From a virus: 47,112 nucleotides of DNA. The position numbers were made by a program, and so were the translations under genes. The notes below the pieces were generated by a model. It had not been told where the DNA came from. It saw nothing but the letters and a program-made list of their open reading frames with translations, and made no database searches. The DNA lies in the IMG/VR virus record IMGVR_UViG_3300048919_000058, positions 1 to 47,112 of that record; one strand, 5' to 3'. Each line of letters begins with the position of its first letter. The stretch's first letter is position 1. Of this stretch, positions 1-47,112 are shown piece by piece.

Positions 1-41
1 ACCTTTTGCCCCGTGGTTACGCTCGTAACCGGCCTCTCAGG

Positions 42-117
42 GCCGATATAGCTCAGTTGGTAGAGCAGCGCATTCGTAATGCGAAGGTCGTAGGTTCGAC
101 TCCTATTATCGGCACCA
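42..117 (+). tRNA. thrW: tRNA-Thr (anticodon CGT), thrW-like, prophage insertion site
   Basis: 76-nt tRNA with a 7-bp acceptor stem (GCCGATA with TATCGGC), D arm, anticodon loop TTCGTAA giving anticodon CGT, a T arm with the TTCGACT loop, and encoded CCA. The 3' 46 nt are the att core, so this copy is a hybrid of host 5' half and phage-supplied 3' half and remains functional. Anticodon and flanking layout match the P22 integration gene thrW; that identity is from memory. Confidence 0.95.
72..117. repeat. attL core (46-bp direct repeat)
   Basis: This 46-bp sequence recurs without change at 46986-47031. Outside it the bases diverge at once (c versus a before, g versus t after). It covers the anticodon loop to CCA of the tRNA, the position and size of the P22 attachment core. 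The int gene lies 14 bp away. Confidence 0.95.
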
Positions 118-131
118 GTCATATCAAGTAG

Positions 132-1295
132 TTACGCATCATTTGTACCTTCCTTATTTTCACTGTGGGACAGATTTGGGACAGAAGACCCGAAAATAGA
201 GTCAATTTGTCGCGCATGTTCGGTAAGGTGATTAGGTGCAAGGTGAGCATATCGGCGAACCATTTCTATTGATTCCCAGCCACCCATTTCCTGCAACACA
301 GAAATAGGAACGCCTGCCTGAACAAGCCAGCTAGCCCATGTATGCCTCAGGTCATGAAAACGGAAGTCATCAATACCTGCTCGTTTTAATGCGGCCCTCC
401 ACGCAGTGTTAGCGTCGTAGCGCATCTTCCTGACGACTGGTGATTTAGTCCCATCAGGTTTTGTGCTGCTTTCCTTGTAAACAAACACCCACTTGTGGTG
501 ATTGCCGATTTGCTTTTTCAACACCCGGCAAGCAGTATCATTCAGCGCCACGCCAATGGCCTTATTCGACTTGCTCTGCTCAGGGTGAATCCATGCAACC
601 TTTCTCTGCATGTCTATCTGCTGCCATTCCAGATTGATGATGTTCGAGCGTCTTAAGCCAGTAGAAAGCGCAAACTCAACGACTGACTTAAGCGGCTCCG
701 GACATTCATCAATCAACCTCCTCGCCTCGTGAGGTTCAAGCCATCTGATACGCTTGTTCTTCGGTTGAGGAACTTTGACGATCGGAGCCTTATCCAGCAT
801 CTTCCATTCACGTTCTGCTGCTCTGAGAAGCGCCTTAATGAATGAGAGGTGGGTTGCTTTTGTGGCTACCGCTGCAGGCTTTGGTTTGTATTCTTGAGGC
901 TTTTTCCCTTTCTTGCGACAAGCCTCTTCCATAAGCTTCCAGTTCTCCTCATGCCGCCGATTTGTCATTTTTTGGATGGCAGAGTAAATTTTCGTTTCTG
1001 TAATATCCTTCAACTGCATCCCTGCAAAATGCTGTAGCCAGAATCCGATCCGGCTCTTGTCGTCATCCAGTGACTTCTTGTGCGACTTTTCCTCCAGCCA
1101 CCTGACACAAGCCTCCTCAAATGTCATGTCAGGGGTCTCGCCTAATTTACTTACCCTCCATGCTTCGGCCTTTAGCTTGTCATGAAGCTCCGTGGCCTGC
1201 CTTTTGTCCTTTGTCCCAAGAGACTGCTTAAATCGTTTGCCGTCCGGCAATGTGAAGCTGGCGTACCAGGTTTCACCTCTGCGGAATAGTGACAT
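132..1295 (-). CDS. int: Tyrosine-recombinase integrase, P22 Int type
   Basis: 387-aa site-specific recombinase that inserts and excises the prophage at the tRNA core. An N-terminal arm-binding domain (residues ~1-60, starting [10 protein letters not shown]) and a core-binding domain precede the catalytic domain. Catalytic residues visible are R215 (STGLRRSNI), H314 and R317 (HDLRHTW), W340 and nucleophile Y349 (MVRRYAHL). Length and sequence agree closely with P22 Int as I remember it. The gene reads toward attL and its 5' end overlaps xis by 124 bp, as in P22. TGGGACA repeats, probable arm sites, lie in its 3' end. Confidence 0.97.
164..185. promoter_or_regulatory. Probable integrase arm-type sites near attL
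   Basis: Two tandem copies of an 11-bp element (TGTGGGACAGA and TTTGGGACAGA) lie ~50 bp from the left core. Related copies (TGAGACAGA, ATGGGACAC, ATGGGACGT) lie at the same kind of distance inside attR. Paired repeats flanking a core are typical of Int arm-binding sites; the assignment is an inference. Confidence 0.5.
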
Positions 1296-1525
1296 TTCAG
1301 TTCCTCTGCTATGCCATCACCCGCGCTCACGCCGACAGTATGCAGCGGAGACTGAAGCGCCGCAATGCAGGCTTGCCGTGTTGTGAGGTATGGGGATTTG
1401 GGTTTGGAAGGGTCTTTGCGTGTTGCCTGAAGGCGGCCTGTGCGAATCCAGTTGGTAGCGGTGGGTCTGGATATTTTGAGAAATGCACAGGCCTCATCGA
1501 GTGTGAGGCTGTGTGATTCCATCAT
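1172..1525 (-). CDS. xis: Excisionase, P22 Xis type
   Basis: 117-aa DNA-bending directionality factor that pairs with Int for excision. The N-terminal half has a helix-turn-helix/wing pattern ([20 protein letters not shown], residues ~7-26) followed by basic residues that could contact DNA. Sequence and 124-bp overlap with int match P22 xis. Two ATGs in a row (1525 and 1522) are possible starts; the second gives the 116-aa P22 length. The preceding gene ends at 1522, so translation is probably coupled. Confidence 0.93.
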
Positions 1526-1875
1526 GCGTTTTCTCTTATCTCTTCTGATAAAGCCTCAATGGCGCTCACAGGAACGAAATATCCCTCCCGGGATAAAGAC
1601 AGCAATCGGTCTATCATTTCGTCCGGAGTTCGGTCTATGAACATCGCGCCATCATGTTTCAGACCAATGGGTTCGCGCTCTGATGAAGCTATGAATTCAT
1701 TTTGTGCTCTGACTGCCTCAAAGAATTCTTTCTGTGGCACATCAAAGAAGAAGGGGATTGGTGGAACGTCGCCTACTACACGAGAGCAGGCGACGTGAGT
1801 GACATAACCTTGCTCAGACTCATAGCAATAAACATCGCTGCGCCAGTTGTCGCAACTGAATCGGCAATAGCTCAT
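1522..1875 (-). CDS. Hypothetical phage protein (MSYCRFS family)
   Basis: 117 aa, soluble, no domain I can name. The N-terminus MSYCRFSCDNWRSDVYCYES has four cysteines in its first 20 residues and is familiar from many enterobacterial prophages near xis, where no function is assigned. GGAG lies 8 bases before the ATG. It ends in the start codons of xis, suggesting one transcript. Confidence 0.8.
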   Translation of the reverse strand: MSYCRFSCDNWRSDVYCYESEQGYVTHVACSRVVGDVPPIPFFFDVPQKEFFEAVRAQNEFIASSEREPIGLKHDGAMFIDRTPDEMIDRLLSLSREGYFVPVSAIEALSEEIRENA

Positions 1876-1887
1876 TATCTATCTCCA

Positions 1888-1908
1888 ATAAAAAACCGCC
1901 ATTGCGGA
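1888..1908 (-). terminator. Rho-independent terminator
   Basis: On the minus strand a CCGC-AATG-GCGG hairpin is followed by six T residues. It lies between the stop of the 1912-2274 gene and the next start. N-modified polymerase would have to pass it for xis/int to be expressed from pL. Confidence 0.6.
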
Positions 1909-1911
1909 GGT

Positions 1912-2274
1912 CTAGATGAATCCCATCTCAGCTAGACTACTCATGAAAAGCTCGGCATTCCTCATGCTGATCTCTCTCGCCTCGGAATCACTCATAGTTG
2001 CAGCCTTTTGCATTTCAGCAACCTTTGCCTTAAGCGAATCCGGCATATCAACTCGATGCCCGCAGCAACCTTTCATAAGATAAAGATTTACCTCATGCCT
2101 ATCGCCGCATTGCCAGTGAAGTGCTGGATGGGTGACTTCAACGATAAGCTCAAAACGATGGCGCGCGAACTCTGCTACTGCTTCTGCGCGGTTAAAGCAT
2201 CCATTCATCAGCCTGATATTGATAGGCGCTTCATTGAGCCGTTTAAGCGCTTGCTTGGTAAATTTCACATCCAT
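1912..2274 (-). CDS. Hypothetical protein
   Basis: 120 aa, mixed charge, no membrane segment. It contains a cluster that could bind metal (HWQCGDRHE and a later CCGHR), but I do not recognise the family. It sits in the left accessory cluster, and its stop is just upstream of a terminator hairpin. Confidence 0.7.
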   Translation of the reverse strand: MDVKFTKQALKRLNEAPINIRLMNGCFNRAEAVAEFARHRFELIVEVTHPALHWQCGDRHEVNLYLMKGCCGHRVDMPDSLKAKVAEMQKAATMSDSEAREISMRNAELFMSSLAEMGFI

Positions 2275-2278
2275 CTCC

Positions 2279-2479
2279 TTACGCTAATTTCTTATACACG
2301 CGAGGCTCATCAACAGTAGCCGCGCGAAGTTCGTGTTCTGCATGAGAACTGTAATCACCGAAGTCCCACTCGATGCGATACCATGTCGGCCGACTCTCCT
2401 GCTCAGTAACGCCATCAACCACTCCTTTGATATCGCCTGACTTGTGCTTTACGATTGCGCCCACAACAAATTTAGCCAT
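2279..2479 (-). CDS. Small hypothetical phage protein
   Basis: 66 aa from ATG at 2479 (MAKFVVGAIVKHKSGDIKG). An upstream in-frame ATG at 2524 would add 15 residues, but the shorter form has the natural start of a small beta-rich fold (VVGAIVKHKSGDIKGVVDGV). Such folds are seen in phage proteins replaced or gained near ea22-type genes. No function assigned. Confidence 0.65.
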   Translation of the reverse strand: MAKFVVGAIVKHKSGDIKGVVDGVTEQESRPTWYRIEWDFGDYSSHAEHELRAATVDEPRVYKKLA

Positions 2480-2505
2480 AACAAGCCCTCTGACATGTGA
2501 ATGAG

Positions 2506-2568
2506 TTAAGAGATAGCCGCCCATGCAATAAGACCAGCGATGGCGACCAGGATAGGGTTGTAATGCAT
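2506..2568 (-). CDS. Possible 20-aa membrane microprotein
   Basis: A 20-codon reading frame, MHYNPILVAIAGLIAWAAIS, preceded by CGGAGTCACC with GGAG 5 bases before ATG. Residues 5-19 are almost all hydrophobic, enough for one short membrane helix. It lies between a terminator and the 2279-2479 gene, where a leaderless gap would otherwise be unexplained. Evidence is only the ribosome site and the composition. Confidence 0.45.
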   Translation of the reverse strand: MHYNPILVAIAGLIAWAAIS

Positions 2569-2585
2569 GGTGACTCCGATAAAGA

Positions 2586-2606
2586 AAAACCCGCGATGTG
2601 CGGGTT
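2586..2606 (-). terminator. Rho-independent terminator
   Basis: Minus strand reads AAACCCGC-ACAT-GCGGGTTT followed by TTCTTT, directly after the stop of the 2609-3274 gene. It is a strong intrinsic terminator in the left operon. Confidence 0.85.
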
Positions 2607-2608
2607 TG

Positions 2609-3274
2609 TTATGCAGCTGAGGAAAGTCTCACTGACCGCATACTTTCTATTTTCGCAATCAGTGATTTGAACAAATCAGGGCGGATTGAATTGCAAACAC
2701 TCTTAAATGAATTTGCCGCCTGAAGCTTTGCTGATATCCATGCTTCATGGGCGTCTTGAGCATCTGCAAATGTTCCGAGATGATGCGATTTTCCGGATTT
2801 GTCTCTTATCTTGGAAAAATACTTATCGCTATCGCTGCACTTGTATGCGCCAATAGGGTGTGGGTCATCCCTGTTTACTGACATAGATACGAAGCAATTT
2901 AGTTCTGGTGGTATATAAACGCATGTTTCATTCGAGTAAATCTTGTTCCCTGGAACCAAAATATCTTTGTCTAGATGCCAGCCTTCAACAAAATTAACCT
3001 TCCACCATTCAAAAAAGTCAGTAAACCTATGCCAGCCATCACCAACACTGCAACCTTCATAGGTTCTCATTTCAATCTGGTATGTTTGACAGTAACACCT
3101 TTTGAACATTCCTTTCCAAGCGGCGTATGCACGATGGTTGACACCTATTCCACCAAGTCGCGCCGCTGTGCAAAATACAGAATCATTGATTCCAATCCCA
3201 TAAATAGGTCTTGTGTTAAGAGCCTTTCTTGGCATGGACTCAAGAATCAAATCCGCCTGCTTAGATTGTTTCAT
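2609..3274 (-). CDS. AP2-domain phage DNA-binding protein, homing-endonuclease relative
   Basis: 221 aa. The central part has the pattern W-x2-M-x2-RCY (WKGMFKRCY), LDKDILVPGNK and YSNETCVYIPPELN, recurrent in phage proteins annotated as HNH/AP2-like. The C-terminal ~50 residues (GAYKC... YFSKIRDKSGKSHHLGTF) fit an AP2 DNA-binding domain. No complete HNH motif is visible, so it may bind DNA without cutting. Its first codons overlap the end of the preceding gene by 14 bp. Confidence 0.7.
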   Translation of the reverse strand: MKQSKQADLILESMPRKALNTRPIYGIGINDSVFCTAARLGGIGVNHRAYAAWKGMFKRCYCQTYQIEMRTYEGCSVGDGWHRFTDFFEWWKVNFVEGWHLDKDILVPGNKIYSNETCVYIPPELNCFVSMSVNRDDPHPIGAYKCSDSDKYFSKIRDKSGKSHHLGTFADAQDAHEAWISAKLQAANSFKSVCNSIRPDLFKSLIAKIESMRSVRLSSAA

Positions 3275-3851
3275 CTATTCGACCCTCGCCAATCACCGGA
3301 GAGTTGCTGCAGCGCGACTCGGCAATTTTTGGCGAAGAATCCAGTGCTGGCGCGGTCTGGATGGTGCAGCGCGACTCGGTGTTTTCGGCACCCTGAAGCA
3401 TGGCGGCTCGGCTACCATTAACCATCTTCACACCCAGGCGGATATCGTCCAGCTGAAGGTCGCCGTTAATTTCTGCATGCCGGAAAGCGATAGACAGGAA
3501 CTCCATGCACTGCTCGTTTTTCCATTCAGTCACAGATACCGGCGCTGGCAGGGCGGTGTAAACAGGAAATGCAGGTGAACCATCGCAGGACTTATCGCCA
3601 GGCTTGGCCTCAACAACGTATTCCTCGCAGTCATCGGGAGCGCGGAACCCTTGATGCCAGGTGAGATAGCACACAGGCTCCGCTTCGATCGATGCCAGCG
3701 CGATACGCAGAGCTTCTGCTGTTAATTCGTAATACTCTCTGCGTTCCGGATGCAAAGTCGAATCAGCGGCGCATTCATCCGCAAATTCCTTTCTGCCCTT
3801 AATGTGCTCAATTAACTGCTCTTTGGTGAATGCTCTGGTAATAGTGCTCAT
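3261..3851 (-). CDS. Ea22/Ead-like accessory protein
   Basis: 196 aa, acidic and probably modular. The N-terminus (TKEQLIEHIKGRKEFADECA) and central region (WKNEQCMEFLSIAFRHAEINGDL, read in two parts) match mosaic Ead/Ea22-type proteins of lambdoid left arms, whose function is unknown. It overlaps its upstream neighbour by 4 bases (ATGA type), indicating coupling. Confidence 0.7.
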   Translation of the reverse strand: MSTITRAFTKEQLIEHIKGRKEFADECAADSTLHPERREYYELTAEALRIALASIEAEPVCYLTWHQGFRAPDDCEEYVVEAKPGDKSCDGSPAFPVYTALPAPVSVTEWKNEQCMEFLSIAFRHAEINGDLQLDDIRLGVKMVNGSRAAMLQGAENTESRCTIQTAPALDSSPKIAESRCSNSPVIGEGRIDETI

Positions 3852-4423
3852 GATGCCTCTCCTTTACCGGCTGCGGCGGCGCGTTCAGCTTCGCTTTGTT
3901 CCCAGAACCAACGGTGAAGGTTCATGAGTTCTTCGTCGAGAGGCGCATATTTACGGTCAAAATAGGCCTGCGCGTCTTTCTCCGATTCGTCCGGCAGTTC
4001 GCCGGGCCCAAACAGCGTGTTATAAATCCATGCCAGCCCTTTTCTGGCGTCGCCAGTTCCCTGCCATTCGATGATTGCGGCCTGCATTACCAGAATGTTT
4101 TTGCCAATTAACAGGTCCAGTTCTTTGTGGCGGTTTTTGATGTAAGCATTGTCGCTCTCCAACTCAGCAATACGCTTGTCTTTGGCTTCCAGCTCATCCA
4201 GCAGCGCCAGCACGGTGGCGGGGTTGGCTGCGGCGATGAACGCTCCATTCAGGTCAGTCTGCTTTTGCGTGAAATCACCGCTATCCATGTAGGTGACTGA
4301 GCCCTGAGAGTCATCGCTACCGTAGTCGTATTCAATGCTGGTATTTTTCGGGAGGTAAACCCATACACCCGGCGTCGCCTTCTCGGCTGCTTCCCGTAAT
4401 GCGCGTTTGTCGATGTTGCTCAT
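3848..4423 (-). CDS. Ea22-like protein
   Basis: 191 aa. It starts MSNIDKRALREAAEKATPG, typical of the Ea22 family (lambda ea22). Residues ~75-110 form a short coiled coil (LLDELEAKDKRIAELESDN). The C-terminus is rich in E and A. The function of this family is unknown. The start overlaps the end of the upstream HNH gene (ATGA). Confidence 0.8.
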   Translation of the reverse strand: MSNIDKRALREAAEKATPGVWVYLPKNTSIEYDYGSDDSQGSVTYMDSGDFTQKQTDLNGAFIAAANPATVLALLDELEAKDKRIAELESDNAYIKNRHKELDLLIGKNILVMQAAIIEWQGTGDARKGLAWIYNTLFGPGELPDESEKDAQAYFDRKYAPLDEELMNLHRWFWEQSEAERAAAAGKGEAS

Positions 4424-4926
4424 TGGGCGTTACCTCCGTCATTTGCAAACTCTCCATGTATCTCTGCACGCGCTTTTTTAATTGCCTCAGCAGCTTCCTG
4501 CTTGTCAGAAAATGAGCCAACGTTGATGTGCTTGCCTTCATACATAATTGAGGCCTTCCATTTTTTAGAGTTCCGGCACCATGAAACACCTTTTATTCCG
4601 GAAGTATTGGTGGACTGTATCTTCCTGTTAAGCGCGTTTTGTCTTAAAGAGACAATGCGGAGATTGGCTATTCGGTTGTCCTTCCTGTCACCATTAATGT
4701 GGTCCATAATTCCTTCTGGAAACTCGCCATATACGTAAAGCCATGCGAGCCTATGAGAAAGTTAAACAACGCCGTCAACACAAAACCGCAGGTAGCCATG
4801 TGAGTTAGTTGTTCCGGCGATATCGCCTTTAATGGCTCTGCTGGATGTAGACTTTATTCTTGTGAAGACGCCTGTATAACTGTTGTAGTGAAATAACTCC
4901 TTAAGCCGAGATTGAGTTAGCGTCAT
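4420..4926 (-). pseudogene. HNH/AP2 homing endonuclease interrupted by an in-frame TAA
   Basis: One reading frame runs from ATG 4926 (MTLTQSRLKELFHYN) to the stop at 4420, but codon 55 (4762-4764) is TAA. Before the stop it reads GDIAGTTNSHGYLRFCVDG; after it comes LSHRLAWLYVYGEFPEGIMDHINGD, exactly the continuation seen in the intact copies here. The C-terminal half holds the HNH core (MDHINGDRKDNRIANLR) and an AP2 domain (GIKGVSWCRNSKKWKASI). The broken position corresponds to the residue before the S/A-HRLAW motif. An internal ATG at 4707 could give a 95-aa C-terminal fragment. Confidence 0.85.
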
Positions 4927-5096
4927 TTCTTCGCCCTCTGGTTTAACCACGCTGTCAGGAATTTGTTCTCGTTCACGCTTGGGAATGATTGACGCTTCAG
5001 CATTTCTTCGCGTGGGATATCGTTGATGGGTTTGAAGCGGTGTCCGGCGATGAGCTATTGGGGTTGAATGAATGGGTCGTAAGTTAATCCGATCAT
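4923..5096 (-). pseudogene. Small phage gene with internal amber codon
   Basis: The frame from ATG 5096 reads MIGLTYDPFIQPQ, then TAG (5055-5057), then LIAGHRFKPINDIPREEMLK and a further 24 residues to TGA at 4923. Both ends have ATGA overlaps with the flanking endonuclease genes, so the 57-codon unit looks like a former gene. CAG to TAG is the simplest cause. It would still be read in a host carrying an amber suppressor. Function unknown. Confidence 0.6.
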
Positions 5097-5608
5097 GATG
5101 AAGCCTCGCTAATGTAAAACTCGGTGTCGTAATGTTCTTTTGCGAAAATTTCCCTTGCATTTACGGCTTCACTCAGATCATCGAATCGACCTATAAACAC
5201 CTGCTTTCCATTGATATATCCATATGACTTCCATTTGCTTCTGGATTTATCCCAAGAAATACCCTTATATCCACTAAAGCTTGATTCTCTAGTTTTTGAG
5301 TTGTACGAATTTTGTTTTAAATTCGCCTTGCGCAAGTTACACAAGCGATTGTCTGAGCGAATCCTGTTTATATGGTCTATTAGGCCATCCGGAAATTCTC
5401 CGTATGCATAAGCCCACGCAAGTCGATGCGCTCTAAACAAAACTCCATCGATACGGATGTCTATGTATCCGATAGAATTTAAATTTCCAGCGCTTGGCTT
5501 TTGATTACTCTTTGAACCTGAACGTTTCTCTCTCCAATGGAAAAGTCCAGTGGAGGCGTCATATATCAACAACTCCTTTAATCTGGATATTGCTAATGTT
5601 TTAATCAT
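5093..5608 (-). CDS. HNH homing endonuclease with AP2 domain
   Basis: 171 aa from ATG 5608 (MIKTLAISRLKELLIYDAS). The order is an N-terminal strand-rich region, the HRLAWAYAYGEFPDGLIDHI motif, the HNH core DHINRIRSDNRLCNLR, then an AP2 domain (GYKGISWDKSRSKWKSYGY). It is expected to make a site-specific cut and promote its own spread. An upstream ATG (5722) would add 38 residues that lie wholly inside the neighbour, so the shorter start is preferred. It overlaps the upstream gene by 8 bp. Confidence 0.85.
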   Translation of the reverse strand: MIKTLAISRLKELLIYDASTGLFHWREKRSGSKSNQKPSAGNLNSIGYIDIRIDGVLFRAHRLAWAYAYGEFPDGLIDHINRIRSDNRLCNLRKANLKQNSYNSKTRESSFSGYKGISWDKSRSKWKSYGYINGKQVFIGRFDDLSEAVNAREIFAKEHYDTEFYISEASS

Positions 5609-5939
5609 TTCTGATTGCCCCCAGGCGGCCGTAGTAAACACGGTCACGGTCATTGCATCTTGATGGTTGTTTAGGTCCGACTGTTTCCCAGCCAGGAGAG
5701 AAGGAGGCCATGAAGTTGTCATGCCATAGCTTTGACTCGTGCTTCCTGGTGAGCCTCTCTATCCAGTAATCGTCCTGCGCATCCTGAATATGCTCTGGCG
5801 TTCGTTCATCCTTTGCCAGATTTCCGTTCTCTTTCTGCTGGTAATAAAGCTCCAGCCCAGCACATATCCGGGCAATAACTTCGTCCTTCGAATCCAGTTT
5901 TTTAGGTGCACGGAAGTAACCATTTTCATCAGGTGACAT
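5601..5939 (-). CDS. Hypothetical phage protein
   Basis: 112 aa (MSPDENGYFRAPKKLDSKDE), hydrophilic, with no signal or membrane segment. Similar short proteins lie between ssb and ea22-type genes in enterobacterial prophages; function unknown. Its last codons contain the start of the downstream endonuclease. Confidence 0.75.
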   Translation of the reverse strand: MSPDENGYFRAPKKLDSKDEVIARICAGLELYYQQKENGNLAKDERTPEHIQDAQDDYWIERLTRKHESKLWHDNFMASFSPGWETVGPKQPSRCNDRDRVYYGRLGAIRND

Positions 5940-6014
5940 GGCTTAATCCTTAAACTGGAGGCGAAGTTATGCCGCCTCCGTGAGGTGAAATAGAATGTTC
6001 AGGTGGTGGTTAAA

Positions 6015-6464
6015 TCAGAACGGAATATCGTCGTCGAATTCCATTGGAGGTTCTCTAGCCTGCTTAGGTTGTTGCGGCTGGCTATTTTGCTGCTTTGGCT
6101 GGCTATCCGCTTCGCGCTTTCCTCCAAGCATTTGGAGTGTTCCGCTTACGCCAACCAGAACCTCCGTGGTGTACTTTTCAGCACCTGACTGATCTGTCCA
6201 TTTGCGAGTGCGCAACTTTCCTTCCAGATATACCTCAGAGCCTTTCCGCAAGTATTCACCGGCAATCTCTGCCAGCTTTCCGCTCAGCACCACGCGGTGC
6301 CATTCCGTTTGCTCTTTCTGCTCACCAGTCTGTTTGTCTCGCCACTGTTCAGATGTTGCTACGGTCATGTTGGCAAATGCAGCACCAGAAGGCGCATAGC
6401 GCACTTCTAGATCTTGACCTAATCGACCTACGATGATTACCTTGTTGACGCCTCTGCTAGCCAT
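6015..6464 (-). CDS. ssb: Single-stranded DNA-binding protein
   Basis: 149 aa, the usual SSB arrangement: OB fold in residues 1-112 ([39 protein letters not shown]), a Q/P-rich linker, and the acidic tip DDDIPF that recruits repair and replication partners. It binds phage single strands during replication and recombination. It lies directly downstream of the annealing ATPase, with no gap (6464/6465), matching the known pairing of Sak4 proteins with SSB. Confidence 0.97.
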
Positions 6465-7337
6465 TTATGCCGCCTTATCTGCTGGTTCGAAATCCGATTT
6501 ACGAGCGTCGTAAACCTCTTTTGCTTTTGACTGGTATTCGGTGCCGCGAAGCGTTCTCCATGCCTCTTCAAACAATGGCTTAAGTTCATCCATGCTTTGT
6601 GCATTGCCAGCCATATCAACGAATGATTTAAGCGTTTCTTCGTGAGGATTTACGCCTGACTCCAGCCAGTTAAGAAGCTGCTTGCCGGTTTCCTCGCTGA
6701 GGATTACAGGGTCTGAGTTAGAGAAGAGTTTTGTACGGTCTTTGCTGGCGATCGCATGATGTGTTTCATGCGCGATATCCAGTACGGTAGTGAACTCGTA
6801 TTCAACGCCATCACGCTGCTCTGACTTCATGCCAAGCTTGGCGACCTTCTTGCGGCCGTTCTCTTCAACCTGTGCCGTTTCAGTCTTGCTGCGCATGGTT
6901 GCGATGATATGCATAGGCGAACGCAAAATTGCGTCGAGGAACAGGCGATGTCGCGGGTTAATCTCGCTCCATGCTGACCAGCTGTTACCGCGATATTTTG
7001 CTTTGGCAATGGTGTCTACCAGTTCAAGGCAGCCACCGACGCCGCCCCATTCGTGAGTGATACTATCGATAATCAGAGAGTCATATCCTGCATCCTCTGC
7101 TGACTTAATCGCCTCGATGAAGCGCTCTGGTGAGAATGGCGGGTCAAGTTCCAGCACATCAAACTCAGCGACATCAGAATAAAGTGATGCGCTTCCTTTC
7201 TCTGTGTCGATGAAAGCAATCTTGCCGCCAATTCCTTTGGCAACCAGTAATGCGCTGTAAGTTTTACCTGATCCACTTGGCCCGGTAAGTGCCAGCCGTA
7301 GCTTGGCTTTCTTTCTCATGGCTTTTTCGAATTTCAT
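6465..7337 (-). CDS. Sak4-type RecA-fold ATPase (single-strand annealing/recombination)
   Basis: 290 aa AAA_24-type ATPase. Walker A is GPSGSGKT (residues 19-26), an acidic switch is FIDTEKGSA, and Walker B is DSLIIDSITHEW. The C-terminal ~80 residues are helical. Family members act as phage recombinases that anneal single strands with the help of SSB. It stands where P22 has erf/abc and lambda has bet/exo/gam; I see no exonuclease partner. Confidence 0.85.
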   Translation of the reverse strand: MKFEKAMRKKAKLRLALTGPSGSGKTYSALLVAKGIGGKIAFIDTEKGSASLYSDVAEFDVLELDPPFSPERFIEAIKSAEDAGYDSLIIDSITHEWGGVGGCLELVDTIAKAKYRGNSWSAWSEINPRHRLFLDAILRSPMHIIATMRSKTETAQVEENGRKKVAKLGMKSEQRDGVEYEFTTVLDIAHETHHAIASKDRTKLFSNSDPVILSEETGKQLLNWLESGVNPHEETLKSFVDMAGNAQSMDELKPLFEEAWRTLRGTEYQSKAKEVYDARKSDFEPADKAA

Positions 7338-7349
7338 GATAATTACCTT

Positions 7350-7541
7350 TTAGAATGGAAGTTCATGAGGGTTAGCAAGGAAATAGCCCTTGTTTATGCG
7401 CTCTCTGCGAGCCTGATAAAGACAGAATGACTTCATTGACTTGTTTCCTGCCTTACGCCAGAAAAGCGCCTCAGTTACGTGACACTGACGTTTGAGTCGA
7501 CTTAGTTCTGGTGTTCTCGCCAGGTCTGGTGGTATCGACAT
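7350..7541 (-). CDS. Small basic hypothetical protein
   Basis: 63 aa from ATG 7541 (MSIPPDLARTPELSRLKRQC), with AGAGG 9 bases upstream; an ATG at 7550 would add 3 residues but overlaps the ribosome site. Strongly basic, with VTEALFWRKAGNKSMKSFCL resembling short proteins next to recombination genes in lambdoid phages. Function unknown. Another frame starting 7586 overlaps its 5' end and looks less protein-like. Confidence 0.6.
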   Translation of the reverse strand: MSIPPDLARTPELSRLKRQCHVTEALFWRKAGNKSMKSFCLYQARRERINKGYFLANPHELPF

Positions 7542-7622
7542 CTTCTGCATCCTCTTTCTGCTGTTTCAACATGTCCTGCATAAGGCGGACAAAGGCATCT
7601 TATGACCAGGTATCTGCAATGC

Positions 7623-7787
7623 TCATTTCTTGGCGACCTTGATCAGCTGAGTTACCTCGATGATGTCCTCGCATAAATCCGTGTACTGGAATGGGCCGCA
7701 GTTATGTGAGTTAGTGCGACGAGCAAAAGCCATTCTGCGTAACTCTTTCAGAGCTTCTTCCAGTTCTTCGTAAGTAGGTTTGCTCAT
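7623..7787 (-). CDS. Small hypothetical protein downstream of cIII
   Basis: 54 aa (MSKPTYEELEEALKELRRMA). The first 20 residues are an amphipathic, coiled-coil-like helix. The start ATG overlaps the cIII stop (ATGA), so translation is coupled to cIII. Short proteins of this form follow cIII in many lambdoid phages; no known role. Confidence 0.65.
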   Translation of the reverse strand: MSKPTYEELEEALKELRRMAFARRTNSHNCGPFQYTDLCEDIIEVTQLIKVAKK

Positions 7788-7954
7788 GGCTGCACCTTCT
7801 GATTCAGAAACTCAACCAGACGCTCCAGCAAGCTCTTAACGCGAGGCTGCTTGAAGTCTGCGCCGGTAATAATGTTCTGGCGTGAATGCTGGACGGATAA
7901 GATGGGGTCGAAAGGGCGAACCGATGCCGCCCCTGCAATAGCGAACTGTTGCAT
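7784..7954 (-). CDS. cIII: CIII-like regulator (FtsH inhibitor)
   Basis: 56 aa. The N-terminus MQQFAIAGAASV resembles lambda CIII (MQYAIAG), and residues 40-52, SLLERLVEFLNQK, form the amphipathic helix that in lambda CIII (SLLERITRKL...ILNQP) blocks the FtsH protease and stabilises CII. AAAGGAGCACACC provides a strong ribosome site. It lies leftward of N in the pL operon, the expected place, and a CII is encoded at 11478. Assigned by motif, not by overall identity. Confidence 0.75.
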   Translation of the reverse strand: MQQFAIAGAASVRPFDPILSVQHSRQNIITGADFKQPRVKSLLERLVEFLNQKVQP

Positions 7955-8022
7955 GGTGTGCTCCTTTTAAATTGATTGGCATAGCGCTGCACTCGAAATG
8001 AATGCACTGATATGCGGGCATA

Positions 8023-8046
8023 AAAAAGCCGCTGGCTAGGCGGCTG
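8023..8046 (-). terminator. Rho-independent terminator
   Basis: Minus strand AGCCGC-CTAGCCA-GCGGCT followed by TTTTTT. The TAG stop of the gene ending at 8036 lies in the loop. It separates cIII from genes upstream on the pL transcript, so N-dependent readthrough would be needed. Confidence 0.8.
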
Positions 8047-8239
8047 ATAGTTTTTCTTGAGCTAATTCGATGAACTTTTCTCTAGTCATCATGTTTTCGC
8101 AAATCTCACCGTTAAAAATAACAAGCGGGATAGAGCAGAACATGACATGTTGAAATCCTATGGCTGTAACAATAACCTCTTGCTCTCCTACGTAACCGCA
8201 GCCATGAAGCGTGTAGATACCTCCAACCTTTAAACTCAT
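8036..8239 (-). CDS. Small hypothetical protein
   Basis: 67 aa from ATG 8239 (MSLKVGGIYTLHGCGYVGEQ), with GGAGGAAAT directly before the start; this decides against the 107-aa form starting at 8359. A beta-rich first half suggests a small barrel. Not recognised. Its stop codon is embedded in the following terminator. Confidence 0.65.
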   Translation of the reverse strand: MSLKVGGIYTLHGCGYVGEQEVIVTAIGFQHVMFCSIPLVIFNGEICENMMTREKFIELAQEKLSAA

Positions 8240-8359
8240 ATTTCCTCCAGGCAAAAAGAATGCCGCCCTGACTGCTGGCGGCAAAGACATAACGAGGGAT
8301 TCCCATCTATCAGACACTATCGAATCGTCTCCGATAGTACGGTGCGGTATTACACCCAA

Positions 8360-8382
8360 TAGCTAACTCAGAGAATTAGCTA
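8360..8382. repeat. Perfect inverted repeat
   Basis: TAGCTAA (8360-8366) is matched by TTAGCTA (8376-8382) around a 9-nt loop, in the 150-base gap between two left-arm genes. No T tract follows, so it is not an intrinsic terminator; it could be a hairpin in the mRNA or a protein site. The rest of 8240-8389 shows nothing else I can support. Confidence 0.4.
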
Positions 8383-8389
8383 TCAGCTG

Positions 8390-8563
8390 CTATTCGCCTT
8401 CTTCCTCTCCAACTACGTGATATCCATATCCGCAATAATTCAGAAACTCTTCGTGAGCTGCGTCTGCAATTTCCTCTTCCGTTGCATCATCATCGACTTC
8501 GATGTCTACAACCTCATTAGCGCCAACCCATGACGTTTCAATTGTCACTCGCACTGTTTTCAT
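8390..8563 (-). CDS. Small acidic hypothetical protein
   Basis: 57 aa (MKTVRVTIETSWVGANEVVD), highly acidic (IEVDDDATEEEIADAAHEEF). The pattern beta-strand pair, acidic loop, helix is common in small enterophage proteins of unknown role. Start overlaps the stop of the upstream gene (TGATGA). Confidence 0.7.
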   Translation of the reverse strand: MKTVRVTIETSWVGANEVVDIEVDDDATEEEIADAAHEEFLNYCGYGYHVVGEEEGE

Positions 8564-8913
8564 CACTCCTCCCCCAGAGCCTTGCTGATGGCAACCGTGC
8601 TCTCATCAAACCATTTAGATGCCAGATATGCACAACCGGCAATCTTGTGCTCATGCTTTGGCTCGAAGCTGCCAAGAATTACCTTTAAGTGAGCGTGCGC
8701 CTGTTTAAAGTTGATGCCTTCAACAGCTACCGCGTACTCTTTTAGTCCACCAAAAAACCATTTGCTAACCCATTTATTCCATGGATTACCTGATCCAAAA
8801 AACTCCTTTGGAATACTGCTCATTGGGGGAAGAAAATCTGCAAGGTTTTTGGGTCCAAAGGCTATATCTGCTTGCGTAATATTTTCATTCGGCTTCATAT
8901 CTTTCATATTCAC
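8563..8913 (-). CDS. Hypothetical protein
   Basis: 116 aa. Possible starts are ATG 8913, with a second ATG at 8907 better spaced from AGAGG. It is rich in aromatic residues (NPWNKWVSKWFFGGLKEYAV) and soluble. Not recognised. It follows the tL-type terminator and precedes an acidic protein in the pL operon. Confidence 0.65.
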   Translation of the reverse strand: MNMKDMKPNENITQADIAFGPKNLADFLPPMSSIPKEFFGSGNPWNKWVSKWFFGGLKEYAVAVEGINFKQAHAHLKVILGSFEPKHEHKIAGCAYLASKWFDESTVAISKALGEE

Positions 8914-8930
8914 CTCTGTGGCTTGCTGCC

Positions 8931-8953
8931 AAAAGAAGGCCGACTATGCGGCC
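8931..8953 (-). terminator. Rho-independent terminator, tL-like
   Basis: Minus strand GGCCG-CATAGT-CGGCC followed by TTCTTTT; the TAG stop of the 8944-9540 gene lies in the loop. It is the first intrinsic terminator after N and so occupies the tL position, blocking the left operon unless N acts. Confidence 0.75.
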
Positions 8954-9540
8954 AAATCTTTGAGCTTCTGAATTGCTTTATTCATCTCGTCCATGCAGTC
9001 GATGAACTCGTCCAGCTTGCGCTGCATCTTTCCTGCTGCCTGGCATATTTCCAGCTTCACTGGCTGGAGTTTCTTGTTGAAGAAGTCATTCTCGTTGCGC
9101 TTCTTCTCAGCTTCTTCTGCGGCTTTGAGTAGCTGTTCAGCCTGTTTCCTCAACGCTTCAGGAGAGGTTGGCAGAGATAAGTTTTCCATTGGTTTCTCCT
9201 GAGGTTTTGGAGGTTCTGCGGTTGCTACTGCTTTCTGTGCTTGCGGCTGCTTCAGTGGGTAGACGTAGCCAGGGATTGTCATCGGATAACCATATTTTTT
9301 GTGGCGCAGGAAAGTCATCATGTTCTTTCCGTTTAGCGGCCTTGCCTGAAGCACAAGAATGCTCTCTCTCTGCTCCAGGAATTCGATTAGCGAGTCCTTT
9401 TCGCGCTTGCTGAGTGAGCCGAAAGCTCCGACCTTATTGCTTAGCTTGGTGAGCGTTACGCCTTCAGGCATCTTCTCTACAAAGCTCTTAACTTCTGCCA
9501 GCGGACGGTAAAGCTTCGATGGCAATGTTGCTGGAGTCAT
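8944..9540 (-). CDS. Hypothetical protein with C-terminal coiled coil
   Basis: 198 aa. Residues 1-90 look like a winged-helix-type globular part (LTKLSNKVGAFGSLSKREKD), then a P/Q-rich linker, then a long charged coiled coil (~125-195: LRKQAEQLLKAAEEAEKKRN). It is separated from N by 2 bases, so it is cotranscribed and first after N. Its role is unknown; neighbours suggest an early host-directed or regulatory factor. Confidence 0.75.
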   Translation of the reverse strand: MTPATLPSKLYRPLAEVKSFVEKMPEGVTLTKLSNKVGAFGSLSKREKDSLIEFLEQRESILVLQARPLNGKNMMTFLRHKKYGYPMTIPGYVYPLKQPQAQKAVATAEPPKPQEKPMENLSLPTSPEALRKQAEQLLKAAEEAEKKRNENDFFNKKLQPVKLEICQAAGKMQRKLDEFIDCMDEMNKAIQKLKDLAA

Positions 9541-9542
9541 AT

Positions 9543-9785
9543 TTACCTCGCTGTAACCTGTTTGCTCTCACGATGGCCAGCTGCGAAAAGCGCCACCTCT
9601 GGCAAGCAGACTGCACCATATTCAACTTCCTTCTGACGCGTTCCGGCAAGCGAAATGGCTTTGGTTACGCGCTCACTACAGCCTTCAGACAGCCGTGAAA
9701 ATGCACGGTCAATCTTTTTACAGTAGGCTTTCATCTCTTTGTGCTGACGAGCACGTTCGAGTTTACGAATCTCTCTGGCTTTCAT
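9543..9785 (-). CDS. N: Antitermination protein N, P22 gp24-like
   Basis: 80 aa. The arginine/lysine-rich N-terminus (MKAREIRKLERARQHKEMKA) is the boxB-binding peptide expected of N proteins. The C-terminal half (RVTKAISLAGTRQKEVEYG) is nearly the same as P22 gp24 as I remember it, the part that engages NusA/RNA polymerase. It should bind nutL and nutR hairpins and let polymerase pass tL and tR sites. GGAGGTATCCA precedes the ATG. Its leader carries the tRNA-like element. Confidence 0.85.
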   Translation of the reverse strand: MKAREIRKLERARQHKEMKAYCKKIDRAFSRLSEGCSERVTKAISLAGTRQKEVEYGAVCLPEVALFAAGHRESKQVTAR

Positions 9786-9848
9786 TGGATACCTCCGATG
9801 ATTTCATTCGTGCGCCCGATTACCGATTACAGACGCAGGGTGAAGTCA

Positions 9849-10001
9849 CTAAAAATTCCAGCAGATAGCTTCAGCTTCTTTTGCGATGTTGCGAGCATCT
9901 GGCTTACCACTCACTTTCTTGGTAAACCATTTGCTACCGTCACAAAGGTAAACAACAACAAATTTCTTAGTGTTGCTTGAGTGGTAGTAAGCTTTTTTCA
10001 T
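9849..10001 (-). CDS. Small basic protein in the N leader
   Basis: 50 aa (MKKAYYHSSNTKKFVVVYLC), lysine-rich, ending ICWNF. GGAGGGATATTT precedes the ATG, a strong site. It is the first gene after pL, between the tRNA-like element and N. Not recognised; by position it resembles small early genes found upstream of N in some P22-like phages. Confidence 0.65.
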   Translation of the reverse strand: MKKAYYHSSNTKKFVVVYLCDGSKWFTKKVSGKPDARNIAKEAEAICWNF

Positions 10002-10024
10002 AAATATCCCTCCAGTGGTTGCTT

Positions 10025-10158
10025 TGGTGATGTGGTGGCTGGAGTCGAACCAGCTTCCATCGGTGCGATGCCGATTGCAGTGCGCGCAGCGTTCCGCTAC
10101 ATGACTAGTATTTTCACAGTCGCCTATCTGCTAGCTCGCCGTTGAGCTTCACCACATC
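10025..10158 (-). ncRNA. tRNA-like structured RNA in the pL leader
   Basis: On the minus strand a 9-bp acceptor-like stem (GATGTGGTG at 10158-10150 with CACCACATC at 10037-10029) is followed by ACCA. Directly inside it is a canonical T arm, GCTGG-TTCGACT-CCAGC (10054-10038), and on the 5' side a D-like arm, AGCTC-AACGGC-GAGCT (10148-10133). The 78 nt between contain a 5-bp/7-nt anticodon-like hairpin (10075-10059, stem ATCGG/CCGAT), a GTAGCG-GAA-CGCTGC hairpin and a weaker one. This is too long for a normal tRNA, and the loop lacks the usual U33. It lies downstream of nutL. A decayed or intron-bearing tRNA is possible. Confidence 0.6.
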
Positions 10159-10178
10159 CCAAAGCAACTTCCTTTGGC

Positions 10179-10216
10179 GGGGACGAATCATCCCCATGTC
10201 ATCTTGTTAAAGAGCT
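10179..10216 (-). promoter_or_regulatory. nutL (boxA and boxB)
   Basis: boxA AGCTCTTTAACA (10216-10205) is close to the bacterial boxA consensus. Nine bases on, the boxB hairpin GGGGAT-GATTC-GTCCCC (10195-10179) has a 5-nt loop. The same hairpin form recurs at nutR (11404-11420). It lies ~45 bases after pL and should load N on the left transcript. Confidence 0.8.
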
Positions 10217-10261
10217 GAGACTCAATTCCTTGTCTCGGTAGTGCGTCCTGCTGATGGACTA

Positions 10262-10290
10262 AATATACAAAACGTATCCTAATAACGCAA
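10262..10290 (-). promoter_or_regulatory. Early left promoter pL
   Basis: Minus strand -35 TTGCGT (10290-10285), 17-bp spacer, -10 TATATT (10267-10262). Operator sites 10265-10277 and 10290-10302 overlap the spacer/-10 and the -35, as in pR. It drives the left operon from the tRNA-like leader to xis/int. Confidence 0.75.
10265..10277. promoter_or_regulatory. Operator oL1
   Basis: 13-bp imperfect palindrome ATACAAAACGTAT, consensus ATACRAAAYGTAT shared by four sites around cI. It lies between the -35 and -10 of pL, so bound repressor should block RNA polymerase. Confidence 0.75.
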
Positions 10291-10302
10291 TACAAAATGT
10301 AT
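10290..10302. promoter_or_regulatory. Operator oL2
   Basis: ATACAAAATGTAT, 25 bp from oL1 centre to centre and touching the pL -35. A weaker related site (ATACAAAAGGAAT) follows at 10335-10347 and may be oL3. Confidence 0.75.
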
Positions 10303-10394
10303 ACGCAAGGTGCGAAAAATAGGTAACGATATGTATACAAAAGGAATTTATTTTTGAAAGGAATACAAAAAAGGCCGCTTAAGCGACCTTGATG

Positions 10395-11057
10395 TTAGGG
10401 GAGGTTGGTGATTTTGGCGTCTACTACAACGCCGATAATGCGGCAATTCCCATTCACTTCAATCATGGGATATTGCGGGTTGAGAGGCTTCAAGAAGCGC
10501 CTTCCTGCGTCTATGACAAGCTTCTTGAAGGTGGCTTCATTCTCGCTATCCAATTTAGCTACAACCAACTTTCCATTGATGGGCTCTACTTCTGGATCCA
10601 CAAGAATAACCATTCCCTCCGGGATACTCAGGCCGACTGGTGATGTCATTGAGTCACCTTTCACATCCAGCCAAAACGAGTTCTCTGAGCAATCTATATT
10701 TGTTTCATACCAGCGGTCGATAGCCCGCTTATGATAAGGTTCTACGGCTTCCATCCATTCACCTGCACTTACCCAGCTGATTACGGGATAGCTTCCCTTC
10801 GGCTCATTCTTTCCATGGAAACTTACGTTTGTAACGGAAGATTTATCCCTGATAGTGCCGTCAGCATTGACCTCGAAGCTCCGAAGCCCAAGGTAAGTCA
10901 TTATCTTGGCTATATCTTCAATGCTTGGCTCTCGTCTTGCATTAAGCCAATGGCTAACTGCCCCCTTGGTAATACCGAGGTGCTCAGCTAGCGTTTCTTG
11001 CGATACGCCGCGCCCCTTCATGAGGTCTTTGGCTAGTTCATACCATTTCATATTCAT
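10395..11057 (-). CDS. cI: LexA-type CI repressor
   Basis: 220 aa from ATG 11057. The helix-turn-helix (SQETLAEHLGITKGAVSHWL, residues 19-38) binds operators. The C-terminal peptidase domain has cleavage site A98-G99 (VSAGEW), nucleophile S136 (GDSM) and general base K168 (VAKL), so RecA-stimulated self-cleavage should induce the phage. A GTG at 11096 extends the frame by 13 codons but overlaps an operator. A TATGAT -10 (11069-11064) places +1 at the ATG, suggesting a leaderless message as for lambda cI. C-terminal VVDAKITNLP ends the fold. Confidence 0.92.
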   Translation of the reverse strand: MNMKWYELAKDLMKGRGVSQETLAEHLGITKGAVSHWLNARREPSIEDIAKIMTYLGLRSFEVNADGTIRDKSSVTNVSFHGKNEPKGSYPVISWVSAGEWMEAVEPYHKRAIDRWYETNIDCSENSFWLDVKGDSMTSPVGLSIPEGMVILVDPEVEPINGKLVVAKLDSENEATFKKLVIDAGRRFLKPLNPQYPMIEVNGNCRIIGVVVDAKITNLP

Positions 11058-11063
11058 GTCCTG

Positions 11064-11069
11064 ATCATA
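11064..11069 (-). promoter_or_regulatory. Putative pRM -10 element for cI
   Basis: Minus-strand TATGAT seven bases before the cI ATG. The best -35 at 16-bp spacing is poor (TCGCAA), as expected for a promoter that needs repressor bound at the adjacent operator (11093-11105) for activity. Inferred from spacing only. Confidence 0.45.
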
Positions 11070-11092
11070 CGAACTGTATTCCTTTTTGCGAG

Positions 11093-11105
11093 ACACAAAA
11101 TGTAT
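11093..11105. promoter_or_regulatory. Operator oR, cI-proximal
   Basis: ACACAAAATGTAT, one mismatch from the oL2 sequence. It lies upstream of the pR -35 and next to the proposed pRM, a position suited to both repression of pR and activation of pRM. Confidence 0.65.
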
Positions 11106-11112
11106 ATTCAGC

Positions 11113-11141
11113 TTGCCAATAACGAATACGAAACGTATACT
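11113..11141 (+). promoter_or_regulatory. Early right promoter pR
   Basis: -35 TTGCCA (11113-11118), 17-bp spacer, -10 TATACT (11136-11141). Operator ATACGAAACGTAT fills the spacer. The transcript leads into cro after a ~20-base leader with GGAGGA. Confidence 0.85.
11126..11138. promoter_or_regulatory. Operator oR, cro-proximal
   Basis: ATACGAAACGTAT, a perfect 5-bp inverted repeat (ATACG/CGTAT) around AAA, inside pR between -35 and -10 and overlapping the first bases of the -10. Confidence 0.8.
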
Positions 11142-11165
11142 CGATATTAGTTACGGAGGAACCTT

Positions 11166-11375
11166 ATGAACAAGCTACGAGACATTCGTGAAAAGCTTGG
11201 GCTCACACAGGGAGAGCTGGCAACGGAGCTTGGACTCACTAAGGGTGCAATTGGTCATTACGAAAATGGCCGTCGCGATCTAAGTGCCACTCAATGTCGT
11301 CAGATTATCTTTGTGTTGAACAAGCACGGTGCAGAAGTAGGTTTTGACGACCTGTTCCCACCAAAAGTCGCTTAA
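11166..11375 (+). CDS. cro: Cro-like repressor
   Basis: 69 aa, almost entirely one helix-turn-helix domain ([20 protein letters not shown]; recognition region [17 protein letters not shown]). It is the first gene on the pR transcript, divergent from cI, and should compete for the same operators to favour lytic growth. CGGAGGAACCTT precedes the ATG. Confidence 0.9.
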
Positions 11376-11382
11376 GCAGTAC

Positions 11383-11420
11383 CGCTCTTTACACAATTAG
11401 GCCAGGGATGTTTCGTCCCT
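11383..11420 (+). promoter_or_regulatory. nutR (boxA and boxB)
   Basis: boxA CGCTCTTTACAC (11383-11394) followed by boxB AGGGAT-GTTTC-GTCCCT (11404-11420). The hairpin agrees with nutL except for one loop base and the terminal pair. Located between cro and cII as in lambda and P22. Confidence 0.85.
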
Positions 11421-11427
11421 ACAACCA

Positions 11428-11445
11428 ACGCATCAACCGATGCGT
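11428..11445 (+). terminator. tR1-like hairpin
   Basis: ACGCATC-AACC-GATGCGT, a 7-bp perfect stem after nutR, followed by a mixed A/T stretch without a long T run. By place it is the equivalent of tR1, which acts with Rho; it could limit cII expression until N is made. Confidence 0.5.
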
Positions 11446-11477
11446 ATTTACTTATTAACTAAGGAATATATTAAGAA

Positions 11478-11768
11478 ATGGAACTAGCAAATCACAGCAA
11501 AAAGGTACGCGAAGTGGAGACAGAGCTTCGTGCCAGACTCGTTTCAATGGGTCAGACAAATTTCGCAAAGATGGCGGGATGGGCTGATTCAAAGGTGAGT
11601 CGATTAAACATCCACGATATGGCGGTTACGTTCGTTCTTCTGGAGAAAGTCTGGGAGACAAGCCTGATTCGTGAAGTGGCAAGACAGGCTATTGCAGCTG
11701 TGATGCCAGAAAGCAAAAAACGCCCAGCGGTAACTGAGCGTTTAGAGCAAATCACATTGGATTTTTGA
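11478..11768 (+). CDS. cII: CII transcriptional activator (P22 C1 type)
   Basis: 96 aa. N-terminus MELANHSKKVREVETELRAR and the helix-turn-helix FAKMAGWADSKVSRL (residues ~29-43) match the CII/C1 family, which forms tetramers and activates pRE, pI and paQ. The acidic/flexible tail (KRPAVTERLEQITLDF) is the FtsH-sensitive part in relatives; a CIII is present. The CII-type site lies in its own 5' codons. Confidence 0.93.
   Translation: MELANHSKKVREVETELRARLVSMGQTNFAKMAGWADSKVSRLNIHDMAVTFVLLEKVWETSLIREVARQAIAAVMPESKKRPAVTERLEQITLDF
11487..11500 (-). promoter_or_regulatory. CII-binding site of pRE
   Basis: On the minus strand TTGC-TGTGAT-TTGC, an exact TTGC-N6-TTGC motif, facing cI. It overlaps the start of cII, where lambda and P22 place pRE. 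It should produce cI message and antisense to cro during establishment. Confidence 0.8.
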
Positions 11769-11812
11769 GTCACTGTGTTACGTCAACAACACTAACTACA
11801 GGAGATATTTTA

Positions 11813-11971
11813 ATGCGAAAGCGTAAAAAGTACCAGGAAAAAGAAGAGATTCGACACCCTGATTCACCTGAAGGATTAGTGAATACAGCTGCCAATAACC
11901 GGGCGTTCGCAGAGCGTCTTATTGGCGTTTACAGACTAGCCAAAGCAGGAGTGAAGAATGGGCGTCGTTAA
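11813..11971 (+). CDS. Small basic protein before the replication gene
   Basis: 52 aa from ATG 11813 (MRKRKKYQEKEEIRHPDSPE), decided by CAGGAGATATTTTA upstream; a frame-start at 11765 lacks such a site. Very basic N-terminus, hydrophilic. It overlaps the next gene by 14 bp. Similar short genes sit before replication genes in P22-like phages; role unknown. Confidence 0.7.
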   Translation: MRKRKKYQEKEEIRHPDSPEGLVNTAANNRAFAERLIGVYRLAKAGVKNGRR

Positions 11972-13124
11972 GTTAGTACGAACGGAAGAGATGTCTTCCA
12001 GGAGCTCTCACTTGGACAACAGAAAGCAAGGTCACTTTGCCATGTTCAGGAGCGCCCTCAATGCTCCATGGTCGAAAGATACGGCCAAGCTTGCATTGTG
12101 GGTCCGCCTGCTTGGTGAAGCTCGTTACAAGCCTGGCATTAACGAATTTGCAGGAAGAGAGTGGAAGCTGGAAGCCGGTCAACTGGTAACAACCACTACT
12201 GTTCTGGCAAGAAAACTTCGCGATCAGGATGGGAAGGAAAAGAGCCCGAAAGCTGTTGAGAGAATGCTCAACTTCTTCTGCAAGGAAAACATGATCACCA
12301 AGGAAGGAAACCCTTTTGGATTAGTAATTTCCATCACAAATTACTGCGAATATCAGGGCATTTCAGGCGTCGAACCTTCCGTCGTGCCATCCGTCGAGCC
12401 TAAAGCCAGTAATGGCGCGGCTTTGAAGCTTGTAGCCGTCGAGGGGGTCGTCGAACCATCCGTCGAACAGAACAAGAAGGTACTTAACAAGAATAATAAA
12501 ACCCCCCTTAATCCCCCAGAGGGGGTGGAAGCTCTCGCTCTTGATTGTCTGGATTATTACAATAGTCTGGCAGGGGCAAGATGCTCATCGCCTGAAGCTT
12601 TCGTGAAAGCCCTTAGCACTGTGAAAGCCAAAGGGGTTTGTTACTCAGTTGATGATCTCAAGCTGGTAATCAAATGGGCTGTTACCTGTTGGGATGCGAG
12701 AAAGACCCCACCGAAGCCGAATAACATCTGCCGAATGACTCGATTCGATGGCTACCTGTCAGACGCTCTTGGTTGGGCTGATGGTCAGGGAAGCAATCCT
12801 GCAGCCTGTCCTCATGCAGAAATCATTGCGCTGTGGAACGAGAAATTCCCCGCTAAGGCTGTATCACCTCACGAATGGAATCGTCGTCGTCCTGCACATC
12901 GCGATCTGGAAGCTGTCTGGAACGGAAAGACCTCACAGGGAAACTGGCGAGAGCTTAAGCATATGGGGATGGCCTTCGACCTGATAGGCAAATCATCGCT
13001 GTTCACGACAAAAGGCGATCAGCCATGGTTAACACTGGACTGGATACTTAACCCTAAGAATTGGGGCTCTGTATACGAGCAGGCAATCAACGAGCACAAG
13101 CAGCGTAAAGGAGTCACTGCATGA
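11958..13124 (+). CDS. Replication initiator, O-like
   Basis: 388 aa. Residues ~25-130 form a winged-helix-type DNA-binding part (FRSALNAPWSKDTAKLALWV, WKLEAGQLVTTTTVLARKLR), then a low-complexity VEPS-rich linker, then a C-terminal part with WNEKFPAK and WLTLDWILNPKNW, common in phage replisome organisers that load helicase. It is followed by a DnaB-type helicase with ATGA overlap. The repeats within its linker DNA may be the origin. Confidence 0.8.
   Translation: MGVVKLVRTEEMSSRSSHLDNRKQGHFAMFRSALNAPWSKDTAKLALWVRLLGEARYKPGINEFAGREWKLEAGQLVTTTTVLARKLRDQDGKEKSPKAVERMLNFFCKENMITKEGNPFGLVISITNYCEYQGISGVEPSVVPSVEPKASNGAALKLVAVEGVVEPSVEQNKKVLNKNNKTPLNPPEGVEALALDCLDYYNSLAGARCSSPEAFVKALSTVKAKGVCYSVDDLKLVIKWAVTCWDARKTPPKPNNICRMTRFDGYLSDALGWADGQGSNPAACPHAEIIALWNEKFPAKAVSPHEWNRRRPAHRDLEAVWNGKTSQGNWRELKHMGMAFDLIGKSSLFTTKGDQPWLTLDWILNPKNWGSVYEQAINEHKQRKGVTA
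12369..12465. other. Possible replication origin: iterons in the initiator gene
   Basis: A 16-bp element GTCGNRCCWTCCGTCG occurs at 12369-12384, 12381-12396 (sharing GTCG) and 12450-12465, with a 12-bp period in the first pair and further GTCGAGG and GTCGAAC parts nearby. An A/T-rich stretch with AATAATAAAA follows at ~12470-12500. Lambdoid origins have iterons plus an AT-rich box within gene O. The repeats also encode VEPSV-type linker residues, so selection on protein cannot be excluded. Confidence 0.45.
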
Positions 13125-14488
13125 GCAGATTTGTAGATTCATACATCGAGCGCAACGTTCTTGGCTCAATCATGCTTGGAAGGGATGAATTCGCTGATGC
13201 AGCTCAGGACGCCATTGAAGGGCTGAGCGAAAGCGATTTCACCGTGTATGCGCACAAGGTTGTTCTCGGCACACTGAAGAAACTTAACTCAATCGGATCT
13301 CCCGTTGACCTGCTGACTGTCACCTCAGACATTGAATCTCGCGGAGAGCTCGACAAGGTTGGCGGATTCGCATACCTGGCGGAAACCACGAAAGACATTC
13401 CATCGCTTCGTAATCTGCCTGTATACGTTCAGAAGCTAAAAGAGTTCACATCAGGACGCATGATGATTCAGATGCTGCAGGAAGGGATTCAGAAGCTTTC
13501 TGAGCCCACCACTGACAGCGTTCAGGACATCATCGGCAACATTCAGACCAGTATTGGAGCGATTGAGGCATTCAGCGAATCAGGAACACGCCACATACTC
13601 GACGGAATCGAGATCGCAATTGACGAGGTTGAATCAATCATCAACGGAGACATCTGGAAGCACCGGACTGAGCTTGGGCTTACAGATATCGACAAGGCGT
13701 TTGGCGGATTCAACAAAACGGATTTCATCGTTGTAGGCGGTCGCCCTGGCACTGGCAAGACAATGTTCAGCACCACGGTTACAGAGACTGTGGCACTGAA
13801 AAGCAAGAAGCCTGTGATGTTCTTCAGCCTTGAAATGCCCATCGAGCAGATTTCTCAGCGCATCGCGTTCCACCGCGCCGGGGTAAGCAAAGAGGGTCTG
13901 CTTGGCACAAATGGAAAGAATCAAGATACCGAATGGGCAAAGGTTGGAAAGTGCCTGGAAGAATTCGGGACCGCACCAATCCACATCAACGACAAAACAT
14001 CACTGAGCATTCACCAGTTACGCGCTGAAGCTCGCAGGATGCACAAGAAGCTTGGCGGACTGGGAGTTATCGTCGTCGACTATCTGCAAAAGATGAAGAT
14101 GACAAACCCAGAAAACATGAACCAGTCAGTTGGTGAGATTGCTACCGGCCTGAAAAACCTCGCAAAGGAATTGCGCTGCCCGGTTATCGCATTGTCTCAG
14201 CTGAGCCGTAAGTGTGAAGAACGCGCCAACAAGCGACCACTTAACTCTGACCTTCGAGAGTCTGGCGTTATCGAGCAGGAGGCCGATGTGATTTTCATGG
14301 TCTACCGCGATGAGAAATACAACCCGCAAACAGAGCTTAAAGGCGTAACCGAAATCATCTGCACCAAATCACGACATGCCCCAGGCGCAGAGAAAACCTA
14401 CTACTTCAGCAACAAACACTCAGGTCTTGACCCTTACGCATTCGTGCAGAACGAGTTGCGCAGCTATCAGGATGAATACGAGTGTTAG
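13121..14488 (+). CDS. DnaB-type replicative helicase
   Basis: 455 aa. An N-terminal helical domain (residues 1-100) is followed by a RecA-like motor domain: Walker A GGRPGTGKT (206-214), Walker B-type GVIVVDYLQKM, and the DnaB signature SQLSRKCEERANKRPLNSDL with LRESGVIEQEADV. The full length is close to P22 gp12 and host DnaB, so it should replace rather than recruit the host helicase. Start overlaps the initiator stop. Confidence 0.96.
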   Translation: MSRFVDSYIERNVLGSIMLGRDEFADAAQDAIEGLSESDFTVYAHKVVLGTLKKLNSIGSPVDLLTVTSDIESRGELDKVGGFAYLAETTKDIPSLRNLPVYVQKLKEFTSGRMMIQMLQEGIQKLSEPTTDSVQDIIGNIQTSIGAIEAFSESGTRHILDGIEIAIDEVESIINGDIWKHRTELGLTDIDKAFGGFNKTDFIVVGGRPGTGKTMFSTTVTETVALKSKKPVMFFSLEMPIEQISQRIAFHRAGVSKEGLLGTNGKNQDTEWAKVGKCLEEFGTAPIHINDKTSLSIHQLRAEARRMHKKLGGLGVIVVDYLQKMKMTNPENMNQSVGEIATGLKNLAKELRCPVIALSQLSRKCEERANKRPLNSDLRESGVIEQEADVIFMVYRDEKYNPQTELKGVTEIICTKSRHAPGAEKTYYFSNKHSGLDPYAFVQNELRSYQDEYEC

Positions 14489-14498
14489 GAGATAATCC

Positions 14499-14948
14499 AT
14501 GAACACACGAGACAAAATACTCAACCACCTTGAAACAAACATTCCCACCTCAGCAGCACAATTCGCAAAACTCCTAGGATGCCAGAAATCACATATCACC
14601 CTGCTACTGCGTGACCTTATCGCAGACGGACTGGTTGAGGTTGATCGCATCAGTAACAGCGTTAAGCACTACCGGCTTGCTTCACTCCATCATGAGCGCA
14701 CAGAAGCTGTTCTGCGATATCTGAATGAGCACGAAACAGGAATGGCGGTTGAGATATCAACCGCAACAGGAATCGACAAGCGCCTCGTTACGAAAATGCT
14801 CAAGCACCTTCATGAAAACGGCGAACTTCATCGTGACTGGTGCCACAAGAACGCATGGGTATACAGCAAGAAGCCGGTATTTAACTTTGGCGCAGCTAAC
14901 CCACTGACTGCATTTATCAACAAGGCATTAAGAGAGGTAAGAGCATGA
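14499..14948 (+). CDS. Tandem winged-helix DNA-binding protein
   Basis: 149 aa with two winged-helix units: residues 1-60 (MNTRDKILNHLETNIPTSAA, LLRDLIADGLVEV) and 65-125 (AVLRYLNEHETGMAVEISTA, MLKHLHENGELHRDWC). The layout suggests a transcriptional regulator or replication accessory factor. It is 11 bases after the helicase, in the early right operon. I cannot name a family. Confidence 0.75.
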   Translation: MNTRDKILNHLETNIPTSAAQFAKLLGCQKSHITLLLRDLIADGLVEVDRISNSVKHYRLASLHHERTEAVLRYLNEHETGMAVEISTATGIDKRLVTKMLKHLHENGELHRDWCHKNAWVYSKKPVFNFGAANPLTAFINKALREVRA

Positions 14949-15112
14949 AGGAATTACGAGACATTTTTGCACTAGCGTTTTTCGCAGCTATTCCAATCAG
15001 TGGTTTCCTTAGCGTGGCATTTTTGATTTACCACGATAAATCCGGATGGGGATGGTTACTTTTTGCAGTGATTTTAATTGCTGGCAGCATCCGCATGAAG
15101 ACAGGCGACTAA
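14945..15112 (+). CDS. Small two-helix membrane protein
   Basis: 55 aa. Hydrophobic segments at ~8-30 (FALAFFAAIPISGFLSVAFL) and 35-50 (GWGWLLFAVILIAGSI) predict two membrane helices with a short DKSG turn. The ATG overlaps the upstream TGA. Function unknown. Confidence 0.65.
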   Translation: MKELRDIFALAFFAAIPISGFLSVAFLIYHDKSGWGWLLFAVILIAGSIRMKTGD

Positions 15113-15137
15113 CACCCCAGCACGCTGATGGAGAGGA

Positions 15138-15359
15138 ATGATGAAGAGGTACAAATTCATTATTGGCGACAACCTAATGTACAACGCCACTCACCTTCGA
15201 AGGGTGCGCTGGTACAACTTCCCATTTGTGCGCTCAGGCCTGATTAACATCCTTGAATGGGAAAGCATAGAAGTAAACGAAAAGGTCGCGGAAGGTTTTG
15301 CTCGGCTGTACTTCGAACGCCGCGGGATGGTTCCGCATGTGATGGGGAATGAATTGTGA
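15138..15359 (+). CDS. Hypothetical protein
   Basis: 73 aa starting MMKRYKFIIGDNLMYNATHL (second ATG at 15141), preceded by GGAGAGGA. Basic and aromatic, no motif recognised. The next gene starts 12 bases after its stop. Confidence 0.65.
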   Translation: MMKRYKFIIGDNLMYNATHLRRVRWYNFPFVRSGLINILEWESIEVNEKVAEGFARLYFERRGMVPHVMGNEL

Positions 15360-15370
15360 TGGAGAGGAAT

Positions 15371-15608
15371 ATGGACGAATCAAGAAAGCAGTTTGAAGAG
15401 TGGTTTATGGAAAAGCACGATATCGCCGCGGGAGTGCTTAATTATTGTCACGATGCCGTGGTCAGCATGGGCCGCATCTCGCGCAGCTATCGAGATAAAA
15501 CTCGATGACAAAGTGATGGTTGAGGATGAATTTGACAAAGGCCACAACTGCGCTATCGACTACTGCGCTGAAGCCATCCGCTCAGTTGGAATCAAAGTGA
15601 AGGAGTGA
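15371..15608 (+). pseudogene. Frameshifted small phage protein
   Basis: From ATG 15371 with GAGAGGAAT the frame gives MDESRKQFEEWFMEKHD..., the usual N-terminus of ea22-adjacent phage proteins, but runs to an early stop at ~15508. The +1 frame carries the expected continuation, SAWAASRAAIEIKLDDKVMV, to 15608. The change of frame lies near 15452-15460 (CACGATGCCGTGG). One extra base explains it; no recognised slippery motif is present. Confidence 0.65.
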
Positions 15609-15610
15609 GT

Positions 15611-15823
15611 ATGAGCGAGAAGACAGTAACTTTAACGCGTAGACAATATCGACATCTTTGTGACGCGCTCATTAACGCCGTAAACATGGGTCAGCATTTC
15701 CTGTCCGTCACAACAGATGGAAGTGAAATGTCAGAGAAGGCATTTTATCAGGCTCAGTTGTTAAGACAGGCTATCGAGCATCAGCTCAAAGTGGCATCTG
15801 ATTTAAATGGAGGCAAATCGTGA
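15611..15823 (+). CDS. Hypothetical protein
   Basis: 70 aa from ATG 15611 (MSEKTVTLTRRQYRHLCDAL), with AAGGAG 6 bases before; a GTG two codons earlier is possible. Probably all-helical. No function known. Its stop overlaps the next start. Confidence 0.65.
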   Translation: MSEKTVTLTRRQYRHLCDALINAVNMGQHFLSVTTDGSEMSEKAFYQAQLLRQAIEHQLKVASDLNGGKS

Positions 15824-16014
15824 GCTTACCTAAACCATGTCCATTCTGCGGAAGCGGGAACATTGGAATTGATTTTTACGTTAACGAGGAATGGCGCTTC
15901 TCTTACTGCAGAGACTGCGGTGCGAATGGACCAGAACAACCAACAGAAGTGCTGGCGGCATTGGCCTGGAACCGGAGAGCAGGAGATGAAACAAACAATC
16001 TTCCTTCGAAGTAA
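15820..16014 (+). CDS. Lar-like zinc-ribbon protein
   Basis: 64 aa starting at GTG (GTGA overlap). CPFCGS near the N-terminus and CRDCGANGP with the WNRRA end match the Lar restriction-alleviation family (Rac Lar, and phage homologues), which modulate host type I restriction. Two CxxC pairs form one zinc site. Whether this short form counters restriction is inferred from family only. Confidence 0.75.
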   Translation: MSLPKPCPFCGSGNIGIDFYVNEEWRFSYCRDCGANGPEQPTEVLAALAWNRRAGDETNNLPSK

Positions 16015-16396
16015 GCAGCAACAGCAGTCAGCAATAAACGCCATCCTCGCATCACCTCTCGACAACGACCGACCCATCACCATTCGAATCTCTGACTACA
16101 AGCGAAACCTCGACCAGAATGCCAAGTTCCACAGCATGCTGGGAGATATCGCTCGTCAGGTCACATGGTGCGGAAAGCAACTCAAGCCTGAGCAGTGGAA
16201 GGTATTGCTGATTAGCGGTCATGCAGTCGCTACAAAGCAGGAGGCTGAAGTCGTACCCGGGTTAGAGGGTGAATACGTCAACATCCGTGAGAGCAGCGCA
16301 GAGATGAGCGTAGGGCGCATGGCGAGCCTTATTGAGTACACGACTGCGTGGGCAACCGGTCAGAACGTCAGATTCACTGACATGAGGTATGAGTGA
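15986..16396 (+). CDS. ninB: NinB recombination mediator
   Basis: 136 aa from ATG 15986 after AGCAGGAG. MKQTIFLRSK, SDYKRNLDQNAKFHSMLGDI and PEQWKVLLISGHAVATKQE are NinB (Orf) signatures. NinB binds single-stranded DNA and replaces RecFOR-type loading in lambda recombination. It opens the nin-like region, overlapping the Lar-like gene by 29 bp. Confidence 0.93.
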   Translation: MKQTIFLRSKQQQQSAINAILASPLDNDRPITIRISDYKRNLDQNAKFHSMLGDIARQVTWCGKQLKPEQWKVLLISGHAVATKQEAEVVPGLEGEYVNIRESSAEMSVGRMASLIEYTTAWATGQNVRFTDMRYE

Positions 16397-16593
16397 AGCG
16401 AACGTACTTCTACCACCCACCAATGACCACCGACGAAGCCAACCAACTAATCACTCTCTACCACTCCCGAAACGTACAAACAACCAAGCACCTTAGCGCT
16501 GACCCACGCCTGTGGATAGTCGGAGCCTTGTTGCCAGAGTACGCCAGCGAGCCAAAGGGTAGGAGTCAGTATCAACAGAGGATATGGGCATGA
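16393..16593 (+). CDS. Nin-region hypothetical protein
   Basis: 66 aa starting at GTG (GTGA overlap with ninB stop). MTTDEANQLITLYHSRNVQT is found in small proteins of lambdoid nin regions (ninD position). Basic, soluble; function unknown. Confidence 0.7.
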   Translation: MKRTYFYHPPMTTDEANQLITLYHSRNVQTTKHLSADPRLWIVGALLPEYASEPKGRSQYQQRIWA

Positions 16594-16715
16594 AGAAGTT
16601 CTGGGAAATGGCAATGATGACAATCCTATTTTCTACGCTAGCGGGTATGGGGCTGACATTTGGAATTGCCGGGGCTTATGGGTGGTTGAAATTCATCAGT
16701 CAGTTTATGAGGTAG
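16590..16715 (+). CDS. 41-aa single-helix membrane protein
   Basis: MKKFWEMAMMTILFSTLAGM continues through GLTFGIAGAYGWL, giving one membrane helix of about 24 residues with short basic ends. Start overlaps the preceding stop (ATGA) and it ends two bases before the next ATG. Too short for recognition; supported by tight packing. Confidence 0.6.
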   Translation: MKKFWEMAMMTILFSTLAGMGLTFGIAGAYGWLKFISQFMR

Positions 16716-16717
16716 CT

Positions 16718-16945
16718 ATGAGCAGCTTAGACGATGACTACGCAGACCGACTCGCTGACCTTCTCGAAGATATGGAAGGCGACGGCGTTGATGCAGTTCA
16801 GATGATGATGAGCTGGATGTATGGATTCGTACAAGGACGTTTAGAAGGCCATGAAGGGCAGGCGTACATGTACCAGTTCGAAGATGCCGACATGATTATC
16901 CAGTTACAGGAACCGGAAGAAACCACAGCAGCGAGGTTGCATTAA
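16718..16945 (+). CDS. Acidic hypothetical protein
   Basis: 75 aa from ATG 16718 (MSSLDDDYADRLADLLEDME), chosen over 16682 for its GAGG site and because the longer form lies inside the neighbouring gene. Net strongly negative, helical. Unknown function; DNA-mimic behaviour is possible but not shown. Confidence 0.65.
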   Translation: MSSLDDDYADRLADLLEDMEGDGVDAVQMMMSWMYGFVQGRLEGHEGQAYMYQFEDADMIIQLQEPEETTAARLH

Positions 16946-17127
16946 TGCTTACAACCTCAGAAGCCCAATCCTACGAGCAGCAGAGCATACGTAGAACGTT
17001 GTGCGCAGGCTGCACGAAGGAGCTAACGCCAGAGGAAACCTACGCATGCTCTGAATGCGTGGACGAATGGCTGATTTATCGTGATCCGAATGGAGATGTC
17101 ACAGATGGCAATATACCGGAGCAATAA
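16945..17127 (+). CDS. ninF: NinF-like zinc-binding protein
   Basis: 60 aa. CAGC and CSEC pairs (residues ~20 and 35) make a zinc knuckle, and the N-terminus LTTSEAQSYEQQSIRRTLCA resembles P22/lambda NinF. Position between NinB-type and RusA genes agrees. The role of NinF is unknown. Confidence 0.7.
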   Translation: MLTTSEAQSYEQQSIRRTLCAGCTKELTPEETYACSECVDEWLIYRDPNGDVTDGNIPEQ

Positions 17128-17386
17128 ATGGCTGCAGGCAGTCAGGGAGATAGATTGCTGCGTTCTGTGTGGTCGTTATGGAGTTCAGGCAGCACACCGT
17201 AACGAAGGGAAGGGAATAGGACTGAAGGTTGATGATTGTTTAACGGCGGCGCTATGCGAACAATGCCATACGCGCATAGACAACGGAAAGGACATGACCC
17301 GGGAAGAGCGCAGAGCTGAAATGGATAGAGCAATTGTCCTGACGCTCAGGCAGCTGGCGAACGGAGGGAGGTTATCGGTCAGATGA
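17105..17386 (+). CDS. Putative HNH-type nuclease (DUF1364/Ref-like)
   Basis: 93 aa from ATG 17105 (MAIYRSNKWLQAVREIDCCV). CVLCG with a later CEQCH form a zinc pair, with AAHRNEGKGIGLK between, the layout of DUF1364 and Ref-type HNH proteins found beside rusA in nin regions. Probably acts in recombination intermediates. The catalytic His is taken to be in AAHRN. Confidence 0.65.
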   Translation: MAIYRSNKWLQAVREIDCCVLCGRYGVQAAHRNEGKGIGLKVDDCLTAALCEQCHTRIDNGKDMTREERRAEMDRAIVLTLRQLANGGRLSVR

Positions 17387-17778
17387 ACAGATATCTTTTG
17401 CAGCTACCGTGGCCGCCATCCAATAACCGGTACTGGCGACACTCACGAGGCATCCACTACATCAGCGATTGGGGAAAGAGATACCGAAAAGAAGTAATCG
17501 AAATAATCCAGCAACAACAGCTAGACATCAAAATCACACCTCGCATCAGAATCACCATCCACGCAGCACCTCCCGATAACCGCAAACGAGATTTGGACAA
17601 TCTGCCCAAAGCCGTTTTTGACGCACTCACAAGTGCGGGCTTCTGGCTGGATGACGGTCAGATAGACGATATGCGCATCAAGCGCTGTCAGGCGATTAAA
17701 GGTGGAATGCTTGTGCTGGTAGTTACTGAGACGTGCGGGAGCTTGCCAATGATTACCGAACTACTGGAGGCCGCATGA
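17383..17778 (+). CDS. rusA: RusA Holliday-junction resolvase
   Basis: 131 aa. The acidic triad D70, D72 (RKRDLDNLPKAVFDAL) and D91 (FWLDDGQIDD) aligns with the catalytic residues of E. coli RusA at the same numbers. It cuts four-way junctions at CC dinucleotides, resolving recombination or replication branches. In lambda the NinG (Rap) nuclease fills this slot. The ATG overlaps the upstream stop. Confidence 0.96.
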   Translation: MNRYLLQLPWPPSNNRYWRHSRGIHYISDWGKRYRKEVIEIIQQQQLDIKITPRIRITIHAAPPDNRKRDLDNLPKAVFDALTSAGFWLDDGQIDDMRIKRCQAIKGGMLVLVVTETCGSLPMITELLEAA

Positions 17779-18431
17779 AGTGCAAGATTGAAGGTTGCGA
17801 TCGCGAATGTAGATACATGGAGCAGCAGGTATGCCAAAAGCATTATTTCAGGATGAAGCGATATGGGACATATGAACTTACAAAGCACGGGAAAGGAAAA
17901 GGGGTCTCTGCTAACGCCAAGGGATACGTGATGATCAAAGAGCCACTTCATCCACTGGCAATGAAAAATGGATGTGTGTACGAACACAGAAAGGTTATGT
18001 ACGCAAAGTACGGAGAGCAGTTACCACCATGCGAATTGTGCGGAAAAACTGTTACCTGGGAGAATGCACATATTGACCACAAGGATGATCGAGTCAATAA
18101 CAACGAACCGGATAATCTCAGAGTTTTGTGCAATGCCTGCAATGTGATGCGATCACGTATTCACATCCCATCCCACACCAGGAAAAGAAGCCACGCCATC
18201 ACGTTCAATGGGGAAACGAAAACCCCAGCAGAATGGTCGCGAGACCAAAGAGTAAGCATCGCCGGAAATACGATTCTGTTCAGGCTCAGGAAAGGTATGA
18301 GCGTAGAGCAAGCTCTATTCGGTGAAAAGCTCACACATCGAGGGAAGAAGGCAAATGGCTACCAGCCAAAATACGGCGAGTATCAGCATAAGCTTAAAGA
18401 CCTGCGTGACAGCAGAAGTGAGGCAGCATGA
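17775..18431 (+). CDS. HNH endonuclease, free-standing homing type
   Basis: 218 aa from ATG 17775. An N-terminal Cys-rich part (CKIEGCDRECRYMEQQVC) is followed by the HNH core: CELCGKTVTWENAHIDHKDD with DNLRVLCNACN. The C-terminal ~70 residues (ITFNGETKTPAEWSRDQRVS) look like a small helix-turn-helix DNA-recognition part. The tight overlaps on both sides suggest clean insertion between rusA and the methylase. Confidence 0.85.
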   Translation: MKCKIEGCDRECRYMEQQVCQKHYFRMKRYGTYELTKHGKGKGVSANAKGYVMIKEPLHPLAMKNGCVYEHRKVMYAKYGEQLPPCELCGKTVTWENAHIDHKDDRVNNNEPDNLRVLCNACNVMRSRIHIPSHTRKRSHAITFNGETKTPAEWSRDQRVSIAGNTILFRLRKGMSVEQALFGEKLTHRGKKANGYQPKYGEYQHKLKDLRDSRSEAA

Positions 18432-18976
18432 CGGATAAATCAAATACCCCGGCAGAAATTAAAGACCTTTGGCGAACGCCGCCTGAGATATTCCACGCAC
18501 TGAATGCTGAGTTCAGTTTCGTGCTGGATGCAGCCGCAAGCATTGATAACAGCCTGTGCAGACACTTCATCACTGAGCAGCAGGACACGCTCAAAACACC
18601 ATGGAATGAAGTAATTCCGAACATTCCTGGCTATGTGTGGCTTAACCCTCCATACAGCAAGCCGATGCCTTTTGTGCAGAAAGCGGCGCAAGAAAATGCG
18701 GATCACTGGACTGGCTGCGTGATGTTGCTCAATGCAGATTGCTCAGTTGGCTGGTTCCTGGAGGCGATAAAGACGGCGCATGAGGTCAGGTTTATCACAG
18801 GCGGAAGGCTAGCATTCCTGAGCGCATCAACTGGAAAGCCCGTATCTGGCAACAACAAGGGTCAAATGTTCGTTATCTGGCATCCATATCCACGCGCTGG
18901 AGAGTGTCGAATGACAACGGTCGATCGTGATGTGCTAATGGAATACGGGCGCAGATTCATGAGGAAAGCAGCATGA
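18428..18976 (+). CDS. Phage DNA N-6-adenine methyltransferase (Dam type)
   Basis: 182 aa. Motif IV NPPY at 73-76 ([11 protein letters not shown]) marks an adenine amino methylase; WRTPPEIF opens the family domain. Members methylate phage DNA, which can mask restriction sites or affect replication timing. It shares 4-bp overlaps with both neighbours. Confidence 0.93.
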
Positions 18977-19647
18977 ATATCTACGAAAGAATTGATGGCA
19001 GTAAATATCGAAATATCTGGGTAGTCGGCGACCTTCACGGATGCTACACGAACCTGATGAATCAGCTTGAAAGCCTTCAGTTTGACACCAAGCAAGACCT
19101 GGTTGTTTCAGTAGGTGATCTGGTAGATCGCGGCACTGAAAACGTTGAATGCCTGGAGTTAATTACATTCCCATGGTTTAAGGCTGTGCGCGGTAATCAC
19201 GAACAAATGATGATTGACGGCCTATCAGAGCATGGAAACGTGAATCACTGGCTTGTTAACGGCGGAGGCTGGTTCTTTAACCTCGATTATGACAGAGAAA
19301 TTCTGGCAAAGGCTCTGGTTCATAAAGCCGCAGAGTTACCACTTGTTATTGAGATTGAGACGTGCGGTAAAAAAGTGGTCGTTTGTCATGCTGACTATCC
19401 ATCCGGTGAATACGAGCATGGAAAGGATATTGATATTGAGCGAGCGATTTGGAACAGGGAAAGAATCAGCGATGCGATGGATGGATATCACAAAGATATA
19501 TCTGGAGCAGACCTGTTCATCTTCGGTCACACCCCAGCAAGACAGCCTCTCAAATATTCCAATCAGATGTATATCGATACCGGCGCAGTATTCTGCGGAA
19601 ACCTAACGCTCATCCAGGTGCAAGGGGATAACTCATGTGCAGCGTAA
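18973..19647 (+). CDS. ninI: Serine/threonine phosphatase, lambda NinI type
   Basis: 224 aa. Metal-binding signatures GDLHGCY (19-25), VGDLVDRG and RGNHE, plus VVCHADYP and [11 protein letters not shown], are all present as in lambda protein phosphatase (221 aa, Mn-dependent). The biological target in phage growth is unknown. Last gene group before Q. Confidence 0.95.
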
Positions 19648-19820
19648 CTAACATCCAGCAAGTCAAATGGCAGCGTCAGCGAGATATGCGCACCGAGCAG
19701 GTGCTGATTGGCAAAGAGCAGGAGCTTGAGCGCAGTCTTGAATATGTGCGCGAGCAGCTGAGGGAAGTTCGTAACCGGCTCGGAACGAATAAGCCAGACC
19801 ATGACCCGGAGGCAGCATAA
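19635..19820 (+). CDS. Small coiled-coil protein before Q
   Basis: 61 aa. Residues 15-50 form a charged coiled coil ([20 protein letters not shown]). It overlaps the phosphatase by 13 bp. Function unknown; helical, perhaps dimeric. Confidence 0.65.
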
Positions 19821-19997
19821 ATGCTAAGCCTCTTTTCTACTGTCATTCCTGACTCATTGAAATGGCGAGCATGGCGCATGTGGGATATGAGAGACACGTT
19901 CTATCTGCTGAGGAAGTACGCCAATACCCAAGACGCTTATGAAGCTGTGAAATTAGAAATGAAGATATTCCTGCACCAAAATAGGGGAAAGAAATGA
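19821..19997 (+). CDS. 58-aa hypothetical protein before Q
   Basis: MLSLFSTVIPDSLKWRAWRM and following residues, basic and helical, ending QNRGKK. GGAGG precedes the ATG, and its stop overlaps the Q start (ATGA), so Q translation is likely coupled. Not recognised. Confidence 0.65.
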   Translation: MLSLFSTVIPDSLKWRAWRMWDMRDTFYLLRKYANTQDAYEAVKLEMKIFLHQNRGKK

Positions 19998-20758
19998 ACC
20001 TGGAAAACGCAGTCAAGTTTCACTTCGCTAAGTCTACGCAGATAAACGATACGCCGCGTGCAACATCCTCAGATACGTTAACTGGTACTGATGTGATGGC
20101 AGCGATGGGTATGACTCAAAGTCGCGCTACATTGGGTTACAGCGCTTTTTTAGGGAAGATGGAAATCAGCAGCAATGACCGTGAGAAAGCTATTGAACTG
20201 CTGACCCAATATGCACTTGAGCATTGCGATAAGGTTGTCGCCTTACGTAAGCTCGAAAATGATATTAAGTCAAAGGTGATGCAAGTGCTCGCAACATTCG
20301 CATTTGCTGACTATTCCCGTAGCGCGGCCAGTACGCGAACCTGTGATTGCTGTGGAGGTAAGAAGTTTGTCGATGCTGAAGTCATGACGATGAAAAGCAT
20401 CGGGCAACCGTATCTTGCTGAGCGAAAAGAAACGGTGAAGGTACTGTGCAATAAGTGCAAAGGGAAAGGGGTGCTGACTAATGCGTGCCAGTGCAACGGT
20501 AAAGGCATGGTGGTCGACAAAGAGAAAACTATTCTACAAGGTGGCGTTCCTGCATATAAAGCATGCGGACGCTGCAATGGGCGTGGTTATGCTCGATTGC
20601 TTCCTGATAGTGTTCGTCAGTACATCTGCGCCACTGTGATTGATGTGCCTGAAACCACATGGCGCAGGTCATATAAGGACTTCTTCGAAAGTCTGGTCGG
20701 TGAGTGCATTAAGCAGGAGGAATATGCAAATCAGATGTTGAGCAAAGTCACTCGATAG
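19994..20758 (+). CDS. Q: Late antiterminator Q (phage 82/YdfT type)
   Basis: 254 aa. N-terminal part (DVMAAMGMTQSRATLGYSAF) and the FAFADYSRSAAS segment match Q proteins of phage 82 and prophage YdfT. Three Cys clusters (CDCCGG, CNKCKGKG...CQCNGKG, CGRCNGRG) form DnaJ-like zinc sites. The C-terminus VPETTWRRSYKDFFESLVGE is the DNA/promoter contact region in the family. It should load on polymerase paused at the promoter 40 bp downstream and allow passage of the terminator at 20863. Confidence 0.95.
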   Translation: MNLENAVKFHFAKSTQINDTPRATSSDTLTGTDVMAAMGMTQSRATLGYSAFLGKMEISSNDREKAIELLTQYALEHCDKVVALRKLENDIKSKVMQVLATFAFADYSRSAASTRTCDCCGGKKFVDAEVMTMKSIGQPYLAERKETVKVLCNKCKGKGVLTNACQCNGKGMVVDKEKTILQGGVPAYKACGRCNGRGYARLLPDSVRQYICATVIDVPETTWRRSYKDFFESLVGECIKQEEYANQMLSKVTR

Positions 20759-20800
20759 TAAATATTTTCTACGAAATAGGAATTATCTAGAAAATCACAC

Positions 20801-20829
20801 TTTACAAAGTGGCGATATTTGTTTAATCT
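20801..20829 (+). promoter_or_regulatory. Late promoter pR'
   Basis: -35 TTTACA (20801-20806), 17-bp spacer, -10 TAATCT (20824-20829). It lies 43 bp after Q and 34 bp before a strong terminator, the classic pR'/tR' layout through which Q controls all late genes. Confidence 0.8.
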
Positions 20830-20862
20830 GAAACCAATGATGGAGTAGTGCATTCATTCGAT

Positions 20863-20893
20863 AGCCCTGAGGTTTGCGCCTCGGGGCTTTTTT
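20863..20893 (+). terminator. tR' terminator of the late operon
   Basis: Stem AGCCCTGAGG / CCTCGGGGCT around TTTGCG, then seven T residues. Ends constitutive pR' transcripts after a short leader unless Q modifies polymerase. Confidence 0.9.
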
Positions 20894-20905
20894 ATGGGGA
20901 ATATC

Positions 20906-21061
20906 ATGAGTCCAGAGCAAGAGAAAGAGATGTGTGATTACATCTGGTCCGCTATCGCAGCAGGATATCCTGGAAAAGAACCAGAGCAATTAAAAAACCA
21001 TGAAGAGATTATTGAGCATCATGGACGAGCTTGGGGGTGGTTTAATCTCAAAAAGGATTGA
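20906..21061 (+). CDS. Small late-leader protein
   Basis: 51 aa (MSPEQEKEMCDYIWSAIAAG), with GGGGAA before ATG. Acidic, aromatic, no known family. First gene after tR'. Confidence 0.55.
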   Translation: MSPEQEKEMCDYIWSAIAAGYPGKEPEQLKNHEEIIEHHGRAWGWFNLKKD

Positions 21062-21086
21062 GCCTCCAAAATAACTAATTACATTC

Positions 21087-21221
21087 ATGTATATGAAGTT
21101 CTATCGATGCAATGTTTGTGGAAAAGAACTTGATTATGCACAGGCATATAAATGCGTTCTTATACCATGGTGCTGCAGGTTGCCGATGATGTTAAGACTA
21201 TCAACCTTCACATCAACCTAA
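21087..21221 (+). CDS. Possible small Cys-rich protein
   Basis: 44 codons from ATG 21087 (second ATG at 21093): MYMKFYRCNVCGKELDYAQA, with a CxxC pair and a later CC. The first half looks like a zinc ribbon; the second half is low in structure. No good ribosome site, so doubtful. Confidence 0.35.
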   Translation: MYMKFYRCNVCGKELDYAQAYKCVLIPWCCRLPMMLRLSTFTST

Positions 21222-21263
21222 CCTGCTACCTCAGGCAATCGGTCGAAAGACGCCGGAGTTCAA

Positions 21264-21752
21264 ATGAATAAAGAAACTTTATTAGAACATCTGACTTACG
21301 ACAAAGAGACCGGTAAATTCACCTGGATCAAGCCAACAACGAACAGTATCAAAGTTGGTGACATTGCGGGTACATACCATAGAGACGGATACATCAAGAT
21401 CTGTATCCACGGTAAAATCTATGCAGCCCATCGTTTAGTTTGGCTGATGGAGAATGGTTCATTCCCTGATGGGGATATCGACCACATCAATTGTAAGAAA
21501 GACGATAACCGCATTTCAAACCTTCGAGTAGTTTCAAAATCAGAAAACCAAATGAACCAGGGCGTAACTGTGCGCAATAAATCTGGTGTCAAAGGGGTTC
21601 ATTGGGACGAAATAAGCAAAAAATGGGTTGCGTCATTGCGGGTGAATGGCAAGAAGGTGATTGTCGGGATGTTTGACGATATCGCAATCGCTGCCAGCGA
21701 GATGATGAAAAGTAGAGAGTACTACCATGGTGAATTCAGCAACCATGGGTAA
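21264..21752 (+). CDS. HNH homing endonuclease with AP2 domain
   Basis: 162 aa, complete: N-terminal part (LLEHLTYDKETGKFTW), HRLVWLMENGSFPDGDIDHI, HNH core DHINCKKDDNRISNLR, and AP2 domain GVKGVHWDEISKKWVASLR. It shows the continuous form of the gene that is interrupted at 4420-4926. Inserted between the late promoter and the lysis genes. Confidence 0.9.
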   Translation: MNKETLLEHLTYDKETGKFTWIKPTTNSIKVGDIAGTYHRDGYIKICIHGKIYAAHRLVWLMENGSFPDGDIDHINCKKDDNRISNLRVVSKSENQMNQGVTVRNKSGVKGVHWDEISKKWVASLRVNGKKVIVGMFDDIAIAASEMMKSREYYHGEFSNHG

Positions 21753-22046
21753 TTAATTGCACGACCTTTCTGAAAGCGCATCCCACCAAATACCAGACAG
21801 ACAATACCCTCACCTTATCCGCTGTGGCTACGGTGCCGGTGCGCTTTGCAAAAAAGAAAACCCAGCGCTTGGCTGGGCTTCGTGAAGATGGGTGGCAAGA
21901 GACTGCGCTAACAGCCTCTTGCCTGATTTGCTCATGCCTTTAGTCACGAACAAACCACGTTACCGCAAAATGTATCCTGGATTTGTTCACTCAACAACCA
22001 CGTTAATTCCTATTTTGAACAGATCCCCGAACTCTGGGGGTGAGAC
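21753..22046 (+). other. Non-coding late leader before lysis genes
   Basis: 294 bases with no convincing frame. It holds a GCCCAGCC-type hairpin (CCCAG at 21870-21890 region pairing CTGGG) without a T tract, and two copies of ACCACGTTA (~21955 and ~21999). This may be leader RNA spanned by Q-modified polymerase. Confidence 0.4.
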
Positions 22047-22319
22047 ATGAAGATGGATGAGAGATACAGCAATGCTTCCTACGGTAGCGCTGGTCTTGCA
22101 GCTTTCTTCGCCAGCCTGTCTTTGCAGGATTGGGGCTTCATTATCGGCGTCGCATTCAGTATCACCCTCGGCGTGCTTACCTACCGGCTCAATAAACGTG
22201 AGCAGATGAAGCGAACGAAGATCCTGCAGGACATCCTAAACAAAACAGACACAGACAATCCCTCAGCTACCGCCAGAGTGATTGCTGAGCTCGGGCAAAA
22301 AGCTCCGAAGGAACTCTGA
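22047..22319 (+). CDS. Class II holin, phage 21 pinholin type
   Basis: 90 aa. Two segments: a weak Gly/Ser/Ala-rich helix (YGSAGLAAFFASLSL, ~12-26) that could leave the membrane like the SAR-type TM1 of S21, and a firm helix (WGFIIGVAFSITLGVLTY). It starts MKMDE: ATG at 22047 and 22053, a dual-start pattern like S21 (MKSM), where the longer form delays lysis. The basic C-tail (NKREQMKRTK) is cytoplasmic. Paired with a SAR endolysin as expected. Confidence 0.8.
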   Translation: MKMDERYSNASYGSAGLAAFFASLSLQDWGFIIGVAFSITLGVLTYRLNKREQMKRTKILQDILNKTDTDNPSATARVIAELGQKAPKEL

Positions 22320-22813
22320 TGGATAGTGCGCTCAGAAATAAAATAGCTGGCGCAATTGGTGCTGGCGCAATCGCGATTGCCACAGCAATGCTTTCCGGAA
22401 AGGGAGGGCTTGAGGGAAGGGAATACTTCGCCTACAAAGATGTCGCTGGCGTTCTCACCGTTTGTGATGGCCACACGGGAAAAGACATCATCCCTGGCAA
22501 GCGATACACAGACAAAGAATGCGATGCGATTACGAAGAGCGATCTGACTCGCATAGCAAGACAAGTAGACCCGGCGATCAAAGTTCCCACCACTGAAACG
22601 CAACGCGCCGCCATTTACTCCTTTGCCTATAACGTCGGAGCAATCGCCGCCATAAACTCAACGCTCATGAAGAAACTCAACGCCAAAGACTATTCTGGTG
22701 CGTGTGATGAGCTGAAGCGATGGGTATTTGCAGGTGGTCAAAAGTGGAAAGGCTTGATTAACCGCCGCGATGTTGAATACCAGGTTTGCACATGGAGCCA
22801 GAAGAATGCTTAA
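22319..22813 (+). CDS. SAR endolysin, phage 21 R type lysozyme
   Basis: 164 aa. The N-terminal Gly/Ala-rich segment (IAGAIGAGAIAIATAML, 9-25) is a signal-arrest-release anchor that exports the enzyme and releases it on membrane collapse. Catalytic triad E32, D41, T47 has the strict E-8-D-5-T spacing (LEGREYFAYKD). It cleaves peptidoglycan glycan strands. Close to R21, with WKGLINRRDVE near the end. Confidence 0.95.
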   Translation: MDSALRNKIAGAIGAGAIAIATAMLSGKGGLEGREYFAYKDVAGVLTVCDGHTGKDIIPGKRYTDKECDAITKSDLTRIARQVDPAIKVPTTETQRAAIYSFAYNVGAIAAINSTLMKKLNAKDYSGACDELKRWVFAGGQKWKGLINRRDVEYQVCTWSQKNA

Positions 22814-23222
22814 GAAGTGGCCTATAGGCGAGATCATCACCATAGCAGCAATAGTCATCGTGATTCTTCTGACGCTTCGCCTTGCCTCAGATAACAAAAA
22901 GCTCAGTGAAGATAACGGGCGAATGTCAGAACAGATTAAAGATATCGGGCAGAAGAACGAAGGGCTGGCTAACTCGATTGACGGGCTGGTAGAGCAGATC
23001 GGAGTAATGAACAAGATAGTGGCAACTGAAGCGCGTCGACGTGCTGCAGCTGAAATGAAAGCCCAGAAACTGCAAGAAGAGGTGAAGGATGCGCTCAAAG
23101 GCAATGCATGTGCTGTTGAGTATATCCCTGCTAATGCTGTTATCGGGGTGCGCAAAGCAGCAGATAGTGCGCGAGGCCATAAAGGTAAAAAATCCTCCGA
23201 TACCCGCAAATCTACTGATTGA
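22806..23222 (+). CDS. Rz: i-spanin Rz
   Basis: 138 aa from ATG 22806 (MLKKWPIGEIITIAAIVIVI). An N-in inner-membrane anchor at ~7-26 is followed by a periplasmic coiled coil (DNKKLSEDNGRMSEQIKDI). It links with Rz1 to fuse inner and outer membranes at the end of lysis. An in-frame ATG at 22770 would add 12 residues inside the endolysin; the later start puts the membrane anchor at the N-terminus. Confidence 0.9.
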   Translation: MLKKWPIGEIITIAAIVIVILLTLRLASDNKKLSEDNGRMSEQIKDIGQKNEGLANSIDGLVEQIGVMNKIVATEARRRAAAEMKAQKLQEEVKDALKGNACAVEYIPANAVIGVRKAADSARGHKGKKSSDTRKSTD

Positions 23223-23379
23223 TTGCGTGGTGCCAGAAGTGCCAGAACAAATGACATTCGGAGACAGCCTGCAGCTCAACGTTGCGCTACTGCTTTCGAT
23301 TGAGAACTGCAACGGCCAACTTGAAGCTATTCGTGAAATAGAATCCTCCCGACAAGGACAGATTGCTCAACCCCAATAA
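23089..23379 (+). CDS. Rz1: o-spanin Rz1
   Basis: 96-aa lipoprotein whose first 134 bp lie inside Rz in another frame. Signal MRSKAMHVLLSISLLMLLSG ends in lipobox LLSGC, C21 being lipidated. The mature chain has NPPIPANLLIDC. It is longer than lambda Rz1 (60 aa) and extends well past the Rz stop, an overlapped rather than fully embedded arrangement. Confidence 0.9.
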   Translation: MRSKAMHVLLSISLLMLLSGCAKQQIVREAIKVKNPPIPANLLIDCVVPEVPEQMTFGDSLQLNVALLLSIENCNGQLEAIREIESSRQGQIAQPQ

Positions 23380-23467
23380 GGCGGTGGTCACAATCTTGCT
23401 GACGGGTAAGCCGTAAGTAACAAATCACTACTGAGAAGCAGAGAAACCGTTGCGCTAAGGAGAGAGT

Positions 23468-23971
23468 ATGTCGCTTTATCCATTTGGTAGCGTGCCAGGG
23501 CCGCAAGGCGTACCAGGTCCTGCGTCATCAACAAGGCAGAAATCAGAATGCTACTTTTCAGGGCTTAGCCTAGTCATCCCAACAACACCGACCAATCTGA
23601 TTAACCTGATTAAAGCTCTCTCACATACAGGCAACCTGTCGCCGTTCTTCAACACGACAACAAACAAGTTCAACGTCTTCAACGTGAATGCCACCTGTAC
23701 GTTTAAGGTGAACGTTATTGGCGCATGGAGCGGATCTTCTACCAACCGCAGCATGACCATCGACTTTCCACAGACGAACGGTAACACGCTGAGTAAAACG
23801 CGTGATGCTCAGGTAACGGTGGATGCGCTGTCATTTCCGACATTCTTCAGCGTCGACAAAGATGGCAACCTGGCGACTAACGGCAGTGACATCACAATCG
23901 TATCGAACGGTGCAACGTTCACGGCCACAGCGATTCTTCTCGTAGCTGAACAGATGGTTCCTAACCCTTAA
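23468..23971 (+). CDS. Virion decoration/fibre protein with collagen-like motif
   Basis: 167 aa. The N-terminus has a short collagen-like run (GPQGVPGPA, residues 11-19), then a Thr/Asn-rich beta domain (TFKVNVIGAWSGSSTNRSMT). This suggests a trimeric surface protein on head or tail. AAGGAGAGAGT before ATG. It heads a four-gene set between lysis and terminase genes. Receptor or host function not visible. Confidence 0.6.
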   Translation: MSLYPFGSVPGPQGVPGPASSTRQKSECYFSGLSLVIPTTPTNLINLIKALSHTGNLSPFFNTTTNKFNVFNVNATCTFKVNVIGAWSGSSTNRSMTIDFPQTNGNTLSKTRDAQVTVDALSFPTFFSVDKDGNLATNGSDITIVSNGATFTATAILLVAEQMVPNP

Positions 23972-23979
23972 GGTGAAAC

Positions 23980-24228
23980 ATGCAATTACTAAACGTACCC
24001 GCACCTAAAGGCGTGTGGACTCAGGTTTACGATGGAACCGCAGAGGCAACCATCGCTATCTCTGGTACTGAGGCATATATCTGCCAGTCAACATCAGCAC
24101 CGGGAAACCTCATTGGTCTCCCATTTAGCGGATCCTCTTTGACTCAGTACATTTACCACGCCTCTTCTGGCACCCCTGTATACGTCAAGCCACTTAACGC
24201 TGACGCAATCATTATCGTTAACGCATAG
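23980..24228 (+). CDS. Small beta-rich virion-associated protein
   Basis: 82 aa (MQLLNVPAPKGVWTQVYDGT), strand-rich, no charge clusters, ending IIIVNA. Resembles small head-decoration or stabilising proteins in form only. GGTGAAAC precedes the ATG, a spacer repeated before the next gene, indicating a series. Confidence 0.55.
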   Translation: MQLLNVPAPKGVWTQVYDGTAEATIAISGTEAYICQSTSAPGNLIGLPFSGSSLTQYIYHASSGTPVYVKPLNADAIIIVNA

Positions 24229-24236
24229 GTGAAATC

Positions 24237-24440
24237 ATGCCAGCAATCGTAGTCGCTCAGTCGGGCGAATCAGTAAGCGTAGCAAAAGCATCAGAAGCCC
24301 CAGTGGCAGCAACAACCTCCACTGCAGGCACAGTTAAGCAGATGACATTCACTGCTCAGTTAACAGCAGCGCCAACTCAGGCTGACTTCAACTCACTGCT
24401 GACCAAGCTGATCGCCGCAGGTCACATGGCATCAAGCTGA
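24237..24440 (+). CDS. Head-fibre-like small protein
   Basis: 67 aa, Ala/Thr/Ser-rich (AKASEAPVAATTSTAGTVKQ), the tail LTAAPTQADFNSLLTKLIAA being a helix. Composition fits short head-fibre or attachment proteins found beside terminase genes. Ribosome site GGTGAAAT. Confidence 0.5.
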   Translation: MPAIVVAQSGESVSVAKASEAPVAATTSTAGTVKQMTFTAQLTAAPTQADFNSLLTKLIAAGHMASS

Positions 24441-24448
24441 GGTGAGAA

Positions 24449-24634
24449 ATGGCGAAAATTAATAAATTCCTGATTTCCGTTCACCAGGATGGATTTAGTT
24501 GGGAAAACTTTGAGTCGAAGGTTGAGCCGGCGATTAAAGATGGGTTTCTGACAGTGAAACTCACAAATGGCATACGCAGCTATAACCTGCAGAAGGTCAA
24601 TCAGTACACAGTCCAATACGAAACTGAAGAGTAA
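24449..24634 (+). CDS. Hypothetical small protein
   Basis: 61 aa (MAKINKFLISVHQDGFSWEN), small alpha/beta fold likely. GAGGTGAGAA before ATG. Six bases separate it from the terminase small subunit. Unknown function. Confidence 0.55.
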   Translation: MAKINKFLISVHQDGFSWENFESKVEPAIKDGFLTVKLTNGIRSYNLQKVNQYTVQYETEE

Positions 24635-24639
24635 ATAAC

Positions 24640-25242
24640 ATGGCAACTCCGGATTGGGAGGCCATCGAGTCGGCTTACCGTGCCGGGGTGTTGAGCCTCA
24701 GAGAGATAGCATCGCAGCATGGCATAAGTGAAGGTGCCATACGTAAGCGTGCAAAGAGAGATGACTGGTCAAGAGACATCTCTGCAAAAGTAAAAGAAAG
24801 AGCAGATGATCTGGTACGCAAGGCGGAGGTACGCAAGCAGGTACGCGCTGAATCAGCGCTCTCTGAACGCGTACTGATAGAGTCAACTGCCGAAGCAATT
24901 GCTAATGTCAGGATGGAGCATCGCGGAGATATCAGAAGGGCAAGAGAGTTAGCAAACCTGCTGTTTGAAGAGCTGTCTGTCGATTGCACTGATATTGAGA
25001 TGATGAAAAAGCTTGGCGAGTTTATGTTCGACCCTGATGAGAAGACGGGCCGTGACAAGCTTAATGAGATTTACCAAAAGACAATCAGTCTGCCTTCTCG
25101 CGTCAAATCCATGAAAGACCTTAGCGACACCCTCAAGACATTAATCGGCCTTGAGCGTGAGGCTTACAGCATCAAAGAGGATGAGCCTTCAAGCGTCAAC
25201 AAAGGAACCAGCCTCAATGACTTCTACAACACCAACTCTTAA
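24640..25242 (+). CDS. Terminase small subunit
   Basis: 200 aa. An N-terminal helix-turn-helix (LSLREIASQHGISEGAIRKR, residues 17-36) for pac/cos recognition, a long central helical oligomerisation part (DDLVRKAEVRKQVRAESALS) and a C-tail for the large subunit. Overlaps the TerL start by 26 bp. Confidence 0.85.
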   Translation: MATPDWEAIESAYRAGVLSLREIASQHGISEGAIRKRAKRDDWSRDISAKVKERADDLVRKAEVRKQVRAESALSERVLIESTAEAIANVRMEHRGDIRRARELANLLFEELSVDCTDIEMMKKLGEFMFDPDEKTGRDKLNEIYQKTISLPSRVKSMKDLSDTLKTLIGLEREAYSIKEDEPSSVNKGTSLNDFYNTNS

Positions 25243-26590
25243 CCCTGTGTTACGTGACTTCTGGACTACACAATCACGCAACAAGATTTTGTACGGCGGT
25301 CGGGCAAGCTCGAAGTCATGGGATGCGGCAGGATTTGCTATCTACCTGGCAAACAATTACAAACTGCGCTTCCTTTGTGCTCGTCAGATACAAAACAAGA
25401 TCGCCGAGTCGGTCTACGCGTTGCTGAAGATTCAGATTGAGCGCTTTGGCTTGCAGTCTCGTTTTCGCGTGCTGAAGGACAAAATAGTTAATCGTGTTAC
25501 CGGCACAGAGTTCATCTTCTACGGCCTGAAGAATAGCGTTGATGAGATAAAGTCGCTTGAGAGTATCGACGTACTCTGGCTGGAAGAAGCGCACGCCCTG
25601 ACTGAAGAGCAATGGGAGATACTGGAGCCAACCATTCGTAAAGAAGGCTCTGAGTGCTGGTTTATATTCAACCCCAATCTCTACACCGATTTCGTCTATC
25701 AGAACTTCATTGTTAACCCACCACCAAGAACGCTGGTTCGCAAGATTAACTTTGATGAAAACCCTTTCTTATCGAAGACCATGCTTGAAGTCATCGATGC
25801 GGCGAAAGAGCGAGATGAAGAGGCATTTGAGCATGTCTATCTTGGTGTGCCACGTTCCGATGATGATGCGACAGTAATTAAACGCTCCTGGATAGAGGCA
25901 TCCATTGATGCGCACATAAAGCTAGGATTCGAGCCAGAAGGCATGAAACGCATCGGGTTCGACGTTGCTGATGATGGTGAGGATAAGTGCGCAATGGTTT
26001 ATGCGCATGGCTCTGTGGCTTTCTGGTGCGATGAATGGTCAGCAAAAGAGGATGAGCTAAGTAAGTCATGCTCTCGCGTGTATGGTGAGGCGCTTAAGCG
26101 TGATGCTCACATTACCTATGACTCCATTGGGGTAGGTGCATTTGCTGGAAGCAAGTTCGGTGAGATTAACGCTGAGCGTAAAACCAGAATCCAGTATGCG
26201 AAGTTCAACGCTGGCGACTCAGTGCATAACCCTGAAAAGCTCTACGTTGAGAAGATAACCAACAAGGATTACTTCTCAAACATCAAAGCTCAGTCGTGGT
26301 GGAGTCTTGCCGACCGGTTCAGAAACACATTCAACGCCATCAAGCGCGGTGAGCCTTTCAAGCCAGAGAAGATGATCAGCATTTCCTCTGACATGCCATA
26401 CCTCGAAAAGCTGAAGACTGAACTCAGCACTCCCAAGCGCGACTTCGACAATAACGGACGCGTAAAGGTTGAGAGCAAAAAAGACCTGGCTAAGCGCGAG
26501 ATAAAGTCGCCAAACCTGGCTGATGCTTTCGTCATGGCTTACGCACCAATTAACCGCTCACTTCTCGTTGGCAAAAACTCAGGCTGGTAA
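25217..26590 (+). CDS. Terminase large subunit
   Basis: 457 aa from ATG 25217 (MTSTTPTLNPVLRDFWTTQS); the frame is open to 25151 but that part lies in terS. ATPase: Walker A-type GGRASSKS (27-34) and Walker B VLWLEEAHAL. Nuclease domain: FDVADDGEDKCAMV, TYDSIGVGAF and LADAFVMAY provide the metal-binding acids. PBSX-type family. It pumps DNA into proheads; headful or cos mode cannot be told here. Confidence 0.95.
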   Translation: MTSTTPTLNPVLRDFWTTQSRNKILYGGRASSKSWDAAGFAIYLANNYKLRFLCARQIQNKIAESVYALLKIQIERFGLQSRFRVLKDKIVNRVTGTEFIFYGLKNSVDEIKSLESIDVLWLEEAHALTEEQWEILEPTIRKEGSECWFIFNPNLYTDFVYQNFIVNPPPRTLVRKINFDENPFLSKTMLEVIDAAKERDEEAFEHVYLGVPRSDDDATVIKRSWIEASIDAHIKLGFEPEGMKRIGFDVADDGEDKCAMVYAHGSVAFWCDEWSAKEDELSKSCSRVYGEALKRDAHITYDSIGVGAFAGSKFGEINAERKTRIQYAKFNAGDSVHNPEKLYVEKITNKDYFSNIKAQSWWSLADRFRNTFNAIKRGEPFKPEKMISISSDMPYLEKLKTELSTPKRDFDNNGRVKVESKKDLAKREIKSPNLADAFVMAYAPINRSLLVGKNSGW

Positions 26591-26591
26591 C

Positions 26592-28079
26592 ATGTCAAAA
26601 CGAAACACAAGCGCAGCACAGAAGCCGCGCAAGCTTGCTGTGGGCCAGTCATGGGCATCTGACAGCGAGTATCAAAAGCAAAAGATAGACAAGCACTTTG
26701 CGGGTCTGAAGCATGCTGCATATAAGCCACCAAAAGGCGTTGTTCCGGACACAGTGGTAGTAGGTGACAGCGTAGACTACGGCATGCTGAACAGCGTGTT
26801 TGTCTCGTCAGATTCTGTATTCATGGGCTATCCATTGCTGGCTACCCTGGCGCAGAAATCAGAGAACCGCGTAGCATGCGAGCAGTCAGTGAATGAGGTA
26901 TTCCGCAAAGGCTTCAAGGTTAAGTCCAACGACACCAAGAATGACCGCTCAGACATCATCGGCCAGCTTGAGGACGCGTTTGAGAAGTACGCGGTAGAGA
27001 AACACCTTAAGCTGCTCGGATTCAACGCCGAGGCGTTTGGCAACTCATTCCTGTTTGTGAAAATGAAGGGTGATGAGAACGAGCGCGATAAAGAGCTTCT
27101 GCTTGACCCGACGAAGATTAAGAAAGGCGATCTGGAAGGGTTCCGCGTTATTGAACCAATGTGGACATATCCACAGGCATACAACGCAATCGACCCCATC
27201 AGCCCTGAGTTCTTCGTGCCACAGCAATGGTATGTGATGGGGCGCATCGTAAGCGCTAGCCGCATGAAGTCCCTGGTGCTGTATTCGGTGCCGGACATGC
27301 TGAAGCCATCGTATAACTTTGGCGGCCTGTCACTGATTCAGATGATGCTTCCCTATGTAACGAACTGGGAGAGCGTGCGCGACGACATCCCGAGAATCAT
27401 TACTACCTTCAGGACGTATATCTGGTCTACGGATATGGAAACGTATCTGCAGGACCGCAATGAGTTCGACAAGCGTCTCGATACTCTGGTTTACGGAAAG
27501 GATAACCACGGAGTTCTGGCAATCGATAAGAGCCAGGAAACTCTGGAGCAGATGAACACTACGCTTACAGGGCTTCAGGAGTTACAGGCCGAGATGCTGA
27601 GGCTTATCTGCGTACCTTCACGTCTTAGTGTCACAAGCCTTACAGGAAGCCAGCCAAGCGGCATGAACGCCAGTGGTGAGGGTGAGAGGGAATCACAGCA
27701 CGAGAACATCTCCAACAAGCAGAAGAATAGCTACAAGCCGGTGCTTGACTGGGTGCTGAAAATCCTCTGCCTGAATGAGTTTGGGGAGTTCTATGAAGAC
27801 CTGTATATCGACTTCAACCCTCTGGATGAACTGAGCGACCTGGAAATTGCCGATATCAACAACAAGAAGGCTGATACCTACGTCAAGCTGATTGATGCTG
27901 AGGTGGTAACGCCTGAGCAGGTTTGCAAGGTGATTGCAGCTGATGATGATTCGGAGTTCAACGGCATTAAGTATGAGGTCGTGAGCATTTACCCTGAGGA
28001 CGAGACTGATGAAGATAAAGACCCTTCGTCGGGTTCGCTACAACGCGACGATAGCAAATCAATACGCGATGTCGCTTAA
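26592..28079 (+). CDS. Portal protein (DUF1073 type)
   Basis: 495 aa from ATG 26592 (MSKRNTSAAQKPRKLAVGQS). A dodecameric portal vertex protein: VGDSVDYGMLNSVFVSSDSV, AEAFGNSFLFVKMKGDENER and LTSLTGSQPSGMNASGEGER-type stretches are typical of DUF1073 portals. It ends in an acidic tail (YPEDETDEDKDPSSG) overlapping the head morphogenesis gene by 71 bp. Confidence 0.9.
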   Translation: MSKRNTSAAQKPRKLAVGQSWASDSEYQKQKIDKHFAGLKHAAYKPPKGVVPDTVVVGDSVDYGMLNSVFVSSDSVFMGYPLLATLAQKSENRVACEQSVNEVFRKGFKVKSNDTKNDRSDIIGQLEDAFEKYAVEKHLKLLGFNAEAFGNSFLFVKMKGDENERDKELLLDPTKIKKGDLEGFRVIEPMWTYPQAYNAIDPISPEFFVPQQWYVMGRIVSASRMKSLVLYSVPDMLKPSYNFGGLSLIQMMLPYVTNWESVRDDIPRIITTFRTYIWSTDMETYLQDRNEFDKRLDTLVYGKDNHGVLAIDKSQETLEQMNTTLTGLQELQAEMLRLICVPSRLSVTSLTGSQPSGMNASGEGERESQHENISNKQKNSYKPVLDWVLKILCLNEFGEFYEDLYIDFNPLDELSDLEIADINNKKADTYVKLIDAEVVTPEQVCKVIAADDDSEFNGIKYEVVSIYPEDETDEDKDPSSGSLQRDDSKSIRDVA

Positions 28080-28776
28080 AGGTCTCATCTCGGAAATGGT
28101 CAAGAGTGCTGACTATTGGGCACGAGCCCAGTACAACGCACATCAGTCAGGCGAGCGTGGCATGAATGATATCGCCGACCGCCTTATTGACCTCAGGGAG
28201 CGATGGGTAGCCACGTTCTCAGATGCGGCCGTAACAATCGCACCTAAGTTTGTGAATGCGGTAGACAGCACAGCGACAAAATCACTCAAACGCTCAATCG
28301 GTGAAAAAGACCTGCCAAAGGTTAAATTCACAATGACCCCTGAGATGAAGCAGGCTGTTGATGGCATCGTTGCAGAAAACATCAACCTGATTAAATCCAT
28401 CCCTGAGAAGTATTTCACACAGGTGCAGACAATCACTCTCCAGTCGATCACCAGAGGTCGCGACCTGCAGTACATGACCGAAGAGCTACAGAAACAATTC
28501 GGCGTGACGAGGCGCAGGGCAGAGCGCATTGCTATCGACCAGAACAACAAAGTCACGGCAGAGTTGGCTAAGGTCAGGCAGCAATCGCTGGGCATCACCA
28601 AAGGCATCTGGATGCATTCAGGTGGTGGCAGTCATCCCCGGCCCAAGCATGTGAAGGCGAACGGTCAGGAGTTCGACCTGGATAAAGGATTGCCGGTTGG
28701 TGATAGCGGTGAATACGTTCTGCCGGGGCAAGAGATAAATTGCGGTTGTAGCTGGAAGCCGGTGCTTCCGTTCTAA
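28009..28776 (+). CDS. Head morphogenesis protein (SPP1 gp7 type)
   Basis: 255 aa, start ATG 28009 behind GAGGACGAG inside the portal gene. N-terminal helical part; C-terminal gp7 module with QFGVTRRRAERIAIDQNNKV and HVKANGQEFDLDKGL ... EINCGCSWKPV, the usual end motif. Minor head protein linked to portal and DNA ejection in SPP1. Confidence 0.88.
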   Translation: MKIKTLRRVRYNATIANQYAMSLKGLISEMVKSADYWARAQYNAHQSGERGMNDIADRLIDLRERWVATFSDAAVTIAPKFVNAVDSTATKSLKRSIGEKDLPKVKFTMTPEMKQAVDGIVAENINLIKSIPEKYFTQVQTITLQSITRGRDLQYMTEELQKQFGVTRRRAERIAIDQNNKVTAELAKVRQQSLGITKGIWMHSGGGSHPRPKHVKANGQEFDLDKGLPVGDSGEYVLPGQEINCGCSWKPVLPF

Positions 28777-28782
28777 AACAAC

Positions 28783-28806
28783 AGGTCGCCAAGGCGGCCT
28801 TTTTTA
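28783..28806 (+). terminator. Rho-independent terminator in the head operon
   Basis: GGTCGC-CAAG-GCGGCC with one G-T pair, then six T. It lies 8 bases after the head morphogenesis gene. Q-modified polymerase is expected to read through, so it may tune unmodified transcripts only. Confidence 0.75.
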
Positions 28807-28828
28807 TTGCCTGAAGAAAGGTAAATCC

Positions 28829-30058
28829 ATGCCAGTACATCAGAAAGATGGCAAATGGTACTGGGGTAGCAAAGGCCCGTTTGTGTCTAAAGAGAAAGCT
28901 GAAGAAGTAGAGCGAGCGGCATACGCCAATGGCTACCGAGGCGACTCCTACGACATGGGCTCATCAGTTCGCACGTATGACGATTACGGGCGGATGAACA
29001 TCACCCAGTGCAACATCAGCAAAGAATGTGTGAGCCCTTACAGGGGCTCAAGTTTGCCGGGATGGAGAGATTTAGGGCTCAACCCTGAGCGCCTCTATTA
29101 CATCTACCGCCCTGCAGAAGAACTTATCCGCGCCGCTGACTCGTTCAACAACGTGCCAGTGACCATTGAGCACCCAAACCAGTTAGACACGCCTGACACG
29201 CCTCAGGAGCGGGTAGGCACAACCGGGACAGATACGCGATTCGAATCCCCTTATCTCGTTACCAGCATGAAGCTGTGGGACAAGGCGGCAATCGAAGGAG
29301 TGGAGAATTCCACCCGCCGCGAGCTTTCCATCTTCCCATCATTCTTCGACCTGGATATGTCCCCAGGCGAGTTCATGGGTCAGGCGTATGACGGCGTTGC
29401 CAGAAACATTTCGGGTAACTCTGTCGCGCTGACCATTAAAGGCCGTGTTGGCGCTGAATGCGCCGTAGGCGATTCACAAGACCAAGAGGAAACTTTGATG
29501 GAAGGCTTGACCGACCTGATTAAAACCAAGTTTGCCACAGCATCCGATTCGGACGCTGATGAACTGGCAAAGGGCATTATGGAGCTTATGGCTCAGCATG
29601 AGCAGAGCGAAATCAATAAAGACAAGCCGGGTGATAACGACGACCCGGATAACGATAAACCAGGCGATAACGATGATCCGGAAAAGGACAAAGAAAAGCC
29701 TGGCGACAACGATGACCCAGAAAAAGAAAAGGATAAAGAGCCAATGGGTGATAGCGCCATTCGCGACCTGGTAGCCAAAGCCAAATCAGAAGCGCTGGCA
29801 GAAGCGCGTCGTGAGTTCTCAGCAACTCGTGAGGCCATGCGCACAGTTGAGCCAGTGTATGGGCATGTATCAGGCGACTCTGCAGATGACATCTACAAAG
29901 CAGTGCTGAAGCAGGAGAAGGTAAACATCGACGGTGTTCACCCATCAGCCTACAAAGCGCTGGTTCAGATGGCTATTCATGGCAAGACCAGCAAACAACC
30001 AGTCGGTGACTCTGCTGAGAAGCAGGCAAGCGCTGCTGACTTCAAAGAATATCTCTAA
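28829..30058 (+). CDS. DUF2213 prohead protease-scaffold protein
   Basis: 409 aa. Residues ~50-215 carry the DUF2213 protease-like domain (ITQCNISKECVSPYRGSSLP, VPVTIEHPNQLDT, VARNISGNSVALTIKGRVGA). From ~224 on it is scaffold-like: helical, charged, with three KPGDNDDP repeats (265-298) and an acidic linker. Protease and scaffold are commonly fused or nested in lambdoid and Mu-like heads; an internal start at 29498 is well placed for a separate scaffold. Confidence 0.85.
   Translation: MPVHQKDGKWYWGSKGPFVSKEKAEEVERAAYANGYRGDSYDMGSSVRTYDDYGRMNITQCNISKECVSPYRGSSLPGWRDLGLNPERLYYIYRPAEELIRAADSFNNVPVTIEHPNQLDTPDTPQERVGTTGTDTRFESPYLVTSMKLWDKAAIEGVENSTRRELSIFPSFFDLDMSPGEFMGQAYDGVARNISGNSVALTIKGRVGAECAVGDSQDQEETLMEGLTDLIKTKFATASDSDADELAKGIMELMAQHEQSEINKDKPGDNDDPDNDKPGDNDDPEKDKEKPGDNDDPEKEKDKEPMGDSAIRDLVAKAKSEALAEARREFSATREAMRTVEPVYGHVSGDSADDIYKAVLKQEKVNIDGVHPSAYKALVQMAIHGKTSKQPVGDSAEKQASAADFKEYL
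29498..30058 (+). CDS. Putative nested scaffold protein (in-frame internal start)
   Basis: ATG at 29498, codon 224 of the longer gene, follows AGAGGAAACTTTG with ideal spacing. It would give a 186-aa protein (MEGLTDLIKTKFATASDSDA) consisting only of the scaffold-like half, like lambda Nu3 within C. Inferred from the ribosome site and domain border. Confidence 0.5.
   Translation: MEGLTDLIKTKFATASDSDADELAKGIMELMAQHEQSEINKDKPGDNDDPDNDKPGDNDDPEKDKEKPGDNDDPEKEKDKEPMGDSAIRDLVAKAKSEALAEARREFSATREAMRTVEPVYGHVSGDSADDIYKAVLKQEKVNIDGVHPSAYKALVQMAIHGKTSKQPVGDSAEKQASAADFKEYL
29624..29723 (+). repeat. Acidic tandem repeat in the scaffold region
   Basis: Three copies of codons for KPGDNDDP separated by short K/E/D stretches; the DNA copies differ at third positions, so the peptide rather than DNA has been kept. 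Likely a flexible acidic linker. Confidence 0.7.
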
Positions 30059-30070
30059 GGGAAACCGAAA

Positions 30071-30559
30071 ATGACTTTTCAGCAAACCGTAACTTTGTAC
30101 CCAGCTCCGGGTAAAGAAGGCGACCTGGCATCACTTAACCCTACGGCTGTGGCCCTGCCGCCTGAAGGCTCTTACAAGGCTGGCGCAAGTGGTGTCTATC
30201 AGGCTCGCTGGGTGTGGGTGGATGGCACTGATCCGACTCTGGTGAATAACACAGGCACCGGCCTTCCACTGGGTTGGGTAATGAATACTGGCAAGGGCGT
30301 TATCCCTCTAGGTTCGACCGGCTCCATGCTGGTAGAGCCAGGCACTGACCTGGGCGTATTCACTGTCGGCGACTTCTGGGTGCGTACCGCAACAGCAGCA
30401 ACCAAAGGGCAGAAAATCTTCGCCGTTCTTGCTGATGGCACAACCAAAACTGGTGCGGCCGGTGCAACCATTTCTGGCGCGATTGAAACGCCGTATTACG
30501 TTGCATCCGATGCTGATGCTAACTCAATTATCAAAATGACCAAGCAGGGGGTTCTGTAA
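30071..30559 (+). CDS. Capsid decoration/cement protein
   Basis: 162 aa, Gly/Thr/Ala-rich beta protein (GSYKAGASGVYQARWVWVDG, TATAATKGQKIFAVLADGTT). Similar proteins between DUF2213 and DUF2184 genes act as capsid cement. Stop overlaps the capsid gene start (TAATG). Confidence 0.7.
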   Translation: MTFQQTVTLYPAPGKEGDLASLNPTAVALPPEGSYKAGASGVYQARWVWVDGTDPTLVNNTGTGLPLGWVMNTGKGVIPLGSTGSMLVEPGTDLGVFTVGDFWVRTATAATKGQKIFAVLADGTTKTGAAGATISGAIETPYYVASDADANSIIKMTKQGVL

Positions 30560-31590
30560 TGGAGCTTAATCAATCCACTCTGCCGCAGTACCTGAAAGTA
30601 CTGGCAGACAAGGGCGTAGTCTTCGAGAAAACCCCTTCTTATCTTTCCATGAAAGGTGTAGTAGGTGACTCCGCAGTAGATATGGCTACTGTGGCAAACG
30701 GTGGTATTCCGGCTGCTGCGGCTCAGGTCATCGACCCGATGATCATCAAGCAACTCTTCGCACCAACCGTGGCAACCCAGATTTACCCGGAAGTTAAAAA
30801 AGGCACCTGGGCTGTGCAGGATGTTCAGTTCCCACGCACTGAAGAAGCGTATGAAATCGTTGCTTATGACGATCGCTCTCGCGCTGGCTCTACCCATGTA
30901 AACGCCAACTGGGAGCAGCGTCGCCAGATGCGCTTCCAGGGAATGAACGAATGGGGCGACCTGGAACAAGAGAAGTACGGCATGGCGCTGATTCCTTACG
31001 TTGCCATGAAGCAGGCGGCAGGCGTTGATGCCATTAACCGTTTCTTCAACAAGTCCTACATGTACGGCATCTCTGGCGCGCCTAACTTCGGCATCATGAA
31101 CGACCCAGCATTACCTGCGGCTCTGACCCCAATCACCACCGCTGACGGTAAAGTGAAGTGGGCAGACAAAGACGCTGTTGGCATCTTCAACGATGTGAAG
31201 AAGATGTTCACCAACCTGGCGGCTAAAAACCAGGGTCTGGTGCAGGAAACCAGTCCAATGAAACTGGTGGTGAGCCCAAGCGATAACGCCTCTTTGGGTG
31301 CAATCAACGCACTGGGTACGGCTTCCGCTATCGACCTGATTAAGAAGACCTATACCAGCCTGACCGTTGTGGTTGTTCCTGAGTTTGGCACTCCTTCAGG
31401 TGGTTTGATTCAGCTGATCGCCGAAAGTCTGGGTGGCACTCCTGTCGGTAATACCGTCTACACCGAAAAAATGCGTGCATTCCCGGTATTCGTTGAGCAC
31501 TCAATGACCAGCCAGAAACTGGCCGCAGGTACTCTCGGCACCGTTATCTACCGCCCATCCGGCGTTGTTCAAATGACAGGGACTCTCTAA
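30559..31590 (+). CDS. Major capsid protein (DUF2184)
   Basis: 343 aa. VVGDSAVDMATVANGGIPAA, WEQRRQMRFQGMNEWGDLEQ and YMYGISGAPNFGIMNDPALP are DUF2184 features, an HK97-fold capsid group seen with DUF3383-type contractile tails. Its codons show strong high-expression bias for a phage late gene. Adjacent protease and cement genes agree. Confidence 0.9.
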   Translation: MELNQSTLPQYLKVLADKGVVFEKTPSYLSMKGVVGDSAVDMATVANGGIPAAAAQVIDPMIIKQLFAPTVATQIYPEVKKGTWAVQDVQFPRTEEAYEIVAYDDRSRAGSTHVNANWEQRRQMRFQGMNEWGDLEQEKYGMALIPYVAMKQAAGVDAINRFFNKSYMYGISGAPNFGIMNDPALPAALTPITTADGKVKWADKDAVGIFNDVKKMFTNLAAKNQGLVQETSPMKLVVSPSDNASLGAINALGTASAIDLIKKTYTSLTVVVVPEFGTPSGGLIQLIAESLGGTPVGNTVYTEKMRAFPVFVEHSMTSQKLAAGTLGTVIYRPSGVVQMTGTL

Positions 31591-31910
31591 TGGCTAACGT
31601 AGTAGTAAGTAGCAAGCTCATTCACGGCACCGTTTTTGAAGTGAACGGTAAAGAGATCGTGGTAAACGGCCAGAACAGCAGCGAGCTTGTTGCTGTTCGC
31701 GGTTACGAAGGTGTATGCGGCCTGACCCATATGCCTGAAGAACTGTGGCAGGCCATTGAGAGTAAGTACGCTGATATGACCGCTATCAAGGATGGTTTTA
31801 TCTTCGCTCAGAAAAATGAGGCTAACGCCAAAGCTGCAGCAGAAGACAAGAAAGACCTGAAAACTGGCGGCGAACAACACGTACTGAAAAAAGGCGAGAA
31901 AGAGGAATAA
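31590..31910 (+). CDS. Hypothetical head-region protein
   Basis: 106 aa (MANVVVSSKLIHGTVFEVNG). A small beta N-half, PEELWQAIESKYADMTAIKD helix, and a Lys/Glu-rich tail. Such genes follow the capsid gene in related phages and may be head-completion or decoration factors. ATG overlaps the capsid stop. Confidence 0.7.
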   Translation: MANVVVSSKLIHGTVFEVNGKEIVVNGQNSSELVAVRGYEGVCGLTHMPEELWQAIESKYADMTAIKDGFIFAQKNEANAKAAAEDKKDLKTGGEQHVLKKGEKEE

Positions 31911-31913
31911 CGT

Positions 31914-32315
31914 ATGGGCGTCGTAACTCTGGATGTGGCCGAGTGGAAGTCGAAATATCCGCAATATAACGCGCTTACAGACCAGCAGGTTGAAGACCTG
32001 TTTTACGCTGCAACTACCTATCTGGAGAACACGCCGCAATCCGTTATCACTGATGAGGAGAAGAGGAAATACTTCCTCTATCTTCTGACAGCGCACCTTG
32101 CTTACTTATTCTACGTTGATGCAAATGACAATGGCGGTGTGACCGGAATGGTTGGCCGCCTTTCTTCTGCGTCCGAGGGTAGCGTAAGTGTAGGCTCGGC
32201 AATGTCTAATGTTCCATTCAATGCCGAGTTCTTTCTTCAGTCGCCATATGGATTCACCTTCTGGCAGGCCACAAAGATTTATCGGATGGGCTTTTACAGG
32301 GGTAGATGCAGATGA
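31914..32315 (+). CDS. Head-tail connector (DUF4054)
   Basis: 133 aa. VAEWKSKYPQYNALTDQQVE and YLLTAHLAYLFYVD followed by GMVGRLSSASEGSVSVGSAM are DUF4054 marks; the family resembles gp6-like adaptor rings at the portal. C-terminus overlaps the next gene. Confidence 0.85.
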   Translation: MGVVTLDVAEWKSKYPQYNALTDQQVEDLFYAATTYLENTPQSVITDEEKRKYFLYLLTAHLAYLFYVDANDNGGVTGMVGRLSSASEGSVSVGSAMSNVPFNAEFFLQSPYGFTFWQATKIYRMGFYRGRCR

Positions 32316-32785
32316 GCGACAAGATACTCGATGCGCTGAATAACATCGCCAGCAATCTCTCAGATAAGCAGCTGAAGGTTGGATTTATAGACGGGGCCAC
32401 ATATCCGGATGGAACTCCTGTGGCTATGGTCGCAGCAACAAACGAATATGGAAATCCAGCCAACAATCAACCTCCAAGACCATTCTTCCGAAATGCCATT
32501 GCTGAGCATGAAAGCGAATGGCTGGATGCCATATCCAGAGGTTTGCAGAAAGGAGTGCCGCTTGATGATGTTCTTGCTGTGGTTGGTGAAAGGGCTGTGG
32601 GTGATGTTGTTCAGTCGATTGCCACGCTCGTTGAGCCTGAGCTCTCCGAAGTCACGCTCGAGCGACGCAGAAACAGGAAAGTAATGCCTAACCAGTCAGA
32701 TAAGCCTCTCGTTGACACCAAAGTCATGATTCGTGATGTGCATTATGAGGTAGGCGAAATTGAACCTTCACAAGATAGCCAATAG
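32306..32785 (+). CDS. Neck/head-closure protein
   Basis: 159 aa (ATGs at 32306 and 32312). LKVGFIDGATYPDGTPVAMV with NEYGNPANNQPPRPFFRNAI is the signature of gp10/tail-completion type neck proteins in which an N-E-F/Y-G loop precedes PPRPF. It overlaps the next gene by 26 bp. Confidence 0.75.
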   Translation: MQMSDKILDALNNIASNLSDKQLKVGFIDGATYPDGTPVAMVAATNEYGNPANNQPPRPFFRNAIAEHESEWLDAISRGLQKGVPLDDVLAVVGERAVGDVVQSIATLVEPELSEVTLERRRNRKVMPNQSDKPLVDTKVMIRDVHYEVGEIEPSQDSQ

Positions 32786-33134
32786 CGCCATTCGCAGAGT
32801 AAACCCAAACATCCAGGCAGTACTCAAAAAATACGCAGGCGAAACCATCGGCCCTGGGCGCAATCCAACTCCAACTTATCAGCCTGACCAGAATGTCACT
32901 ATTCAGCTTCAGCCTATCAGTCGCGGCGATATGCAACACGTCGATGGCCTGAATATTCAGGGTCTGGCGAAGGTGATTTATGTGAACGGGAATTATTTCA
33001 GCGTCCAGCGTGAAATGGAGCAGGGCGGCGATATCTTCGTTATTAATGGCGAGCAATGGCTTGTTGTTGAGCCGGTAGAGCTATGGGATTCCTGGTGTCG
33101 TTTGATTGTGGTTCTTCAGGTATCGGAGGGATAG
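32760..33134 (+). CDS. Head-tail joining/collar protein
   Basis: 124 aa starting at TTG 32760 (read NLHKIANSAIRRVNPNIQAV); no ATG is near the domain start. QPISRGDMQHVDGLNIQGLA and WLVVEPVELWDSWCRLIVVL are strand-rich, as in phage collar proteins next to sheath genes. Start is uncertain. Confidence 0.65.
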   Translation: MNLHKIANSAIRRVNPNIQAVLKKYAGETIGPGRNPTPTYQPDQNVTIQLQPISRGDMQHVDGLNIQGLAKVIYVNGNYFSVQREMEQGGDIFVINGEQWLVVEPVELWDSWCRLIVVLQVSEG

Positions 33135-33138
33135 CAAA

Positions 33139-33639
33139 ATGGAAGTTTCAAGTAGTTTTTCCGATGTTTTCCACTATGACCCACTAACAGGGATTCTGAA
33201 GTGGAAGAAGGACACTGGTAAGAAAAGAATGGTTGGTCAGATTGCTGGTCGCCCAGATAGCAAAGGATACCTGGCTGTCGGATGTTTTAACAAGGACCAT
33301 CGAGTGCATCGTATTGCGTGGGAAATCTCTCATGGGAAAATCCCAGATGGCATGCAAGTTGATCATATCAATGGCATCAAAAGCGACAACAGACTATCTA
33401 ACCTCAGGCTTGTTTCTCACCAGGACAACCAGCGCAACATGGCAATCCCAAAATCAAACAATAGTGGGGTTCTTGGCGTCGGATGGGATGCCAGGAATGG
33501 GAAATGGCGAGCAAAAATAATGGTAAACAGGAAAACAGTTCATCTGGGACGATTCTCCTCCATTGAATTGGCAGCCAAAGCAAGAAAGGATGCAGAAATA
33601 CGTTACGGGTTCCATGAGAATCACGGGCGTACGCCATGA
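33139..33639 (+). CDS. HNH homing endonuclease inserted in the structural operon
   Basis: 166 aa from ATG 33139 (MEVSSSFSDVFHYDPLTGIL) with CGGAGG upstream. HNH core DHINGIKSDNRLSNLR and AP2 domain GVLGVGWDARNGKWRAKI. It sits between two neck genes with 4-bp gap and overlap, a position where related phages have none to my knowledge. It is the only foreign-looking gene within the head-tail block. Confidence 0.9.
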   Translation: MEVSSSFSDVFHYDPLTGILKWKKDTGKKRMVGQIAGRPDSKGYLAVGCFNKDHRVHRIAWEISHGKIPDGMQVDHINGIKSDNRLSNLRLVSHQDNQRNMAIPKSNNSGVLGVGWDARNGKWRAKIMVNRKTVHLGRFSSIELAAKARKDAEIRYGFHENHGRTP

Positions 33640-34151
33640 ATGACTTCACCGTAGATAATGTAATCGACGTTCTGGCGGATTACATCGAACCCATAGCAGG
33701 TACTTGCCAGCAGGCTCAGGCTAACAGGGTGCCGATGCCAAAAGGCCAGTTCTGCATCCTGACCCCCTTGCGATTTACGCGGCTATCCACGACGAGAGAT
33801 ATCAAGCAGGACACAGGCTCTCCATCGACAAGCGCTATGGGATACACCGAGGTTCGCCAGGCAGATATCCAGGTTGATATCTATGGTCAGGGTGCAGGGG
33901 ATCGGGCAATCGCCTTAGAAACCACATTCGCCAGTAGCTACGGCTACGACACCATCAAAGCCATTGATGCCAGACTGGCACCTCTTTACTCATCTCCGGC
34001 AATTCAGGCTCCCATGATTGATGCGGAAAGCCAGTGGCAGGAGCGATACACGCTAACTCTTTCTCTGCAGGCGCACATCACCGTGTCGTTCCCGCAGGAC
34101 TACTTCGACAAAGCAGAAATTACAACTGAACAGGTGGATGACCGCCCATGA
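33636..34151 (+). CDS. Neck/tail-terminator protein
   Basis: 171 aa. DVLADYIEPIAGTCQQAQAN and VRQADIQVDIYGQGAGDRAI resemble the LIC_12616-type proteins that cap the tail tube before sheath genes. ATG overlap with both neighbours. Confidence 0.7.
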   Translation: MNDFTVDNVIDVLADYIEPIAGTCQQAQANRVPMPKGQFCILTPLRFTRLSTTRDIKQDTGSPSTSAMGYTEVRQADIQVDIYGQGAGDRAIALETTFASSYGYDTIKAIDARLAPLYSSPAIQAPMIDAESQWQERYTLTLSLQAHITVSFPQDYFDKAEITTEQVDDRP

Positions 34152-35638
34152 GCACAATCCCTTTATCCGTAGATTTTAATATCACGCCAAATGTCGTTAC
34201 ACCTGCCGGTTCTGCGGTTGATGCTAACGGCCTGATGCTGACTGACAATGAACTGGTGCCTGTGGGCTCAGTTGTCTCTTACTTCTCTGCAGCAGATGTG
34301 TCAGCCCTTATGGGAAGCACGTCAAAAGAATTCCTTGCCGCGCAGCAGTATTTCAACGGCTACGAAAACTCATCCGTTATTCCGGGTGAGTTGCTGATGT
34401 ACCGCGTTATTACTGCAGATGTGGCTGGCTACCTGCTGTCAGGAAATCTGAAAGGTGTTGCACTATCGACCCTTAAGGCAATTCCAGCAGGAACCATCAC
34501 CCTCACTGTGGATGGCGTATCAACTACCAGTTCGTCTATCGACCTTTCCACTGCAACAAGCTTCAGCGATATCGCATCCAAGCTTCAGACCGGAATCGGC
34601 GCGAGTAAGGTGGCGGTTGAGTGGCTTCCTATTGCCAATCGCTTCATCATTCGCTCAGTGACTACTGGCGCAGATAGCCAGGTGTCTTATGCATCCCCTG
34701 GTGCGCTGGCAACCGGACTGCTGCTGACGCAAGCAACCGCTGCGACTGTTTCCCCTGGCTCTGATGCAGTCACGCTGACTGACACGATGAATAACATCAT
34801 TAACACCAACCAGAACTGGATTCTGTTTAACTCCCTGGTTGAGTTAACGGATGACCAGAAAACGGAACTGTGTGCGTGGGCAAATGGCAGCAAAAACCGC
34901 TTCGGCTATGTGGTGCATGACACTACCGCTGCAGGCACTATCGCTAACAACGCTAACTGCTTCGTGCAAAAGGTTGTGGTGGCTAACGGGTATGAGAATA
35001 TCTTCCCGGTGTACGGCTCTTATCTGTACAGCGTCACAGCTCTGGCATATGCCGCATCCGTAGACTTCGCACGCACAAACGGGCGCGTATCGTTCAAATT
35101 CCGAGGATTCTCAGGTCTTGCGCCTAACGTAAGCGATCTGGCAACAGCTCAGGCACTCAAGTCTAACGGCTATAACTTCTACGGCTCATACAGCCTGAAT
35201 AAGACGATGGCGCAGTATGCTTCTGATGGTGCTATCTCAGGCAAATTCGTCTGGTTGGATAGCTTCATTGACCAGGTCTGGATTAACGCTAACCTCGTAG
35301 GCGCTTATGCAAACCTATTCACCAATAACCAGTCCTACCCATTCAACCAGAATGGCTATGGCGCGATTCAGGCAGCCACAATCGATGTTGCCAACCAGGC
35401 TTTGACCTTTGGTGCAATTCAGAAGGGCGTGGTGCTCGACCAGGCACAGATTCGCATCGTGAATAACACCGTTGGCAAGGATATTTCTGCGACCCTTTAC
35501 TCTGAAGGATGGTATCTATTTATCCCAACTCAGACCGGCGCTGCTCGTCTGGAGCGCGACCTGAAAGGTGCAATCTTCTACTACGTAGACGGTCAGCTGA
35601 TCCAATCAATCAACATGTCTTCAACCGCGATTCTGTAA
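34148..35638 (+). CDS. Contractile tail sheath protein (DUF3383)
   Basis: 496 aa. SVDFNITPNVVTPAGSAVDA, TVDGVSTTSSSIDLSTATSF-like inserts and the C-terminal DISATLYSEGWYLFIPTQTG, with IRIVNNTVGKD before, fit DUF3383 sheaths of KPP10/Pam3-type myophages. It polymerises around the tube and contracts on infection. This gene shows the phage is a myovirus. Confidence 0.9.
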   Translation: MSTIPLSVDFNITPNVVTPAGSAVDANGLMLTDNELVPVGSVVSYFSAADVSALMGSTSKEFLAAQQYFNGYENSSVIPGELLMYRVITADVAGYLLSGNLKGVALSTLKAIPAGTITLTVDGVSTTSSSIDLSTATSFSDIASKLQTGIGASKVAVEWLPIANRFIIRSVTTGADSQVSYASPGALATGLLLTQATAATVSPGSDAVTLTDTMNNIINTNQNWILFNSLVELTDDQKTELCAWANGSKNRFGYVVHDTTAAGTIANNANCFVQKVVVANGYENIFPVYGSYLYSVTALAYAASVDFARTNGRVSFKFRGFSGLAPNVSDLATAQALKSNGYNFYGSYSLNKTMAQYASDGAISGKFVWLDSFIDQVWINANLVGAYANLFTNNQSYPFNQNGYGAIQAATIDVANQALTFGAIQKGVVLDQAQIRIVNNTVGKDISATLYSEGWYLFIPTQTGAARLERDLKGAIFYYVDGQLIQSINMSSTAIL

Positions 35639-35648
35639 GGACGACAAA

Positions 35649-36083
35649 ATGCCAATTGATATTACAAGTGCTAATTCCAAGCTGCGCATCGTCGTGCCAT
35701 CTTACTACCCTGGCGGTTTTGATGTAGACGATTACGCAGCCGACAACATGTTTGAAACTGGTGCGCTTCAGAACAAAGAAGACATGATGTCAGCAGACGG
35801 TAAATACCATGCTGGCTTCATCTTCAACCCGACTGAGTTCACCATCAACCTGATGGCCACGTCGAATGCCAGTAGCTTGCTGGATGACTGGATTGCGGCG
35901 GAGCGAACGGCAATCTCTGCATTTGCCTGTAACGCGACTCTGACCGTGCCAGCGTTAGGCGCTAAGTGGAACTTCGTGAATGGCGTTCTCTACACATGGA
36001 CTCCAACACCTCCAGGTCGCCGAGTTCTCCAGCCGCGCCCTGCAGTATTCCACTTTGAAACGGTTACCCGGAGTGCAATCTGA
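35649..36083 (+). CDS. Tail tube protein (DUF3277)
   Basis: 144 aa. MPIDITSANSKLRIVVPSYY, YHAGFIFNPTEFTINLMATS and a C-terminal GRRVLQPRPAVFHFETV are DUF3277 hallmarks; forms hexameric rings. Order sheath-tube-chaperone is the standard one. Confidence 0.88.
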   Translation: MPIDITSANSKLRIVVPSYYPGGFDVDDYAADNMFETGALQNKEDMMSADGKYHAGFIFNPTEFTINLMATSNASSLLDDWIAAERTAISAFACNATLTVPALGAKWNFVNGVLYTWTPTPPGRRVLQPRPAVFHFETVTRSAI

Positions 36084-36493
36084 TGTCTCGTAAGGAAATT
36101 CCTTTCATCGTCGAAGAGGAAGGCCGCGACAAAGGCAAAGAGTTTATCATCACAGAAATGTCGGCATGGGATGCCGACACTCTGGCTCAGGATATCTTTC
36201 GTGCAATGGGTGATTCTAACTACAGCCAGATTCCTGCTGATGTGATAGCAATGGGTTGCGCAGGGCTGGCTACGGTCGGCCTGAGCGTTATCTCTGCATC
36301 ATCTCCTGACGTAGCACGTCAACTTCGAGACAGACTGATGTCTACGGTTGATATCGTCATTACCCATGAAGGCACAAGACAGCAGCGCAAGGTTAAAGGC
36401 GAACTGGATTTTGAAGAGGTTTCCACTATCCGCACTCTGCTGGATAAAGTCTTCAAGGTTAACTTCGATTTTTTAACGATCGCCGGAGAGTAA
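36083..36493 (+). CDS. Tail assembly chaperone, short form
   Basis: 136 aa, starting next to the tube stop. ITEMSAWDADTLAQDIFRAM and the helical C-half fit gpG-type chaperones that coat the tape measure. Its last codons contain the slippery heptamer T-TTT-TTA (36469-36475), so a share of ribosomes should continue in the -1 frame. Confidence 0.8.
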   Translation: MSRKEIPFIVEEEGRDKGKEFIITEMSAWDADTLAQDIFRAMGDSNYSQIPADVIAMGCAGLATVGLSVISASSPDVARQLRDRLMSTVDIVITHEGTRQQRKVKGELDFEEVSTIRTLLDKVFKVNFDFLTIAGE

Positions 36494-36708
36494 AGTACCC
36501 CTTCATGGAAGAGGAGTCTCTTCCGGCCAAACTGGTCTCGCCTGTAAACGTCTCTTCAGCAATTAACGCAATTATCTGTTCCGGCAAAGCCTCTTATCTG
36601 GACCTTCAGAAGAAGCTTTCCGTAGCAGATATGTACAACCTGCTGGAAATCATATCAGTTGAAAACTTCAACCAACGCGTCTGGCATAAGCATCAGGAGC
36701 AACGATGA
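36083..36708 (+). CDS. Tail assembly chaperone, -1 frameshift fusion (G-T type)
   Basis: In the -1 frame after 36474 the reading stays open (NDRRRVKYPF, then MEEESLPAKLVSPVNVSSAI...) to the stop at 36708, giving a 208-aa fusion. The second half (ATG 36505, 67 aa if started alone, with no clear ribosome site) has the small helical T-domain form. Short/fused pairs made by frameshifting before the tape measure are conserved in tailed phages. The join coordinate is inferred. Confidence 0.7.
36469..36475 (+). promoter_or_regulatory. Programmed -1 ribosomal frameshift site
   Basis: TTTTTTA placed as T-TTT-TTA in the zero frame of the upstream chaperone gene (codons at 36467, 36470, 36473). The zero frame ends six codons later. 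This is the X-XXY-YYZ class of slippery site used for G/GT. Confidence 0.75.
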
Positions 36709-38534
36709 TTATCAATGAGTTGGCCTATAAGGTCACAATCAAGGCCGATGAGTTCCTGAACGGCAAGAAAAAGGTTGAAGAGGGCGTTAAGGAACTTCAG
36801 GACACAGTAGATAAAAGCTTTGACGACATTGATGAAACCTCAAAGCAGACGGGTAAGGTTATCGTCAAGACTGGCGATGACATTCAGCGCTCTACGCGGA
36901 AAACTGGGCGGGTAATTTCTGACGCCACGTTTGATGTTAAGAAGTTCGGCGCGTCTGCAGCCACCTCATTTCGTGGGGCATATGCTGCAGCAGCCGGATT
37001 CCTTGGGATTGGCGCTGGCCTGTATGGCATCAAGCAGCTATTCACATCCACATCAAACGAAATCGTCCGGGCAAGTAATCAGGCTAAATTCTTCGGCACT
37101 GACGTAAACAAGATGTTTGGCCTTCGTCGCGGATTCCAGCAGGCAGGTCTTAACGGTGACGCATTTATTGGCGCGTCCGGTAGCGCCCGTATGGCACTGG
37201 CTAACATCGCAGACCCTACTGTATTTGGCGGCCTTACCGGTGCAGCGCAGAACCTGATGGTGCTAGGCGCTCGCACAGGGCTTAATATCAACAATCTCGG
37301 CGACCCCAGTAAAGCTCTTGGTGAGTTCACCCGATACGGGAAGAATCACTCACAAGAGAACCTAATGCAGGTTATGGCAGCCGCAGGTTTCGACCCAACC
37401 GATGCAGCCAAGATTAAATCTGGCGAACTGAAGTCACTTGTCGACTCAGAAACGAAGAAGTCAAACATCACTGCTCAGCAGGTGAAGGAGCAGGAGGATT
37501 TAGTGGTCACGCTAGGTCAGCTCGACTCTGAGTTTGACCGACTGAGACAGGATCTTGCAATTGCATTCGCACCGGAAGTTATGGATGCACTGAAAGCTTT
37601 TGGTAACTGGATTAAAGACCATCACGGTGACATCATCGGATTCTTCAAAGAGGCTGGAGACTCAATTAAAAAGCTCACAGACTCAGTTGGTGGTGCGACA
37701 GCATTGCTTTTACTGCTATCTGCTGGATTAAGAGCAAACCCATTAGTTATGGGGGCGCTTGCAGCTGCAGCAGCCAGTCATGGTATCGACCAGGCTAGAG
37801 ATAATGCAAGAAAGCAGGGCAATGATGTTGGATCTTATCTTTATGACAAGGTGCATGAGGATAAAAAGCCATTCATGACATGGGATGACGTTAAATCGTT
37901 TCTTGGTTTTGGTGAGCCAGAGCAGTATGGGCAATCCGCAAGAGTGTCTGGCTCATCTGGAATGGATGATCTGCTTCACGGCATAATGATGACTGAATCT
38001 GGCGGAAACCCGCTAGCTTATAACGTGTCCGGTGCTACCGGCGCGTTTCAGTTCATGCCTGGAACTGCAAGAGACCTCGGTTTGCGTGTCGATTCCCAGG
38101 TGGACGAAAGGTTAGACCCCAGCAAATCCCGCGCAGCAGCGTCTGTTTACATGCGCCAGCTTCTGAAAAGGTACGATGGGAATGTCGACAACGCTCTCCG
38201 CGCCTATAACTGGGGGATGGGTAACGTTGATAAGTGGATCGCCAATGGCAGTGACATTTCTCAGCTTCCCAAAGAAACCAGAGAATACACTGGCAAGGTG
38301 TACGGAAACATGGGTAACGCCAGAAACTACTACGCCACACAGGGCAGGATTGCAGACAGCAGGCCGTATGAGCTGGCATCCGGAGGTGGGCAGTCGCTAG
38401 CAACCAGTAGCACACACATAGATAAAGTGTTTGTTAACAGCAACCCTCAGTCTGTCGATTCTCTCACTCAGAGCATCAATCAGCAGGCAAAAAGGGCAAC
38501 AACGAACTCATCGTTTGCTTCTTCTGTGAATTGA
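36705..38534 (+). CDS. Tape measure protein with lytic transglycosylase domain
   Basis: 609 aa. N-terminal helical tape region, hydrophobic segments at ~95-115 (AAAAGFLGIGAGLYGI) and ~325-350 (ATALLLLLSAGLRANPLVMG), and a C-terminal SLT domain: MMTESGGNPLAYNVSGATGA, FQFMPGTARDLG and RAYNWGMG. Catalytic E431. It sets tail length and opens peptidoglycan during entry. Short for a tape measure, implying a tail of modest length. Overlaps the preceding gene by 4 bp. Confidence 0.9.
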   Translation: MIINELAYKVTIKADEFLNGKKKVEEGVKELQDTVDKSFDDIDETSKQTGKVIVKTGDDIQRSTRKTGRVISDATFDVKKFGASAATSFRGAYAAAAGFLGIGAGLYGIKQLFTSTSNEIVRASNQAKFFGTDVNKMFGLRRGFQQAGLNGDAFIGASGSARMALANIADPTVFGGLTGAAQNLMVLGARTGLNINNLGDPSKALGEFTRYGKNHSQENLMQVMAAAGFDPTDAAKIKSGELKSLVDSETKKSNITAQQVKEQEDLVVTLGQLDSEFDRLRQDLAIAFAPEVMDALKAFGNWIKDHHGDIIGFFKEAGDSIKKLTDSVGGATALLLLLSAGLRANPLVMGALAAAAASHGIDQARDNARKQGNDVGSYLYDKVHEDKKPFMTWDDVKSFLGFGEPEQYGQSARVSGSSGMDDLLHGIMMTESGGNPLAYNVSGATGAFQFMPGTARDLGLRVDSQVDERLDPSKSRAAASVYMRQLLKRYDGNVDNALRAYNWGMGNVDKWIANGSDISQLPKETREYTGKVYGNMGNARNYYATQGRIADSRPYELASGGGQSLATSSTHIDKVFVNSNPQSVDSLTQSINQQAKRATTNSSFASSVN

Positions 38535-38552
38535 TACGATCGATTTATTTCA

Positions 38553-38581
38553 TTAACAGCGTGAATTTTGCGCAGTACAAT
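38553..38581 (+). promoter_or_regulatory. Autonomous promoter of a moron
   Basis: -35 TTAACA (38553-38558), 17-bp spacer, -10 TACAAT (38576-38581), each one base from consensus. It lies in the gap after the tape measure and points to the small membrane gene. Suggests transcription from the repressed prophage. Confidence 0.65.
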
Positions 38582-38600
38582 GAGGCATGGAGGTAAGACT

Positions 38601-38780
38601 ATGAGAAGCAATTTGCTTTATCTGTTTATCTACACGCTGACATTTACGATCATCGCACAGCCTGTAGACAAGTTAATGACAATAAGTCCAGGATATGCGC
38701 TGCTGTTGCTAACTTTGTGGGTCGCCGTATCATCAGGTATTGTTCACATAATTCACTTCTGGCCTACCAAAATACGTTAA
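38601..38780 (+). CDS. Small membrane protein, moron
   Basis: 59 aa from ATG 38601 after TGGAGGTAAGACT. Two hydrophobic segments, ~5-20 (LLYLFIYTLTFTIIAQ) and 27-48 (PGYALLLLTLWVAVSSGIVH), with a basic end. A promoter and a terminator frame it as an independent unit within tail genes. Prophage-expressed membrane proteins of this kind often affect superinfection; that role is a guess. Confidence 0.75.
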   Translation: MRSNLLYLFIYTLTFTIIAQPVDKLMTISPGYALLLLTLWVAVSSGIVHIIHFWPTKIR

Positions 38781-38781
38781 T

Positions 38782-38804
38782 AACCCGCTTCGGCGGGTTT
38801 TTTA
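38782..38804 (+). terminator. Rho-independent terminator of the moron
   Basis: AACCCGC-TTCG-GCGGGTT followed by TTTTA: 7-bp stem with a stable TTCG loop. It directly follows the small membrane gene and precedes baseplate genes. Confidence 0.9.
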
Positions 38805-38819
38805 TTGCCTGGAGAAACG

Positions 38820-39635
38820 ATGAGCATCATCGACCTCAATACCGCAGACATATTTAATGCGATCGGCGGTGGCTCTCCACTGTCGATCATCGACAGCGTT
38901 CTACATCCTCAGTATGTCATTAGAGATAGCACCACAGGAGCTGTAGCGCTTGAATTCAGCGGCATGGCATCTATACAGCCAAGTGGTAGGGCTCAAATAA
39001 CAAATGCACCTGTAGAGGGCGGTAAATACCAGTCAATCAACAAAGTGAAAGAGCCTTCTGTTGTCAGATGCGAAATTATCGTCACCGGTCTTACCGGTTT
39101 TTCCGGTGGAATGCCAAACATCTTCGACCTGACGTTTACCAGCCAGAGCAGCGTACTTGAAACCATCAAGACAATGCTGTCTACGGCCAATACTTACGAC
39201 ATTGAGACACCGAAAGAGACGCTTGAGAGCTATGACCTGGTAGACCATTCATACGAGGTTAATTCACAGCGCGGCGTGAGCATGCTGACAATATACCTGT
39301 ACTTTCAGGAGGTTATGCAGCAGATGGAAGTGGTCCTTTCTGGCGCTCAGTCTGAAGCAAAACCGACGAATGACTCGGTTAGCCAGGGGATTACAGGAAT
39401 GGGGGCATCGACTAAAGATGCTGGCTCTACGCCTTCCACTGTCGACGAGCTTGGTAAGTCCTGGTCATCACTGAAAACATCAGTGTCAGGCATAGCCACA
39501 ACAGCGTCAAACGCCATCTCTACAAGCTTTCAGAGCGCTCTCAATACCGTTTCGAAGCCGATACTCGACGTGACTAACAGCGCCACTCAGAAGGCGGCTG
39601 AGCTTGCCAAAGAAATTAACGAGAACATCACATGA
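38820..39635 (+). CDS. Baseplate/tail protein after the tape measure
   Basis: 271 aa from ATG 38820, decided by GGAGAAACG. SIIDLNTADIFNAIGGGSPL at the start, a beta-rich centre, then a Ser/Thr-rich C-terminal helical tail (VSGIATTASNAISTSFQSAL). Occupies the slot of the Dit/LysM-type adaptor in simple contractile baseplates. Family not certain. Confidence 0.7.
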   Translation: MSIIDLNTADIFNAIGGGSPLSIIDSVLHPQYVIRDSTTGAVALEFSGMASIQPSGRAQITNAPVEGGKYQSINKVKEPSVVRCEIIVTGLTGFSGGMPNIFDLTFTSQSSVLETIKTMLSTANTYDIETPKETLESYDLVDHSYEVNSQRGVSMLTIYLYFQEVMQQMEVVLSGAQSEAKPTNDSVSQGITGMGASTKDAGSTPSTVDELGKSWSSLKTSVSGIATTASNAISTSFQSALNTVSKPILDVTNSATQKAAELAKEINENIT

Positions 39636-39937
39636 GAACAATTCCACTTGAGCCGCAGAAGTCACAGTCTGTCTCTGTGGATTTGGCAGGGCAGCGATGC
39701 GTCATACGACTGATCCAGCGTGAAAGCTTCCTATACATGGACCTGACGGTTAACGGCAACCCCATCATGCAAGGCGTTCCGTGCCTGTACGGAAACAAAA
39801 TGGTCAGGTATTCGTACCTTGGATTTCAGGGCGATCTGGTTTTCCTCGACAACGTAGGCCAGCTAGACCCGGCGTACGAAGGGCTTGGCGGCAGGTTCAT
39901 TCTTTACTACATAGAGGAGAGCGAACTTGTACAGTAA
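39632..39937 (+). CDS. Baseplate plug-like protein
   Basis: 101 aa (MRTIPLEPQKSQSVSVDLAG), strand-rich, with LIQRESFLYMDLTVNGNPIM and a YLGFQGDLVFLDNVGQLDP end. This matches the small plug proteins of simple baseplates (Pam3-type, DUF6983) in length and position. ATG overlap upstream. Confidence 0.75.
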   Translation: MRTIPLEPQKSQSVSVDLAGQRCVIRLIQRESFLYMDLTVNGNPIMQGVPCLYGNKMVRYSYLGFQGDLVFLDNVGQLDPAYEGLGGRFILYYIEESELVQ

Positions 39938-40790
39938 GCGATCCCTTCGATTTGAATTCGTGAATGAAACCTCATCATTCGATGATGCTGGAAACAATCA
40001 GATCTCAATCAGCGAGGCCAGGGCGACAGTATCTCTACAGTCATCTGGAAACCTCTTCGGAACGCAGGTAAACGTAAGCATATTCGGGCTTGGCCTTGAG
40101 ATGCTGGCCGCTTTATCCTCAAAAGCAATGGGCTTGTTCGGCACCGATACTGAACGCATCAGCATGAAGATTTTCGTAGAGAACACAGCGATATTTGCTG
40201 GCTACATGACATCTTCTATCGCCAACATGAACTCTGTGCCGAATACCGCACTGATGATTACGGCAACAGCCAACGCAGACCTGCAAAACAAAACTGCGTC
40301 GCCTTTTTCTTTCAATGGTTCAACTCCAGTCGCAAGCGTCATCAATGCTATCTGCAAGGCTGCCGGGTACACGCCTTATATCGTGGGGCTGGAAGGAAAA
40401 GTAATCTCCAATCCCCACTATGAAGGGAGTGTCTTTGACCAGTTGCGTGCAGTCTGCGACGACCTGAACATAGCAATGTCTGTTGCCCCCCCGTCGATAT
40501 CCTTCTGGCCGCAGGAAAGCACAAAGGACGATGTAAAGCCTCTTATCTCTCCTGAGTATGGGTTAATTGGATATCCGGTCTTCTCAAATGGTGGCGTGAT
40601 GTTCCAGACGCAATTCTCAACGCTTTTGACTACAGGGCGTGACATAGAGCTACAGACAACCCTGCCTCATGCCAGCGGTGTTTATAAGCTCACCAGCGTA
40701 ACTCATGAGCTGTCATCCTGGATGGAAGACGGGCCCTGGCATTCGGTGTGCATTGCTAACAGAAAATTAGAAGAGGCGACCAGTGGCTGA
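39927..40790 (+). CDS. Baseplate hub protein
   Basis: 287 aa starting at TTG 39927 with GAGGAG upstream (next Met far inside). NVSIFGLGLEMLAALSSKAM, IFVENTAIFAGYMTSSIANM and GVYKLTSVTHELSSWMEDGP show the gpD/gp27-like hub fold pattern. It carries the spike encoded next. Confidence 0.75.
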   Translation: MYSKRSLRFEFVNETSSFDDAGNNQISISEARATVSLQSSGNLFGTQVNVSIFGLGLEMLAALSSKAMGLFGTDTERISMKIFVENTAIFAGYMTSSIANMNSVPNTALMITATANADLQNKTASPFSFNGSTPVASVINAICKAAGYTPYIVGLEGKVISNPHYEGSVFDQLRAVCDDLNIAMSVAPPSISFWPQESTKDDVKPLISPEYGLIGYPVFSNGGVMFQTQFSTLLTTGRDIELQTTLPHASGVYKLTSVTHELSSWMEDGPWHSVCIANRKLEEATSG

Positions 40791-41382
40791 CCATTTATTC
40801 ACGCCCACTAGTGCTCAAACTAGTGATGCTGAAAACCTATCATACGTATTTAAAAAGCTCCTTTCGGGGGCTTTTTTTATTGAGCTTGTTGAGGTGACGG
40901 CGATCCGCGGAACCGCGCCTAATCTGGTAGTGGATGTCATGCCGCTGGTAACAAGGACAGACCCGTCCGGAGCGACCATCCAGAACTCGGAAATCTTCAA
41001 TGTGCCGGTGTTCAGACTTCAGCGTGGGATGAGTGCAGTCATCATGAACCCGGTGCCAGGTGATATAGGCATGATCGCCATCTGCGACCGGGACAACTCA
41101 ATAGCCAGAGCAAACCGCAAGCAATCTGTACCTGGCAGCAAAAGGATGCACAGCAAATCAGATGCGCTTTACTTGGGCGGTTTTCTCAATTCCCAACCTG
41201 CAGAATACGTGGAATTCACCAGTTCAGGCATCAACATAAAATCACCTGGAACCGTAAATATCAACGGGTTGAAAGTCCTTCCAGATGGCCGATTGCAACT
41301 GGTAGATGGCTCAATTGTCGATGGTCATGACCACGGTGGAGTTCAATCAGGCGGAAGCAGAACAGCACCTTTGGGGACATAA
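40783..41382 (+). CDS. Baseplate spike protein (Gp138/gpV type)
   Basis: 199 aa starting at GTG. OB-fold half (IELVEVTAIRGTAPNLVVDV, VPVFRLQRGMSAVIMNPVPG, DIGMIAICDRD), then a beta-helix (SSGINIKSPGTVNINGLKVL) and HDHGG near the end, an HxH-type pair that in P2 gpV binds the apical metal ion. It pierces the outer membrane. A terminator-like hairpin lies within its first codons. Confidence 0.85.
   Translation: MADHLFTPTSAQTSDAENLSYVFKKLLSGAFFIELVEVTAIRGTAPNLVVDVMPLVTRTDPSGATIQNSEIFNVPVFRLQRGMSAVIMNPVPGDIGMIAICDRDNSIARANRKQSVPGSKRMHSKSDALYLGGFLNSQPAEYVEFTSSGINIKSPGTVNINGLKVLPDGRLQLVDGSIVDGHDHGGVQSGGSRTAPLGT
40852..40878 (+). terminator. Terminator-like hairpin within the spike gene
   Basis: AAAAAGCTCC-TTTC-GGGGGCTTTTT: a 10-bp stem with one G-T pair, then further T. 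It is as strong as the true terminators here but lies at codons 24-32 of the spike. It may attenuate polymerase lacking Q or mark an old gene junction. Confidence 0.6.
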
Positions 41383-41742
41383 ATGACATACAGAACAATG
41401 CAATTAGACGTGTCTACATGGGATCTAACGTTAGATGGCAGCGGCAATATTGCGATAGCAGACGAGTCATATTCAGTTGCTCAGGATGTTGCCAGCGCAT
41501 GTCTTGTTTTCTCAGGTGAGTGCTATTACGACACCACCCTTGGGATTCCGTGGAAAACCGATGTTCTCGGCAAGCGTCCGACTCCGAGCTTTATCCAGCA
41601 GAAGTTGCAATCAGAATCGCTCAAATTACCGATTGTTGACCAGGCTCTGGCTAACGTCTTCTTTGATAAAAACACCCGCAGTATGCGCGGAACTATCCGT
41701 GTGACCGACATCAATGGAAACACAGCGCAGGCCACACTATGA
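41383..41742 (+). CDS. Baseplate wedge protein (gp25-like)
   Basis: 119 aa. WDLTLDGSGNIAIADESYSV, ASACLVFSGECYYDTTLGIP and MRGTIRVTDINGNT fit gp25/W-like wedge proteins that start sheath assembly. One base after the spike stop; overlaps the J gene by 4 bp. Confidence 0.8.
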   Translation: MTYRTMQLDVSTWDLTLDGSGNIAIADESYSVAQDVASACLVFSGECYYDTTLGIPWKTDVLGKRPTPSFIQQKLQSESLKLPIVDQALANVFFDKNTRSMRGTIRVTDINGNTAQATL

Positions 41743-42968
41743 CGACACTAAACACTGCAGTACCTGATGTAACCATTACTGAAAATGGCCTGTCTGTACC
41801 TGATGTTGCAGATATTCTTTCTGGTCGCCTGACTGACATGACAGCTGCATTAGGCGGCGGAGCAAGCCAGTCTCTTAGCTCGCCGCAGGGTCAGATCGCA
41901 CAATCAGATACAGAAATTATTGCCCAGGAATACGACAAGCTTCTTTGCCTGTTCAACCAGGTTAACCCTGATTATGCAACCGGGCGATTCCAGGATGGCA
42001 TCGGTCGAATCTACTTTATGGATCGCATATCTGCCCAGGGGACAGTCACAACAGGAACTTGTATTGGACAGGCGGGAACGGTAATCCCCGCAGGCAGCAC
42101 AGCGATCACTACAGATGGGTATATCTATCAAGCCATAGACAACATAACAATTCCTGCGGGTGGCTCAGTTGATGGTGCGTTTGTGAACACAACCACTGGA
42201 CCTATTCCGTGCGCAGCTGGCTCATTAAACCAAATCTATCGCGCTGTGCCTGGATGGGATGCGATCACAAACGCAAGCCCCGGAGTGGTAGGTGTTGACG
42301 TCGAATCACGCATTGCATTCGAGACGCGCAGACAGCAGTCAGTTGCAAGGAATAGCCGCAACCAGGATGCTTCGGTTTTATCCGCGCTGCTTGCTACTAA
42401 CGGAGTCCTGGATGCTTATGTATGGTCAAACCGCACAGCAGCAACAGTTAACAAAGGAACGACGAGCTTTCCTGTGTTAGCTCACTCCATCTTCATATCA
42501 GTTTATGGCGGAGCGGATGCGGATGTCGCTGAATCTATCTTCAGCACATATAACCCTGGAGCAAACCTCAACGGTAGCACCCATTATACTGTTTATGACA
42601 ATGTGAACTATTCACCGCCATATCCTTCATACGATATGCAATGGCAAAAATCTACACCAACTCGAGTTTACTTTAAGGTTCAGATTGATAGCTCACTAAA
42701 CCCCCCAAGCGACATAACCACTCAGGTTAAAAACATGATTATCTCAGTTTTTAATGGAGAGTATGAGGGAATAGGGAAAGCAAGAATAGGCTCAACTATA
42801 AATGCAGGGAAATATTACGCCCCTATCATTTCGATTAGCCCTGATACGGTAGGAGTCCTATTACTGCAGGTGTCATTGAATGGAACTGCATTTACGCCAT
42901 CCGTAACTATGGGGATTGACCAGGTTCCGACAATCCAGGCGTCGGATATCACTGTTACATTGGTATAA
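41739..42968 (+). CDS. Baseplate J-like protein
   Basis: 409 aa. VTITENGLSVPDVADILSGR, QTDTEIIAQEYD-like segment and AVPGWDAITNASPGVVGVDV with ESRIAFETRRQQSVARNSRN are the J/gp6 signature. Forms the wedge ring around the hub. Confidence 0.92.
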   Translation: MTTLNTAVPDVTITENGLSVPDVADILSGRLTDMTAALGGGASQSLSSPQGQIAQSDTEIIAQEYDKLLCLFNQVNPDYATGRFQDGIGRIYFMDRISAQGTVTTGTCIGQAGTVIPAGSTAITTDGYIYQAIDNITIPAGGSVDGAFVNTTTGPIPCAAGSLNQIYRAVPGWDAITNASPGVVGVDVESRIAFETRRQQSVARNSRNQDASVLSALLATNGVLDAYVWSNRTAATVNKGTTSFPVLAHSIFISVYGGADADVAESIFSTYNPGANLNGSTHYTVYDNVNYSPPYPSYDMQWQKSTPTRVYFKVQIDSSLNPPSDITTQVKNMIISVFNGEYEGIGKARIGSTINAGKYYAPIISISPDTVGVLLLQVSLNGTAFTPSVTMGIDQVPTIQASDITVTLV

Positions 42969-42981
42969 CGGAGTGATTTAA

Positions 42982-43620
42982 ATGTGGCAGGAAACAATCC
43001 TAACGCAATACTCCGCCAGCCAAAAGCTATTGGACATCATTGATACGTTTAATCAGGCCATAAGCCTTGACGACTTCACTGATGAGTTTATTAGCAAGGT
43101 ATGGGATTTAACCACGTGTGAAACTTATGGTCTTGACGTATGGGGTAAAATTGTTGGCATCAGCCGATACATCAACGCCCCGATAGATAGTTCAACATTT
43201 GGTTTTTCCGAGGCGGACGATCTAAATCCAGATTACCCAACACCATTTAATGACGCGCCATTTTATGGTGGAGTACAGGAAACAACAAACGTAAGGCTTG
43301 GAGATGATGCCTATAGAACGCTGATACTCTGCAAAGCTTTTACCAATATCAGTATTGCAACTATTCCAGAGATAAATCGCTTTCTGAAAATGCTTTTCTA
43401 TCAGCGCGGAAGGGCTTACTGCATAAGCTATGGAGATATGACAATTGGCTTCACTTTTGAGTTTGAACTTGCTCCTTATGAAAGGTCAATTCTCACAAAT
43501 TATGATGTCACTCCTGTTCCAAGTGGCGTGCTGGTTAATGTGAGCGAAATTATTACTCCTTACTTTGGATTCGCTTCAGATGCATACCCATTCAATGATG
43601 GAATATTCTACAGAGATTAA
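42982..43620 (+). CDS. Baseplate protein (DUF2612)
   Basis: 212 aa. YGLDVWGKIVGISRYINAPI, DDAYRTLILCKAFTNISIAT and TIPEINRFLKMLFYQRG are DUF2612/gpI-type features; this protein links baseplate wedge to tail fibres. Followed by the fibre gene after 2 bases. Confidence 0.85.
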   Translation: MWQETILTQYSASQKLLDIIDTFNQAISLDDFTDEFISKVWDLTTCETYGLDVWGKIVGISRYINAPIDSSTFGFSEADDLNPDYPTPFNDAPFYGGVQETTNVRLGDDAYRTLILCKAFTNISIATIPEINRFLKMLFYQRGRAYCISYGDMTIGFTFEFELAPYERSILTNYDVTPVPSGVLVNVSEIITPYFGFASDAYPFNDGIFYRD

Positions 43621-43622
43621 AT

Positions 43623-44408
43623 ATGAACCGTACAGACGCGCCAGCTAAACAGTCAAAACCATTTGGTATAAACGGCCCAAGAGAGCCTATTCTTGCAACC
43701 ACACCTAGCGGTGATAACACAGCATCATATGATCAGGGATTCCCTCCCATCACAATGATACTGAAATCTGCAGGTGGCTTGCCACCAAAAGGCCAGGACA
43801 TGAACCAAATTTTGTATGAGCTTTCCGCTCTCTCTAGATGGTTCAGCGCAGGGGCTCAAAACGCTTACGATGCCACTTTCTCGGCAGCTATTGGTGGATA
43901 CCCAATGGGTGCAACGATTCTTGGAAACGATGGCACCACAAGATACATGAGCACCGTTGATTCCAACACCACTAACCCAAACACTGGTGGAGCTGGCTGG
44001 TTTAACTTGACAACAGGATATCTCAAAACCGCTAACAACCTCTCAGAGATTGCAGCCGGTGGCAACACCGCAATAGCAGCGGCCATTTCAAATCTCGGAC
44101 TTATTGGCGGAAACCCATCCAGTGGCGCTGGTTACACTCAGAACTATTTCAAGATACCAATTAGCACTTCGCTTGGGCTTGTCAATAAAATTATACAATA
44201 TGGAACAGTGAACACAACAAATGGCCTTGATAGCATTCTGGGCTTGCCAATACCGTTTCCAACAGCAGTCCGCACCTGGTATGCGACATGTAACTATACT
44301 GCAAGCACTGGTGTAATAAATACTGCGGCATGTAACATCAGCACGACAACCATCACAATAAGAGCTAGCGCATCAGTTACCGTAAACTGGCTTGCTATTG
44401 GGGACTGA
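43623..44408 (+). CDS. Tail fibre (receptor-binding) protein
   Basis: 261 aa. The N-terminal attachment part (RTDAPAKQSKPFGINGPREP, ITMILKSAGGLPPKGQDMNQ) is the conserved baseplate-binding module. The repeat-type shaft is short, and the C-terminal ~110 residues, rich in Thr/Asn and strands, form the tip. Short compared with P2-like fibres, so a stubby fibre. Confidence 0.85.
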   Translation: MNRTDAPAKQSKPFGINGPREPILATTPSGDNTASYDQGFPPITMILKSAGGLPPKGQDMNQILYELSALSRWFSAGAQNAYDATFSAAIGGYPMGATILGNDGTTRYMSTVDSNTTNPNTGGAGWFNLTTGYLKTANNLSEIAAGGNTAIAAAISNLGLIGGNPSSGAGYTQNYFKIPISTSLGLVNKIIQYGTVNTTNGLDSILGLPIPFPTAVRTWYATCNYTASTGVINTAACNISTTTITIRASASVTVNWLAIGD

Positions 44409-44411
44409 TTA

Positions 44412-44819
44412 ATGAACAAATATTTATTTTCAGGATTAACATTCTATCCATATAGCGAAAAAGATATCTATGAACAGGCTGGGAAGTGGCCGGAATCTGG
44501 CGTTGATGTCGATGAAGAAACAAGGAGTATGTTCTTCATTTATCCTGCCGGGAAGACGCTTGGTGAGGATGGGGAAGGGATGCCGATATGGGTTGACCTC
44601 CCGCAACCACCAAACTCAGAGTTGCGCAAATCCGCACTGACGGAATTGAGCAGCACATACCAGGATGATATTGAAAAACTTAACAGAGCCTGGCTTGCGG
44701 CAGCGGTGAATGATGGAGTGAATGAAACAACCAAAAAGGATCTGGTATTAGCTCAGATTAACACCAGAAAAACGCAGTATTCAAATGAAAGGGCGGCAAT
44801 AATTGCTCAGTACCCTTGA
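44412..44819 (+). CDS. Tail fibre assembly chaperone (Tfa type)
   Basis: 135 aa. KYLFSGLTFYPYSEKDIYEQ opening and GEDGEGMPIWVDLPQPP centre, then a helical C-half (KSALTELSSTYQDDIEKLNR), are typical of the Tfa family needed for fibre trimerisation. It follows the fibre by 3 bases. Confidence 0.9.
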   Translation: MNKYLFSGLTFYPYSEKDIYEQAGKWPESGVDVDEETRSMFFIYPAGKTLGEDGEGMPIWVDLPQPPNSELRKSALTELSSTYQDDIEKLNRAWLAAAVNDGVNETTKKDLVLAQINTRKTQYSNERAAIIAQYP

Positions 44820-44835
44820 TTGAGTGGAGAGCTAC

Positions 44836-44997
44836 ATGTCAGATAATGATGCACCATTGAATAACGAAGCCGAATCCTCTTCGATCTCAACTGAGATTAG
44901 ATTCTGCCCTATATGCGGAACTCAAATGTATCAAGGAGTGAGGTACGGTTTTCTTTGCTGGATTTGTCCAGAGTGCGACTTTGACGAACCGGTATAA
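44836..44997 (+). CDS. Small zinc-ribbon protein at the end of the late operon
   Basis: 53 aa. FCPICGTQM and CWICPECDFDEP give two CxxC pairs of a zinc ribbon. GGAG at 5-8 bases before the ATG. Last rightward gene of the late unit. Function unknown; could bind nucleic acid. Confidence 0.65.
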   Translation: MSDNDAPLNNEAESSSISTEIRFCPICGTQMYQGVRYGFLCWICPECDFDEPV

Positions 44998-45056
44998 ATG
45001 CAGCCAGCGTTAACCAACCCCTAATACCAATTAACACACGACAAACCCATAGAAAT

Positions 45057-45095
45057 AGGCCGCTATAGTACAATGCACGTATCGCGCGGCGGCCT
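45057..45095. terminator. Possible convergent terminator
   Basis: AGGCCGC (45057-45063) pairs with GCGGCCT (45089-45095) around a 25-nt loop, followed by TTTTCTATT on the plus strand and ATTTCTAT on the minus strand. It lies between the late operon and the converging acetyltransferase gene. Confidence 0.5.
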
Positions 45096-45101
45096 TTTCT
45101 A

Positions 45102-46184
45102 TTACTTCGCGTCTATTCCTAAATTATCTTTAGATGATTTGTCATCTCTTTGTCGGATCAGTAACTTGAGTAATGGATTTACAACCACCGCATTCATTAC
45201 GAATGCAATTATTAAAGATACGGTGAAAACGATAGCAATCATAAGCAGCCCATATTGTAGCGACTCCCCTACATACCATGAAAAGTCATACATGGTAGTT
45301 ACGTTAGATAAGACTACCAGGTGTATCAAATATACTCCGTATGTGTTTCCTGCCACCTTTGACACGATACCACCAATCAGACCTGATGCATTCCAGTTAT
45401 AACTATGGAAAATCATACAAAGAGATACAGACATTACTATCATATTTAAACCTGTATCAAATGGCGCTAGGTATGTTGATGGCTGGAATGCAACCTGTGC
45501 ATATGTAACAATGCAAGTCGAAGCGTATGCAGAAAAGAACGCCAATAAATAGACTTTCATTGGAGCTTTAGGAAGTCTTGGTATCAACCCTCCAATAATA
45601 AAATATACCAGCCATATGTTTATGTCTGGAATGGAAAATCCAGCAATAAGGCCCTTGCAATAAAGGTTGTATGCCTTGATGACAATCAGGAATAACAATA
45701 CAAAAAGTGCATTGCGAGAGCTTACAGAAGAAAGAAGCAAGCTTACTAATGGAGTTACTAGATAAATACCAAGCATTGAATATACAAACCAGAAATGGAA
45801 TGATATCCCAGTACTTGACAGTAATCCTTTAAAATACTCAATAGCTAAATTTAAAAGTGAAATATTGCCAACTGGCAGCTTAACAATAGCGAAGTGTAGA
45901 ATTGAAAATACAAAGAATGGGATGAGTAGGCTTAGTAATCTTTTCTTGTAGAAAACAAAAATATTCTCTACCTTGCAATTTAAAAGGAAAATCCCACTTA
46001 TCACAAAGAAGACAGGAAGGCCAACCCGCACCAAACATTGAAACAATAAAGATATTATCTTTTCAGAATCTGTTATGTTTTGTGTTATATATATTTCGTA
46101 CGGCGGTAAAACATGGATACCTATTACCAATAGGCAGCTTACTATCCGTAGTAGTTCGATTGAAATATTCCGCTGCTTAATCAT
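45102..46184 (-). CDS. Membrane O-acetyltransferase (acyltransferase-3 family), probable O-antigen modification
   Basis: 360 aa integral membrane protein with about ten hydrophobic helices. The N-terminal ISIELLRIVSCLLVIGIHVL with the conserved His, FFVISGIFLL, and RVGLPVFFVIS are hallmarks of Oac/OafB/WecH-type enzymes that move acetyl groups onto surface sugars. It is clearly more A/T-rich than the phage backbone, opposite in strand, and next to attR: a lysogenic-conversion gene. Ribosome site is weak (GGTAATTAA). Confidence 0.88.
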   Translation of the reverse strand: MIKQRNISIELLRIVSCLLVIGIHVLPPYEIYITQNITDSEKIISLLFQCLVRVGLPVFFVISGIFLLNCKVENIFVFYKKRLLSLLIPFFVFSILHFAIVKLPVGNISLLNLAIEYFKGLLSSTGISFHFWFVYSMLGIYLVTPLVSLLLSSVSSRNALFVLLFLIVIKAYNLYCKGLIAGFSIPDINIWLVYFIIGGLIPRLPKAPMKVYLLAFFSAYASTCIVTYAQVAFQPSTYLAPFDTGLNMIVMSVSLCMIFHSYNWNASGLIGGIVSKVAGNTYGVYLIHLVVLSNVTTMYDFSWYVGESLQYGLLMIAIVFTVSLIIAFVMNAVVVNPLLKLLIRQRDDKSSKDNLGIDAK

Positions 46185-46441
46185 TTAATTACCATGTGAG
46201 AAAAATTGGATTTTAATTAGATGGTTACGAACTGATGTTAAACCCTAATGCAATCAAGGCTCTGATAATTAACGCGTTTTAACATATGACAAACAGTACT
46301 GGCAAGATATATTTTGCAGTTATGATAAATGCAGCATAAAAACAACACGATTGGATTATCTGAAAATAAAAACCCATAGTAAATAACCATTTATTGCACG
46401 CGACATCTTTTATGGTTGATCGACACCACCGATCGATAATA
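46185..46441. other. AT-rich intergenic region between oac and the SOS gene
   Basis: 257 bases, divergent upstream regions for the acetyltransferase (minus) and the UmuD-like gene (plus). A 78-codon minus-strand frame here spans the LexA box and is not credible. GATCGA/TCGATC repeats lie at 46418-46437 (TTGATCGACACC... CCGATCGATAAT). Confidence 0.5.
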
Positions 46442-46459
46442 CTGTATGTATATACAGTA
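46440..46459 (+). promoter_or_regulatory. LexA (SOS) box
   Basis: TACTGTATGTATATACAGTA: one base from a perfect 20-bp E. coli LexA consensus, with the CTGT-N8-ACAG core at 46442-46457. It ends 17 bases before the UmuD-like ATG, so that gene should be silent until DNA damage. Confidence 0.93.
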
Positions 46460-46476
46460 ACTATCGGAGGTGCATC

Positions 46477-46863
46477 ATGGGATTCCCGAGTCCGGCGCAG
46501 GATTTTGTAGAGCAACGTATATCACTAGACCAGCGCATCATAACCCGGCCAGCGGCGACGTACTTCATGCGTGCTGGTGCGACACACTATCGAGAGGGAA
46601 TCATGAATGGTGCTTTGCTTGTTGTGGATGCATCGCTGAGCCCTTGTGACGGTTCATTGCTGGTTTGCAGAATGGAAGGTGAGTTGAGAATTAAGCGGTA
46701 TCGCAAATCACCAAAGCCTCACCTGGAAGATTTGCAGACGGGAAGGCGTGAAGAGATACCGGTGCACGATGACGGGACGAGCCCGGATGCGATATTTGGC
46801 GTGATTACCTACATTATCAACGATGCACGTTCTGGTGAGTTTGATGATTGTCCGGTGATGTGA
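46477..46863 (+). CDS. UmuD'-like protein without catalytic serine
   Basis: 128 aa after GGAGGTGCATC. It begins MGFPSPAQDFVEQRI, aligning with E. coli UmuD from Gly25, the first residue after the self-cleavage point, so it is made in the UmuD' form. Where UmuD has GDSM, this has GATH; Thr36 replaces nucleophile Ser60, while Lys73 (LRIKRY) is kept. No UmuC partner follows. P1 HumD is a phage precedent for a UmuD'-type protein. It could support host polymerase V or modulate the repressor. Confidence 0.85.
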   Translation: MGFPSPAQDFVEQRISLDQRIITRPAATYFMRAGATHYREGIMNGALLVVDASLSPCDGSLLVCRMEGELRIKRYRKSPKPHLEDLQTGRREEIPVHDDGTSPDAIFGVITYIINDARSGEFDDCPVM

Positions 46864-46932
46864 GACAGAAATGGGACACACAAAGCTTTGCATCGGTTTG
46901 CAAGGCTTTGCATGTTTTTCGAAGATGGGACG
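46861..46932. promoter_or_regulatory. Probable integrase arm-type sites near attR
   Basis: TGAGACAGA (46861), ATGGGACAC (46871) and ATGGGACGT (46924) resemble the paired elements at 164-185. Between them GCTTTGCAT occurs twice (46885 and 46905), a separate direct repeat that could bind Xis or IHF-type factors. Arrangement is as in a two-armed attP. Confidence 0.5.
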
Positions 46933-46985
46933 TGTGAGCGCAGTGTTGGCAGGGTATGTTATTGAGTTAAATGGTAGTTCTTATA

Positions 46986-47031
46986 ATTCGTAATGCGAAG
47001 GTCGTAGGTTCGACTCCTATTATCGGCACCA
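46986..47031. repeat. attR core (46-bp direct repeat)
   Basis: Identical to 72-117. It is the displaced 3' half of the host tRNA, lacking the D arm and acceptor 5' strand, so it cannot form a tRNA. It marks the right end of the prophage; host sequence follows. Confidence 0.95.
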
Positions 47032-47112
47032 TCTAAAAAATCAATCACTTAGCGCAAAATATCTAACGGATTGTATCTTCAATTTTCATCCTTGATAACA
47101 CTTGGTGAACGC

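Follow-up and report, generated by a model that had tools for sequence, protein, structure and literature searches.

Background

It is well established that in phage lambda RNase III controls N by way of a stem in the leader of the N message. According to a review (PMC5725501), N together with Nus factors at nutL represses N translation, an effect that RNase III modulates. Two further groups of described RNAs are close to the element reported here. GOLLD and ROOL are phage and prophage RNAs, often found near tRNAs, which form homo-oligomers through kissing loops backed by covariation (PMC12286853). Viral tRNA-like structures and tRNA-elbow mimics carry the D-loop/T-loop elbow on non-decoding RNA (PMC4810234, PMC5723415).

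A tRNA-like RNA in a pL leader

The window analysed is the whole stretch of 47,112 nucleotides of the viral record IMGVR_UViG_3300048919_000058. It contains, on its minus strand, a tRNA-like RNA with a core of about 130 nt (10029-10158). The RNA and its surroundings are composed as follows.

10205-10215, minus strand: boxA-like GCTCTTTAACA (GCUCUUUAACA) of nutL, by sequence inspection
10179-10196, minus strand: boxB-like hairpin after boxA, from the fold of 10010-10200
10159-10168, minus strand: 5' arm of the outer helix, GTTGCTTTGG (GUUGCUUUGG), homologous to an arm of the lambda N-leader RNase III stem; the outer helix occurs in pL-type copies only
10150-10158, minus strand: 5' strand of the acceptor-like 9-bp stem, GATGTGGTG, partner 10029-10037; double changes in 6 of 9 pairs and 97% of cells paired (n=41 homologues)
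10133-10148, minus strand: D arm AGCTC-AACGGC-GAGCT with the GG of the tRNA D loop; near-invariant in all homologues, tRNA-like by inspection
10077-10131, minus strand: extra arm at tRNA position 26 (GCAG ... CTGC, inner stem, loop of 17-18 nt)
10104-10109, minus strand: hexamer ACUAGU, self-complementary, in the apical loop of the extra arm; candidate site of kissing-loop dimerisation
10059-10075, minus strand: anticodon-like hairpin AUCGG-CAUCGCA-CCGAU (5 bp, 7 nt); its stem covaries
10038-10054, minus strand: T arm GCUGG-UUCGACU-CCAGC, gapless junction to the acceptor-like stem; double changes in 4 of 5 pairs, loop near-invariant
10029-10037, minus strand: 3' strand of the acceptor-like 9-bp stem, CACCACATC, partner 10150-10158
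10025-10028, minus strand: ACCA directly 3' of the acceptor-like stem
10018-10027, minus strand: 3' arm of the outer helix, CCAAAGCAAC, next to which A10028 bulges out
9849-10001, minus strand: 50-aa ORF directly downstream, phrog_20574 (function not assigned)
9543-9785, minus strand: N antiterminator homologue, 80 aa (PF25694 N_peptide, E=7e-18; phrog_271)

The tRNA-like features of the sequence-only reading were confirmed at their minus-strand coordinates: a 9-bp end stem followed by ACCA, a T arm joined to it without a gap, a D-arm-like hairpin on the 5' side and 78 nt with additional hairpins in between. These 78 nt (10055-10132) resolve into the extra arm and the 5-bp/7-nt hairpin. The extra arm measures about 55 nt and is placed between D stem and anticodon-like arm, which corresponds to tRNA position 26, and the variable loop has 4 nt, as in tRNA. 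Elements of the elbow are GG in the D loop and UUCGA in the T loop. The minimum free energy of the core is -54.7 kcal/mol (z = -4.1), equalled by none of 200 shuffles; folding with flanks included gives z = -5.1.

The element lies downstream of the boxA-like sequence and hairpin and upstream of the N homologue. Alignment with lambda revealed that the flanks of the copies in pL leaders are the arms of the lambda N-leader RNase III stem (GGCTTTGGGGTGTGTG / CACACACCACCAAAGC), and one relative (L013) is close to lambda from boxB through the N start, except for the tRNA-like apex. The earlier proposal that the RNA sits where lambda has an RNase III-processed leader is borne out, and the stem arms are even homologous. 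The likeness comprises the position from nutL to N, the arms (GGCTTTGG-GGTGTG / CACACC-A-CCAAAGC) and the bulged A, so that a long nutL-to-N stem with homologous arms, as in the lambda type of N leader, is present. The apex of the lambda stem, on the contrary, has no tRNA-like core; tried as a relative, it scored 4.8 bits with the covariance model of the RNA and is unrelated.

All 38 pL-type copies keep an outer helix of leader and trailer, about 8-13 bp long. In 33 of them it was analysed as 10 pairs, 93.9% of which are paired, with double changes at 5 of the 10. It lengthens the acceptor by about 10 bp in pL leaders, resulting in a composite helix of about 20 bp, and a Shine-Dalgarno sequence follows just past it in many copies. 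As to the ACCA on which the end stem was said to close directly, the letters are there, but they are not a free tRNA end: they represent the bulged A and the first bases of the covarying outer helix, and "CCA" is thus paired. Nor does N come next: the first ORF 3' of the element is the 50-aa ORF.

The N homologue has an N-terminal arginine-rich part unlike that of P22; its C-terminal part is of P22 type. N proteins downstream of the element vary widely among phages and the RNA stays the same. Separately, a complete tRNA-Thr (CGT) gene is located at the window start (42-117), probably the attachment-site tRNA of a P22-type prophage.

Comparison with tRNAs and known RNA families

Searches of the window for tRNA, tmRNA and intron-bearing tRNA returned nothing credible for the element. 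ARAGORN at default settings detected no tRNA gene at its position, and no tmRNA even at a relaxed threshold; Rfam at the gathering threshold gave no match to it. Two sub-threshold candidates were rejected, namely the tRNA model RF00005 (18.1 bits, gathering cut-off 29) and a partial match to RAGATH-28 (RF03052; 17.5 bits, cut-off 45.3). RAGATH-28 was also absent at the gathering threshold near 20 copies, and the Rfam models of GOLLD and ROOL matched neither the window nor 20 related loci. In the covariance search that had been proposed as a check, new copies score 131-156 bits with our model R1, and real tRNAs reach about 41.

The element resembles tRNA (RF00005) in its D arm, T arm, 5/7 anticodon-like arm and 4-nt variable loop. 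It differs in the extra arm at position 26, an acceptor of 9 instead of 7 bp, the absence of U33 and the Rfam score below cut-off. The earlier suggestion of a decayed tRNA is not supported: unrelated phages show strong conservation of the extra arm and of the anticodon-like loop, as well as of the D arm and T loop. Nor is that of an intron-bearing tRNA: the insert at position 26 is itself a conserved structured arm outside the anticodon loop, which excludes a classical tRNA intron, and position 33 is nearly always A.

T4 species 1 RNA (rnaC, 139 nt) is of similar size, belongs to a phage tRNA cluster and is situated near tRNA-Arg. Its 3' part folds as a T arm on a stem of 8-9 bp, like the element; it has, however, no matching extra arm or anticodon-like hairpin. 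The T4 RNA (L185:1405-1507) is itself tRNA-like, with a long hairpin in the place of the variable arm. Considered as a homologue, it reached 16.0 bits, equal to ordinary T4 tRNAs (14-16 bits), which is no evidence of homology. GOLLD and ROOL, unlike the element, exceed 600 nt and are not tRNA-like, and viral tRNA-like structures and elbow mimics belong to the genomes of RNA viruses or to eukaryotic RNAs. By analogy, the element probably works most like T4 species 1, GOLLD and ROOL; it is not a member of them.

Rfam 15 has no model for the family. No description of this architecture in dsDNA phages was found in the open PMC literature, and an earlier one in a subscription journal is possible; in the part of the Pas/STnc100 sRNA paper available to us (PMC13192938), neighbours such as STnc100 are described and the tRNA-like RNA is not. 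As far as the searched literature and Rfam go, the element is a member of a previously undescribed family of phage tRNA-like RNAs.

Homologues and host range

Using blastn (E <= 0.01), the element was detected in 92 phage records, and blastn also found it in 170 of 5,426 complete E. coli genomes. Three Klebsiella/Enterobacter plasmid records carry it, and further loci come from Klebsiella, Enterobacter, Superficieibacter and a Pantoea phage (PdC23, one copy). Exact pattern scans of IMG/VR retrieved 107 and 86 stretches. These database and IMG/VR counts are records, not independent events; the database records are redundant and include many clones of phage seszw. The 66 distinct cores referred to below were obtained after filtering, with later genome and plasmid loci added.

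In genome samples of one per species, the family to which the Klebsiella match belongs had the element in 4 of 392 genomes. Order and class scans yielded no copy in the sampled genomes beyond that family, save on one contig binned as Cellvibrionaceae. This contig (L149) bears a copy of HK75 type with flanks of E. coli type and is probably a misbinned E. coli prophage. A broader pattern applied to 84,980 genomes gave 3 true copies, other matches being weak and at tRNA level. Judging from the genomes and records covered, the element belongs to phages and prophages of Enterobacteriaceae and their close kin.

More than 50 deposited seszw records (MZ375xxx; L010) of 36-46 kb, at least one of them titled as a mutant clone, all retain the element. 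This retention among structural genes is weak evidence that the element is hard to lose. Two misannotations were observed: in vB_CECAV_048 a 58-nt "tRNA-Ser" is placed on a fragment of a copy (L001:3080-3137), and in vB_EcoP-611R6 a "polyubiquitin-A" CDS overlaps the element (L009:2908-3033).

Covariation of stems

Homologues were aligned by MAFFT, as a result of which pairing of the inner extra-arm stem appears lower than it is. For the six-helix structure in 41 distinct homologues, 94.2% of cells pair, compared with 83.6% in shuffles and 29-48% in slid controls, and the covariation score is 0.312 versus 0.134 in shuffles. Double-sided changes occur in 21 of 36 pairs, a number matched by none of 500 shuffles; the compensation that the sequence-only reading expected of homologues is therefore found.

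Compensatory changes are present in each variable stem. The anticodon-like stem appears as ATCGG/CCGAT, ATAGG/CCTAT, ATTGG/CCAAT and ACAGG/CCTGT, the closing stem of the extra arm as GCAG/CTGC, GGG/CCC, GTGT/ACAC, GAG/CTC and GCGA/TCGC, and the inner stem of the latter has double changes in 8 of 9 pairs. The anticodon-like loop contains CGCA in all copies, with NCG as the triplet where an anticodon would be; nearly all aligned copies have A at position 33 (L124 has U). On the strand of the element, G-U outnumbers A-C (91 versus 46 cells). Together with covarying variable stems and tRNA-like T and D loops, this use of G-U pairs indicates that selection acts on RNA.

A palindromic loop

One of six hexamers is found in the loop that caps the extra arm: ACTAGT, TCTAGA, TCGCGA, GCTAGC, ACCGGT or TCTGGA. 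All six are self-complementary (TCTGGA with G-U), a rule that holds in 66 of 66 distinct cores and that no second hexamer position in the alignment follows. Counted as pairs, 100% of the hexamer cells pair (71% in shuffles) and covariation amounts to 0.672, compared with 0.146 in shuffles. When letters were shuffled among the six hexamers, all six were self-complementary in 0.1% of trials, a probability that is only a guide, as the hexamers may stem from few independent changes. The rest of the core offers no alternative intramolecular partner across lineages. No hairpin can pair such a hexamer with itself, which makes kissing between two molecules the natural interpretation. A loop that varies among lineages and is always self-complementary is what covariation would preserve in a kissing-loop homodimer, and the sequences suggest that the RNA forms such dimers.

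Other genomic contexts

One core is common to three arrangements: pL leaders, late regions and lytic Salmonella phages. The window core is identical in 127 of 130 positions (98%) to a copy in a different virus (L116), the flanks being unrelated. By ORF inspection, terminase and portal genes flank the L116 copy, which lies on the other strand, antisense to head genes. In HK75 and E. coli prophages, the late-region copies have Q/tR' on one side and holin on the other, and phage-plasmids of Klebsiella and Enterobacter carry copies too. In lytic Salmonella phages the copy lies beyond the major tail gene and on the other strand, and in several of these phages tRNA genes come after it. One such copy heads a tRNA pair, and in phage Akira the copy adjoins tRNA-Met.

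Copies outside pL leaders have a different 5' hairpin with a covarying stem of 7-10 bp (TAAGAGCA/TGCTCTTA, AGAGAGTA/TACTCTCT, ATCGCTTTG/CAAAGCGAT, AATGGCACTG/CAGTGCCATT). One late subgroup has a terminator-like hairpin and T run directly 3' of the element, and many copies do not encode CCA. Nearly the same RNA is found ahead of holin, within the tRNA clusters of lytic phages and between genes for the head, so that a function confined to the N leader cannot account for everything. L116 and the other contexts imply that the RNA works, or is at least maintained, without an N leader; judged by these positions, the element is not peculiar to N leaders.

Two side observations concern the non-pL copies. 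CACAAC(A)GG or a variant precedes the 5' hairpin in six loci (L002, L001, L004, L019, L155, L017); the motif complements GTTGTG, the 5' strand of the acceptor, and an alternative fold hiding that strand is possible. In one prophage type an STnc100-family sRNA (L045:1160-1362, 49.6 bits) directly follows the tRNA-like RNA and a terminator-like hairpin, that is, one late leader contains two structured RNAs.

Possible function and alternative explanations

The simplest account of the distribution over these contexts is a modular, stable RNA acting in trans. We consider it on balance probable that the element is such a portable processed RNA, moving between phages as a module, and that pL copies are freed by RNase III. 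The RNA would be transcribed early from pL, and RNase III would cut the composite helix as in lambda. That same cut would both free the tRNA-like RNA and separate nutL from the N-carrying message. The freed RNA would fold into a tRNA-like elbow and pair with a second copy via the palindromic loop. In each context the module would borrow a locally available processing signal, which in pL leaders is the RNase III stem. Three points count against this account: the flanking helices differ greatly, which may mean different cis roles in each context; the hexamers, being self-complementary, might in principle have their effect as DNA; and many copies lack an encoded CCA.

The main rival is a leader element acting in cis only, as a rigid cap or RNase P/RNase III substrate which sets processing and translation of N mRNA and elsewhere processes or protects the downstream late message. 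It agrees with the outer helix being kept and covarying in all 38 pL-type copies, with the Shine-Dalgarno sequence just after it in many and with the control of N by RNase III through the same arms in lambda. Yet the core is conserved far beyond the needs of a spacer, is 98% identical even where it runs antisense to head genes and accompanies tRNA genes in lytic phages, and lambda manages without it; we take the cis-only role seriously while thinking it unlikely. In another alternative the module works at the DNA level and is transcribed by chance, serving as a recombination linker or as a palindromic site for a protein. Cores swapped between contexts and hexamers that are DNA palindromes fit this idea, but the excess of G-U over A-C, covarying stems and tRNA-like T and D loops make it very improbable. 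Least probable of all, and hardly credible, is a true or former tRNA (Arg-like NCG triplet) with an odd insertion, still decoding or decaying. NCG does stand at the anticodon position of every copy and among the real tRNAs of Enterobacterales genomes tRNA-Arg(ACG) scores best, which speaks for origin only; A33, the 9-bp acceptor, the RF00005 score and the negative ARAGORN result at default oppose it, and a structure under conservation is not decaying.

As for what the trans-acting RNA would bind, the most likely target, which is also the part of the scheme closest to a guess, is a tRNA-handling or tRNA-cleaving factor of the host or of a defence system, for which the RNA would serve as decoy or competitor. 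The tRNA elbow is recognised by many tRNA-handling factors (PMC4810234), and tRNA-cleaving defences are countered by phage tRNAs (PMC13096335). Such a target was chosen for these reasons and because the element adjoins tRNA genes; the decoy idea is a guess from shape. The window RNA may be a mimic binding tRNA-handling proteins, as proposed earlier, or an RNA processed by RNase P or RNase III. We put forward as tentative, and rather doubtful as a whole, the specific picture of a self-dimerising tRNA mimic of temperate and lytic enterobacterial phages, a decoy or inhibitor in trans of a tRNA-handling or tRNA-cleaving host factor (e.g. a defence nuclease), built in lambdoid pL leaders into an RNase III stem from which one cut would release both the RNA and the N message.

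Phage tRNA clusters hold stable RNAs without an assigned role, such as T4 species 1 and 2, GOLLD and ROOL. The present family was missed by the tRNA finder used, lacks an Rfam 15 model and has a fragment called tRNA-Ser in one GenBank record. It also shows that the top of the N-leader stem, well studied in lambda, is an exchangeable slot, filled by an RNA module in some phages. The family is small, tRNA-like and present in the K-12 phage HK75 and E. coli prophages, and the palindromic-loop dimer is a clear architectural prediction that can be tested quickly.
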